From: an uncultured Ruminococcus sp.
GTDB taxonomy: Bacteria > Bacillota > Clostridia > Oscillospirales > Acutalibacteraceae
Direction of reading: 5' to 3'
Length of the DNA: 49,077 nt
Assembly (NCBI GenBank): GCA_905234535.1
Contig: CAJOII010000028.1
Span: 1 to 49,077, forward strand
Made by a program: the position numbers and the translations under genes. This document shows, piece after piece, positions 1 to 49,077 of this stretch. The stretch's first letter is position 1. Each line of letters starts with the position of its first letter. The notes under the pieces are model-generated. The model ran no database searches, was not told the DNA's origin, and worked only from the letters and a program-made list of their open reading frames with translations.

Positions 1-27
1 ATCTTGTGCTGTAAATGTATAACTCAT
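1..27 (-). CDS. 5' end of a CDS running off the left edge (MSYTFTAQD...)
   Basis: ATG (minus) at 27-25 preceded by GGTGAT SD-like sequence; TGGTATAAT extended -10 just upstream; only 9 codons visible. Confidence 0.35.
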
Positions 28-62
28 CGTTTCATCACCGTATACATTATACCACATCGATT

Positions 63-1055
63 TCAGCTTTTAAAGTGTTTTATTGAATAATAGTATAAAG
101 TCCTCTGGATCTTGGTCGCGTCGATGATGGTGACCTCGCCGTCAAGATCAAAGTCCGAATAACGGCGCTCTCTGCCATCCATATGATAAATGTCAACATC
201 TTCAGACAACGCCCTGATAGACGCCAGATAGCGCTGGATCACCGTCGCGTCTATGATCGTCAGACGATAGTCATCGTCCGCGTCCCCTATCGCTCTGCTG
301 ATATTGAGATCCGAAAGCGCCCCAGAGAGCCCGTCGTACGCGTCGATATAATCCTTGATATCATACAGATCGAAAAAACGACCCTGTAATACATCATAGA
401 CAGCATAGGCGGAGGGATAAACTGATGAACCGTCACAGAAGGTGACGATGCTGTCGTCGATCACCATCGCGTTATCATTCTCAGTACCGCGAAACCGATA
501 AAGATCACACGCAAGTACCCAGTCAGTTTCCTGATTTGTACTTTGATGGTGCTGAATCTCGCGATATTCGACATTCTGACGCTCCTCGTCCGTCAGCGGT
601 TCCTTGTATTGGTCCTCATATTTAAACGCGACAGAAAAACCTCCTGTGAATTCATATATATCGTACGCTTTTGAAGGTAATGCGGCTGCGATCATATCGA
701 GCTGATCATCGGTGATACGCCCCTGCCGATAAGCGTCAACCAGCTCTGTGATCGTCTCACCGTCAAAAAGATACAGCGTGCTTTCGGGAGAATAGGTATA
801 AAGATACTTTCCCATCCTGTCATTGTTTATAACACAAGCATATGCATAATCATCCCCGATCAATCGGTAAGAAAAAACCGTCAGATGATCGTCAAGATCC
901 AGTCGAAAGTCGATTAACGCCTTCGGAGGAAAGCTATCATACACTCCGGCGCGCGCGTCCATTGTACCGCGCGCATCATAAGATGCCGCGGATACCGACA
1001 ACATGGATGTCAACAGGAGTAAAACAGCTGTCAATAACGCAGCGATCCTTTTCAT
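63..1055 (-). CDS. Secreted dockerin-domain protein of unknown function
   Basis: N-terminal signal peptide MKRIAALLTAVLLLLTSMLSVSAA; C-terminal duplicated Ca-binding motif GDADDDYRLTIIDATVIQRYLASI ... FDLDGEVTIIDATKIQRTL typical of type I dockerin; AAGGAGAT SD upstream. Confidence 0.8.
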   Translation of the reverse strand: MKRIAALLTAVLLLLTSMLSVSAASYDARGTMDARAGVYDSFPPKALIDFRLDLDDHLTVFSYRLIGDDYAYACVINNDRMGKYLYTYSPESTLYLFDGETITELVDAYRQGRITDDQLDMIAAALPSKAYDIYEFTGGFSVAFKYEDQYKEPLTDEERQNVEYREIQHHQSTNQETDWVLACDLYRFRGTENDNAMVIDDSIVTFCDGSSVYPSAYAVYDVLQGRFFDLYDIKDYIDAYDGLSGALSDLNISRAIGDADDDYRLTIIDATVIQRYLASIRALSEDVDIYHMDGRERRYSDFDLDGEVTIIDATKIQRTLYYYSIKHFKS

Positions 1056-1100
1056 ACAAATATCTCCTTTCGGGATAATAACCGCGCAAAGTCCGAGCGC

Positions 1101-1666
1101 TTACACGCCTCTGACCTCAATGGTACTGATGATGTTCTCGATCTTCGAGAGGATCTCAGGGGTGTTCTCGTTCATCCAGAAGGACATGGAGAGACCGCAC
1201 ATCTCATAGCCGTCTGTGAGCGGGATCGGGGTATCGAACACGACGATATACTGACCGAAGTACTGGGCGTTCGCCGTATAGGTAACGGTCTTATACTTGT
1301 AGGCGCCGAGCTGCATCTCATCAGCGTCGACATCGGTGTTGCTCTCGGGTGTCAGGATTTTGTCGTAATATCCCATGAACTGCTCGGCTTCGTCCTTATC
1401 GTAGCACTCGTGGATCGCTACCCACCAGTTGCCGTCGTTCGAGTGGATCTGAAAACCGTCCAAGCCCATCGTCTTGGGATCGGTCTTGACGAAGATGCCT
1501 CTTGAGATCTGGGTCTCCTCCCAACCGGCGAGGGGATCCGCTTCGGTCGCTTCTTCGGTCACTTCTTCGGTGGGATCTGCCGCGGGAGAGGAGTTTCCAC
1601 AGCCCGAAAAGACACAGGATACCGATAACAGAGAGATTGCCAGAAGAAATACCAGTAGTTTTTCAT
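1101..1666 (-). pseudogene. Putative lipoprotein, frameshifted directly after the start codon
   Basis: AAGGAG SD + ATG at 1666-1664 reads MKNYWYF...; the -1 frame encodes EKLLVFLLAISLLSVSCVFSGCGNSSPAADPTEEVTEEATEADPLAGWEE continuous with the 153-aa ORF. One extra A in ATGAAAAAC restores MKKLLVFLLAISLLSVSCVFSGC (length then divisible by 3). Confidence 0.75.
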
Positions 1667-1724
1667 AAGTTCAGTCTCCTTTATTTTGGATTTATTATAA
1701 GCCCATAAGACTTTATTAACGATA

Positions 1725-4700
1725 TTATTCTGTTCTCAGAGCGATGACCGGATCCTTCTTCGCCGCCTTCTTCGAGGGGATGAAGCCGCCGATCAGAGTC
1801 AGCACGATGCTAAGCAGTACTAAAATCGCCGCAGCGCCCGCCGGCAGGATCGCCGTGACATTCTGCTGAGGCAACAGCGCATGCAGGATCGCGTTGGTGG
1901 GGATGATCAACAGATAGGTGAATCCGACGCCGAAGAGACCCGCTAACGCGCCGATGATGAAGGTCTCGGCGTTGAACACCTGAGAGATGTTCCGCTTGGA
2001 CGCGCCGAGCGCTCTCAGAATACCGATCTCCTTGCGTCGTTCCAGCACGCTGATATAGGTGATAACGCCGATCATAATGGACGACACCACCAGAGAGATC
2101 GCGACAAAGGCGATCAGGACATAGCTGATCGCGTCAACAATATCCGTGACCGAGCTCATCAGCGTATCGACCATATCGGTATAGGAGATAACCTTGTCGT
2201 CCTCGCCGTTTTTCTCGGCGGTCTTGTTATACCGCTCGATGATGTCCTTGACCGCTTTCTTGCCGTTAAAGTCGGTCGGGAAAATGGTGATGGTAGAAGG
2301 CTTTGATAGCTCGGCGTAGCCGAATTTCTTGAGATTGTTCTCGTAGCTTTTCTCTTCTTTGGAGAGCATGGAGAGGAGCAGGTTTGACATCTCGTTCATA
2401 TCCATACCGGCAGAGAACAGCTTAGAGAACGAATCAGAGCTGAAATCGAACGCGTTCGTCAGGCTGTTCGACAGCGAGCTGCCGAGCGTGCTCATATAGG
2501 AGACCATCGCTTCGCTGATGCTGTCAGCAACGCTGTTCATCACCGAGGACATCACGCCGGAGAACGCAGAGGAGAACTTCGTCATATATTCCGAGAAGAC
2601 CGACTCAAGCTCTTTGGTATCAATGATATCGGAGACGGTATCCGTGATCAGCTTCTGCGCCTCATCGGTCGAGAGATACTCTGTAAAAGACTTGAGAAGC
2701 GATGAGACCGTGGGCAGGGTATGTGCCTCGGCATAACTCTGATAGGCAGAGAGCAGATCGTCTGTGAGTGCTTTGAGCTGAGCGTCGGTGGGTACGATCT
2801 TCGCGATCTTCTCGTTCAAAGCCGCGACACCTGACGAAATGATCGCCTGTACCTCGGGTGAGTTCAGATACCGAGCGAGCAGCTCGGGAGTACTCTCTTC
2901 GGCGCCCGCCGCCTCAAGGTACGCGGAGTAGCCCGCCATAATGTCGGTGACGATCTGTGTGAGCTCTTCTTCTGAGAACAGGTCCTTGGTATTCTCGGAG
3001 AGGATCGCGGTGATATCCCTCTCGATCACCGCCGCCGCCTCGTCGGAGCTGATGAAGGACGCGATCGCGTCCAGAAACTTCGTATAGTCGGAGGAAGGAT
3101 TCTTCTGAGCGTATTTGGAGAAGCCGTCGAGCAGCTGTGAGAAGACCTCTTCGAGCTTCTCTTCGGAGATATTGATCTTGACCTTGGAGAAGATCTCCTT
3201 CAGATCCTTCTCGGAGAGCGAGGGCATCGCTGACGCCAGCTGATCGAGAGAGATCGCGCCGCTGAGATCCATGCTTGAGAAATCTAAAGAGGACAGATCT
3301 ATTGAAGACAGATCAAAGTCGGATGAATCGAGATCAAAGTCGAACATCTTCGACAGAGCGTCGGCGTCTACAGAGAACAGCGAGCTCATATCAAAGTCCT
3401 TGTCGTCCTTCATCTCTGAGAACTTCTTGCCGGAGATGACATCGACCTCGGGATTCTCCTTCTGGGCTTTGACAACGCCGCTCTTCTGCGCGGCTTCGAT
3501 CATATGACGGGTCAAAGACGCGGGATAGTTGATGCCGTATTCGAGCGCAGAAGCAGAAGAACCGTCCACGGGCGCGACGACGCCCACGACCGTGATATCC
3601 TCGGCGTCTTTTAACAGTGTTTTGATATACTTATCATCTGAGGAGCGATCCGCCCAGACCTTGTACTCCTTGTCGTAGGTATAGTAGTCACAGCTGTTCA
3701 AAAGCTTGAAGCTGATGCCGAGAAAGTCCTCATAGCTGAAGGTAGCGGCGCCAGAGTTATCCTCGGTGGACTTGCCCTCGGAGAAGTTCTTCACCATCTC
3801 GTCGAGCTTCTTTGGATCCTTGAGCCCTAAGGCGAAGAGCGTCAGATCGGCGATGCTGCCGTTCTCGGTCACGACAACCACGCACTCGTGATAGTCCTTC
3901 GGCCAGCGGCCGGCTTTGACATCGTAGGAGGAGACATAGAGCTTCTCGTTCTCAGGCATCGCGTAGAAAGAATCGGTGCTTGAGAAAGCGGAGATCAGAG
4001 AGTTTGACGCACCCTCTGAACCTGAGAAGCCTAAGGATGAGAAGCTCGTGTCGGGATTGACCCTTCTGAAAGAGTCATCGTCGCCGACCGTGTATATCTG
4101 CGGTGTAACGGCATAAGAATATTCGATTGCCTGAACATAGTTATCAATATCGCACTCATCGCTCTCAAAAAACGCCTTGAGTGATTTGAGATCATTCGGC
4201 TTGACATTCGAGAGAAAGCCGGTGACGGTCTTGAGCTCCGTAACATCGGCGCCGTTCGTAACTGAATCCATCGCGCTGCCCATACTGGTCAGATACATTG
4301 ACTCAAGGTTGATGCTCGTATCGTTGATGGTCAGCGGATAGCTCTGCAGACTCTCTTCCTCGATGTTCTTGATATAGGTATCGGCGCCGGTGGACATCGA
4401 GAGGATCATCGCGATGCCGATGATGCCGATCGAACCCGCGACGGATACCAATATGGTGCGCGCCTTCTTCGTCCACAGGTTATTGAACGAGAGCAGCAGC
4501 GCTGTCAGATACGACATCGAGGATCTGCCCATGTTCCGATGCACGGCGGAGGTTTCCTTCTTCGGCTCATAGGGGTCTGTGTCGGAGATGATCCTGCCGT
4601 CCTTGAGCTCGACGATACGGGTGGAATACTCCTGCGCGAGCTCCGGGTTATGGGTGACCATCACGACAAGCCTATCCCCCGCTACTTCTTTGAGCAGATC

Positions 4701-5243
4701 CATGATATGGACACTGGTCTCGGAGTCGAGCGCGCCGGTAGGCTCATCCGCAAGCAGAATATCGGGATCGTTAACTAACGCGCGCGCGATCGCGACCCTC
4801 TGCATCTGTCCGCCGGAAAGCTGTGAGGGCTTCTTGTGGATCTGATCTCCAAGCCCCACCTCAGAGAGCGCTTCTGTCGCTCTCTCACGGCGCTCTTTGG
4901 ATGAGATGCCGCTGATCGTGAGCGCGAGTTCGACATTGGAGAGAATCGTCTGGTGCGGGATCAGGTTATAGCTTTGAAAGACAAAGCCGACAGAGTGGTT
5001 GCGGTATGAATCCCAGTCGCGGTCACTATAGTGCTTGGTGGAGACCCCGTTGATGACGAGATCTCCCTCATCATAGCGGTCGAGACCGCCGATGATATTG
5101 AGCAGGGTCGTCTTGCCGGAGCCGGAGGGCCCTAAGATCGAGACAAACTCGCTGTCCCGAAGTGACAGAGAGACATCATCCAGCGCCTGCTGGACTAAAT
5201 CGCCTGTTTTGTACTGTTTGGAGACATTTTGGATTTGCAGCAT
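1725..5243 (-). CDS. ABC transporter, ATPase fused to FtsX/MacB-type permease with very large extracytoplasmic domain
   Basis: Walker A GPSGSGKTTL, signature LSGGQMQR, Walker B ILLADEPTGALD; C-terminal FtsX-like TM segment ISVLERRKEIGILRALGASKRNISQVFNAE; probable start MLQIQNVSKQYKTGD. Confidence 0.9.
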   Translation of the reverse strand: MLQIQNVSKQYKTGDLVQQALDDVSLSLRDSEFVSILGPSGSGKTTLLNIIGGLDRYDEGDLVINGVSTKHYSDRDWDSYRNHSVGFVFQSYNLIPHQTILSNVELALTISGISSKERRERATEALSEVGLGDQIHKKPSQLSGGQMQRVAIARALVNDPDILLADEPTGALDSETSVHIMDLLKEVAGDRLVVMVTHNPELAQEYSTRIVELKDGRIISDTDPYEPKKETSAVHRNMGRSSMSYLTALLLSFNNLWTKKARTILVSVAGSIGIIGIAMILSMSTGADTYIKNIEEESLQSYPLTINDTSINLESMYLTSMGSAMDSVTNGADVTELKTVTGFLSNVKPNDLKSLKAFFESDECDIDNYVQAIEYSYAVTPQIYTVGDDDSFRRVNPDTSFSSLGFSGSEGASNSLISAFSSTDSFYAMPENEKLYVSSYDVKAGRWPKDYHECVVVVTENGSIADLTLFALGLKDPKKLDEMVKNFSEGKSTEDNSGAATFSYEDFLGISFKLLNSCDYYTYDKEYKVWADRSSDDKYIKTLLKDAEDITVVGVVAPVDGSSASALEYGINYPASLTRHMIEAAQKSGVVKAQKENPEVDVISGKKFSEMKDDKDFDMSSLFSVDADALSKMFDFDLDSSDFDLSSIDLSSLDFSSMDLSGAISLDQLASAMPSLSEKDLKEIFSKVKINISEEKLEEVFSQLLDGFSKYAQKNPSSDYTKFLDAIASFISSDEAAAVIERDITAILSENTKDLFSEEELTQIVTDIMAGYSAYLEAAGAEESTPELLARYLNSPEVQAIISSGVAALNEKIAKIVPTDAQLKALTDDLLSAYQSYAEAHTLPTVSSLLKSFTEYLSTDEAQKLITDTVSDIIDTKELESVFSEYMTKFSSAFSGVMSSVMNSVADSISEAMVSYMSTLGSSLSNSLTNAFDFSSDSFSKLFSAGMDMNEMSNLLLSMLSKEEKSYENNLKKFGYAELSKPSTITIFPTDFNGKKAVKDIIERYNKTAEKNGEDDKVISYTDMVDTLMSSVTDIVDAISYVLIAFVAISLVVSSIMIGVITYISVLERRKEIGILRALGASKRNISQVFNAETFIIGALAGLFGVGFTYLLIIPTNAILHALLPQQNVTAILPAGAAAILVLLSIVLTLIGGFIPSKKAAKKDPVIALRTE

Positions 5244-5343
5244 AAGCATCACCGAATAATAATTTTTTCTATATACCTTCATATGAGAAAGCGGGGATCA
5301 GTCCGTCAGAAAACCATACTCTGACGGATATCCCCGACTTGTG

Positions 5344-7668
5344 TTAAATTGCTTCTACCGAGAGGCTCTCGCCGTCCGAGGAAAGCGCGATCGCGGAGAG
5401 CTTGCCCTCGCCCGCGAGGATGAGCTGCTCGGTGATCTTATCTTCTACTTCCTTGCGGATCAGGTTGCGCAGATCTCTCGCGCCGGACTGTCCGGAGCAG
5501 GACTTCTTCGCTAAATACTCACACGCCTTGTCGTCAAAGCGGAACTCGATACCCTTTTCATGCAGGGTGGGAACATACTCAGAGAGCATCAGGCGCGCAA
5601 TCTTGACGAAATCTTCGTCACTGAGGTTTTTGAACGCGATCACCTCATCGACACGCGCGATAAACTCGGGTCTCAGGAACTCTCTGAGGCCTTTCATCAC
5701 GCGCTCTTTGGTCGCGTCTTCTGAGGATCTGCCGAAGCCCAAAGCGTTCTCTCGCTTATCGGAGCCGGCGTTCGAGGTCATCACGATCACGGTGTTGGAG
5801 AAATCGACCACTCTGCCGTGGGCGTCGGTGAGCTTGCCCTCGTCGAGGATCTGCAGAAGGATGTTCATCACATCGGGATGAGCCTTCTCGATCTCATCAA
5901 AGAGCAGGACGGAGTACGGGCGTCTTCTGACCTTTTCGGTGACCTGCCCCGCCTCGTCGTAGCCGACATAGCCGGGAGGGGAACCGATGATCTTGGAGAC
6001 GGAGTGCTTCTCCATAAACTCAGACATATCCAAGCGGATCAGGGTCTCAGGCGTGTCGAACAGCTCCTGAGAGAGCACCTTGACCAGCTCGGTCTTGCCG
6101 ACGCCGGTGGGACCGACGAAGATAAACGACGCGGGTCTTCTGCGCGGAGAGATCTGTACACGGCTGCGTTTGATCGCTTTTGAGAGCGCCTCGACCGCCT
6201 CATCCTGTCCGATGATCTTCTCCTTGAGGTGTTCCTCGATATCCATGAGCTTTAAGAGCTCATTCTCTCTGACTCTTGCCTGAGGGATACCCGTCCACAG
6301 CTCGATGACCTTTGCGAGATCCACCTCGGTCACGCCCGTGACGAGATCCTCTTCGTTGATTTTTGAGAGCTGCTCGTCGACACGCGCAAGCTCGGAGGTA
6401 ACTGTCGCAAGCTGCTCATAGTCGATGGTCTCTTCGGAAGAGATCGCCTCTTTCGTCAGAGAAAGCGACCTTTTCTCTTCGTTTAATTTCTCATATTCTT
6501 CCCGCTCTTTGTTCCTCAAAGAGGCGCAGGCGCACGCTTCGTCAAGAAGGTCGATCGCCTTGTCGGGCAGGAATCGGTCGGTGATGTATCTCTCGGAGAA
6601 GATCGCCGCCTTGCGGATGACATCATCGCTGACAGATACATTATGATGGGTCTCGTAGTATTCTTTGACGCCCATCAGGATATCGATGGTATCGCCGATG
6701 GAGGGCTCCCCTACCTTGACCGGCTGGAATCGTCTCTCCAAGGCGGAATCCTTCTCGATATACTTGCGGTATTCGTTAAAGGTGGTCGCGCCGATGACCT
6801 GGATCTCGCCGCGGGACAGTGCGGGCTTTAAGATATTGGCGGCGTTCATGGTTCCCTCTGAGTCTCCCCCGCCGACGAGGTTATGCACCTCATCGATGAA
6901 GAGAATGATATTGCCGGCGTCCTTGACCTCTTTGGTGAGGCCCTTGATGCGGCTCTCATACTGACCTCTGAACTGGGTGCCCGCGATCAGCGCGGTAAGA
7001 TCTAAGAGCTGGATCTCTTTGTCCTTCAATCTATACGGAACATTTCCCTGCGCGATCCTGAGCGCTAAGCCCTCGGCAATAGCGGTTTTGCCGACACCGG
7101 GCTCGCCGATCAGACAGGGGTTGTTCTTGGTTCTTCTCGACAGTATCTGAATCACGCGCTCGATCTCTTTGTCTCTGCCGACAACGCGGTCGGTCCTGCC
7201 CTCGCGCGCCTTGCGGGTCAGATCCTCGCAGTAGAGACTGATATGCTTTCTATTCTTCTGCTTCTTCTCTTTTTTCTGCTTTTCGGAGGTGCCGGCAGTA
7301 CCCGCGCTTCGGTTACCGTTGAACATATTGAAGAAGTTCGGAAACGACGGAGCACCGCCGGGGGTGAAGCCGTCCTCGCCCTCATCCCCTTCTTCTCCTT
7401 CGGGAGCGTCTGCAGGTGTAAGCCCCATGCTCTCGGCGAGCTGAGACATATCGCCCATGTCTCCCATATTCTCCATGATAGAGTCCATCTGCTCCTGCAC
7501 ATTCTCAAGGTCATCCGAGGAGATGCCCATCCTCTTCAAAATATCGTCGACGGGTTTGATCCCGAGCTCTTTGGCGCAAACAAGGCAGTAGCCCTTGGGC
7601 TGGTCGTCCTCTTTGTTATTGGACACAAATACGACAGCGGGTCTCTTCCCGCATTTACAACAAATCAT
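5344..7668 (-). CDS. clpE: ClpE-like Clp/Hsp100 ATPase with N-terminal zinc finger
   Basis: Two AAA+ modules (GEPGVGKTAIAEGLA; GPTGVGKTELVKVLS), C-terminal ClpB D2 small domain; N-terminus CCKCGKR...GYCLVCAKELG zinc finger instead of Clp_N repeats. Confidence 0.82.
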   Translation of the reverse strand: MICCKCGKRPAVVFVSNNKEDDQPKGYCLVCAKELGIKPVDDILKRMGISSDDLENVQEQMDSIMENMGDMGDMSQLAESMGLTPADAPEGEEGDEGEDGFTPGGAPSFPNFFNMFNGNRSAGTAGTSEKQKKEKKQKNRKHISLYCEDLTRKAREGRTDRVVGRDKEIERVIQILSRRTKNNPCLIGEPGVGKTAIAEGLALRIAQGNVPYRLKDKEIQLLDLTALIAGTQFRGQYESRIKGLTKEVKDAGNIILFIDEVHNLVGGGDSEGTMNAANILKPALSRGEIQVIGATTFNEYRKYIEKDSALERRFQPVKVGEPSIGDTIDILMGVKEYYETHHNVSVSDDVIRKAAIFSERYITDRFLPDKAIDLLDEACACASLRNKEREEYEKLNEEKRSLSLTKEAISSEETIDYEQLATVTSELARVDEQLSKINEEDLVTGVTEVDLAKVIELWTGIPQARVRENELLKLMDIEEHLKEKIIGQDEAVEALSKAIKRSRVQISPRRRPASFIFVGPTGVGKTELVKVLSQELFDTPETLIRLDMSEFMEKHSVSKIIGSPPGYVGYDEAGQVTEKVRRRPYSVLLFDEIEKAHPDVMNILLQILDEGKLTDAHGRVVDFSNTVIVMTSNAGSDKRENALGFGRSSEDATKERVMKGLREFLRPEFIARVDEVIAFKNLSDEDFVKIARLMLSEYVPTLHEKGIEFRFDDKACEYLAKKSCSGQSGARDLRNLIRKEVEDKITEQLILAGEGKLSAIALSSDGESLSVEAI

Positions 7669-8312
7669 ATACCTTCTCCTTTCGTATCAGTATCGGCCTT
7701 GGTGACCTGAGCGGTCACCTCTTGTTTTTTGTCAGATTGTTTCAGATCCCTCTTGATTTGAATATACATCGCCGCATAGTTAATCAGCGAGAAAAGCATC
7801 ATAAACGCCGTCACGGACAGCATAATAATCGAGATCAGACGGTTCTCATATTCAAATACCTTCATCAGCACGATCACACCGACCGTCACATAGAACATCA
7901 CGGTGGACAGCTTGCCGTACCACTTGGACTTGGGCGGGATTACGCCGCGTTTAATGATATCGGTGCCGCCGATCAGCATCAATACATCCTTGACGACCAT
8001 GATGATCATCAGCGGCAGCACAAACGGCTCGATCACGATCAGACAGACGCCGACCGCGATCAGGGTGAGCTTGTCGGCGAGGGGATCTAAGATCTTGCCG
8101 AGTTCCGATTCCTGATGGAAGCGTCTCGCAATCACGCCGTCAAGACAGTCGGTCAGACCTGATACGACGATGATGATGACCGCGGGCAGATACATCCCGT
8201 CCAGAAAGCATACGACAAATGGCGTGATCAGGATAATCCGAAACATCGAGAGGATATTCGGGATCGTAAAAGTATTTTTGCTGAGTGGTTCGTTGTTTTG
8301 TTGTGTCTTCAT
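7665..8312 (-). CDS. pgsA: CDP-diacylglycerol--glycerol-3-phosphate 3-phosphatidyltransferase
   Basis: CDP-alcohol phosphatidyltransferase motif DGVIARRFHQESELGKILDPLADKL; ATGA overlap with downstream clpE-like gene. Confidence 0.9.
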   Translation of the reverse strand: MKTQQNNEPLSKNTFTIPNILSMFRIILITPFVVCFLDGMYLPAVIIIVVSGLTDCLDGVIARRFHQESELGKILDPLADKLTLIAVGVCLIVIEPFVLPLMIIMVVKDVLMLIGGTDIIKRGVIPPKSKWYGKLSTVMFYVTVGVIVLMKVFEYENRLISIIMLSVTAFMMLFSLINYAAMYIQIKRDLKQSDKKQEVTAQVTKADTDTKGEGI

Positions 8313-8339
8313 TATTTGATATTCCTTAAATATTGTTTC

Positions 8340-9020
8340 TTAAAACAAAGTCGTAAGTGATGAGAATATATTACCAGAATAAAAGTGATAAAAAATGTAC
8401 GAATTGTAAATTGTTGATTCAGAAAAGAAATAAGAATCGGGTTTAATCAGCGGCAGGAGCAGTTTCAGAAGATATGCGAGCAGGAAGATGGCCACAATCG
8501 CTTCCAAAAGTCCCAGCACACCGCCGAAGAAGCGGTTGACTCCTTTGAGCGCAGTGGTCTCAAACACTTTCGAGAGCGGTTTTGCGACCAAAAGGCGCAG
8601 GATCACGCACAAGAGCGAAAAAATCACAATCGTCGCGATCAGCGAGATCAGCGAGAGAATCAGCGGTCTGACCGCACCCTCTACCGTTTCGGATACACCG
8701 CTCGCGGTAGACGCTACCGACATATCGAGCTTAGTATCCGACAGCGAAAAGAAGGATCTGAGCGTATCGGGAAGCGCGTCTAATATCGATGAGACGGTGC
8801 CGTTCGCGGTATTGGTCACAGAATCCGAGACAGAGCTCAGGATCGAATCCTTGATCACGCCGTTATAGAACGCGCCCGCAACCAGCTCTCCCAAGAATAC
8901 CGCCGCTACATACGAGACGATCACGGTGATGAAGTTCAGAAGGGTTTTCGCAGCGCCTTTGATTGCGCCGATGACGATACAGACGATCGCGATAAGGATA
9001 GTAATCAGATCATAGATCAT
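8340..9020 (-). CDS. CvpA family membrane protein
   Basis: Four TM helices, GAIKGAAKTLLNF and FGGVLGLLEAIVAIFLLAYLL pattern typical of CvpA. Confidence 0.7.
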   Translation of the reverse strand: MIYDLITILIAIVCIVIGAIKGAAKTLLNFITVIVSYVAAVFLGELVAGAFYNGVIKDSILSSVSDSVTNTANGTVSSILDALPDTLRSFFSLSDTKLDMSVASTASGVSETVEGAVRPLILSLISLIATIVIFSLLCVILRLLVAKPLSKVFETTALKGVNRFFGGVLGLLEAIVAIFLLAYLLKLLLPLIKPDSYFFSESTIYNSYIFYHFYSGNIFSSLTTLF

Positions 9021-9027
9021 ATATGCC

Positions 9028-10482
9028 TCACAGCCTCAGTGTCGAAATATCACCGGAGCTTAAGACATACGCGTCGCTGTCCGAGTAGAGCGCGATTGCG
9101 TGGGTATCGAGCCCCGCGGCGGTCTCTGAGATCAGACTGCCGCTCTTGTTATACAGATAGACCGTATCGGAGGAGAGCGCCGCTACGCGGCCTTTGTAGG
9201 TAGAAAGGGAGATGATCCTCAAATCGGTCGAAAACGATGAGGAGAGATCTCCCGATGAGTTGAAGTTATAAACATCACAGTTTCTGCCGTCGCCGGAACG
9301 GGACAGAGAGACAGAGAAGGTATCGGTGTCGGTGTTGATATCGTATGCGGTAAGGGTCTTGCCCTCGAAAGATGTCTCCTTGGTATCTCCCGAGCGGGTC
9401 TTGATACCGAAGGCGCTGTGATCGGCGACCGCGCAGACGACGGAGTCGGAAAGATACTCGATCTCGTAGATGAAGTTGCCCTCGAACTCCTTGAACACCA
9501 CCGGCTCTTCTTCAGTAAAGTCATGGATATAGACGGCGGAGATCTCCGTACCGTCCAGCGCCGACACTCCGCTCACAGCGGCGAATCTGCCGGAGGAGCT
9601 GAGCGTGACCGAGGTGATGTAGTAGTCGGCATAAGAATACGCGAAGATCTGCTCGTTATCTTTGTTATAGACATAGAGCTTCGAGAGATAGCCGTCGGAC
9701 TGGGTCACTAAAGCATAGGTGCCGTTGTCAATAATATCCGCTGTGACAATTTTATTCTCCGCAGAAGAGGTATAGACATTCTTGTCAAGCATATCGATCT
9801 CAAATCCCGTGCCGCCTAAGTTATAAAGCAGGATATAATCGTTACTGGTAACCATCACGGGAGCAGAGAACGCCATCGAAGAAGAATATACGGTCCTGCC
9901 GTAGCTGTTGACAGACGCAAATTTCGAGTCGGAGGCATAAACAAGGTATCTGCCCATCGCTTGGAAGTTGCCCGCGCTGACACTCTCCCCCTTGACATCG
10001 ATCGGGAAGGTGTGGTCGGGATCCTGATTGAATATGCCGTACTGAACGAAGTTCTTGATCGAATCAAAGGACAGCGCGTCGGAATTTGCGAACAGAACCA
10101 CCGCGAAGGTCAAAAGAAGAACGATCGCGACAGCGACGATCAGCTTCTTGTTGAGAAGCCGCTTGAAATCGAATTTTTTCTTCCCGCTCTGTTTCTCGCT
10201 CTTGGGTCTCAGCTCTGTGTCAGAGGGCGAAGAGGGCTTCTCCTCCCCGCGCTTTTTGGGCTGTTTCAAGATCTGATCGACCTTTTTGTCATTCTTTTTT
10301 TTCAGACGCTCGCTGCGCTCTTTCTCCCGCTCAGTTTCTTTTCTGCGGTACTGTTCGACATCCTCATCCGGCTCATCGTCGGAGGTAGGGATGTTCAAAG
10401 TACGCGACTCCGCGTCATAAATCAAGTTTTTGATCTCGTCAAAATCCGAGAATCGGTTATCGTTGTTATCCATAGTCACCAA
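9028..10482 (-). CDS. DUF5711-like membrane-anchored beta-propeller protein
   Basis: Charged cytoplasmic N-terminus, one TM (LIVAVAIVLLLTFAVVLFAN), repetitive propeller-like exterior domain. Confidence 0.6.
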   Translation of the reverse strand: MVTMDNNDNRFSDFDEIKNLIYDAESRTLNIPTSDDEPDEDVEQYRRKETEREKERSERLKKKNDKKVDQILKQPKKRGEEKPSSPSDTELRPKSEKQSGKKKFDFKRLLNKKLIVAVAIVLLLTFAVVLFANSDALSFDSIKNFVQYGIFNQDPDHTFPIDVKGESVSAGNFQAMGRYLVYASDSKFASVNSYGRTVYSSSMAFSAPVMVTSNDYILLYNLGGTGFEIDMLDKNVYTSSAENKIVTADIIDNGTYALVTQSDGYLSKLYVYNKDNEQIFAYSYADYYITSVTLSSSGRFAAVSGVSALDGTEISAVYIHDFTEEEPVVFKEFEGNFIYEIEYLSDSVVCAVADHSAFGIKTRSGDTKETSFEGKTLTAYDINTDTDTFSVSLSRSGDGRNCDVYNFNSSGDLSSSFSTDLRIISLSTYKGRVAALSSDTVYLYNKSGSLISETAAGLDTHAIALYSDSDAYVLSSGDISTLRL

Positions 10483-10493
10483 AAATTCAAAAA

Positions 10494-11237
10494 TTATATA
10501 TCATAGAAAACTCTGTTGAGATACAGTCCCTTCGCCGGAGCGGTGGGACCTGAGAGCTTTCTGTTCTCAGCTTTGATAATACCGGGGATCGCGTCGGGCG
10601 CGATCTTACCCTGCTGGATATGCAAGAGGGTGCCGGTCATGATGCGGACCATATTGTACAAGAACCCGTCCGCCGCTACCGTGAAGGTCACCATATCGCC
10701 CTCACGCCGGACATCGAAGTACTTCACCGTACGGACAAAGTCACCCTTCTCGCGCTTATCGAGCGTACAGAAGGAGGTGAAGTCGTGGCTGCCGACGAAC
10801 GCCTTGGCGGCTTTGTCGAGCATCCTCTCGTCGATCGGATAGCGGTAGTGGAGCGCTTCATTCAAAAGAAACGGATTTCTGATCGGGCTGTTCCAGATCT
10901 TGTAGATATACTCCTTGCCCTTTGAAGAATAGCGCGCATGGAACTCAAGCGGCACCTCTCTGACAGAGAGCACCGCGATATCCATGGGAAGATAGCGGTT
11001 CAGAGCCATCTTCAGGCGTTCTGTCGGTATCGGGTGCTGTGTCTTCAAGGAGATACAGTACATATTCGCGTGGACGCCGGTATCGGTACGCGAGCACCCT
11101 TTGATATCGGGACGCTGTGAGATGACCGAGAACAAGGCGTTCTGAAAGACCTCCTGAACGGATAAGGCGTTCGTCTGCACCTGCCAGCCATGATAGGCAG
11201 CGCCGTTATACGCGATGGTGATGAGCAGATTTCTCAT
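10494..11237 (-). CDS. truA: tRNA pseudouridine(38-40) synthase
   Basis: MRNLLITIAYNGAAYHGWQVQ start, GCSRTDTGVHA catalytic motif; ATG at 11237 overlaps the ecfT TGA (ATGA), so the longer 294-aa ORF start is unlikely. Confidence 0.93.
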   Translation of the reverse strand: MRNLLITIAYNGAAYHGWQVQTNALSVQEVFQNALFSVISQRPDIKGCSRTDTGVHANMYCISLKTQHPIPTERLKMALNRYLPMDIAVLSVREVPLEFHARYSSKGKEYIYKIWNSPIRNPFLLNEALHYRYPIDERMLDKAAKAFVGSHDFTSFCTLDKREKGDFVRTVKYFDVRREGDMVTFTVAADGFLYNMVRIMTGTLLHIQQGKIAPDAIPGIIKAENRKLSGPTAPAKGLYLNRVFYDI

Positions 11238-12043
11238 CGGATGTTCACAAAAAAGATGTTGCATAATACAATACCCGCGATCAGCGCGCCCGAGATCACA
11301 AGGGCGATATAATCTCTCTTTGAAAGGGTCAGCTGCTTCATTCTGGTTCTGCCCTCGCCGCCCTGATAGCAGCGGCACTCCATCGCGACCGCAAGCTCAT
11401 AGGCTCTTCGAAATGCCGAGACGAACAGCGGTATCAGCACCGGCACGAGAGCCTTGATGCGATGGATAAAGTTGCCGCTTTCCATATCGGCGCCGCGAGC
11501 CTTCTGTGCCGCCATGATCTTGTCGGTCTCTTCTAAGAGCGTGGGCACAAAGCGCAGCGCGATCGTCATCATCATCGAGATCTCGTGCACCTTGATGTGA
11601 AAGATCTTCAAGGGCTTCATCAGCCGCTCCAAGGCATCGGTAAGATCGGTCGGAGAGGTCGTGAAGGTCAGCGCCGACGACATCAGAAGCAGCAGCACGA
11701 TCCTCACACAGACGAATATCGCGTTATAGATACCGTTTAGCGTGACTTTGATGAAGTGCCACTGAAAGATCGGATCTCCCGTGCCGTAGAATAGATTCAA
11801 AAGCGAAGTGATGATCACGATGATGATGATCACCTTGAGGCTCTTTAAGTAGAGCTTGAGGGGAACCTTCGACATCAACACGACCGTCAGGACAGCGATC
11901 GCCACCAAGCCGAGCGCGAAGAAGTTGAAGGTGACAAAAATCAGGACGATATAGGTGATCAGTAAGATGATCTTGATCCTTGGGTCAAGCCGATGGATCA
12001 ATGAATCGGTCGGGAAGTACTGCCCTAAGGTAATATCTCTCAC
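11234..12043 (-). CDS. ecfT: ECF transporter transmembrane component EcfT
   Basis: [25 protein letters not shown] start; AQKARGADMESG and FRRAYELAVAMECRCYQGGEGRT motifs of EcfT. Confidence 0.95.
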   Translation of the reverse strand: MRDITLGQYFPTDSLIHRLDPRIKIILLITYIVLIFVTFNFFALGLVAIAVLTVVLMSKVPLKLYLKSLKVIIIIVIITSLLNLFYGTGDPIFQWHFIKVTLNGIYNAIFVCVRIVLLLLMSSALTFTTSPTDLTDALERLMKPLKIFHIKVHEISMMMTIALRFVPTLLEETDKIMAAQKARGADMESGNFIHRIKALVPVLIPLFVSAFRRAYELAVAMECRCYQGGEGRTRMKQLTLSKRDYIALVISGALIAGIVLCNIFFVNIR

Positions 12044-12903
12044 AGGCGCCCCTCCCTCTTCAAGTATTCCGTGATGCTCTCGACCGCTTCTTCCACGGTG
12101 AGCGCACCCTTCTTGAGCGGAAATCCCGCGTCTATCAGCGAGTTGACGATCGAGGTGACCTGAGGCACCCTGAGCCCGAGCTCAAAGAGCTCCCGCTCTT
12201 TCGTGAAGATCCTCTCCGCGGTGTCAAAGTCCCACAGCTTTGAGTGATTCATCACCAGCACACGGTCACAGACCGCCGCGACATCCTCCATCGAGTGAGA
12301 AACGAGCAGAACGGTGTTCCCGCGCTCTCTGTGATACGCGCCGATCTGGCTGAGCAGCAGATCTCTGCCGACGGGATCAAGTCCCGCGGTGGGCTCATCT
12401 AAGATGAGGATATCGGGATCCATCGCGATCACGCCGGCGATCGCGGCTCTGCGCTTCTCGCCGCCGGAGAGATCGAAGGGAGATTTCTGAAGCAAAGCCT
12501 CCGAGAGCCCGACGAACTTCGCCGCGTTCTCAACGCGTTCTCTGATCTCTTCGTCGCTCAGTCCCATATTGGACGGTCCGAAGGCGATATCCTTATAGAC
12601 CGTCTCTTCAAACAACTGGTACTCGGGATACTGGAACACAAGCCCGATATGAAAGCGAACCCTGCGGATCTCCTTGGGCTTCTCCCAGATATCGGTACCG
12701 TCAAAATAGATATTACCTTTGGTGGGCTTTAAGAGTCCGTTCAAGGTCTGTACAAGGGTCGACTTGCCCGAGCCGGTATGACCGATGATGCCGACGAACT
12801 CGCCCTTCTCTAACGAGAAGCTGACATCATCCACCGCGATATGCTCAAAGGGCGTCGACGGCGAATAGGTGTAGGATAAGTGATCCACCCGGAGAATACT
12901 CAT
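12040..12903 (-). CDS. ecfA2: ECF transporter ATP-binding protein EcfA2
   Basis: Walker [11 protein letters not shown], signature LSGGEKRR, Walker [13 protein letters not shown]; overlapping ORFs in ecfA1-ecfA2-ecfT order. Confidence 0.93.
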
Positions 12904-13751
12904 CTGAGCACCTCCTTCAGCATCGAAACACAGTCATCAGAGAACAGCGGAAGTCTCTCGATCTCCACACCACAGGAGCGCAGCTTATAGCACAGCTCTG
13001 TCGCCTGAGGAACATCCAGACGGTGACGCTTTAGAAGCTCTACCTGAGAGAAGACTTCCTCAGGCACGCCCTCGGTGAGTACCCTGCCGCTGTCGAGGAC
13101 ATAGACACGGTCGGCTAACACCGCCTCCTCCATATAATGGGTAATCATGATGACGGTTATTCCGGCTTCTCGGTTGAGCTTCAAGATCGTGTTCATGACC
13201 TCATCCCTGCCCTTGGGATCGAGCATCGCGGTAGGCTCGTCCAAGACGATGCAGTCGGGTCTCATCGCGATGATGCCGGCGATGGCGACGCGCTGCTTCT
13301 GACCGCCCGAGAGCTTGAACGGCGCGTACAAGCGGTAGTCGTACATATCGACCGCCTTGAGCGCTTCGTCCACTCTTTCACGGATCTCTTTAGGCTCGAT
13401 GCCGATGTTCTCGGGACCGAAGGCGACATCTTCTTCGACGATCGAGGCGACGAGCTGGTTGTCGGGGTTCTGCAGAACCAAGCCGACCTTTCTCCTGACA
13501 TCAAAGGCACGCGTCTCGTCAGAGGTATCGATCCCGTCGATGTACACCTTGCCGGAGGAAGGGGTGAGCATCGCGTTCAGGTGCTTCGCAACCGTGCTCT
13601 TTCCCGAGCCGTTATGTCCAATGAACACGACGAACTCACCCTTCTTCACAGAGAAGGAGACATCGTTCAGGACATATTTTGTTGTCTTCTGTGAGGAATC
13701 ATCCGCTTCTTCGTAAGCAAAGCAGAGGTTTCTCGCTTCGATAAATTCCAT
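12900..13751 (-). CDS. ecfA1: ECF transporter ATP-binding protein EcfA1
   Basis: Walker [35 protein letters not shown]. Confidence 0.93.
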
Positions 13752-13785
13752 ATACTTCCAATACCTTCAAATTAAATCTACAAAA

Positions 13786-14649
13786 TTATTTTTGCCAGAT
13801 GGTGGTGGCGCCGCACGGCAGGACGAGCCCTGTATCGCTCGAAACAATACCGATCTCGTCGGAAGTCACCCTTCCGCCGCGCTGCTTCTCGATCACTGAG
13901 CGCATGATATATTCCATCACAGAGGGAGAGAGTCCCGCTGTGTATGAGTTGAGGATCACAAAAGCGGCGTCATCGGATAAGACCTGCGCGCATAATTCTA
14001 TAAAAGAATAAATACTGTCTTCCAGCTTCCAGACCTCGCCCATCGGGCCTCTGCCGTAAGAGGGCGGATCCAGAATAATGCCGTCGTACCTTCTGCCTCT
14101 TCTGATCTCGCGCTGTACAAACTTGACGCAGTCGTCAACGATCCAGCGCACCGGACGATCGGCGACCTTGGAAGAGACGGCGTTCTCCTTCGCCCATGAG
14201 ACCATGCCCTTGGACGCGTCGACATGACAGACCGATGCGCCCGCCTTGAGACAAGAGACCGTCGCGCATCCGGTATAACCGAAGAGATTCAACACATTCA
14301 GACCTCTCTTCGAGTGAGAGATCAGATCGGATGCGAAGTCCCAGTTGACCGCCTGCTCGGGAAATATACCGGTGTGCTTGAAGCCCATGGGCTTGACATT
14401 GAATACCATATCCCGATAAGAAATCTGCCAGCGCTCGGGGATCTTCTTATACTCCTGCCATCTGCCGCCTCCCGAATGAGAACGCAGATAGCGCGCGTGC
14501 GCCTTGTGCCAGAGGGGATTCTCTTTCTTCGTATTCCATATGACATTGGGGTCGGGGCGGATGAGGATGATGTCTCCCCATCTCTCAAGCCGCTCTCCCA
14601 TGCTTGAATCGATCAGCTCATAATCGAGCCAATGTTCTGCTGCGCGCAT
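13786..14649 (-). CDS. Class I SAM-dependent methyltransferase (RlmI/RlmK-like)
   Basis: VLNLFGYTGCATVSCLKAGASVCHVDASKGMVSWAKEN SAM-binding motif; DGIILDPPSYGRG catalytic-type motif. Confidence 0.85.
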   Translation of the reverse strand: MRAAEHWLDYELIDSSMGERLERWGDIILIRPDPNVIWNTKKENPLWHKAHARYLRSHSGGGRWQEYKKIPERWQISYRDMVFNVKPMGFKHTGIFPEQAVNWDFASDLISHSKRGLNVLNLFGYTGCATVSCLKAGASVCHVDASKGMVSWAKENAVSSKVADRPVRWIVDDCVKFVQREIRRGRRYDGIILDPPSYGRGPMGEVWKLEDSIYSFIELCAQVLSDDAAFVILNSYTAGLSPSVMEYIMRSVIEKQRGGRVTSDEIGIVSSDTGLVLPCGATTIWQK

Positions 14650-14666
14650 AACGAATTCCTTCCAGT

Positions 14667-15734
14667 CTATTCCGTAAACAGGCTGCCCTGCGCCGCCGCT
14701 GTATCGGCAGGCGCCTTGAAGCCTAAGTGCTCATACGCCGCGGCGGTGACGCATCTGCCGCGCGGGGTACGGGATAAGAAGCCGATCTGCATCAGATACG
14801 GCTCGTAGACATCTTCGATAGTGACCGCTTCTTCGCCGATCGCCGCCGCCAGGGTCTCAAGCCCTACGGGGCCTCCGCGGTAGTACTTAATCATCGCCTG
14901 GAGCATCCTGCGGTCGTTCTGATCGAGACCGAGCTCGTCGATCTCTAATTTATCAAGCGCGATCTGAGCGACCCTGAGATCGATCACGCCGTCGGAGATC
15001 ACCTCGGAGAAATCGCGCACGCGCTTTAGAAGACGATTCGCGATACGGGGGGTACCTCTTGAGCGGGACGCAAGCTCCAAAGCGCCTTCTTCATCAATCC
15101 GTATCCCTAAGATACCCGCGGAGCGCGTGATGATGCGCGAAAGCTCCTCGGGGGTGTAGAGTTCCAGTCTTAAGACAACGCCGAAACGGTCTCTCAAAGG
15201 AGCCGTGAGCTGTCCCGCGCGGGTCGTCGCTCCGACAAGCGTGAACCTCGGCAGCGGCAGATGATAGGACGCCGCCATCTGACCCTTGCCGGTGATGATG
15301 TCGATCGCGAAGTCCTCCATCGAGGGATAGAGAATCTCTTCGACCGCTCTCGAAAGACGGTGGATCTCATCGATAAAAAGCACATCGCCGGGGTTGAGAT
15401 TTGTCAGAAGCGCGGCGAGATCACCGGGCTTCTCGATCGCGGGGCCCGAGGTGATGCGGATGTTGACGCCCATCTCGTTCGCGATGATCCCGGATAGCGT
15501 AGTCTTACCGAGTCCCGGAGGGCCGTAGAGCAGCACATGATCGAGAGATTCTCCCCTCTTCTTCGCCGCTTCGATGAAGATCTTCAGATTTTCCTTCGCC
15601 TTCTCCTGACCGATATATTCGTCCAAGGTTCTCGGACGCAGAGGGTTGTCCGTGTCGATCGCGTCGGACGGAATCTCCGCTGTGTCCATGATCCTGTCTT
15701 CAAAGTCCATTTCAAAATCAGTATTGTAGTCCAT
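14667..15734 (-). CDS. ruvB: Holliday junction branch migration helicase RuvB
   Basis: [49 protein letters not shown]; start chosen at MDYNTDFE (33 bp inside the ORF start). Confidence 0.97.
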
Positions 15735-15849
15735 TCTTATTCCTTTCGGTAAGTGATCGGAGAGCAATCGTCACAATCCCGTTCAAGGATGCTCCGATGA
15801 TATAATTTACACTAAGCGATGACGCGCTGTGAATGATAATCCGAAATCG

Positions 15850-16440
15850 TCACGCCATCTGTTTCAAGGTGGCGGAGATCATCTGCTCGACAGACATCGA
15901 GGGATCAAGCCGCGAGAGGATCGGGGTGACATCCGCGGCGGAGTAGCCCAAGACCGCGAGCGCCTGTACCGCCTTCGGGACATTACCGGTATCGGTGATG
16001 ACAGAGCCCTTGAGATCCGTACCGCCCATATCGGCGGAGACTCCCTTGATCTTGTCCTTGAGTTCAAGGACGATCCTCTGGGCGAGCTTCGGTCCGACAC
16101 CGTTCGCTCTGGTTAAAGTCTTGCTGTCGGAAGCGGAGACGCACATCGCGATCTGCTCTGAAGAAAGCTCCGAGAGGATCGCGAGCGCTACCTTCGGACC
16201 GACGCCCGAGATGGCGATCAGCATACGGAAGGTATTCAGCTCTGACTTTGTCGCAAAGCCGAAGAGCTCCATCGCGTCTTCTCTGACATTCATATGAGTA
16301 TATAAAGTTACTTCGGTATTGAGCTTGAGCCCCCGCTGAGTCATCAGGCTGGTCTGCACCCGAAAGCCGATGCCGCCGCATTCTACGACGGCAATGCCCG
16401 CGTCCATCAGGATCAGGCTGCCTCTGACAGAATAGATCAT
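15850..16440 (-). CDS. ruvA: Holliday junction branch migration protein RuvA
   Basis: MIYSVRGSLILMDAGIAVVECGGIGFRV; helix-hairpin-helix GVGPKVALAILSEL and GVGPKLAQRIVLELKDK. Confidence 0.96.
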   Translation of the reverse strand: MIYSVRGSLILMDAGIAVVECGGIGFRVQTSLMTQRGLKLNTEVTLYTHMNVREDAMELFGFATKSELNTFRMLIAISGVGPKVALAILSELSSEQIAMCVSASDSKTLTRANGVGPKLAQRIVLELKDKIKGVSADMGGTDLKGSVITDTGNVPKAVQALAVLGYSAADVTPILSRLDPSMSVEQMISATLKQMA

Positions 16441-16949
16441 GGTTTGAGTCCTCTTTTCATCATATATTCTCTGAGATTCGTTCCCGCCGCCTGGGTATGG
16501 GTGAGCGCGAGCGCGAGCGCGTCGGCGGTGTCGTCGGGCTTGGGAACCTCTTTCAGGTGAAGCAGGCGTCTGGTCATCTCCATCACCTGCGGCTTCTTCG
16601 CCTTACCGTAGCCGGTGACGGCGGTCTTGACCTGCAGGGGGGTGTACTCGAATACTTTGATACCGTGCTGCTGAGCGGCAAGGAGGATCACGCCTCTCGC
16701 CTCTGCCACCTGGATCGCCGTGGTAGCGTTGGTGGTAAAATACAGCTTCTCGATCGACATCGCATCGGGACGAGATCTATCGATGATCTCGCAGGTATCA
16801 TCGTATATCTGCTGTAAGCGCTGATTGAAGTCGGTGTGCGCTTCGGTGGTTATCGCGCCGAACGCGAGCGGCTTGTGCATATTATTCTCAAAACGGATCA
16901 CGCCCCAGCCGACGATCGCATATCCCGGATCGATCCCTAAAATCACCAA
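16437..16949 (-). CDS. ruvC: Crossover junction endodeoxyribonuclease RuvC
   Basis: MVILGIDPGYAIVGWGVI, SIEKLYFTTNATTAIQVAEARGVILLAA, KPDDTADALALALTH. Confidence 0.97.
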   Translation of the reverse strand: MVILGIDPGYAIVGWGVIRFENNMHKPLAFGAITTEAHTDFNQRLQQIYDDTCEIIDRSRPDAMSIEKLYFTTNATTAIQVAEARGVILLAAQQHGIKVFEYTPLQVKTAVTGYGKAKKPQVMEMTRRLLHLKEVPKPDDTADALALALTHTQAAGTNLREYMMKRGLKP

Positions 16950-17049
16950 TTGCGCTCACTCCCCCTTATAATTCTACAATTAGAGTTATTATAACATATA
17001 TGGCGCGATATAGCAAGAAAAATCACTGAAAAATCCACGCAAAAAGGCA

Positions 17050-17078
17050 CAAAAAAGAGCCCCGAAGGGCTCATTTTT
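17050..17078 (-). terminator. Intrinsic terminator of the formate/nitrite transporter gene
   Basis: minus strand GAGCCCTTCGGGGCTC followed by TTTTTT. Confidence 0.85.
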
Positions 17079-17147
17079 CATACAAATATGAGAGATCGCT
17101 GTTTCTGCTTTCATAAAGCTGTCATTCGCGATATTTCTATCCGCGGA

Positions 17148-17786
17148 TCACGCCTTTACCTTCTCCTTGATAAAGAGCTTCAGATTGTGGAAGATGACCG
17201 CGCCGACGAGGTTTCCGACAGATACATAGAGGATGTAGAGGATCCCATCTATGGAATAGAGCATCCCGGATACCGCAAAATAGAACATATCCGCTACCGA
17301 GTGTTCAAAGCCGCAGAGGATGAATACCGGGATACAGGTGAAGACAAGCAGGTATTTTGAATAGTTCTTCAGATCTTTATCGTTTCTAAAATAGTCCACA
17401 GCGATATAGACGAGGATCCCGCATAAAGCGCCCAAGATCATCGTCTGCCACGGGGTCTGGGTCAGCTTTAATGAGCAAATCTCCACTGCTTTCTCGGACA
17501 AAGCGGGTTTAGAAAACGAGACCATCAGTCCCGTCAGCATACAGCCCAAAAGGTTGCCAGCCCAGATCAGACAGAGGGTCAAGAGATACTTCGGCTTATT
17601 CTGAAAGACATAGGCGGTCTTGCCGGTAAACAGCAAAAATGAAAAAATCAGAATCGCGGTCAATCCGAGCGAGAACATCACCGCTCCGACCACCTTGTTC
17701 TCAGACGAGAGGAACACCGCGCCGCCGATGGAGATCATCAGCCCCGCCAAAAAAGCGGAGACGAGATCTTTGAGTATTTTCATCAC
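17148..17786 (-). CDS. Formate/nitrite transporter family protein
   Basis: FLAGLMISIGGAVFLS; AGNLLGCMLTG; TPWQTMILGALCGILVYIAV; GFEHSVADMFYF motifs of FNT channels. Confidence 0.92.
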   Translation of the reverse strand: MMKILKDLVSAFLAGLMISIGGAVFLSSENKVVGAVMFSLGLTAILIFSFLLFTGKTAYVFQNKPKYLLTLCLIWAGNLLGCMLTGLMVSFSKPALSEKAVEICSLKLTQTPWQTMILGALCGILVYIAVDYFRNDKDLKNYSKYLLVFTCIPVFILCGFEHSVADMFYFAVSGMLYSIDGILYILYVSVGNLVGAVIFHNLKLFIKEKVKA

Positions 17787-17850
17787 ATCATCCCCAAGAT
17801 ATAGTATTTTGATCTATGCACCTATACTATATCGGATGATCGGACATTTT

Positions 17851-18209
17851 TCAACACTTTTCGAGAATTATAGCAGAATTCTGAAAACTTAGCTCCACAC
17901 GGTCGCCGTAGAGCGTGTAGGAGAAGGGAAAATTTTCTTTTGTCTTCTCATCGCAGATGACAAATTCTCCGACAGAGAGGATGCATACCCCGCTGAGGAC
18001 AGAGGATATATCTCCGCTCTTCACAGAGAGGGTCGCGTTGTTCTCTTCTTTGCCCCGCCCTTGAGCGTCGCTTCCCATCGGTTCATCACAAGCTCGTCCG
18101 ACGAGTCTCTGATCACCCGCGCGCACCCGCACAGAAAGAAGCTGATCATCAGCAAAAAAGAAACTGTGAGTATCACCGCCGACTTTAGTAACATCTTGTG
18201 CCTTTTCAT
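17851..18209 (-). pseudogene. Small lipoprotein, frameshifted
   Basis: MKRHKMLLKSAVILTVSFLLMISFFLCGCARVIRDSSDELVMNRWEATLKGGAK continues in another frame as EENNATLSVKSGDISSVLSGVCILSVGEFVICDEKTKENFPFSYTLYGDRVELSFQNSAIILEKC; one missing base near 18049-18056. AGGTGAT SD before ATG at 18209. Confidence 0.7.
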
Positions 18210-18271
18210 CCATATCACCTGAGAGAATATATGAAACAGCGCGAAGAAATAGAACCGATAACGAAGGTCTC

Positions 18272-20033
18272 TCACTCATGATCGTACGGCTTGAGCAGTT
18301 CTTCCTCATAAGTCTTATATTCATCGGTAGAGTCGTGAATCGGATAATCGGGATAATCAGAGAGGTCGATCTCGGGGATCGAGGGTTCTTCGAAGGAGAT
18401 CTCCTTCGTTTTACAGGAATAGACCGATTCTCCTCTTTGATCAAACCCTTCGAAATCGAGCAGGATGCCGGTCTCTTCGTCTACGGTCATCGTAAAGCGC
18501 GCCATCTGATCGATGTAGTTCATTGACCTTTCCCCTACCTCGCCCTCGATCACGAAGCACTTTCTGCCGAGATACTCTGTTCGCTTTGTAACACTCCACA
18601 AGCTCTCGTCGGAGAGATAATTGCGGAAAGATGCTCAGTGCGGCGGCTAAGTCAAGGTTGGTCGGATTTTGCCTTAGAAAATACTGCGGCAATACATCGC
18701 CATCGCCGTTCTCTTCATCACGGTAGGATTTACGCGGGTATTCTACTCTCTCAGACGGCTGCCAGTCACCGATGAAGCCGTCAGGGCAGCTTCGATTCTC
18801 GTCGTCATGGATATAAAAGAGCGAAAGGATCCGTTCATAATCGAGCTCTCTCTCCTCTTCCTTCGACAGAGCGCGGGAGATGTCAATCTCATTCTGACAG
18901 CCCTCGATGAGATCCCCTCTGTTATCCACCTCATAGAGCTTGCCCCCGCAGCTGTAATATTCAAAGATCACCGCGTCATACAGCTCGTCGGCACGAACGC
19001 TCTGATAGGCAGTCCCAGTCTTCATATCGACCATGTAGGAGATCGTCTCGGGAGGCTCGGGATAATCGCCGAGCATAAACATCTTTCGCTCGATCACACC
19101 GCTGACGGTATCGTAATAGTCGACGCTGTTGATCATCTTTGAAAGTAAATGTGTCTTGTTGATCGGATTCTTGACGGTCGTCAGGCTCTTTCCTTCATCT
19201 GAGGTCGCGGCGGCTGCAACGCCCGCGTTATGCTGCGCGCTGTCGGGTGTTGAACGGTAAGCGGCATAGACGCCGACGCCTCCCGCCGCTACCGCAGACA
19301 CGAGCACGACTGACGCCGCTTTAACGAGCACGGGAGTCTTTGAAACGATCCTGCCGACCGAGGGACGCTCGATCGGGGGCGTCGCTTTCAAAAGCGCTGG
19401 TTTCTGCTCAGAATAAATCTCTTTCGCTTTCCTGATAAGAGAATACGACAGACACGACATCAGCGGCACGCCGGAGAGGTTCTGATAACGCTCAAGCTCG
19501 GTCTTCAAGTTCTCGCGCGCGTAGTGAAGCCGCGACTTGACCGTGCCCTCGCTGATATCGAGAATATCCGAAATCTCTTTGACGCTGAGCTCTTCATAGT
19601 AGTACATCATGATCACCTCACGCTGACGAGGCGAGAGCGTCTCCACCGCGCTCGAGACAGCGTCTCTGATCTCCTGTGACTCAACAAAGCTCTCAGGATC
19701 GATCTGCGGATCGTCATCGGGCAAGGTGTCTGTGATCACCTCGCTGATCGTATCCCCCTTAAGGCGTGTGGTACAGTAGTTCGCGGTGATCGCCTTGAGC
19801 CATCCTAAAAACGCCTGAGGATCTCTGAGAGAATGGAGCTTCTCAAAAACTGTCACGAAGATCTCCTGCGATGCGTCCCGCGCCTTTTCTTCGTCGCATA
19901 GCATCGTCAGCGCGTAGTAATAGACATAGGGCGAGGTCATCTCATAAAGCTCAGAAAGCGCGTGCTTGCTGCCTGACTGCGCGCGCCTGACATGACGCGC
20001 AAGCTTCTTTAGGTTGAGTCGATCGTTCTTCAT
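18272..20033 (-). pseudogene. Sigma-70 family (ECF-type) RNA polymerase sigma factor with TM helix and extracytoplasmic C-terminal domain, frameshifted
   Basis: sigma region 2 (CDEEKARDASQEIFVTVFEKLHSLRDPQAFLGWLKAI) and region 4 (LSPRQREVIMMYYYEELSVKEISDILDISEGTVKSRLHYARENLK); TM helix VLVKAASVVLVSAVAAGGVGVYAAY; frame switches near 18627-18629 to NYLSDESLWSVTKRTEYLGRKCFVIEGEV...PYDHE. Removing one base gives 587 codons. Confidence 0.8.
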
Positions 20034-20125
20034 AGTATCATCCTTTCTTGTTTTATAAAAAGGACGGAAAAGTCTCATTTTGGTTCAATGAATTTACAAA
20101 ATGCAGAGAAAAAACTTTACTCACG

Positions 20126-20152
20126 AAAAAAGGAGGGCTTCTGCCCTCCCTG
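20126..20152 (-). terminator. Intrinsic terminator
   Basis: minus strand GGAGGGCAGAAGCCCTCC followed by TTTTTT, just past the 20167 stop. Confidence 0.85.
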
Positions 20153-20166
20153 CCAAAAATCAAATT

Positions 20167-20616
20167 TTACTTTTCTTTGACGATCGACGCCATAAAGCTC
20201 ATCGCGGTGAAGAACAGGATCGCGATATACAGGATCAGCGAGACTGTCGATCCCAACGCAAGCTGCGCGGGTCCGATGAAGAAGATGATCATCACGGCAC
20301 AGACGATACAGCACAGCGCTGAGACGAAGTTCTTGACATTACTCTTTCTGTCGAGCACACAGAAGAAGAACGCGATCATCGGCAGCAGAACGAACAGACC
20401 GTAGAGGATCGCCAGTTGGATATCTTCTGCGGATGAATACCCCGCGGGCTGAACCGCAATCTCAAACGCGGTCAGCTGACGGAACTCGCCGTCTTCCGTG
20501 ATCCCCTGCGTAAAGGGAAAGGTCGTCAGGATGACCTCGATAAAATAGAGAACAGCCAGCGTGATACGGACGCGTTTAGCTGATTTATTTTCTTTCTGAG
20601 AATTTTGACGGTTCAT
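20167..20616 (-). CDS. Hypothetical four-TM membrane protein
   Basis: MNRQNSQKENKSAKRVRITLAVLYFIEVILTTFPF...; multiple hydrophobic segments. Confidence 0.6.
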   Translation of the reverse strand: MNRQNSQKENKSAKRVRITLAVLYFIEVILTTFPFTQGITEDGEFRQLTAFEIAVQPAGYSSAEDIQLAILYGLFVLLPMIAFFFCVLDRKSNVKNFVSALCCIVCAVMIIFFIGPAQLALGSTVSLILYIAILFFTAMSFMASIVKEK

Positions 20617-20678
20617 GATCTTCACCTCTTCGAATATCTTAACACAAAGATGAGAAGATTTCAATAGAAAATGCCTAT

Positions 20679-20707
20679 TTGACACACGGAGAGGTTTGGG
20701 GTATAAT
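20679..20707 (+). promoter_or_regulatory. Sigma-A promoter of the GH13-DUF1653 gene
   Basis: TTGACA (20679-20684), 17-nt spacer, TATAAT (20702-20707). Confidence 0.85.
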
Positions 20708-20739
20708 AGCGGCGCAAATATTCAGTTTCGGAGGTATAT

Positions 20740-22392
20740 ATGCACTGGATACACGACACGGTGTTCTACAACATCTATCCCTTGGGATTCTGCGGAGCGC
20801 CGAGAAAAAACGACTTTGTGCTGACATACAGGCTCGATAAGCTCTACGACTTTATCCCCCATTTGAAGAGAATGGGCGTCAATGCGATCGTGTTCAACCC
20901 TGTCTTTGAGAGCACAAGACACGGCTATGATACTATCGACTACTACAAGATCGACTCGCGTTTAGGCGATAACGAGAGCTTTAAGAAGCTCTGCGACACC
21001 TTGCACAAAAACGGCATCCGCGTCCTTTTGGACGGCGTGTTCAATCATGTGGGCAGAGACTTCTTCGCGTTCAAGGATCTTCAGCACAACGCGATGGGCT
21101 CGATCTACACCTCGTGGTTCCACAATGTCCGCTTCGACCGCCGCTCACCTTATGACGATCCCTTCTCATACGAGGGCTGGGCAGGTCACTACGACCTCGT
21201 CAAGCTCAATCTCTCAAATGAGGATGTCGTGGAGCATCTCTTGGGCGCGGTGCGGTTCTGGATCGATGAGTTTGATATCGACGGTCTGCGGTTAGACGCC
21301 GCGAATGTGATGGATGTCAACTTCTTCAAGAGGCTCAAGAACGAATGCAAGTCGAAGAAGTCAGACTTCTGGCTGTACGGAGAGATCGTCGGCGGCGACT
21401 ACAACCGCTGGGCGAATCCCGACACCCTCGACTCTGTCACCAACTACGATATCTACAAGGCGCTCTACTCCTGCCATAATGACAGAAACTACTTTGAGTT
21501 CGCGCATTCTCTGGACAGAGAGTACGGCGACTGGGGGATCTACAAGAACCTTTATCTCTACAACTTCGCCGACAACCACGATGTCACCCGCGTCGCGAGC
21601 ATCATCCGCGACAAGGCGCTCCTGAAAAATGTCTACACGATGCTCTTCACCATGCCCGGCGCGCCTTCGATCTACTACGGCTCGGAGTTCGGCATCGAGG
21701 GAAAGGTACACAACCACTCGGACTATGATGTCCGTCCCGAGCTTGATCTCAACAATATCCCGAACCGCGACGATCAGCTCCTCGAACACATCTGCAAGCT
21801 CTCAAAGATTATGCACACCTTGGAGGCGTTTCAGTTCGGAAAGTACAAGAACGAGAACATCCAGCTCGAGCATCTGTGCTACTCGATGAAGACCGACAGC
21901 CAGTCTGTCTTTGTCCTTCTGAACCAGTCGGACGAGATGCGTCAGATCGGCTTTGACACGCGGTTTGACGGCGTTCTGACAGATGTGCTGAATGACAACA
22001 ACACCTATGAGTGTCACGGGTATATGAACATCAACATCCCCGCAAAAAGCTCGATGATCCTCATATGCAACGACGGCAGCTTCAAGATGAGCTTTGATGA
22101 GATCAATGAGAACGCTCCCCTGATATGCAAGGAGAAACCTGTGGTTCAAGAAGATAATTCTTCAGAAGAATTAATTCCCGAAGAGATCACCCTCGGCAGG
22201 TACCGCCATTTCAAGGGAAATGAGTACGAGGTCATCGGCTTCGCAAAAGACTCCGAAACAACCGAGAAGATGGTAATCTACAAAGCGCTCTACGGCGAGG
22301 GCGACACCTGGGTGCGCCCGTACAAGATGTTTCAGGAGATCGTCGAGCGCGACGGCAAAAGGTTCAGAAGATTTGAGAAAATTGACGGATAA
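20740..22392 (+). CDS. GH13 alpha-amylase-family enzyme with C-terminal DUF1653 domain
   Basis: GH13 motifs VLLDGVFNHVG, DGLRLDAANVMD, YGEIVGG, FADNHDVTR; C-terminus LGRYRHFKGNEYEVIGFAKDSETTEKMVIYKALYGEGDTWVRPYKMFQEIVERDGKRFRRFEKI is DUF1653-like. Confidence 0.9.
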   Translation: MHWIHDTVFYNIYPLGFCGAPRKNDFVLTYRLDKLYDFIPHLKRMGVNAIVFNPVFESTRHGYDTIDYYKIDSRLGDNESFKKLCDTLHKNGIRVLLDGVFNHVGRDFFAFKDLQHNAMGSIYTSWFHNVRFDRRSPYDDPFSYEGWAGHYDLVKLNLSNEDVVEHLLGAVRFWIDEFDIDGLRLDAANVMDVNFFKRLKNECKSKKSDFWLYGEIVGGDYNRWANPDTLDSVTNYDIYKALYSCHNDRNYFEFAHSLDREYGDWGIYKNLYLYNFADNHDVTRVASIIRDKALLKNVYTMLFTMPGAPSIYYGSEFGIEGKVHNHSDYDVRPELDLNNIPNRDDQLLEHICKLSKIMHTLEAFQFGKYKNENIQLEHLCYSMKTDSQSVFVLLNQSDEMRQIGFDTRFDGVLTDVLNDNNTYECHGYMNINIPAKSSMILICNDGSFKMSFDEINENAPLICKEKPVVQEDNSSEELIPEEITLGRYRHFKGNEYEVIGFAKDSETTEKMVIYKALYGEGDTWVRPYKMFQEIVERDGKRFRRFEKIDG

Positions 22393-22403
22393 AAATATAA
22401 AGA

Positions 22404-22432
22404 AAAGCGGCTCTTCTGAACCGCTTTTTTTC
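22404..22432 (+). terminator. Intrinsic terminator
   Basis: AAGCGGCTCTTCTGAACCGCTTTTTTT. Confidence 0.85.
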
Positions 22433-22459
22433 TGCAAATCATTATGAATTATGCACTGT

Positions 22460-24349
22460 TCAGACCATCAGGTCACAGATCAGATCCGCGATCTCAGAGG
22501 GGTTCTGCGGAGTAAGACCCGAGACAAGCTGCGCCTGAGAGTAGAGGATTTTCGAATAGTTCTTGAGCTTCTCTTGATCTGAAGCATACAGCTCTTTGAG
22601 CTTTGAGACGATCGGGTGGTCGAGGTTGATCTCCATCACGGTCTGGGCCTTGATATGCTGATCCTCAGCGCCGGGCATAGAGTTCAAGACCTTCTCCATA
22701 CCGACCGAGAGCGCGCCCTCGGTAGAGAGGCACACCGCGTGGTTCTTGAGGGATACGGTAAACTGTACCTTGTTCACACTGTCGCCGATGCTCTCCTTCA
22801 TCATCTCCAAGAGCTCTTTATTCTCATCGTTTGCCGCTTTGAGCTTCTCCTTCTCCTCGTCGGTGGTGAGATCGAGGTTCTCGGCGGTTACATTGATAAA
22901 CTCCTTCTCCTGATAGGATCTTAAGATCTGTACCGCGAACTCGTCGATATCCTCGGTCAGATACAGGACCTCATACCCGCGCGCAAGAACCGACTCCACC
23001 TGCGGCAGCAGCGCGATCTTCTCGATGCTCTCCCCCGTCGCGTAGTAGATCTTCGACTGTGACTCTGTCATACGGGAGACATACTCTTCAAGTGTGGTAT
23101 ACTTCTGCTCAAAGGACGACTTGAACAGGATCAGATCCTGTAAGGAATCCTTGTGCATACCGAAGTCGGAGTAGATACCCCACTTGAGGGTGGTGCCGAA
23201 GGCGTCGAAGAACTTCTCGTACTTCTCGCGGTCAGTTTTTAGCATTTTCTTGAGCTCGGAGGAAATCTTCTTCTCCAAGGCTTTCGCGATGATCTTTAGC
23301 TGTCTGTCATGCTGGAGCATCTCTCGAGAGATATTCAAGGACAGATCGGAGCTGTCCACCAAGCCCTTGACAAAGCTGAAGTAATCGGGCAGAAGATCCT
23401 TGCACTTCTCCATGATCATCACGCCGGAAGAATAGAGCTGAAGACCCTTCTCATACTCTCTTGAATAGAAATCATACGGCGCGTGGGATGGGATGAACAA
23501 GAGCGCGGTATAGTCGGCTGAGCCCTCGGTCTTCTGACGGATGACCTTGAGCGGAGCGTCATAGTCGGAGAACTTCGACTTATAGTAGCTCGCATAGTCC
23601 TCGTCGCTGACCTCACTCTGAGGCTTCTTCCAGATGGGGGTCATGGAGTTCAAGGTCTCGTCCTCGGTGACGGTCTCGTACTCGCTCTCTGTGCCCTCCT
23701 TGAGCTTCTGAGACTCGGTGAGCATCCTGATGGGATAGTGGATATAATCGGAATATTTCTTGATCAGGGAGCGGATCTTGTAGACCTCTAAAAACTCTGA
23801 ATACTTCTCGTCCTCGGTGTCTTCTTTGATATGAAGAACGATACGGGTACCCGCCCGGTCTTTCTCAAAAGGCTTGACGGTATAGCCGTCGACGCCCGAC
23901 GACTCCCAGATGAACGCCTCGTCGGATCCGAACGCCTTGGTCTCGACCTTGATGTTGTCCGCTACCATAAACGCGGAGTAGAAGCCGACGCCGAACTGAC
24001 CGATGACATCAATCTCGTCTACCTTCTCGCTGTCGTCCTTCTTGAAGTCGAAGGAGCCGCTCTTCGCAATGGTGCCGAGGTTGTTCTCAAGCTCGTCCTT
24101 CGTCATACCGATACCGTTGTCTTCAACGGTCAGGATCCTGCTGTCCTTGTCCGCGGTGATGCGGATCTCATAGTCGTCTCGGCTGAGGGTGACAGAATCG
24201 TCGGTCAGGGACTTGAAGTAGAGCTTATCGATCGCGTCGCTCGCGTTCGAGATCAGCTCTCTTAAAAAGATCTCCTTGTGGGTATAGATGGAGTTGATCA
24301 TCATATCGAGGAGCTTCTTCGATTCGGTTTTGAACTGTTTCTTTGCCAT
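22460..24349 (-). CDS. htpG: Molecular chaperone HtpG (Hsp90)
   Basis: FKTESKKLLDMMINSIYTHKEIFLRELISNASDAIDKLYF; GQFGVGFYSAFMVAD. Confidence 0.97.
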   Translation of the reverse strand: MAKKQFKTESKKLLDMMINSIYTHKEIFLRELISNASDAIDKLYFKSLTDDSVTLSRDDYEIRITADKDSRILTVEDNGIGMTKDELENNLGTIAKSGSFDFKKDDSEKVDEIDVIGQFGVGFYSAFMVADNIKVETKAFGSDEAFIWESSGVDGYTVKPFEKDRAGTRIVLHIKEDTEDEKYSEFLEVYKIRSLIKKYSDYIHYPIRMLTESQKLKEGTESEYETVTEDETLNSMTPIWKKPQSEVSDEDYASYYKSKFSDYDAPLKVIRQKTEGSADYTALLFIPSHAPYDFYSREYEKGLQLYSSGVMIMEKCKDLLPDYFSFVKGLVDSSDLSLNISREMLQHDRQLKIIAKALEKKISSELKKMLKTDREKYEKFFDAFGTTLKWGIYSDFGMHKDSLQDLILFKSSFEQKYTTLEEYVSRMTESQSKIYYATGESIEKIALLPQVESVLARGYEVLYLTEDIDEFAVQILRSYQEKEFINVTAENLDLTTDEEKEKLKAANDENKELLEMMKESIGDSVNKVQFTVSLKNHAVCLSTEGALSVGMEKVLNSMPGAEDQHIKAQTVMEINLDHPIVSKLKELYASDQEKLKNYSKILYSQAQLVSGLTPQNPSEIADLICDLMV

Positions 24350-24386
24350 GTATCATTACCTCTTTTGGTTTATTTTAACGATTCTT

Positions 24387-24415
24387 ATTATAATACTATA
24401 TTTTAGCACTGTCAA
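24387..24415 (-). promoter_or_regulatory. Consensus sigma-A promoter of htpG
   Basis: minus strand TTGACA (24415-24410), 17-nt spacer, TATAAT (24392-24387). Confidence 0.88.
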
Positions 24416-24429
24416 GCTGAGAGTGCTAA
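24403..24429. promoter_or_regulatory. CIRCE (HrcA operator) upstream of htpG
   Basis: TTAGCACTg-N9-GAGTGCTAA, 8/9 paired positions of the canonical TTAGCACTC-N9-GAGTGCTAA. Confidence 0.9.
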
Positions 24430-24460
24430 TTATAATGTAAACTTTTTATTAATAGAGTGT

Positions 24461-24558
24461 CCGAAGCAGTAAAACGCGATCTTTGATGACGAGAAAATCG
24501 TGCCTTTGGCTCGCATTTTTCGTTAAGACATCGCGCGTGCGCACATCAAGCGCTTCGG
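24461..24558. repeat. Long interrupted palindrome upstream of htpG
   Basis: CCGAAGC(24461)/GCTTCGG(24552); CGCGAT(24475)/ATCGCG(24530); ACGAGAAAAT(24489)/ATTTTTCGT(24515) nest in register. Confidence 0.55.
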
Positions 24559-24612
24559 GCGAACGCCATAAATCCCTTTTACTTGATAAGAAACGAGCTG
24601 TCTCTTATAAAG

Positions 24613-24643
24613 TAAAAAAGGAGCCTTATTCAGACTCCTTTTG
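24613..24643 (-). terminator. Intrinsic terminator overlapping the 3' end of the gtrA-like gene
   Basis: minus strand AAAAGGAGTCTGAATAAGGCTCCTTTTTT; TAA stop lies in the loop. Confidence 0.8.
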
Positions 24644-25069
24644 AGATTGCTTTTCGAGATATTTCTGATCATTGTCGACCTGTTTGCCATATACCAAAAA
24701 GCGGGTAAAGAGGAACTCAGTGATGAAGTTGAGCACCATGCTGAGCGCTTCCACGAGAAAATCATTCCAGTGGAGCGACTCGACGAGAAAGTTCCCGCCG
24801 ATGGTCGTCAGCGGTGTGAACGCGCAGTAGTAGAGGAACACCTTGAACATCGCGAGCGGAACATTCGCCGCGGAATGGAAGGTGAACTTGCGGTTGACGG
24901 TAAAGTTATACACCACCGAAAGCACCAGCGAGATCAGATAACACGGCCAGTATGAGAGCGGCGTAAGCAGCTCCAACAGCGTGAACGATCCAATCTGGAT
25001 CAGCCCCGCCGAGATAGAGAACAGCGTAAACTTCAGAGAGCGTATCAGCTCTTTCTTTCGATTACTCAC
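24626..25069 (-). CDS. GtrA family membrane protein
   Basis: LIRSLKFTLFSISAGLIQIGSFTLLE ... YNFTVNRKFTFHSA GtrA motif; GTG start at 25069 close to the upstream TAA at 25062. Confidence 0.85.
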   Translation of the reverse strand: MSNRKKELIRSLKFTLFSISAGLIQIGSFTLLELLTPLSYWPCYLISLVLSVVYNFTVNRKFTFHSAANVPLAMFKVFLYYCAFTPLTTIGGNFLVESLHWNDFLVEALSMVLNFITEFLFTRFLVYGKQVDNDQKYLEKQSQKESE

Positions 25070-26243
25070 TGTCTGCAGAGGTCTCCGCCGTAGTCGAGCG
25101 GGCGCCGACAGCATCTTCATAAACGAAGGAGGCGAGGTCGTATCTGACCTGATCCCAGTCCTTGATCGCGATGACCGACTGACCGTCGGAGGTGGTGCTG
25201 TATGCCCAGTTGCCCTCGGTAGGAATAGAGAGCTCCTCCATACCGTAGCTCAGATAGGTCATCATATTCGAGACGAGGAAGGTGATATCGCTCTTCTTGA
25301 GGTTGGTGGTCAGCAGAGGACCGACACTGTTGACGACCGCTACAAGCTCGGTGATAGAGGCGTTCTTGAGGCTCTTGACGATGGTCTGGATCAGCTTTCT
25401 CTGACGGGTGGTACGATCCCAGTCGTCGCCGTCAAAGGTGTATTCGGGGTTGCCGCCCAAATTCTCCTCGCCGCGGTCTCTCGCGTACCAGAGCGCCTGA
25501 TACTTATCGAGATGAACCACCTGAGTCTCCTGACTCGGGTCATAGTCAATGAAGGAAGTAACGCCGGTCTGACGGTTGACATCAATCTGCGCGTTGACAT
25601 ATTTGATCTCATCGAGGCTGAGTTCGATATCCACGCCGCCGAGTGCTTCGATGATGCTCCTGAACGAGTCGAAGTCGACCACCGCGTACTTGTCCACCTG
25701 GATGCCGAAGTTCGCTTCGATCATTTGGATCGCGAGCGGAACACCGCCGAACGAGAACGCCGCGTTGAGCTTATTGTCGCCGTAGCCGGGGATGGATACA
25801 TAGGTATCGCGCTGGAAGGAGGTCAGCTTGATCTTCTTGTTGATCGTGTCGATCGAAACCAGAATCGTGGTATCGGAACGACCGAATTCTTCTGTTGAGG
25901 AGGCTCTGCGATCCTGACCGAACAGAAGAATGTTCAGAACCGAAGCGGAGGACAGGAGGGTGTTGCCGTCGGTCTTGACGGTGACGGTAGAGTCCTGAGG
26001 CTGTGACGGATCCTGGGTCGTCGGAATATCCTGAAAGTTCAGGGTGTCGAGCATCTTGTAATAGAACACAAGTCCCGAACCGGTCAAAAACATGATCACG
26101 GACAGCGTAAGGATCAATACGCGAGAGACGATCCCCTTCTTCTTTTTCTTCTGCGGAGCTTGCTGAGAAGAACGGGAGGAAGCGTATGTTTTTCTCACCT
26201 GCTGAGTGGATTCAATATCTATAAACTCATCGTTTTTAGACAC
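25062..26243 (-). CDS. LytR-CpsA-Psr (LCP) family cell wall glycopolymer transferase
   Basis: NILLFGQDRRASSTEEFGRSDTTILVSIDTINKKIKLTSFQRDTYVSIPGYGDNKLNAAFSFGG; YARDRGEENLGG; DWDRTTRQRKLIQTI. Confidence 0.93.
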   Translation of the reverse strand: MSKNDEFIDIESTQQVRKTYASSRSSQQAPQKKKKKGIVSRVLILTLSVIMFLTGSGLVFYYKMLDTLNFQDIPTTQDPSQPQDSTVTVKTDGNTLLSSASVLNILLFGQDRRASSTEEFGRSDTTILVSIDTINKKIKLTSFQRDTYVSIPGYGDNKLNAAFSFGGVPLAIQMIEANFGIQVDKYAVVDFDSFRSIIEALGGVDIELSLDEIKYVNAQIDVNRQTGVTSFIDYDPSQETQVVHLDKYQALWYARDRGEENLGGNPEYTFDGDDWDRTTRQRKLIQTIVKSLKNASITELVAVVNSVGPLLTTNLKKSDITFLVSNMMTYLSYGMEELSIPTEGNWAYSTTSDGQSVIAIKDWDQVRYDLASFVYEDAVGARSTTAETSADSE

Positions 26244-26447
26244 ATTATCCCGCCTTTCTGAAAAGACTTATATTATCATTATCATAATAATCCATAATAA
26301 TACCCATATATTATACACCGATAACTTAATTCTATTTTCTAATAAAGAATAATCGGTCGAAATTCAGAATTTTTTAACAACTTGTAGTAGTTTTGTCATA
26401 ATCTCGGGGCATATGTTGTGGAGAATGTCGGCGGTATTCTTGACCCA

Positions 26448-27017
26448 TCAGAGCTCGTCGAGGGTCTTGTAGAACGCGGGGATGAACTCAGCGATAAACG
26501 CGTCGAGACAGTCGAGGTCCATCTCGGAGAGCGATCTCTCGGTGGACGCCTTCGCGTCGGAAAACTCCATATTCCCCATCCTGACCTCTTCGATGCACTT
26601 GATCAGCGCCGAGAGCTTGTCGGCGGCTTTAACGATCTTTTGAAGCTCTGAATCGGTCGGTGAGACGATCTCTTCATACTCTCCCCTGATATCCTCGGGA
26701 AGAAGCGAGAGAAGGCGTTCTTCGGCGATACGCTCGATCTCCTTATAAGAGGACTTGATATCGGCGTTATAGTACTTGATCGGCGTCGGCATATCGCCGG
26801 TGATGATCTCTCCCGCGTCATGATAAAGCCCGATCACAGCCGCTTTCTCAGCGTCGTAGCTTGTGCCGAAGCGCTTGTTAGAAAAGATACAGAGCGCATG
26901 CGCGAGCATCGAGACCTGCAGAGAGTGCTCCGAGATGTTCTCGTATCTGGTATTATTCATCAGTCCCCATCGGTTGATATACTTCATCCTGGCGGTCATG
27001 GCGAAAAAGCTGCTCAT
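26448..27017 (-). CDS. yfbR: HD-domain 5'-deoxynucleotidase (YfbR-like)
   Basis: MKYINRWGLMNNTRYENISEHSLQVSMLAHAL; GLYHDAGEIITGDMPTPIKYYN. Confidence 0.88.
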   Translation of the reverse strand: MSSFFAMTARMKYINRWGLMNNTRYENISEHSLQVSMLAHALCIFSNKRFGTSYDAEKAAVIGLYHDAGEIITGDMPTPIKYYNADIKSSYKEIERIAEERLLSLLPEDIRGEYEEIVSPTDSELQKIVKAADKLSALIKCIEEVRMGNMEFSDAKASTERSLSEMDLDCLDAFIAEFIPAFYKTLDEL

Positions 27018-27187
27018 ATTCATCTTCCTTTATTTTTAAAATATTTTACAATTAGATATTCCTTTTTGCTCAGAGATATGGTATAATATGTTAATTGTAA
27101 GAATGGATTAGTATGGAGTGGTGCGGTTTGTACTCATCATATCACAATCTGTTCTTTTGGTAAAGACTTTTTTGAGGAGGTGTCCGA

Positions 27188-29695
27188 GTGAGGCTTGTAT
27201 CCCCCGCCGTCAAAAAAAGAAATTACGGACTGATCGCGTTTCTCTCGGGACTTCTTCTTGCGGCGGTCGTCATCATTCCGCTGATCATCTATGACAAGGG
27301 ATACTTTCTCTACTACGGAGACTTCAATGTTCAGGAGATCCCCTTCTACAAGTTAGCGCACGACGCGATCAAATCGGGAGATACTGCGTGGAGCCATTAT
27401 ACCGACCTCGGTGCGAACTTTATAGGCTCGTACAGCTTCTATCTCTTAGGCTCACCGTTCTTCTGGCTGTCGATGCTTGTGCCGTCTGAGTATATCGCCT
27501 ATGCCATCGGACCGCTTCTGATCTTAAAGATCGGCTGCTGCTCGTTCTCCTCATACATCTATCTCAGGCGTTATGTCAGAGATCGGAAATACGCAGTGAT
27601 GGGCGCGCTGCTCTACGCGTTCTCGGGATTCTCCCTTTACAATGTCTTTTTCTTCCATTTTCACGAAGCGATGTTCATCTTCCCGCTGCTGCTTGCGGCG
27701 ATCGATGAATATCACAATACAAAACGCAGAGGGATCGTTGCGCTCGCGGTATGCGCCTCAGCGGTCATCAACTACTACTTCTTCTTCGGACAAGCGCTGT
27801 TCTGCGTCATCTACTATGTCATCAAGCTCATCACAAGGGGCTATCGGTTCAGGATCAAAGAATTCCTGCTCTTGGCTGCGGAAGCGGTCATCGGCGTGAT
27901 GGCTGCGGCAGCGCTGATGCTGCCGTCGGTGTTCGCGATCACGGGCAACTATCGCGTCGGCGAGATCATCAGCGGATACCGCGCGCTCTTGTACCCCAAC
28001 TCACAGAAGTATCTGCATATTTTCACGAGTTTCTTCTTCCCGCCGGATATTCCGGCGAGGCCGAACTTCACGCCCGACTCCGGCGCCAAGTGGTCGTCGG
28101 TAGCGGCATATGTGCCGATGTTCTCGGCGGTGTATGTATCCGCCTTCATGAGAAAACGAAAGAAGAGCTTCTTTACAATCCTGCTGACCGTGCTGATGAT
28201 CATGGCGGCGGTGCCGTTCTTGAACGCGGCATTCCAGGCGCTTAACTCCGCGTACTACGCAAGATGGTTCTATATGCTCACGCTGATGCTGATCACGGTC
28301 ACCGTCTACGAGCTCGAGCATATCGGCGAGACAGACTTCAAGTTCGGCATCATCTTCACTTCCTCCGTCACCCTCGGCGCGGCGTTCCTCATCGGGTTTA
28401 TGCCCTATGTCTTCTATGAGGTCAGAGACACAAAGATCTATCGGTTCGGGGTAGAAAAATCTCCCGTCAGATTCTGGATCTTTGTATTGATCGCAGTGAT
28501 GGGGCTTGCGGCGGTATTCCTCACCTACCTGTTACTCAGAAAGAACAAAAAGCTGTTCTTCAGAATCACCGCGATCGTTCTGTGCCTGTTTCTCATATCC
28601 TACAGCGAGCTCTATCTCATCATCGGCAAGAGGCAGTCGGAGCACAACAGCGAATATATGAGAGAATACGCGCTCACTTACTCAGACGGTATCAACATCG
28701 ACGATATCGACTCTGTGCGGTCGGATTTCTACAAAGCAAACGATAACCTCGGGATGTTCTGGAAGACGCCGACCATACAGGCGTTCCACTCGATCGTACC
28801 GGGCGCTTTGATGGATTTCTACAACACCATCGGGATTCAGCGGGATGTCGGCTCGCGTCCTGATATCAAATACTACGGCGTGCGGGCGCTGACCTCTGTC
28901 AAGTACCTCTTCACACAGAATGAGTACTCTCAGTTTGAGGAAGACGGCGAGACAAAGATGCCCGACTACCGCTACATCGGCACCACCAAGGGCTTTGACA
29001 CCTACGAGAACGAGGACTATATCCCCTACGGCTTTGTGTATGATAAGTTCATCTGTGAAGAAGAGTTCCGGGATCTCAGCGACGATGTCCAGCATCTCGC
29101 CGTACTCAAGGCGATGATACTCACCCAGCAGCAGATGAAAAAGTATAAGGACATCACCGGCTACAAAGACGGGATGTATGTCACCTTAAACTCAGAGCAC
29201 AAAGAGGACGATCTGCAGAAGAAGAACTATCCCGAGTACAACAGCTTTGAGAGTATTACGAAGGATTTCCGCTACTCGACAGAAGCGTACCGAGAGGACT
29301 GCAGAGAGAGAAGAGCGAATACCTGTACCGACTTCTCTTATACCAAAACCGGCTTCAAGGCAAGATTTCATAATAACGGAAACGATAATCTTCTCTTCTT
29401 CTCTGTCCCCTACGACGAAGGCTTCAAGGCGTATATAAACGGCGAAGAAACAGAGATTGAGAAGGTCAACATCGGCTTCATGGCGATCAGGGTCAAAGCC
29501 GGATCCGACAATGAGATCGAATTCAAATACACCACCCCTTACTTAAAAGAGGGTGTGATCATCTCGATCGCGGGAGGCGTTCTCTTGATAATCTATGTGA
29601 TCGCGACCGGATTCTTCCGCAAGAAGAGAAATTACAGAAAAACCTACAGGATCAAAAACACCGATAACCTGAAAACAACACGGAGGACACTATGA
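27188..29695 (+). CDS. YfhO family multi-TM membrane protein
   Basis: N-terminal multi-TM region with GDFNVQEIPFY; C-terminal soluble domain and final TM; LFFSVPYDEGFKAYINGEETEIEKVNIGFMAIRVKAGSDNEIEFKY is typical of YfhO. Confidence 0.88.
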   Translation: MRLVSPAVKKRNYGLIAFLSGLLLAAVVIIPLIIYDKGYFLYYGDFNVQEIPFYKLAHDAIKSGDTAWSHYTDLGANFIGSYSFYLLGSPFFWLSMLVPSEYIAYAIGPLLILKIGCCSFSSYIYLRRYVRDRKYAVMGALLYAFSGFSLYNVFFFHFHEAMFIFPLLLAAIDEYHNTKRRGIVALAVCASAVINYYFFFGQALFCVIYYVIKLITRGYRFRIKEFLLLAAEAVIGVMAAAALMLPSVFAITGNYRVGEIISGYRALLYPNSQKYLHIFTSFFFPPDIPARPNFTPDSGAKWSSVAAYVPMFSAVYVSAFMRKRKKSFFTILLTVLMIMAAVPFLNAAFQALNSAYYARWFYMLTLMLITVTVYELEHIGETDFKFGIIFTSSVTLGAAFLIGFMPYVFYEVRDTKIYRFGVEKSPVRFWIFVLIAVMGLAAVFLTYLLLRKNKKLFFRITAIVLCLFLISYSELYLIIGKRQSEHNSEYMREYALTYSDGINIDDIDSVRSDFYKANDNLGMFWKTPTIQAFHSIVPGALMDFYNTIGIQRDVGSRPDIKYYGVRALTSVKYLFTQNEYSQFEEDGETKMPDYRYIGTTKGFDTYENEDYIPYGFVYDKFICEEEFRDLSDDVQHLAVLKAMILTQQQMKKYKDITGYKDGMYVTLNSEHKEDDLQKKNYPEYNSFESITKDFRYSTEAYREDCRERRANTCTDFSYTKTGFKARFHNNGNDNLLFFSVPYDEGFKAYINGEETEIEKVNIGFMAIRVKAGSDNEIEFKYTTPYLKEGVIISIAGGVLLIIYVIATGFFRKKRNYRKTYRIKNTDNLKTTRRTL

Positions 29696-31050
29696 GTTTC
29701 GGCGAAAAAATAATGGACTATAAGGACGAGATCATCGCGGATCTGACAGAACTGATTGCGATCCCGTCAATCACCCACGAGCGCGCAAGATGTGAAGAAG
29801 CGCTTAACTGGATGCTTAAGAAGGCTGAGTCCTTCGGGCTTGTCACGAAGAATATCAACAATGTCGCGGGTCACGCCGAACTCGGCGAGGGCGGCAAGCT
29901 GGTAGGTGTGCTCTCGCACCTCGATGTCGTGCCCGAGGGCAACAACTGGAACTCTCTCCCCTTTGAGCTGTCAGTCGGCGACGGCAAGATGTACGGCAGA
30001 GGGATCGCCGACGACAAAGGCGCCGCGCTGATCAACCTCTACTGTCTGAGAGTCTTAAAAGACAACAATGTCATCGGAAAGAATACTGTCCGCGCAATCT
30101 TCGGCACCAAAGAAGAACGCGGGATGGACGATATGGACGAGTACTTTGCGCATGAGCCGCTGCCTGATATCGGCTTTACGCCCGACTCCGACTACGGTAT
30201 CTGCAAATGCGAGAAGGGTCACATCCAGCTCGAGATCTACGCCGATACCCACGACGGCACCACACTGACCCAGATGCACTCCGGCAAAGCGCCCAACGCG
30301 GTCCCCGATACCGCGTACGCCCTGCTTGACTGTACCGAGAACGAGGATCATCAGCTCGCGCGCCTCGCGGACGCGAAGAAGGGCTCGTTCGAGTTCTACT
30401 ACACCATCGACGGACTGATGGTGCTCTCACGCGGCAAAGCGGCCCACGCCGCCTTCCCCGAGAAAGGACTCAACGCCGCTACCGCGCTGATCGATCTGCT
30501 CACCTCCAACTTCTCTCTGCCGTCTTTAGGCAGTGTTCCGAACTTTATCAGCTCATACATCGGCACCGACACCGACGGCGTGATGCTCGGCATCAAGATG
30601 AGAGACAACGAATCGGGTCCCCTGACGCTCAATGTCGGCACCGTTCACATCGACGAGGGATACGCTACCTGCACCATCGACATCCGCTACCCCGTAACAG
30701 CAGACGGCGAGGAGATTATCAGAAAGATCGAAGAGAAGGCGAACAGAGAGCATGTCCATGTCAAGCTGCTCGACCATATGCCTCCGCTGAATGTCCCCGA
30801 GGACTCTCAGATCGTCAAGATCCTCTCAGAGTCCTACGAGAACATTATGGGCGAGAAGCCGCGCCTCTACTCTACCGGCGGCGGCACCTATGCGAGAAAG
30901 ATGGGCGGGGCAGGCGTCGCGTTCGGCCCTGTCTTTGAGGATGAACAGTGCAATATGCACGACGCGAACGAGAACCTGAGCGTGGACAAATTCTTCAAGC
31001 ACGCTCAGATCTGCTGCGAAAGCTTCTATAATCTTTATACCAAAGGATGA
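29692..31050 (+). CDS. pepV: Sapep/PepV-like M20 dipeptidase
   Basis: GVLSHLDVVPEGNNW; GRGIADDKGAALINLYCLRVLKDN; GTKEERGMDDMDEYF; STGGGTYARKM. Confidence 0.9.
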   Translation: MSFGEKIMDYKDEIIADLTELIAIPSITHERARCEEALNWMLKKAESFGLVTKNINNVAGHAELGEGGKLVGVLSHLDVVPEGNNWNSLPFELSVGDGKMYGRGIADDKGAALINLYCLRVLKDNNVIGKNTVRAIFGTKEERGMDDMDEYFAHEPLPDIGFTPDSDYGICKCEKGHIQLEIYADTHDGTTLTQMHSGKAPNAVPDTAYALLDCTENEDHQLARLADAKKGSFEFYYTIDGLMVLSRGKAAHAAFPEKGLNAATALIDLLTSNFSLPSLGSVPNFISSYIGTDTDGVMLGIKMRDNESGPLTLNVGTVHIDEGYATCTIDIRYPVTADGEEIIRKIEEKANREHVHVKLLDHMPPLNVPEDSQIVKILSESYENIMGEKPRLYSTGGGTYARKMGGAGVAFGPVFEDEQCNMHDANENLSVDKFFKHAQICCESFYNLYTKG

Positions 31051-31054
31051 TTTT

Positions 31055-31822
31055 ATGTCTGCCGAAAAGGCCATCAGAGCGCAGGCAAGGATGACGCTCA
31101 AGGGAGGCTGGCTCAAGGCAATCACCGCTCTGATTGCGGTGCTGACGGTTTTCGCTGTCGCCGACTGCGTCTACACCGTTCTCGCGCTGTTGCTGATCAG
31201 CGGGGATAACGCCGATAACACCGTCAATCAGGTGATCTTCTACATCACCGAGCCGACGCTGGTGTTCGCCGTATCGTTTCTGCTCTCCCCTGTTTTCAAC
31301 GGCTATGTCCGCCTGTACTACAAAGCGTCTGTTGACGGCGTCTATCATATTGAAGATCTGATCTACTATTTTTCAAAAGAACACTACCGCAGCGCGCTCG
31401 CTGTCAACATCCGCTTTATCATCCGGATGCTCCTGCCGACTGTCGTCTGCTTTCTGCCCGTAATTATCTTCTGGGCTGTCTTCATGAAAAGCAAGGAAAA
31501 CATCCCCCTGTACGCTCTGTGTGAATTTATGCTGACAGTGCTCTCATCGCTGCTGACCGTGCTGTGGTCGCTCAGATACTTCGCGGTATTTGCGGCAGCG
31601 GTGGAGTTTGAATATATGGACGCGCCCGAGCTGTTCAAGCTCTCCAAAGAGATCATGAGAGGAAACACGGGAACCGTATCGAGGCTGATCCTGAGCTTTT
31701 CGCCGTGGCTGCTGTTATGTATGACGGTGCTGCCCGTCATCTATGTCGCGCCGTATATGACCCAGGCGCTGTGTATCAGCTCCAAATGGCTGATCCGCTC
31801 CCGTTTTGAAATCTACGATTAA
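31055..31822 (+). CDS. Hypothetical multi-TM protein
   Basis: Hydrophobic segments; follows pepV by 4 nt. Confidence 0.6.
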   Translation: MSAEKAIRAQARMTLKGGWLKAITALIAVLTVFAVADCVYTVLALLLISGDNADNTVNQVIFYITEPTLVFAVSFLLSPVFNGYVRLYYKASVDGVYHIEDLIYYFSKEHYRSALAVNIRFIIRMLLPTVVCFLPVIIFWAVFMKSKENIPLYALCEFMLTVLSSLLTVLWSLRYFAVFAAAVEFEYMDAPELFKLSKEIMRGNTGTVSRLILSFSPWLLLCMTVLPVIYVAPYMTQALCISSKWLIRSRFEIYD

Positions 31823-31834
31823 GAGGAATGTGAA

Positions 31835-32932
31835 ATGAAAGTTTCGCTTTGTACCATCACACTCAACGAAGAAGGTGTCTTAAACGGTCTTCTGAGAGAT
31901 TTTCGCGATCAGAGCTATCCCCATGACCGCATTGAGATCATCATGGTGGATAACGGCTCTACTGACCGATCTCTCGAGATCATGCAGGAGTTCTGTGAAA
32001 CGGACAACGGCTTCTACAATGTCCGTCTCTACTCGAATCCCTCTGTCCACAAGAACCAAGCCGCCGCGTGGAATGTCGCGCTGGAACACGCCACGGGTGA
32101 TATCATCATCCGCGTAGACGCCCACTCGAAGATCCCGCGCCACTTCGTCGCGAGAAATGTGTTCAATATCAAAGAAGGCGAGGATATCGTCGGCGGCGGC
32201 AGACCGAATATCTGTCAGAACCCCAACAAATGGACGCTCACGCTCTTAGCCGCCGAGGAGAGCCTCTTCGGCTCGTCGGTCGCGGACTACAGAAGAGCCG
32301 CCGCGTCAAAGGAATATCACGACAGCTTATTTCACGCGGCATATAAGCGCGAGGTGTTCGAGAAGGTCGGCGGGTTCAACGAGGAGCTCGGCAGGACTGA
32401 GGACAACGAGCTTCACTACCGGATGCGTCAGGCGGGATACAAGTTCTGCTGCTGTCCGGAGATCGTCTCCTATCAGCATACGAGAAACACGCTTGACCGC
32501 ATGATCAAGCAGAAATACGGCAACGGCTACTGGATCGGGCTGACCTCAGGCGTCTGTCCGAAGTGCCTCTCCTACTTTCACTTTATCCCCTTCGTGTTTT
32601 TGATCGCGCTTGTTCTGAGCCTGATCGTGTGGATCATCGGCCAGCCGGTGTTCTTCGCGGTAATTATCGCGATGTACTCGATGTTCAACTTTGTCAACAC
32701 GGTAGGCGCCTTTGTGCTCAAGAAATCGCTCAATCCGATGTTCCTTTTGCTGCCGTTCATCTTCCCGCTTCTGCATATCTCCTACGGCGTCGGAACGCTG
32801 GTAGGACTTGTCAAGATGCCGTTTTGGAAGAAAAAGCTCGACGGCTCCGCCGAGAGAAGGATCGAAGAAGTGAGAAAAGCGGTCGTCAAGAACAGCTACT
32901 CAAGCCGCAGGAAGTGGAGAAAATATGATTGA
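31835..32932 (+). CDS. Family 2 glycosyltransferase with C-terminal TM helices
   Basis: MKVSLCTITLNEEGVLNGLLRDFRDQSYPHDRIEIIMVDNGSTDRSLEI; IIRVDAHSKIP; GGFNEELGRTEDNELHYRMRQAGYKF. Confidence 0.9.
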   Translation: MKVSLCTITLNEEGVLNGLLRDFRDQSYPHDRIEIIMVDNGSTDRSLEIMQEFCETDNGFYNVRLYSNPSVHKNQAAAWNVALEHATGDIIIRVDAHSKIPRHFVARNVFNIKEGEDIVGGGRPNICQNPNKWTLTLLAAEESLFGSSVADYRRAAASKEYHDSLFHAAYKREVFEKVGGFNEELGRTEDNELHYRMRQAGYKFCCCPEIVSYQHTRNTLDRMIKQKYGNGYWIGLTSGVCPKCLSYFHFIPFVFLIALVLSLIVWIIGQPVFFAVIIAMYSMFNFVNTVGAFVLKKSLNPMFLLLPFIFPLLHISYGVGTLVGLVKMPFWKKKLDGSAERRIEEVRKAVVKNSYSSRRKWRKYD

Positions 32933-33776
32933 TCAGCTCAAACTCGACCGCGCGACCCTGAGACGGCTGCAGTTAAAGGAGCTCGAATCCCTCTACTACT
33001 TCGATGAGTTCTGCCGCAGAAACGGGCTTACCTATTTTCTCTTGGGCGGCTGCGTCATCGGCGCAGTTCGTCACGGCGGCTTCATCCCGTGGGATGACGA
33101 TATCGACATCATCATGCCGCGAAGACACTATGATAAAATGCTCAGGCTCTGGAAAGAGCAGGAGGATGAGAGACGCTTCGTGATGCTATGGCCCGACGGC
33201 AAGACGATCACCCACAATCCGTTCGCGACCCTGGTCGACACCTCGGTCACCCTCATCAAGGATAATCAGAAGGATCTCGATATCCCCCGCGGTATCGTCA
33301 CCGATATCTTCCCGATGGACGGCTGTCCCGACTCGAAGATCAAGCGGTATCTGCAATATTATCACGCGATGATCTACTCGCTCTTCTCGACCGAGGTCAT
33401 CCCATCGAAACACGGCGCGCTGATCAGAAATATGTCGAAGCTGCTGCTCTCGCTCTTTAAGAAGCCCTCTTCTCGCGCGAGGATTTATCAGAAAGCCGAG
33501 CGAAAGATGTCAAAATATGATTTTGACACCCACACCTACTGCACCGAGCTGTGCGCGGGGCCGCATTATATGAAGAACAGATATCCCGCTGAGGCGTTCT
33601 CCTCTCCTCTCTATCACGAGTTTGAGGGATTCTCCGCCCCGATACCCAAGGGGTATGATGTGTATCTGAGGACCGCCTTCGGCGACTATATGCAGCTGCC
33701 GCCGAAAGAAAAGCAGGTGCCGCACCACGATCTGTATCAGCTTGATCTTGATACACCTTTTTCCGATCATTTATAA
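32925..33776 (+). CDS. LicD family phosphotransferase
   Basis: LKELESLYYFDEFCRRNGLTYFLLGGCVIGAVRHGGFIPWDDDIDIIMPRRHYDKML. Confidence 0.92.
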   Translation: MIDQLKLDRATLRRLQLKELESLYYFDEFCRRNGLTYFLLGGCVIGAVRHGGFIPWDDDIDIIMPRRHYDKMLRLWKEQEDERRFVMLWPDGKTITHNPFATLVDTSVTLIKDNQKDLDIPRGIVTDIFPMDGCPDSKIKRYLQYYHAMIYSLFSTEVIPSKHGALIRNMSKLLLSLFKKPSSRARIYQKAERKMSKYDFDTHTYCTELCAGPHYMKNRYPAEAFSSPLYHEFEGFSAPIPKGYDVYLRTAFGDYMQLPPKEKQVPHHDLYQLDLDTPFSDHL

Positions 33777-33783
33777 AAAATTA

Positions 33784-33886
33784 AACAGAGTAAGAGAACG
33801 CGCGTTAAGTGTCTGCCGTACGGGGAGTTGACGCCAGAACGAAAGGGAGAAATCTCCCTGCGGTGTGTTCTCTGCATCCCGCTGTC
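33784..33886 (+). promoter_or_regulatory. Tetrahydrofolate (THF) riboswitch aptamer
   Basis: Conserved CGCGTTAAGTGTC core and 3' CTGCATCCCGCTG; P1 ACAG/CTGT and P2 GAGAAC/GTTCTC stems; immediately upstream of a folT-like gene. Confidence 0.88.
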
Positions 33887-33894
33887 GCATACGG

Positions 33895-33942
33895 TATCTC
33901 CTTATGCTAAAGGCAGAGCCCTAACAGCAGGATAAGGAGGTA
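33895..33942 (+). promoter_or_regulatory. SD-sequestering stem (expression platform of the THF riboswitch)
   Basis: TATCTCCTTAT (33895-33905) pairs over 11 bp (one G.U) with ATAAGGAGGTA (33932-33942), the SD of the 33948 ATG. Confidence 0.75.
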
Positions 33943-33947
33943 TTTTT

Positions 33948-34508
33948 ATGTCAATTTTAGAGAAATTCACCAAATCTTCGAAGGAGCTGACCGATGTCAG
34001 GGTACTCTGCGTCTGCGCGATGATGCTCGCGCTCAGGGTGGTGCTCGGGATCTTCACGAACTTCACCTTGGCGATCGTGCCGTTTGTGAAGATCGGACTG
34101 AGCTTTATTCCCACGGCAATCGTCGGATATCTGTACGGTCCTGTCTGCGCGGCGATCGTCTCGGGCATGGGAGATATCCTCTCGGTGATCCTCTCAAATC
34201 CGAGCGGATTCTCGATCACACCGGGCATCACGGTCTGCTATGTCTTTGAAGGCTTGATCTACGGTCTTGTCCTTTACGGCACAGATTTGAGGATCAGGGA
34301 TATCGCAATCGCCGAGGGCGCCGTGATGCTTTTATGCCGGCTGCCGCTGAACACGCTGGTCTTAAGCGCGCTGATGCATATGCCGTATACAGAGCTGCTC
34401 TTATACCGCGCCGCGGTGCTGGTGCCGTTCTCTGTGATAGAAGGGCTCATCCTGTGGGCGATGAAGAAGCCCGTAACGGCAGTCAGGAAAACCGGAACGA
34501 AATCATAA
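33948..34508 (+). CDS. folT: ECF transporter S component, folate type
   Basis: ECF S-component topology (LALRVVLGIFTNFTLAIVPFVKIGLSFIPTAIVGYLYGPVCAAIVSGMGDIL); THF riboswitch upstream supports folate specificity. Confidence 0.88.
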   Translation: MSILEKFTKSSKELTDVRVLCVCAMMLALRVVLGIFTNFTLAIVPFVKIGLSFIPTAIVGYLYGPVCAAIVSGMGDILSVILSNPSGFSITPGITVCYVFEGLIYGLVLYGTDLRIRDIAIAEGAVMLLCRLPLNTLVLSALMHMPYTELLLYRAAVLVPFSVIEGLILWAMKKPVTAVRKTGTKS

Positions 34509-34511
34509 CAC

Positions 34512-34545
34512 TACCGCCTCTTTGACGAACAGAGAGGCTTATTCT
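34512..34545 (+). terminator. Probable terminator after folT
   Basis: CCTCTTTGACGAACAGAGAGG followed by T-rich CTTATTCTTATT. Confidence 0.6.
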
Positions 34546-34584
34546 TATTGTCACCACAACTATAAGAAAGGTAGATCGGAATAA

Positions 34585-34812
34585 CAGTTGTCAGTTCTCT
34601 GTTGTCAGTTGTCAGTTTTAAAAAAACTCCCCTGCTAGGAGAGATGGAGAACTTAGAGGGGTGAGCCGTCTCCGGCACAGAGGACCCTTGCCCTACGCTT
34701 TATGAAACGCTCTGCAATTCCTATCTCCTCATTCCTAATCATTCCCAATTAAAACTCAGGTGCGAGCAGAGCCCGCCCATACATCTTACATCTTCACTCT
34801 TACCTCTTCACT
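34585..34812. repeat. Intergenic mosaic of short tandem repeats around a small inverted-repeat core
   Basis: GTTGTCAGTT x3 (34585-34619); CTCCCCT...AGAGGGGTG core (34626-34662); ATTCCTA-type units (34717-34750); CTTACATCTTCACT/CTTACCTCTTCACT 14-nt tandem (34785-34812). Confidence 0.6.
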
Positions 34813-34814
34813 CA

Positions 34815-34845
34815 AAAAAGGTCCACCCTTTCGGATGGACCTTTT
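34815..34845 (-). terminator. Intrinsic terminator of the dockerin pullulanase gene
   Basis: minus strand AAAAGGTCCATCCGAAAGGGTGGACCTTTTTT. Confidence 0.85.
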
Positions 34846-34855
34846 GTCGTAAGGA

Positions 34856-37800
34856 TCAGTTTGCGGTATCGGGATTGTAGTTATAATACTTGATCCACTT
34901 GCCGTCAGCGGAGCCGACATTATCGTCGTCGATAACGACCCAGATCTCGGGATAATCCGCGTATTTGATCGGGCCGTAGTCGGCGGTCTGCGGGTTTGCG
35001 TTGTTGGAGATGATGATGAAGTAGTCAAGTCCGCCCGGAACCGGGAACTCGGTGGTCGCCCAGCCGTTCTCGTCGGGATTGATCATCGCGTAGCCCGGCC
35101 ATGAAGAATAGGCGTTGATATCGCCCTGTGCCCATGCCCAGAGGAACGGCGTCCAAGTTTGAGATCCGGAGTGCTTGACATGGATGGTAACCTGATCGAC
35201 ATGATAGACATAGTGATAGTTGACGGTGATGCCGCCGGTAACGATACCGGAGGCGTTATCGGGTATGCCGTCGAGCACATAGTACGCAACGGTAGCGGGC
35301 TCGGTGGTATACTCGGAACCAAGTCTCGCCTGAACCGTAGAGGAAGAGCCGACCGATACCTCGGTGCCGTCCTGTCTGGTGCCGGTGTAGGTGGTGACGA
35401 TATTGAAGATGGAGACATTCATGCTTGCGAGATAACGCTGCAGGAAGGTAACATCCAGAATGGTGGTCTTGGTATCGTAGTTGTAGTCGCCGCGCTTTAA
35501 GTGCTCATCGTCGAGCTTCTTGATAGAAGCGAGGTGACGCTGAAGAACGGTAGCGTCTACGACCGTAATCTTGCCGTCATTGTCGACATCGCCTTTTTCA
35601 GCGGTAAAGGAGTCGGGGATGAACTGCTTAAAGAGATAGTTGACGGTGATATCTTCGTTTGTGAAGACACCCTCAGCCTGACCTTCGATCTTGTCAAAGT
35701 CGAAGTTGATCGGGATCGCGTCGTCTAATGTTGTCTTGTAGCTCTCGCCCGCTTTACCGAGCAGGGTGTAGTTGGAGATCACATCGCCGGTCGCCTCGTC
35801 GATATTGTTGACAATGACCTTGGAGTACGCGGACTTCAAGGCAACCTTCTCAAAGGAAGATTTCTCGACCGCGATGACCGCGGTGCCCGCGGGAACGGAG
35901 AATGTGAGACCCTTGTTCTCTCTTAAAGCGGAAACGCCCGCTGTGGTGCCATCAGCGATGATGACCCACTCGGTGTCTTTGGTGGTGGTATCGGTCGCCT
36001 TGAGCTCGATGTTGGAATCGGTGGTTCTCGCGTTGTAGATTACCGCTACCTTGCTCCACTCGCCCTCGGTAGTATTGTCTACGACGAAGGAAACGGAATA
36101 TCCCTCGATGGAGGGGCTGGTGGTGAAGGTATACGCGTATGTATCATCCTGATCATCCTTGACACTCGCGGTAAAGGGAGAGAACGCCTTTCTGATCTCG
36201 ATGAGACCCTTGTAGTAGGATACGAGATCCGCGTTGGATTCAATCAGTGACCAGTCGATCATATTGAGAGTGGGAGCGGACTTGTAGGAGTTCTCGTCGC
36301 CGTCCTTGGAACGACCCATCTCCTCGCCGGCGAGCATGAAGTCGATGCCCTGAGAGGTGTTGATGATTGCGGCAGCCATCTTGTTCGCTTTGATCGCGCC
36401 TGCGTATCTCTTTCTGTAGTCGATATTGGAGCTCTGCTGATCCGCCGCGGCGAGCTTGTCATACAGGGTCATATTATCGTGGCAGGAAGCGTAGGTGACG
36501 GTCTGATCGGGAGAGGTGGACTTCCATCTTGTTGAGCCGATGGTATTCGCGCGGACGCCGAAAGCGACATCGGGAGCGTTCATCATGTTGCCGTTGACGA
36601 AGCCCTTCGCGGTAGGTCCTGAGAAGACGCCGCCCTTGATGCCGTCTCTGACCTGATCGTTGAAGAAACCGATCCTTGAGGAAAGATTCTTCGCGTTACT
36701 CTGGGTGGTCATGAAGGTGGCAGTGCCGGAGCAGGTCTGGGGATCAAAGACGGTGGTGCCGGACCAGCCCTCGCCGTACATAATGATCCTTGAGTCGATC
36801 GCATCCATATCCTCGCGGATCAAGCCCATGGTCTCGCCGTCGTGAACGCCCATCAGATCGAATCGATAGCCGTCGATGTGATATTCGTTTGTCCAGTAGG
36901 AGAGCATCTCGCGCATATACTTTCTGTACATCGCGCGCTCGGAGGCGGTGTCGTTGCCGCAGCCGGACTGCTGGCTGTAGCCGCCTGTCGCGGTCATTCT
37001 GTAGTAATACTCGGGAACAGAGTAGTTAAAGCAGGAATCAACAGAATAGGTGTGGTTGTATACGACATCCATGATGACGCCGATGCCTGCGTCGTGGAGG
37101 GCTTTGATCATCTGTTTCGCTTCGTTGATCCTGACATTGCCGTCGTAGGGGTTCGAGGAGAAGGAGCCCTCGGGAACGCCGTAGTTCTTCGGGTCATAGC
37201 CCCAGTTAAACTGGCTCGAGTTGTCGCCCGCCTCGTTGATGGTGGCGAAATCATAGAAGGGGTTGATCTGAACATGAGTGACGCCGAGGCTCTTGAGATA
37301 GTCGATACCGGTGGCGAACTTGCCCTCGTTGTTCAGGGTGGTGCCGGTCTCGGTGAAGCCTAAGTACTTGCCGCGGTTTGCCTCGCTGATGCCTGAGTTC
37401 GGGTTGAAGGAGAAGTCCTTGACCTGAACCTCCCAGATGATCGCGTCAGCCTGATGATCGACATATATGTGGCTGTCCTTGTCCCATCCTTCGGGGTCGG
37501 TGGAGTCAAGATCAACGACCATCGAACGGTTGCCGTTGACGCCGACAGCGTAGGAATAGACATCCTGTGTCTCATGGGTGACATCCTTGGTGCTGTTATA
37601 GATATGGTCGGGGTTCGTGATGGAATAGGTGTAGTAGGTGTTCTTGATGTCGCCTGAGACCGTGGTCGTCCAGACGCCGGTGAACTTGTCGCCGTCCATC
37701 AGCTTCTCCATCGAAACGGTACCAAGATTCTTGGCGCCATCTTCGGAGTCGGAGCCGGTCGCGTAACGGTTGAGCTTGACCTCTTTTGCAAGAGGAGCCC

Positions 37801-37999
37801 AAACCTTGAAGGTAGTGGCTTCAGGGCTGTAGACAGCGCCCAAAGTGCCGTCGTAGGCATAATCCGCATCCAGCTGATGAGCGGCGGTGGAGTAGTTGTT
37901 CCACGGAGCGGCGGAAACGGACACAACCGCTACCGAGAACATCGTCACCACAAGCGCTATCGTCAGGATGAGAGATATCGCCTTTTTTGTGATTTTCAT
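34856..37999 (-). CDS. Secreted type I pullulanase (GH13) with MucBP-like segment, internal dockerin and C-terminal starch-binding module (CBM26-like)
   Basis: Signal peptide; YSPEATTFKVWAPLAKEVKLNRY; GIGVIMDVVYNHTY, YRFDLMGVHD, YGEGWSG, YASCHDNMTLYD; dockerin repeats KGDVDNDGKITVVDATVLQRHLASIKKL ... GDYNYDTKTTILDVTFLQRYLASM; C-terminal VTIHVKHSGSQTWTPFLWAWAQGDINAYSSWPG. Confidence 0.92.
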   Translation of the reverse strand: MKITKKAISLILTIALVVTMFSVAVVSVSAAPWNNYSTAAHQLDADYAYDGTLGAVYSPEATTFKVWAPLAKEVKLNRYATGSDSEDGAKNLGTVSMEKLMDGDKFTGVWTTTVSGDIKNTYYTYSITNPDHIYNSTKDVTHETQDVYSYAVGVNGNRSMVVDLDSTDPEGWDKDSHIYVDHQADAIIWEVQVKDFSFNPNSGISEANRGKYLGFTETGTTLNNEGKFATGIDYLKSLGVTHVQINPFYDFATINEAGDNSSQFNWGYDPKNYGVPEGSFSSNPYDGNVRINEAKQMIKALHDAGIGVIMDVVYNHTYSVDSCFNYSVPEYYYRMTATGGYSQQSGCGNDTASERAMYRKYMREMLSYWTNEYHIDGYRFDLMGVHDGETMGLIREDMDAIDSRIIMYGEGWSGTTVFDPQTCSGTATFMTTQSNAKNLSSRIGFFNDQVRDGIKGGVFSGPTAKGFVNGNMMNAPDVAFGVRANTIGSTRWKSTSPDQTVTYASCHDNMTLYDKLAAADQQSSNIDYRKRYAGAIKANKMAAAIINTSQGIDFMLAGEEMGRSKDGDENSYKSAPTLNMIDWSLIESNADLVSYYKGLIEIRKAFSPFTASVKDDQDDTYAYTFTTSPSIEGYSVSFVVDNTTEGEWSKVAVIYNARTTDSNIELKATDTTTKDTEWVIIADGTTAGVSALRENKGLTFSVPAGTAVIAVEKSSFEKVALKSAYSKVIVNNIDEATGDVISNYTLLGKAGESYKTTLDDAIPINFDFDKIEGQAEGVFTNEDITVNYLFKQFIPDSFTAEKGDVDNDGKITVVDATVLQRHLASIKKLDDEHLKRGDYNYDTKTTILDVTFLQRYLASMNVSIFNIVTTYTGTRQDGTEVSVGSSSTVQARLGSEYTTEPATVAYYVLDGIPDNASGIVTGGITVNYHYVYHVDQVTIHVKHSGSQTWTPFLWAWAQGDINAYSSWPGYAMINPDENGWATTEFPVPGGLDYFIIISNNANPQTADYGPIKYADYPEIWVVIDDDNVGSADGKWIKYYNYNPDTAN

Positions 38000-38053
38000 A
38001 TGTTTTCCTCCTTTAAGAAAATATATAAATAATAAAATTATTTACATCCCGGC

Positions 38054-40952
38054 TTATTCATCGATGGAGAGAGAATCCATCTTGCGTTTTTTCCGGCTAC
38101 TCTTCGAGCCGGAGAGCTTTGTGAGGATCAGCACGAAGGCAATACCGACGACAAACGCGCCGATTGCGATCAGGATCCCGAAGTTCGGCTCCTTCTTCGT
38201 GGACTCGTAGTTTAAGATGATATTCGTCTCAGCGACAGAGAAGACGGGCTCGTCATCGGACACGGACTTGAGCGCGAAGTCCTCAAATCCGAGCTCGTCG
38301 ATCTCGATAGGATCGTCGAGAGTCCCCATATACGACTTGATATCAAAGATCTCGCCGTCGGGGCCCATATAGAGAATATTCGCGCGGCAGTTCAAAGAAG
38401 GATCGATATTCTCGACCGTCTCCGCGATGGTGTACTTGAACTTGTAGTAGACCTCGACGGGATCTTTCTTGAATTTGCCGGCGCCGTTTTTCGGAAGATT
38501 CTCAAGATCCAGGGAGAATCCCTCGATCTTCGGGATATACGGCGTCGTATAAGGCTGATCGACGCGGTTGGTGATCTCTAACGAATTGCAGAGCTCTGTG
38601 CCGTTCTCATCGACAAAGTGGAAGATCACCGAAGAGAAGTCTCCCTCATACGCTTCGACCTCGATCTTCTTGTATGAACAGTTCTCGGAAAACTTGCCCT
38701 TCTTGTCCGATTTTTCGGAGAGGTCGTTGTAGGTGAAAAGCAGGGACTGGGGAATCTCTACGGTGTAGCTCTCCCCTGAATCACCCGTCAGCTTCTGCTC
38801 GAATACAACGCTCTTTGATGCGGTATCGACATACTGCACATAGACGGTCGACTGCTTCTCTTCCTTTTCAGAGAGCGATTCAAACGCTTCTTTGTTCACG
38901 AAGACAGCCGCAGAGGTAGGCGCTACGGTCACAGAGCTCGAAGCCTCCGAGAGAGGACTCAGCCCCGCGGAATCTTTGTCGCATAGCTGCACCCAGTCGC
39001 CTTCGGGCAGTTTAACGGCAGAGGATTCCTCTGTGCTGCCGTTGAAAATCATCACCGCTTTATCGTTATTATCGTTCGACTCCAAGAGATAAGCGATCGT
39101 CTCTTTGCCGATATCGTCTCTGATATGCGTGGTGGTGATGTGATCGCCGGTCGCGTCGCGGAAGATGGAGAACGCTTCCCTGATCTTCAACAGCCCTTTA
39201 TAGTATTCGACAAGCGAGGTGTACTTGCACAGGTTTCTCCAGTCGATCGCGTTGATCTCAACAGAAGACTTGTAGGAGTTCTCGTCGCCCTCTTTGGTTC
39301 TGCCCATCTCTTCGCCCGCGAGGAAAAACGGCATTCCGCGGGAGGTGAGCACGATCGCGGCAGAGAGCTTATTCATCGCGACCAAGTCCTCGCGCCTTTG
39401 AGAATATTTCTTATCTCCGTAGACAGAGGCGGTGAGCTTGTCATACAGGGTGAGGTTGTCGTGACAGGAGGCGTAGTTGACGCTCTGGTTCGGCACTCTC
39501 GCCCACGAGGGTTTATCAATGCTCTCTCTGACGCCCGCCTTGGATGAGCCCTGCTGGACGAAGCCCTTCTCCTTCGCGTTGAAGTTAGACCCCTTGATCG
39601 CGTCGCGAGCGGTATCGTTGAACGCGGCGACACGCTTGTAGATCGAGCTCATATTCTTCTGATTCGCGAGCTTGATATCCGACGCGGCGGCGGTCTCCAT
39701 ATTCCACGCTTCGCCGTACATCAGGATGTTCTTGCCGCCCTTCAAGCTGTCCAGAGAATCGCGGATCGCGTTGACGGTATCGACATCCATCAGACCCATC
39801 AGATCAAAGCGGAAGCCGTCGATATGGTATTCCTGTGCCCAGTAGGTGACGGATTTGACGATATAGTCGCGCATCATACTGCGCTCAGTGGCGATATCGT
39901 TGCCGCAGCCGGAGCCGTTTGAAAAACTGCCGTCTTCATTCAAACGGTAGAAGTAGTTAGGTACAATACGGTTGAAGAAGCTGTCCTCGCCGTAATAGGT
40001 GTGGTTGTACACCACATCCATCACGACACCGATGCCCGCGTTGTGGAGCGCCTGTATCATTTCTTTGCACTCTTTGATGCGGACTCTGCCATCATATGGG
40101 TTCGAGGAGTAGGAGCCCTCGGGGACATTGTAGTTCTTCGGATCGTAGCCCCAGTTATACTGATCGTCGAGCTTCTTTGTCTCGTCGATGGAGGCGAAAT
40201 CATAGAACGGGTTGAGCTGCACATAGCTGACCCCCAGCTCTTTTAAGTAATCGACGCAGGTGGCGACTTCGCCCTTGGAGTAGAGCGTGGTGCCCTCTTC
40301 GGTAAATGCCAAAAATTTGCCGCGGTTATCTTCGCTGACGCCGCAGGTATCCGACGCGGAGAAGTCTCTGACAGAGACCTCCCATACGGTCGCCTGAGAG
40401 AGCGAACTGACCCGCGCGAAGGTATCGTCCGCCCAGCCCTCGGGATCAGTCTCTTTCAGATCGATGATCATACCGCGGTCGCCGTTGACGCCGACCGCTT
40501 TCGCGTAGGGATCGACCACCTCGTGGGACTCGTTCCCTATCTTCACAAGATAGGTGTAATAGAAGTTCTTGTAGTCGCCGTCTAACGAGAGGCTCCATCA
40601 TCGAGGCGGAAGTGAGCATCTGGGCGCCGGTCTCCTGATCGGAGCCGGTCTTGTAGATATTCACCTTGACGGATGAGGCGACGGGAGACCACAGCTTGAA
40701 GGCGGTCTTCTTCTTAGAATACACCGCGCCGAGCTCTTTGGTATAGGCGAGCTTCTCGAGCTTATTGATATAGCCCTGATAGCCGTAGGTTTCGACGGTA
40801 AACGGAGGTTCCGTCGGTTTCTCGGTAGGCTTGACCGTCTCTGCCTCGGTGGGCGCGGTCGCGTCAGCCGCGAACACGGATGTTGATAAAGACGACATGA
40901 TCATCACCAGTAAAATAATAAAGGAAATCGTTCTTCTGAAAGTCAATGTCAT
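38054..40952 (-). pseudogene. Second secreted, C-terminally membrane-anchored pullulanase (GH13), frame-disrupted near the N-terminus
   Basis: Signal peptide (MTLTFRRTISFIILLVMIMSSLSTSVFAADATAPT) in ORF 40446-40952, catalytic part in ORF 38054-40546 (GIGVVMDVVYNHTYY, FRFDLMGLMD, YGEAWNM, YASCHDNLTLYD); C-terminal TM + basic tail. Alignment to the 34856 paralogue indicates missing bases near 40586-40595. Confidence 0.85.
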
Positions 40953-41164
40953 AACCTCAATATGTCCTATTTTCGCATTTTAATTTCTCATTTTATCATA
41001 CCAAAACGGAGCGGTATTTTAATTCTTTATCAGAAAAATAACGCCCATCATTATTAACAATCTCTGGAAAGAAAATTTGGAGGTATTGCCATATTGACAA
41101 GAAGTGACCAAAATACGGCTCTCGCATAATATGGTAGTAGCCAAAAGCTATCACAAAGGAGTAT

Positions 41165-41485
41165 ATGAATATGGAACAGGTAATCTATCGGGTCAGACCG
41201 GGCAACACCGTCTTTGCGATCGCGCAGTTCTTCGGAACCACCCCGCAGGAAATCGCGAACGCGAACGCCCTGGTCTATCCATATACGATTTTTCCCGGAC
41301 AGGAGCTGGTGATCCCGGTGGAAGAGATCTCCTCTCCCTCCTACTATGTCGTCCGTCCGGGGGACTCGATGTGGTCGATCGCGAACCGCTACGGTATCGA
41401 TGTCGCACAGATCTTGAAGCTCAATAATCTCGAAAACCCGAATATCATCTATCCGGGTCAGATCCTCAGACTGACACAAAACTAA
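41165..41485 (+). CDS. Protein with two LysM domains
   Basis: VIYRVRPGNTVFAIAQFFGTTPQEIANANAL... and YYVVRPGDSMWSIANRYGIDVAQILKLNNLENPNIIYPGQILRL. Confidence 0.9.
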   Translation: MNMEQVIYRVRPGNTVFAIAQFFGTTPQEIANANALVYPYTIFPGQELVIPVEEISSPSYYVVRPGDSMWSIANRYGIDVAQILKLNNLENPNIIYPGQILRLTQN

Positions 41486-41494
41486 GGACAGAGA

Positions 41495-41520
41495 GACGAC
41501 CCCCTGTAACAGCAGGGGGT
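41495..41520 (+). terminator. Hairpin downstream of the LysM gene
   Basis: GACCCCCTGTAACAGCAGGGGGTC; weak T tract. Confidence 0.6.
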
Positions 41521-41564
41521 CGATCTTCATATAAATCACAGTTTTCTACAAAGTAAAAAAGAGC

Positions 41565-41580
41565 CTGTAGGCTCCTTTTT
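41565..41580 (-). terminator. Intrinsic terminator at the end of spoVM
   Basis: minus strand AAAAAGGAGCCTACAGGCTCTTTTTT. Confidence 0.75.
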
Positions 41581-41674
41581 ATGTAGCTTTCTGCGGCTTT
41601 TCTTTTTTGATTCCGTAGATTTTCCGAAGGATCGGAGAGAGCAGCTTCGGCTTGTCAATAACGATGACTTTCAT
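41579..41674 (-). CDS. spoVM: Stage V sporulation protein M candidate (31 aa), not in the supplied ORF track
   Basis: MKVIVIDKPKLLSPILRKIYGIKKEKPQKAT; SpoVM-like amphipathic pattern (cf. B. subtilis MKFYTIKLPKFLGGIVRAMLGSFRKD); strong SD GAGGAGGTAAATC-ATG. Confidence 0.82.
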   Translation of the reverse strand: MKVIVIDKPKLLSPILRKIYGIKKEKPQKAT

Positions 41675-41677
41675 GAT

Positions 41678-41815
41678 TTACCTCCTCAGAGAAAGACAGG
41701 TGCACACAAGAACGATTGCCGCGATCACACATACCGCCTTGGTCGGCAGGATCGCCGCCGTGATCAGACCCGCCGCGAACGCGATCGGTGTTTTGCACTT
41801 TCTGCAAATGTTCAT
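41678..41815 (-). CDS. Small Cys-containing membrane peptide, coupled to spoVM
   Basis: MNICRKCKTPIAFAAGLITAAILPTKAVCVIAAIVLVCTCLSLRR; AAGGGTG SD; its TAA lies inside the spoVM SD. Confidence 0.65.
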   Translation of the reverse strand: MNICRKCKTPIAFAAGLITAAILPTKAVCVIAAIVLVCTCLSLRR

Positions 41816-41923
41816 TGTCATCACCCTTACTATACTATTCCGCGGTTCGCTTTTTGTGACAGCGGCTTGCATTTGGCTCTCGCTTTGATTATAATACAGA
41901 CAGAAAGTACGAACGGTGATACG

Positions 41924-42883
41924 ATGAGAAAGATAACGATAACGAAAAACGACAGCGGTCAGCGGCTGGATAAATTTCTTTCAAAGAAATTTAAGACGAT
42001 GCCAAAGTCACTGATGTACAAGTATATCCGTACAAAATACATCAAGTTAAACGGCAAGAAGACCTCCCCCGAGGTATTTCTGAATGATGGCGACGAGCTG
42101 ACGCTGTATATTAAAGATGAGTTTTTTGGAGAGAAGAAGAGCTACGAGTTCCTGAAAGCCTCGTCGTCTCTTGACATTCTCTATGAGGACGAGCAGATGA
42201 TCCTGCTTGATAAGAAGCCGGGCGTGATTGTGCATCAGGACAAGAACTTCGACACCGATACGCTCAATCTCAGGGTGCTTCGGTATCTCTATGAAAAAGG
42301 AGAATATCACCCCGATGAGGAAAATGCCTTCACCCCCGCCCTGTGCAACCGGATCGACCGCAACACCGGCGGGATCGTCATCGCGGCGAAGACCGCCGAA
42401 GCGCTCAGGGTGATCAATCAGAAGATCCGCGACCGCGAGATCGAGAAATACTATCTCTGTCTTGTCAAAGGAGTGCCGAAGCCCGCGCATAAAATACTGA
42501 AAGATTACCTGATCAAGAACGAGAATACGAACACCGTGCGGGTGCTGCATGAAAAGCGTGATGACGCGAAGGAGATCATCACGGAATATACGGTACTCAA
42601 AACCAAAGACAACCTCTCTTTATGCGAGATCCTTCTTCACACCGGCAGAACGCACCAGATCAGGGCGCATATGGCGTCGATCGGACATCCGCTCATCGGC
42701 GACGAGAAATACGGCGACAGAAAACTAAACGACAAGCTCTCTATAAAGCGTCAGCAGCTATACGCCTATAAGCTGCGGTTCGACTTTAAGACCGACGCGG
42801 GGTCGCTTGTGTATCTGGATCAAAAAGAATTTGAAGTGAAGACGGTTCCGTTCAACAACGAGGAATTCGGAATGAAGAAATAA
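41924..42883 (+). CDS. RluA-family 23S rRNA pseudouridine synthase
   Basis: S4-like N-terminus RLDKFLSKKFKTMPKSLMYKYIRTKYIKLNG; LCNRIDRNTGGIVIAAKT; HTGRTHQIRAHMASIGHPLIGDEKYG. Confidence 0.93.
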   Translation: MRKITITKNDSGQRLDKFLSKKFKTMPKSLMYKYIRTKYIKLNGKKTSPEVFLNDGDELTLYIKDEFFGEKKSYEFLKASSSLDILYEDEQMILLDKKPGVIVHQDKNFDTDTLNLRVLRYLYEKGEYHPDEENAFTPALCNRIDRNTGGIVIAAKTAEALRVINQKIRDREIEKYYLCLVKGVPKPAHKILKDYLIKNENTNTVRVLHEKRDDAKEIITEYTVLKTKDNLSLCEILLHTGRTHQIRAHMASIGHPLIGDEKYGDRKLNDKLSIKRQQLYAYKLRFDFKTDAGSLVYLDQKEFEVKTVPFNNEEFGMKK

Positions 42884-42902
42884 GAATTGTAATCCTAATA
42901 AA

Positions 42903-42928
42903 ATGCCTCCCGAAAATCCGGGAGGCTG
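42903..42928. terminator. Hairpin between convergent genes
   Basis: GCCTCCCGAAAATCCGGGAGGC. Confidence 0.65.
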
Positions 42929-42931
42929 TCG

Positions 42932-43768
42932 TTATTTCAGGCACAAAAACGCGGACATCGTGCCGCGGTCGCCCTTGGTGGCGCGATGGCTCCATAAGAG
43001 ATCAGAGCGGCACTGCGTACAGAGATCGGAAAGGACGATGTTCTCATCCCTGACCCCGCAGGAGAGGAGGATCTGGCGGTTCGCTTCTTTCATATCCGCC
43101 ATAAACTTGCCGCCCTCCTTCGGGAAAACAAAATCCTCGGGAGTGATGGACGGCGCCTTCTCCTTTAAAGCATAGAACTCATCCGCGACCGGCTGATCGA
43201 CCTCATAGCAGCATCGCCCGATATTCGGTCCGATACAGCAGACGAGATCGGTGGGATCGGTATTATAATTCTTTTTCAGAACATTAACGACCTCTTTCGC
43301 AATCATGGCGACCGTACCGCGCCAGCCCGCGTGCGCGAGGGCAATCGCGCGACGCTCAATATCGACGAAGAAGATCGGCGTGCAGTCCGCGTAGTAGGTG
43401 ACTAAGGTAACGCCTCTCTCGTTTGTGACCAAGGCGTCGACGCTCTCGATATCCTTCTGTCGGTAGATGCCGATCCCCCGCTCTTCTTTCGTACATACAC
43501 GCACGAAGGTGTGATGATCCTGAGAAGAAGCGACGAGGCTCTCAAAATCAAACCCCGCGGCGTCACAGAAGAGACGGTAGTTCTTCGTGATCTTCTCCCG
43601 ATCATCATGCTCAAAGCTCATATCCATCACATGAGAAGAGGGTGAGCCCTCCCCTATCTTGGTCGAAAAAGCGTGATGGATGAAGGGGATCTCAGAGAGC
43701 CGGTCATAGGTCAGAAAGCCTATGCCGTTATTCTGATGAAGACGCATGGTTTTAGAATCAATTCTCAT
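42932..43768 (-). CDS. pgeF: Peptidoglycan editing factor / laccase-domain protein
   Basis: YADCTPIFFVDIERRAIALAHAGWRGTV; CIGPNIGRCCYEVD. Confidence 0.92.
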   Translation of the reverse strand: MRIDSKTMRLHQNNGIGFLTYDRLSEIPFIHHAFSTKIGEGSPSSHVMDMSFEHDDREKITKNYRLFCDAAGFDFESLVASSQDHHTFVRVCTKEERGIGIYRQKDIESVDALVTNERGVTLVTYYADCTPIFFVDIERRAIALAHAGWRGTVAMIAKEVVNVLKKNYNTDPTDLVCCIGPNIGRCCYEVDQPVADEFYALKEKAPSITPEDFVFPKEGGKFMADMKEANRQILLSCGVRDENIVLSDLCTQCRSDLLWSHRATKGDRGTMSAFLCLK

Positions 43769-43852
43769 AGTATCACCGAGATTATTGTACAACAGAAAGG
43801 AAAGACTTGCAAGAGGAAAGAAAGCGTGTTATAATATTTTACGGTGATTGGA

Positions 43853-44056
43853 ATGAAAAAATTATTCGGAAATAATATCGTCCCCGCCTGCACCTACTGT
43901 GAACACTCCAAAACTGAGGGAGAGCGGCAGTATTGTTCCTTAAATAAGACCCTGCGCAACTCAAAGTGCAAGAAGTTCAAATACAACCCGATCATGAGAA
44001 CGCCCCACACCATGGCGCCCCTGAGAAAGTACGATCAGGAGAGTTTCAAGATATAA
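43853..44056 (+). CDS. Small Cys-rich hypothetical protein
   Basis: MKKLFGNNIVPACTYCEHSKTEGERQYCSLNKTLRNSKCKKFKYNP, four-Cys putative metal site. Confidence 0.7.
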   Translation: MKKLFGNNIVPACTYCEHSKTEGERQYCSLNKTLRNSKCKKFKYNPIMRTPHTMAPLRKYDQESFKI

Positions 44057-44066
44057 CGAATATCGA

Positions 44067-44095
44067 GAGCAACGGTTCATGCCGTTGCTCTTTTT
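44067..44095 (+). terminator. Intrinsic terminator
   Basis: GAGCAACGGTTCATGCCGTTGCTCTTTTT. Confidence 0.9.
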
Positions 44096-44128
44096 AGTTA
44101 AATCGTAATGACAATTCCTGATTCCTCG

Positions 44129-44422
44129 TTATTCGTAGTATTTCGCGATCTTTGTCAGGCGAGCCTTAGCCGCCTTGATGTGGCGGGTCACGGTGGAAGG
44201 CGAGATCGAGAGCGCTCTCGCGATATCGCGCATCTTCATCGAGTGAAGATAGTATAGGGTCAGACACTCCCGCTGGCGGGCAGTAAGCTCTGACCGGACA
44301 GCTCTCGATAATATCCGCTTCATCCGCTCGATCTCCCGACGGTTATCGGTCCCGGGAGAGTAGATCGAATAAGCGATCAGGTCGGCGTTCTTCTCATCAA
44401 GATGAAGAACATCATGCCGCAT
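44129..44422 (-). CDS. Sigma-70 region 4/LuxR-like helix-turn-helix protein
   Basis: LTARQRECLTLYYLHSMKMRDIARALSISPSTVTRHIKAAKARLTKI. Confidence 0.8.
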   Translation of the reverse strand: MRHDVLHLDEKNADLIAYSIYSPGTDNRREIERMKRILSRAVRSELTARQRECLTLYYLHSMKMRDIARALSISPSTVTRHIKAAKARLTKIAKYYE

Positions 44423-44633
44423 GATGCTGCTCCTCTTTCGCGCGCTCGGAGAGGATCTCTGCGGATTTCAGCAAATCATAATAAATATACCTGTATGACA
44501 TCAGCTCATCGCTGATCGTCTTGCGTTCATCCTTGGATGCGTGTTTGAGTTTTTTCTTCTTCCTTTCGATCACTGAGAGTATTTTTTGGGCGTCGTCAAG
44601 ATATTGCTGAGCCCATAAGGCGTAGTCGATCAT
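44412..44633 (-). CDS. Small hypothetical protein paired with the HTH gene
   Basis: MIDYALWAQQYLDDAQKILSVIERKKKKLKHASKDERKTISDEL...; overlaps the HTH ORF by 11 nt. Confidence 0.6.
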   Translation of the reverse strand: MIDYALWAQQYLDDAQKILSVIERKKKKLKHASKDERKTISDELMSYRYIYYDLLKSAEILSERAKEEQHHAA

Positions 44634-44764
44634 CTTAGTCTTTTCATCCTTTCATCATTCGTCGGCGAAGAGTATTCTCCGCAATCATAATACCGTATTC
44701 GTTCGAGCCGGGGCCTCGCTCTTGACAGCCGCCGAATGTCCACGATCGGTGGCTATCTATTTAT

Positions 44765-44793
44765 ATTTTAACAAAAACATTTGGATATTTCAA
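44765..44793 (-). promoter_or_regulatory. Promoter upstream of the 44633/44422 gene pair
   Basis: minus strand TTGAAA (44793-44788), 17-nt spacer, TAAAAT (44770-44765). Confidence 0.6.
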
Positions 44794-44833
44794 TAGTTTT
44801 TCGAAAATTTGTTCTATTTTTATCAAAAAGAAT

Positions 44834-44862
44834 ACGGACCGATGGTGTTATCGGTCCGTTTT
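44834..44862 (-). terminator. Terminator hairpin of the exonuclease gene
   Basis: minus strand ACGGACCGATAACACCATCGGTCCGT followed by ATTCTTTTTG. Confidence 0.7.
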
Positions 44863-45715
44863 ACGGTTCAGCGGGTTTCGGAAGTTCCGCGATCCTCTTG
44901 TCGATATTGACTCCGGAGTAGGTTCGCTTGAAGGTGATCCTGCCCTCAAAATCACGCTTGCACTTCGGGCAGCGGAAGCGGGCGCGAAAGCTCTTGTTCT
45001 TGATGTGCCAGCGGGATTTCCTGCGCGCCTTGCGCTGACACCTGTCGCAGATGATGAACATCTCACGGCGGTCGACATTCGGATCCTTGAGATCGCAGAT
45101 CGCGTAATTCTTGAAAGTGATCTTGCGGTAGAACTCTTCACCGACCGGCTCTGTGAGCTTTGAGAGCAGGGTGCGGTCGAAGAGCTTCTGAAAGCACAGA
45201 TACGAGAGACGGGCGTCGGAGAGTGCACGGTGAAGACTGTCCTTCTCAAAGTTCACGCCGATAAGCTCGGCGCAGGTGGAAAGTCCCATCATCTTGGACC
45301 GGTCGTGATAGTCAAGCGCCTCCTGGCAGTACGCCTGAAGGTTACAGTAGTTCTTCAAAAAGGTGAGCTCCTCGTTGCCGAGATAATAGCCGCAGTTCTC
45401 CATCAATACCAGGATATCGCTGGTCCCCCATGTCATCAAAAGAGAATCCGAGAGGAACTTTCTAAACAGCGAGAGCACATGGGTGAAGGTATTCTTCGAC
45501 TCGGAGAGCTCCTTGTAGGTGATATGGGTCAGCGCAGAGACATGGGTGTTGAGCTTCTTTGAGATCTGCGGGGAGATCAGCTCTGAGAAGGTATCGATGA
45601 TATTCAGTTGTTCGTCGACTTTCACGGCGCCGAACTCGATGATCTCGTTGAAGAACTTGTGTCTTCGCTTCGAGTAGGTGCCGTTGAACTCTAAATCAAG
45701 GATAACATAATTCAT
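44861..45715 (-). CDS. DnaQ-like 3'-5' exonuclease with C-terminal zinc-ribbon region
   Basis: MNYVILDLEFNGTYSKRRHKFFNEIIEFGAVKVDE; HRALSDARLSYLCF; two CxxC pairs (ICDRCQRK, FRCPKCKR). Confidence 0.87.
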   Translation of the reverse strand: MNYVILDLEFNGTYSKRRHKFFNEIIEFGAVKVDEQLNIIDTFSELISPQISKKLNTHVSALTHITYKELSESKNTFTHVLSLFRKFLSDSLLMTWGTSDILVLMENCGYYLGNEELTFLKNYCNLQAYCQEALDYHDRSKMMGLSTCAELIGVNFEKDSLHRALSDARLSYLCFQKLFDRTLLSKLTEPVGEEFYRKITFKNYAICDLKDPNVDRREMFIICDRCQRKARRKSRWHIKNKSFRARFRCPKCKRDFEGRITFKRTYSGVNIDKRIAELPKPAEP

Positions 45716-45771
45716 ATACTGATCGATGATGAATAATTAATAATTTATATCTAATAGCAAATGAAAGGTTC

Positions 45772-47592
45772 TCATCCCTTATGGAACATCTTCTTCATAC
45801 GCTGTTCTTTGGAGAGGATCTCCTTGCGCATACGGATGGACTCGGGAGTTACCTCCACCAGCTCGTCGTCCGCGATGAACTCGAGACACTGCTCTAAGGA
45901 CAGTACAGACGGCGGGGTCAGCTTGAGCGCGTCATCGGAACCCGAAGCGCGGGTGTTGGTGATGTGCTTCTTCTTGCAGACATTGACGGTGATGTCCTCC
46001 GCCTTAGGACAGGCGCCGACGATCATGCCTTCATAGACATCCACACCGGGACCGACAAAAAGTCTGCCTCTCTCCTGAGCGGCGTAGAGGCCGTAGGTGA
46101 CGGTCTGGCCGGTCTCAAAAGCGATCAGAGAACCCTGATGGCGGGTGACGATCTCTCCCTTGAACGGCTCGTAGGAGTCAAAGACATGGTTCATGATGCC
46201 GTTACCGTTGGTATCGGTCAGAAACTCGGGACGGTAGCCCATCAGACCTCTCGACGGGATACGGAATTCGATATGGGTAGCGCCGCCGTCGCGGGTGCCC
46301 ATGTTGATGAGCTCCGCCTTGCGCGCGCCTAACTTCTCCATCACGACGCCGACATACGACTCAGGAACTTCGATCATCAGATACTCGATCGGCTCACACA
46401 GAACGCCGTCGATCGTCTTCGTGATGACCGTCGGACGGGATACCTGAAACTCGTATCCCTCTCTGCGCATGGTCTCAATCAGTATGGACAGATGCAGCTC
46501 TCCCCTGCCGGATACCTTGAAGGTATCGGCGGAGTCGGTCTCCTCAACCCGCAAGGCGACATTGGTCTCTACCTCTTTGAAGAGGCGGTCGCGGATATTG
46601 CGGGAGGTGACATACTTGCCCTCTCTGCCGGCGAAGGGAGAATTGTTGACGATGAAGTTCATCGAAACCGTCGGCTCGTCGATCTTGACGAACGGCAGCG
46701 GATCGATACAGTCGACAGAACAGATAGTCTCTCCGATATTGATATCGGCGATACCGGACAGACAGACGAGATCGCCCATCTGCGCCTTTTCGCACTCGAC
46801 GCGCTTGAGACCCTCAAACTCATAGAGCTTTGAGATCTTGACATTGGAGGTAGTGCCGTCCTGATGACAGAGCACCGCCTGAGAGCCCACCTTGATGCTG
46901 CCGCGCTCAACTCTGCCGATGCCGAGTCTGCCGACATACTCGTCATATTCGATATTGGAGACGAGAAGCTGCAAAGGAGCGTCGATCTCGCCCTTGGGCG
47001 CGGGGATCTCCTTGATGATGCTCTCAAAAAGCGGCTTCATATCCGTACCCATCTCATAGGGGTCTAAAGAAGAGACGCCCTCTCTCGCAGAGGCGTATAC
47101 CACGGGGAAGTCGAGCTGATCCTCATCGGCGCCGAGCTCGATGAAGAGATCCAAGACCTCATCGACGACCTCCTCGGGACGCGCGCCGTCGCGGTCGATC
47201 TTGTTGACGACGACAAGCGGTTTCTTGCCGAGCCCGAGCGCCTTCTTGAGCACAAAGCGGGTCTGCGGCATACAGCCCTCAAACGCGTCGACGAGCAGCA
47301 GCACGCCGTCGACCATCATGAGGATACGCTCCACCTCGCCGCCGAAGTCCGCGTGGCCGGGGGTATCGACGATGTTGATCTTGACATCGTTATACATCAC
47401 GGAGGTGTTCTTCGAGAGGATCGTGATCCCTCTTTCTCTCTCCAGATCGTTCGAATCCATCACGCGATCATTGACGACCTCGTTCGAGCGGAAGATGCCG
47501 CTCTGACGAAGCAGCTGGTCGACCAAGGTAGTCTTGCCGTGGTCGACATGGGCGATGATGGCGATATTTCTCAGGTTTTCTCTTACGGACAT
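45772..47592 (-). CDS. typA: Translational GTPase TypA/BipA
   Basis: LRNIAIIAHVDHGKTTLVDQLLRQSGIFR; DTPGHADFGGEVERIL; VVNKIDRDGARPEEVVDEV. Confidence 0.97.
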   Translation of the reverse strand: MSVRENLRNIAIIAHVDHGKTTLVDQLLRQSGIFRSNEVVNDRVMDSNDLERERGITILSKNTSVMYNDVKINIVDTPGHADFGGEVERILMMVDGVLLLVDAFEGCMPQTRFVLKKALGLGKKPLVVVNKIDRDGARPEEVVDEVLDLFIELGADEDQLDFPVVYASAREGVSSLDPYEMGTDMKPLFESIIKEIPAPKGEIDAPLQLLVSNIEYDEYVGRLGIGRVERGSIKVGSQAVLCHQDGTTSNVKISKLYEFEGLKRVECEKAQMGDLVCLSGIADINIGETICSVDCIDPLPFVKIDEPTVSMNFIVNNSPFAGREGKYVTSRNIRDRLFKEVETNVALRVEETDSADTFKVSGRGELHLSILIETMRREGYEFQVSRPTVITKTIDGVLCEPIEYLMIEVPESYVGVVMEKLGARKAELINMGTRDGGATHIEFRIPSRGLMGYRPEFLTDTNGNGIMNHVFDSYEPFKGEIVTRHQGSLIAFETGQTVTYGLYAAQERGRLFVGPGVDVYEGMIVGACPKAEDITVNVCKKKHITNTRASGSDDALKLTPPSVLSLEQCLEFIADDELVEVTPESIRMRKEILSKEQRMKKMFHKG

Positions 47593-47705
47593 AGCATTTC
47601 ACCTTACTGTTTTCGTTTTGCCGTATGCTATTATATCACTTCTTCAGAAGTATTACTATGTCTAATTTCACCGAAAAAGTAATTTGTTGTCAGGTGAATA
47701 TTTGC

Positions 47706-47734
47706 TTTACTTTATAAGTTTTTTATAGTATAAT
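47706..47734 (+). promoter_or_regulatory. Promoter of the aconitase gene
   Basis: TTTACT (47706-47711), 17-nt spacer, TATAAT (47729-47734). Confidence 0.75.
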
Positions 47735-47884
47735 AAAGTTTAATAGTGGGCATTTGGCAGATTCGGAAGTTGTGAGAGACTTGACCTACAACTGAGAACT
47801 AATATAAAATCCGGCGGACGGACGGTCGCCACCTACGCCTGCCTTACACCGATATACAGACTTACTATTTGGGAGGAAAATTCT

Positions 47885-49077
47885 ATGGGATTCACAATTG
47901 CTGAGAAAATCATCAAGGATCACCTTGTCAGCGGCGAAATGATCAAGGGCACCGACATCGGGATCCGTATTGACCAGACCCTCACCCAGGACGCTACCGG
48001 CACGATGGCGTATCTTGAGTTTGAGGCAATGGGGATCGACAGAGTCAAGACAGAACGCTCTGTCGCTTATATTGATCACAACACCTTACAGACCGGTTTT
48101 GAGAACGCGGACGATCACCGCTTCATCCAGACTGTCTGCAAAAAACACGGCATCTACTTCTCGCGTCCGGGCAACGGTATCTGTCATCAGGTACACCTGG
48201 AGCGCTTCTCCGCTCCGGGCAAGACGCTCATCGGCTCCGACTCTCACACCCCCACCGGCGGCGGTATCGGTATGCTCGCGATCGGCGCGGGGGGCTTAGA
48301 TGTCGCGGTAGCGATGGGCGGCGGCGAATACTACATCACCATGCCGAAGATCGTCGGCGTTCGCCTCTCGGGCGAGCTTTCTGAGAATGTCTCCGCGAAG
48401 GATATCATCTTAGAGGTGCTTCGCATCCTCTCCGTCAAGGGCGGCGTCGGCAAGATCATCGAGTACTTCGGCGAGGGTGTCAAGTCCCTGACCGTTCCGC
48501 AGAGAGCGACCATCACCAACATGGGCGCGGAGCTAGGCGCCACTACATCCATCTTCCCTTCTGACGAGAACACGCTCAAGTTCTTACAGGCTCAGGGTCG
48601 CGAGGATGTCTACATCGAGCTCAATGCAGACGACGACGCGGAGTATGATGAGATCATCGACATCGACCTCTCTGCTTTAGAGCCGCTTGCGGCGTGCCCG
48701 CACTCACCCGACAACATCAAAACCATCCGTGATTTAGAGGGCATGGCAATCAATCAGGTATGTATCGGCTCATGCACCAACTCAAGCTACACCGACCTGA
48801 TGAAGGTCGCGCATATCTTAAAGGGCAAGACGGTCTCAGACGGCGTATCGCTCGCCATCGCTCCCGGCTCCAAGCAGGTGCTCAATATGCTGGCACAGAA
48901 CGGCGCCCTGTCCGATATCATTGACTCCGGCGCGAGAATCTTAGAGAGCGCGTGCGGCCCGTGCATCGGCATGGGTCAGTCCCCGAACTCAAAGGGTGTA
49001 TCGCTCAGAACCTTCAACCGCAACTTCTTAGGCAGAAGCGGAACAAAAGACGCCGATATCTATCTGGTATCTCCCGA
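47885..49077 (+). CDS. Aconitate hydratase/aconitase-family dehydratase (5' part; runs off the right edge)
   Basis: MGFTIAEKIIKDHLVSGEMIKGTDIGIRIDQTLTQDATGTMAYLEFEAMGIDRVKTERSVAYIDHN; IGSDSHTPTGGGIGMLAIGAGGLDVA; CIGSCTNSSYTDL; ACGPCIGMGQSP; GGGAGGAAAATTCTATG start. Absent from the ORF track because no stop is in the window. Confidence 0.93.
   Translation, partial: MGFTIAEKIIKDHLVSGEMIKGTDIGIRIDQTLTQDATGTMAYLEFEAMGIDRVKTERSVAYIDHNTLQTGFENADDHRFIQTVCKKHGIYFSRPGNGICHQVHLERFSAPGKTLIGSDSHTPTGGGIGMLAIGAGGLDVAVAMGGGEYYITMPKIVGVRLSGELSENVSAKDIILEVLRILSVKGGVGKIIEYFGEGVKSLTVPQRATITNMGAELGATTSIFPSDENTLKFLQAQGREDVYIELNADDDAEYDEIIDIDLSALEPLAACPHSPDNIKTIRDLEGMAINQVCIGSCTNSSYTDLMKVAHILKGKTVSDGVSLAIAPGSKQVLNMLAQNGALSDIIDSGARILESACGPCIGMGQSPNSKGVSLRTFNRNFLGRSGTKDADIYLVSP

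Follow-up and report, generated by a model that had tools for sequence, protein, structure and literature searches.

A putative membrane-anchored ECF-type sigma factor with a fused LolA/RseB-like exterior domain in Ruminococcus

Introduction

Signalling through extracytoplasmic function (ECF) sigma factors normally needs at least two proteins. Fusions of ECF sigma and anti-sigma parts have been described, among them IutY, ECF48, ECF52, ECF53 and ECF115 (PMC8999054). IutY of Pseudomonas putida, which belongs to ECF243, is cut by Prc, which trims the protein, and by RseP (PMC5411451). In ECF48, ECF52 and ECF53 an extension with transmembrane (TM) helices acts as a fused anti-sigma factor, and it is thought that these proteins are activated by proteolysis (PMC8999054, PMC5826349).

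In this study, a gene from an uncultured Ruminococcus sp. is described that lies in a 49,077-nucleotide stretch of DNA, the whole of which is referred to below as the window. A sigma factor, a TM helix and an exterior domain are joined in one chain, as in fusions of the IutY/ECF52 type, with the chain being unbroken in the relatives only. We will examine the domains of this protein, the break in its reading frame, its relatives, the fold of the exterior domain, the predicted promoter and how the sigma factor might be released from the membrane.

Layout of the gene and its domains

The gene occupies the minus strand from 20033 to 18272 and encodes an ECF-type sigma factor followed by a linker, a membrane helix and the exterior domain (Table 1). 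The sigma part scores 104.6 bits against the TIGR02937 sigma70-ECF model (cut-off 42.9), and sigma2 and sigma4, both well above the Pfam cut-offs, are its sole promoter-binding domains, which is the composition of an ECF sigma factor. Within the linker, the alignment of the nine fused proteins contains a conserved helix with the pattern S/A-Y-S/T/A-L, and a helix at residues 197-217 is predicted in a low-confidence AlphaFold2 model. The TM helix has a Kyte-Doolittle mean of 2.09 over 19 residues and is the only region of the chain above 1.6; in the eight relatives the most hydrophobic stretch falls at the matching place with means of 1.57-1.97. The exterior domain comprises about 330 residues. 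A profile of this domain, built with the window's own sequence among its members, matched both halves as adjoining segments: the frame 0 half covers profile positions 1-201 and the frame 1 half positions 205-302. Pfam, hydropathy and the unbroken relatives therefore bear out the original prediction of one chain of about 586 residues with sigma regions 2 and 4, a TM helix and an exterior domain.

Table 1. Positions in the window of the features of the fusion gene, its reading-frame break and its predicted promoter
Feature	Position	Strand	Basis
Whole sigma-TM-exterior fusion gene, read through the break, 586 aa	18272..20033	-	
Sigma region 2, residues 29-92	19758..19949	-	Pfam PF04542 (Sigma70_r2), E 8.6e-9
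Sigma region 4, residues 124-176	19506..19664	-	Pfam PF08281 (Sigma70_r4_2), E 5.5e-18
Cytoplasmic linker, residues 184-231, ~50 residues	19341..19484	-	Alignment of 9 fused proteins
Single Ala/Gly-rich TM helix, residues 233-257	19263..19337	-	Kyte-Doolittle
N-terminal two thirds of the LolA/RseB-like exterior domain, frame 0	18621..19259	-	Profile match, AlphaFold2 + Foldseek
Exterior domain, C-terminal third including stop, shifted frame	18272..18620	-	Profile match; contains the best-modelled part
Reading-frame break; the unbroken relatives have ~14 nt more here	18620..18623	-	
Predicted ECF-type autoregulatory promoter, TGAACC-N15-CGTCC	20062..20087	-	Motif upstream of 9/9 fused genes

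Fused relatives and selection

A profile search found the exterior domain in 19 of 161 genomes of the same genus. Among 399 genomes sampled across the phylum, a strong match was obtained only in the window's own genome and weak matches in two others. The domain is joined to a sigma factor and a TM helix in nine genomes, the window's included, and the other eight fused copies are each in one frame (L051, with 583 aa, L105, L106, which ends at the end of its contig, and L109-L113). In four pairs of close relatives, dN/dS was 0.05-0.31 across sigma part, linker, TM helix and exterior alike (0.09-0.24 for the sigma part), which argues that purifying selection acts on the entire chain as a single coding sequence. 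With eight unbroken relatives, and with every segment compared under purifying selection, the fusion is, as judged from these sequences, real and not a product of chance, and the relatives support the placement of sigma factor and exterior domain in one polypeptide.

Reading-frame break in the window copy

Frame 0 opens with the ATG at 20033, reaches a stop at 18441 and carries exterior sequence up to about residue 470. Beyond this point the conserved exterior sequence (...TVDEETGILLDFEGFDQRG...) moves to the next frame, in an ORF at 18601-18272. The two sides of the break align with the same relatives. These have six residues between the conserved FPQ and LSDE, as in L107 (RQNPTNVHYASTVSLFPQ-EMAFGF-LSDENLWDITDKTEFLNRKC), whereas in the window only four nucleotides separate RQNPTNLDLAAALSIFPQ, read in frame 0, from LSDESLWSVTKRTEYLGRKC, read in frame 1; about 14 nt are therefore apparently missing. 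A one-base slip was rejected as the cause because a loss of this size fits the relatives better. The frame correction that had joined the two ORFs holds as to the continuity of the protein across the frames, but not as a simple slip. The window copy is either damaged or misassembled, and a real lesion and an assembly fault both fit. Taken as written in the assembly, it would yield the sigma part, the TM helix and about two thirds of the exterior domain followed by a garbled tail.

Two other frame breaks were observed in the window. The next gene (17851-18209, minus strand) encodes an exported protein (MKRHKMLLKSAV...FFLCGCARV) with a lipobox-like Cys and likewise changes frame, at a G-run near 18053-18056. 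A pullulanase-like gene (38054-40952, minus strand) has two overlapping frames near 40446-40546, which makes it the third frame break in 49 kb. The source genome is a draft assembly of 87 contigs.

It is possible, although doubtful, that the gene is a pseudogene in this genome, in which case the loss would have removed the C-terminal third of the exterior domain from a system that is dying. The break itself and the split in the gene that follows are what would be expected of such decay, but both frames are open and conserved on either side of the break, so that any lesion would be recent, and with this number of contigs and the split pullulanase-like gene an assembly fault is about equally probable. 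Decay in this one genome would leave the unbroken relatives unaffected. A programmed frameshift, by which one product would have the complete exterior domain and a second would not, has the open frames across the break as its sole support and was rejected as scarcely credible, since the relatives need no shift and a translational shift would not restore the conserved residues that are gone at the break.

The exterior domain

Domains with a LolA/RseB fold bind acyl chains or detect envelope proteins that are out of place. The AlphaFold2 model of the exterior domain, which rests on three sequences, has a mean pLDDT of 44.5, with stretches of the C-terminal third at about 70-83. When this model was compared with solved structures by Foldseek, the best match was E. 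coli RseB (2p4b, E 2.4e-7) followed by MucB, LolA and LprG; the match to RseB had a probability of 1.00 and a TM-score of 0.48 by target, for a query model of low confidence. A model of the whole chain gave a largely matching list, the mean pLDDT of the AlphaFold2 models being 44-46. Independently of the model, the Pfam family MucB_RseB matched 10 of 21 relatives weakly at E <1 (best 1.6e-5), LolA_like matched 6 of 21, and the Bacillus protein L050 reached 23.1 bits against the MucB_RseB cut-off of 22.3. The window's own exterior domain had no Pfam match, so its assignment rests on the fold and on the relatives, and searches of PDB sequences with the exterior profile found no true relative. 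The two low-confidence models, in both of which RseB, MucB, LolA and LprG come out best, and the weak but repeated Pfam matches support the earlier guess that this is a LolA/RseB-type domain.

Promoter and predicted targets

Target promoters of ECF sigma factors carry AAC in the -35 box and CGT in the -10 box (PMC8103513). The sequence TGAACC-N15-CGTC upstream of the gene fits these boxes as a sequence prediction, with the form [CT]GTC in the eight relatives. The full pattern, TGAACC-N15/16-[CT]GTC[CT], precedes all nine fused genes (9/9), the upstream regions of different branches looking otherwise unrelated, and it arose in at most 0.075% of mononucleotide shuffles per upstream region. There is one match in the window (shuffle mean 0.17). 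The predicted promoter lies 28 nt before the ATG at 20033 and contains an in-frame alternative ATG at 20078, which makes 20033 the likelier start. This shared motif points to autoregulation, as had been proposed. In a genome-wide search for a regulon, matches outside the gene itself were about as frequent as those of the reversed-pattern control (6 against 4 in the window's own genome, G000), which leaves the fusion gene as the one clear predicted target. The motif also lies just upstream of two fused sigmas with different exteriors (L053 and L056). A perfect sigma-70 promoter, TTGACA-17-TATAAT, was seen at 20679-20707 on the plus strand, right before an amylase-like gene at 20740.

Origin of the fusion

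In a tree of sigma domains, the TM-fused sigmas fall into a single clade (97/96) that excludes both the stand-alone sigmas and those of split systems. Within it the LolA-type fused sigmas form a clade (100/99) together with L052, which has a different exterior, and the window protein is at the base. For the exteriors of the fused proteins a single clade is rejected (AU p 2e-11), with long branches leaving the exact order unsure. The window's exterior groups with the free exported proteins L107 and L108 (38 and 35% identity) and with the split loci L119-L121, and not with the other fused exteriors (18-23% identity). These identities by themselves point to an exchange of exteriors, as do sigma parts that form one clade while the exteriors do not.

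The exterior domain is also found as a separate gene, an arrangement that the original prediction had counted against a fusion. In Bacillus (L049, L050) the sigma gene overlaps the gene of a TM protein that carries the exterior, and at three loci of the genus (L119-L121) the exterior is on a membrane protein beside the sigma gene, with a weak DUF4179 match, below cut-off, in two of these. Separate genes do therefore exist, but their sigmas lie outside the fused clade, so that the split forms show a mobile domain and not a false fusion. Long-frame sigmas outside the genus (L061, L063, L068 and L069) are similar by length and were set aside, as they too fall outside the fused clade. A further form of the domain is a free exported protein, seen in L107, L108, L114-L118 and L122-L124, with a lipobox-like Cys in most but not in L107 and L108.

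Several TM-fused sigmas of the same clade have other exteriors (L054, L055, L057, L059 and L070); several of them contain D-x-x-GD-x-x-PE, and they have the linker motif SG[DE]KFYG in common. L064 and L065 each have two TM-fused sigma genes in tandem, of 483+497 aa and 485+481 aa. We tentatively suggest that the genus may swap exterior sensors on a sigma-TM chassis, giving self-regulated, one-component membrane sigmas that have no recognisable anti-sigma domain. If this is true, a sensor of lipids or lipoproteins would, in the LolA/RseB version, be coupled directly to a sigma factor.

Silencing and release of the sigma factor

Class I anti-sigma domains consist of four helices, three of which are bundled on sigma4 while the fourth lies on sigma2, and often have a zinc motif (PMC7406223). 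No such domain was found in the linker, where there is one main predicted helix and neither a zinc motif nor a Pfam match; at about 50 residues it is too short for the four-helix domain. No partner anti-sigma gene is adjacent to the fused genes, and gene neighbourhoods are not conserved between branches.

The protein is probably a one-polypeptide ECF sigma/anti-sigma system that is released by membrane proteolysis, which is taken as the most likely means of release by analogy with IutY. Tethering to the membrane, together with the conserved linker helix, would prevent the sigma part from reaching RNA polymerase, while the exterior beta-fold would sense a ligand or condition outside the membrane. 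The exterior may then be trimmed, after which an RseP-type site-2 protease would cut the Ala/Gly-rich helix, and the freed sigma factor would transcribe its own gene, and perhaps a few others, from TGAACC-N15/16-[CT]GTC.

A full-length RseP-type protease (in a frame of 450-495 aa) is common in the genus, being present in 34 of 40 genomes sampled. None was found in the window's own genome assembly (G000), which has only two short M50 proteins. The gene dxr, which lies directly upstream of the RseP-type protease gene in 6 of 6 relatives checked, is absent from this assembly as well, so the missing protease is likely to reflect an assembly gap. A search of the same genome for a PrsW-type protease found none.

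Alternatively, the sigma factor could be active while anchored, with the exterior altering its conformation or clustering and the tethered sigma recruiting polymerase to DNA near the membrane without proteolysis. ECF41, ECF42 and CorE are controlled by C-terminal extensions in the absence of proteolysis (PMC8999054), and a linker of this length that lacks a class I anti-sigma domain would be compatible with such control. We consider this unlikely, as the Ala/Gly-rich TM helix and the conserved linker fit a protease substrate, and the known TM-fused sigmas are activated by proteolysis or are thought to be (PMC8999054). It is very improbable that the exterior mainly handles lipids or lipoproteins with an incidental or inactive sigma part: the free exported versions of the domain would suit such a role, but the sigma part is under purifying selection and the gene is preceded by a conserved ECF-type promoter.

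Comparison with known systems

A clade of membrane-crossing sigmas whose exteriors can be exchanged and whose autoregulatory promoter is conserved would be a compact system in which to study how a tethered sigma is silenced when there is no recognisable anti-sigma domain, and it would place an RseB-type envelope sensor outside the sigma-E pathway of Gram-negatives. In the literature searched, mostly non-subscription papers, no report was found of a sigma factor that carries an exterior of the LolA/RseB type.

Like the window protein, IutY combines a cytosolic ECF sigma and a regulatory domain on the exterior in a single membrane-crossing chain, and acts as sigma and anti-sigma in one (PMC5411451). 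IutY differs in that it is part of a cell-surface signalling pathway for iron that includes an outer-membrane receptor (PMC5411451), whereas the window protein has a LolA/RseB-like exterior and no receptor gene was seen nearby. ECF52 (SCO4117), ECF48 and ECF53 of Actinobacteria and ECF115 of Bacillus likewise have a C-terminal extension (PMC8999054, PMC5826349). In ECF52 there is a zinc-finger domain, and the exterior binds carbohydrate (PMC8999054, PMC5826349), in contrast to the window protein, which has no zinc motif and a LolA/RseB-like exterior.

The Bacillus pairs L049 and L050 and the pairs L119-L121 of the genus combine the same exterior domain with an ECF sigma, but as two genes and with sigma lineages outside the fused clade. 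In Gram-negatives, RseA/RseB with sigma-E and MucA/MucB with AlgU also use an outer-side domain of the LolA/RseB fold in the control of an ECF sigma factor. Those systems consist of three separate proteins, and RseB joins the anti-sigma factor as a free partner, whereas in the window protein the sigma chain itself includes the fold. The fusion layout therefore has precedents in IutY and ECF52, and the new element, as far as the literature searched shows, is the LolA/RseB-type exterior on a sigma factor.
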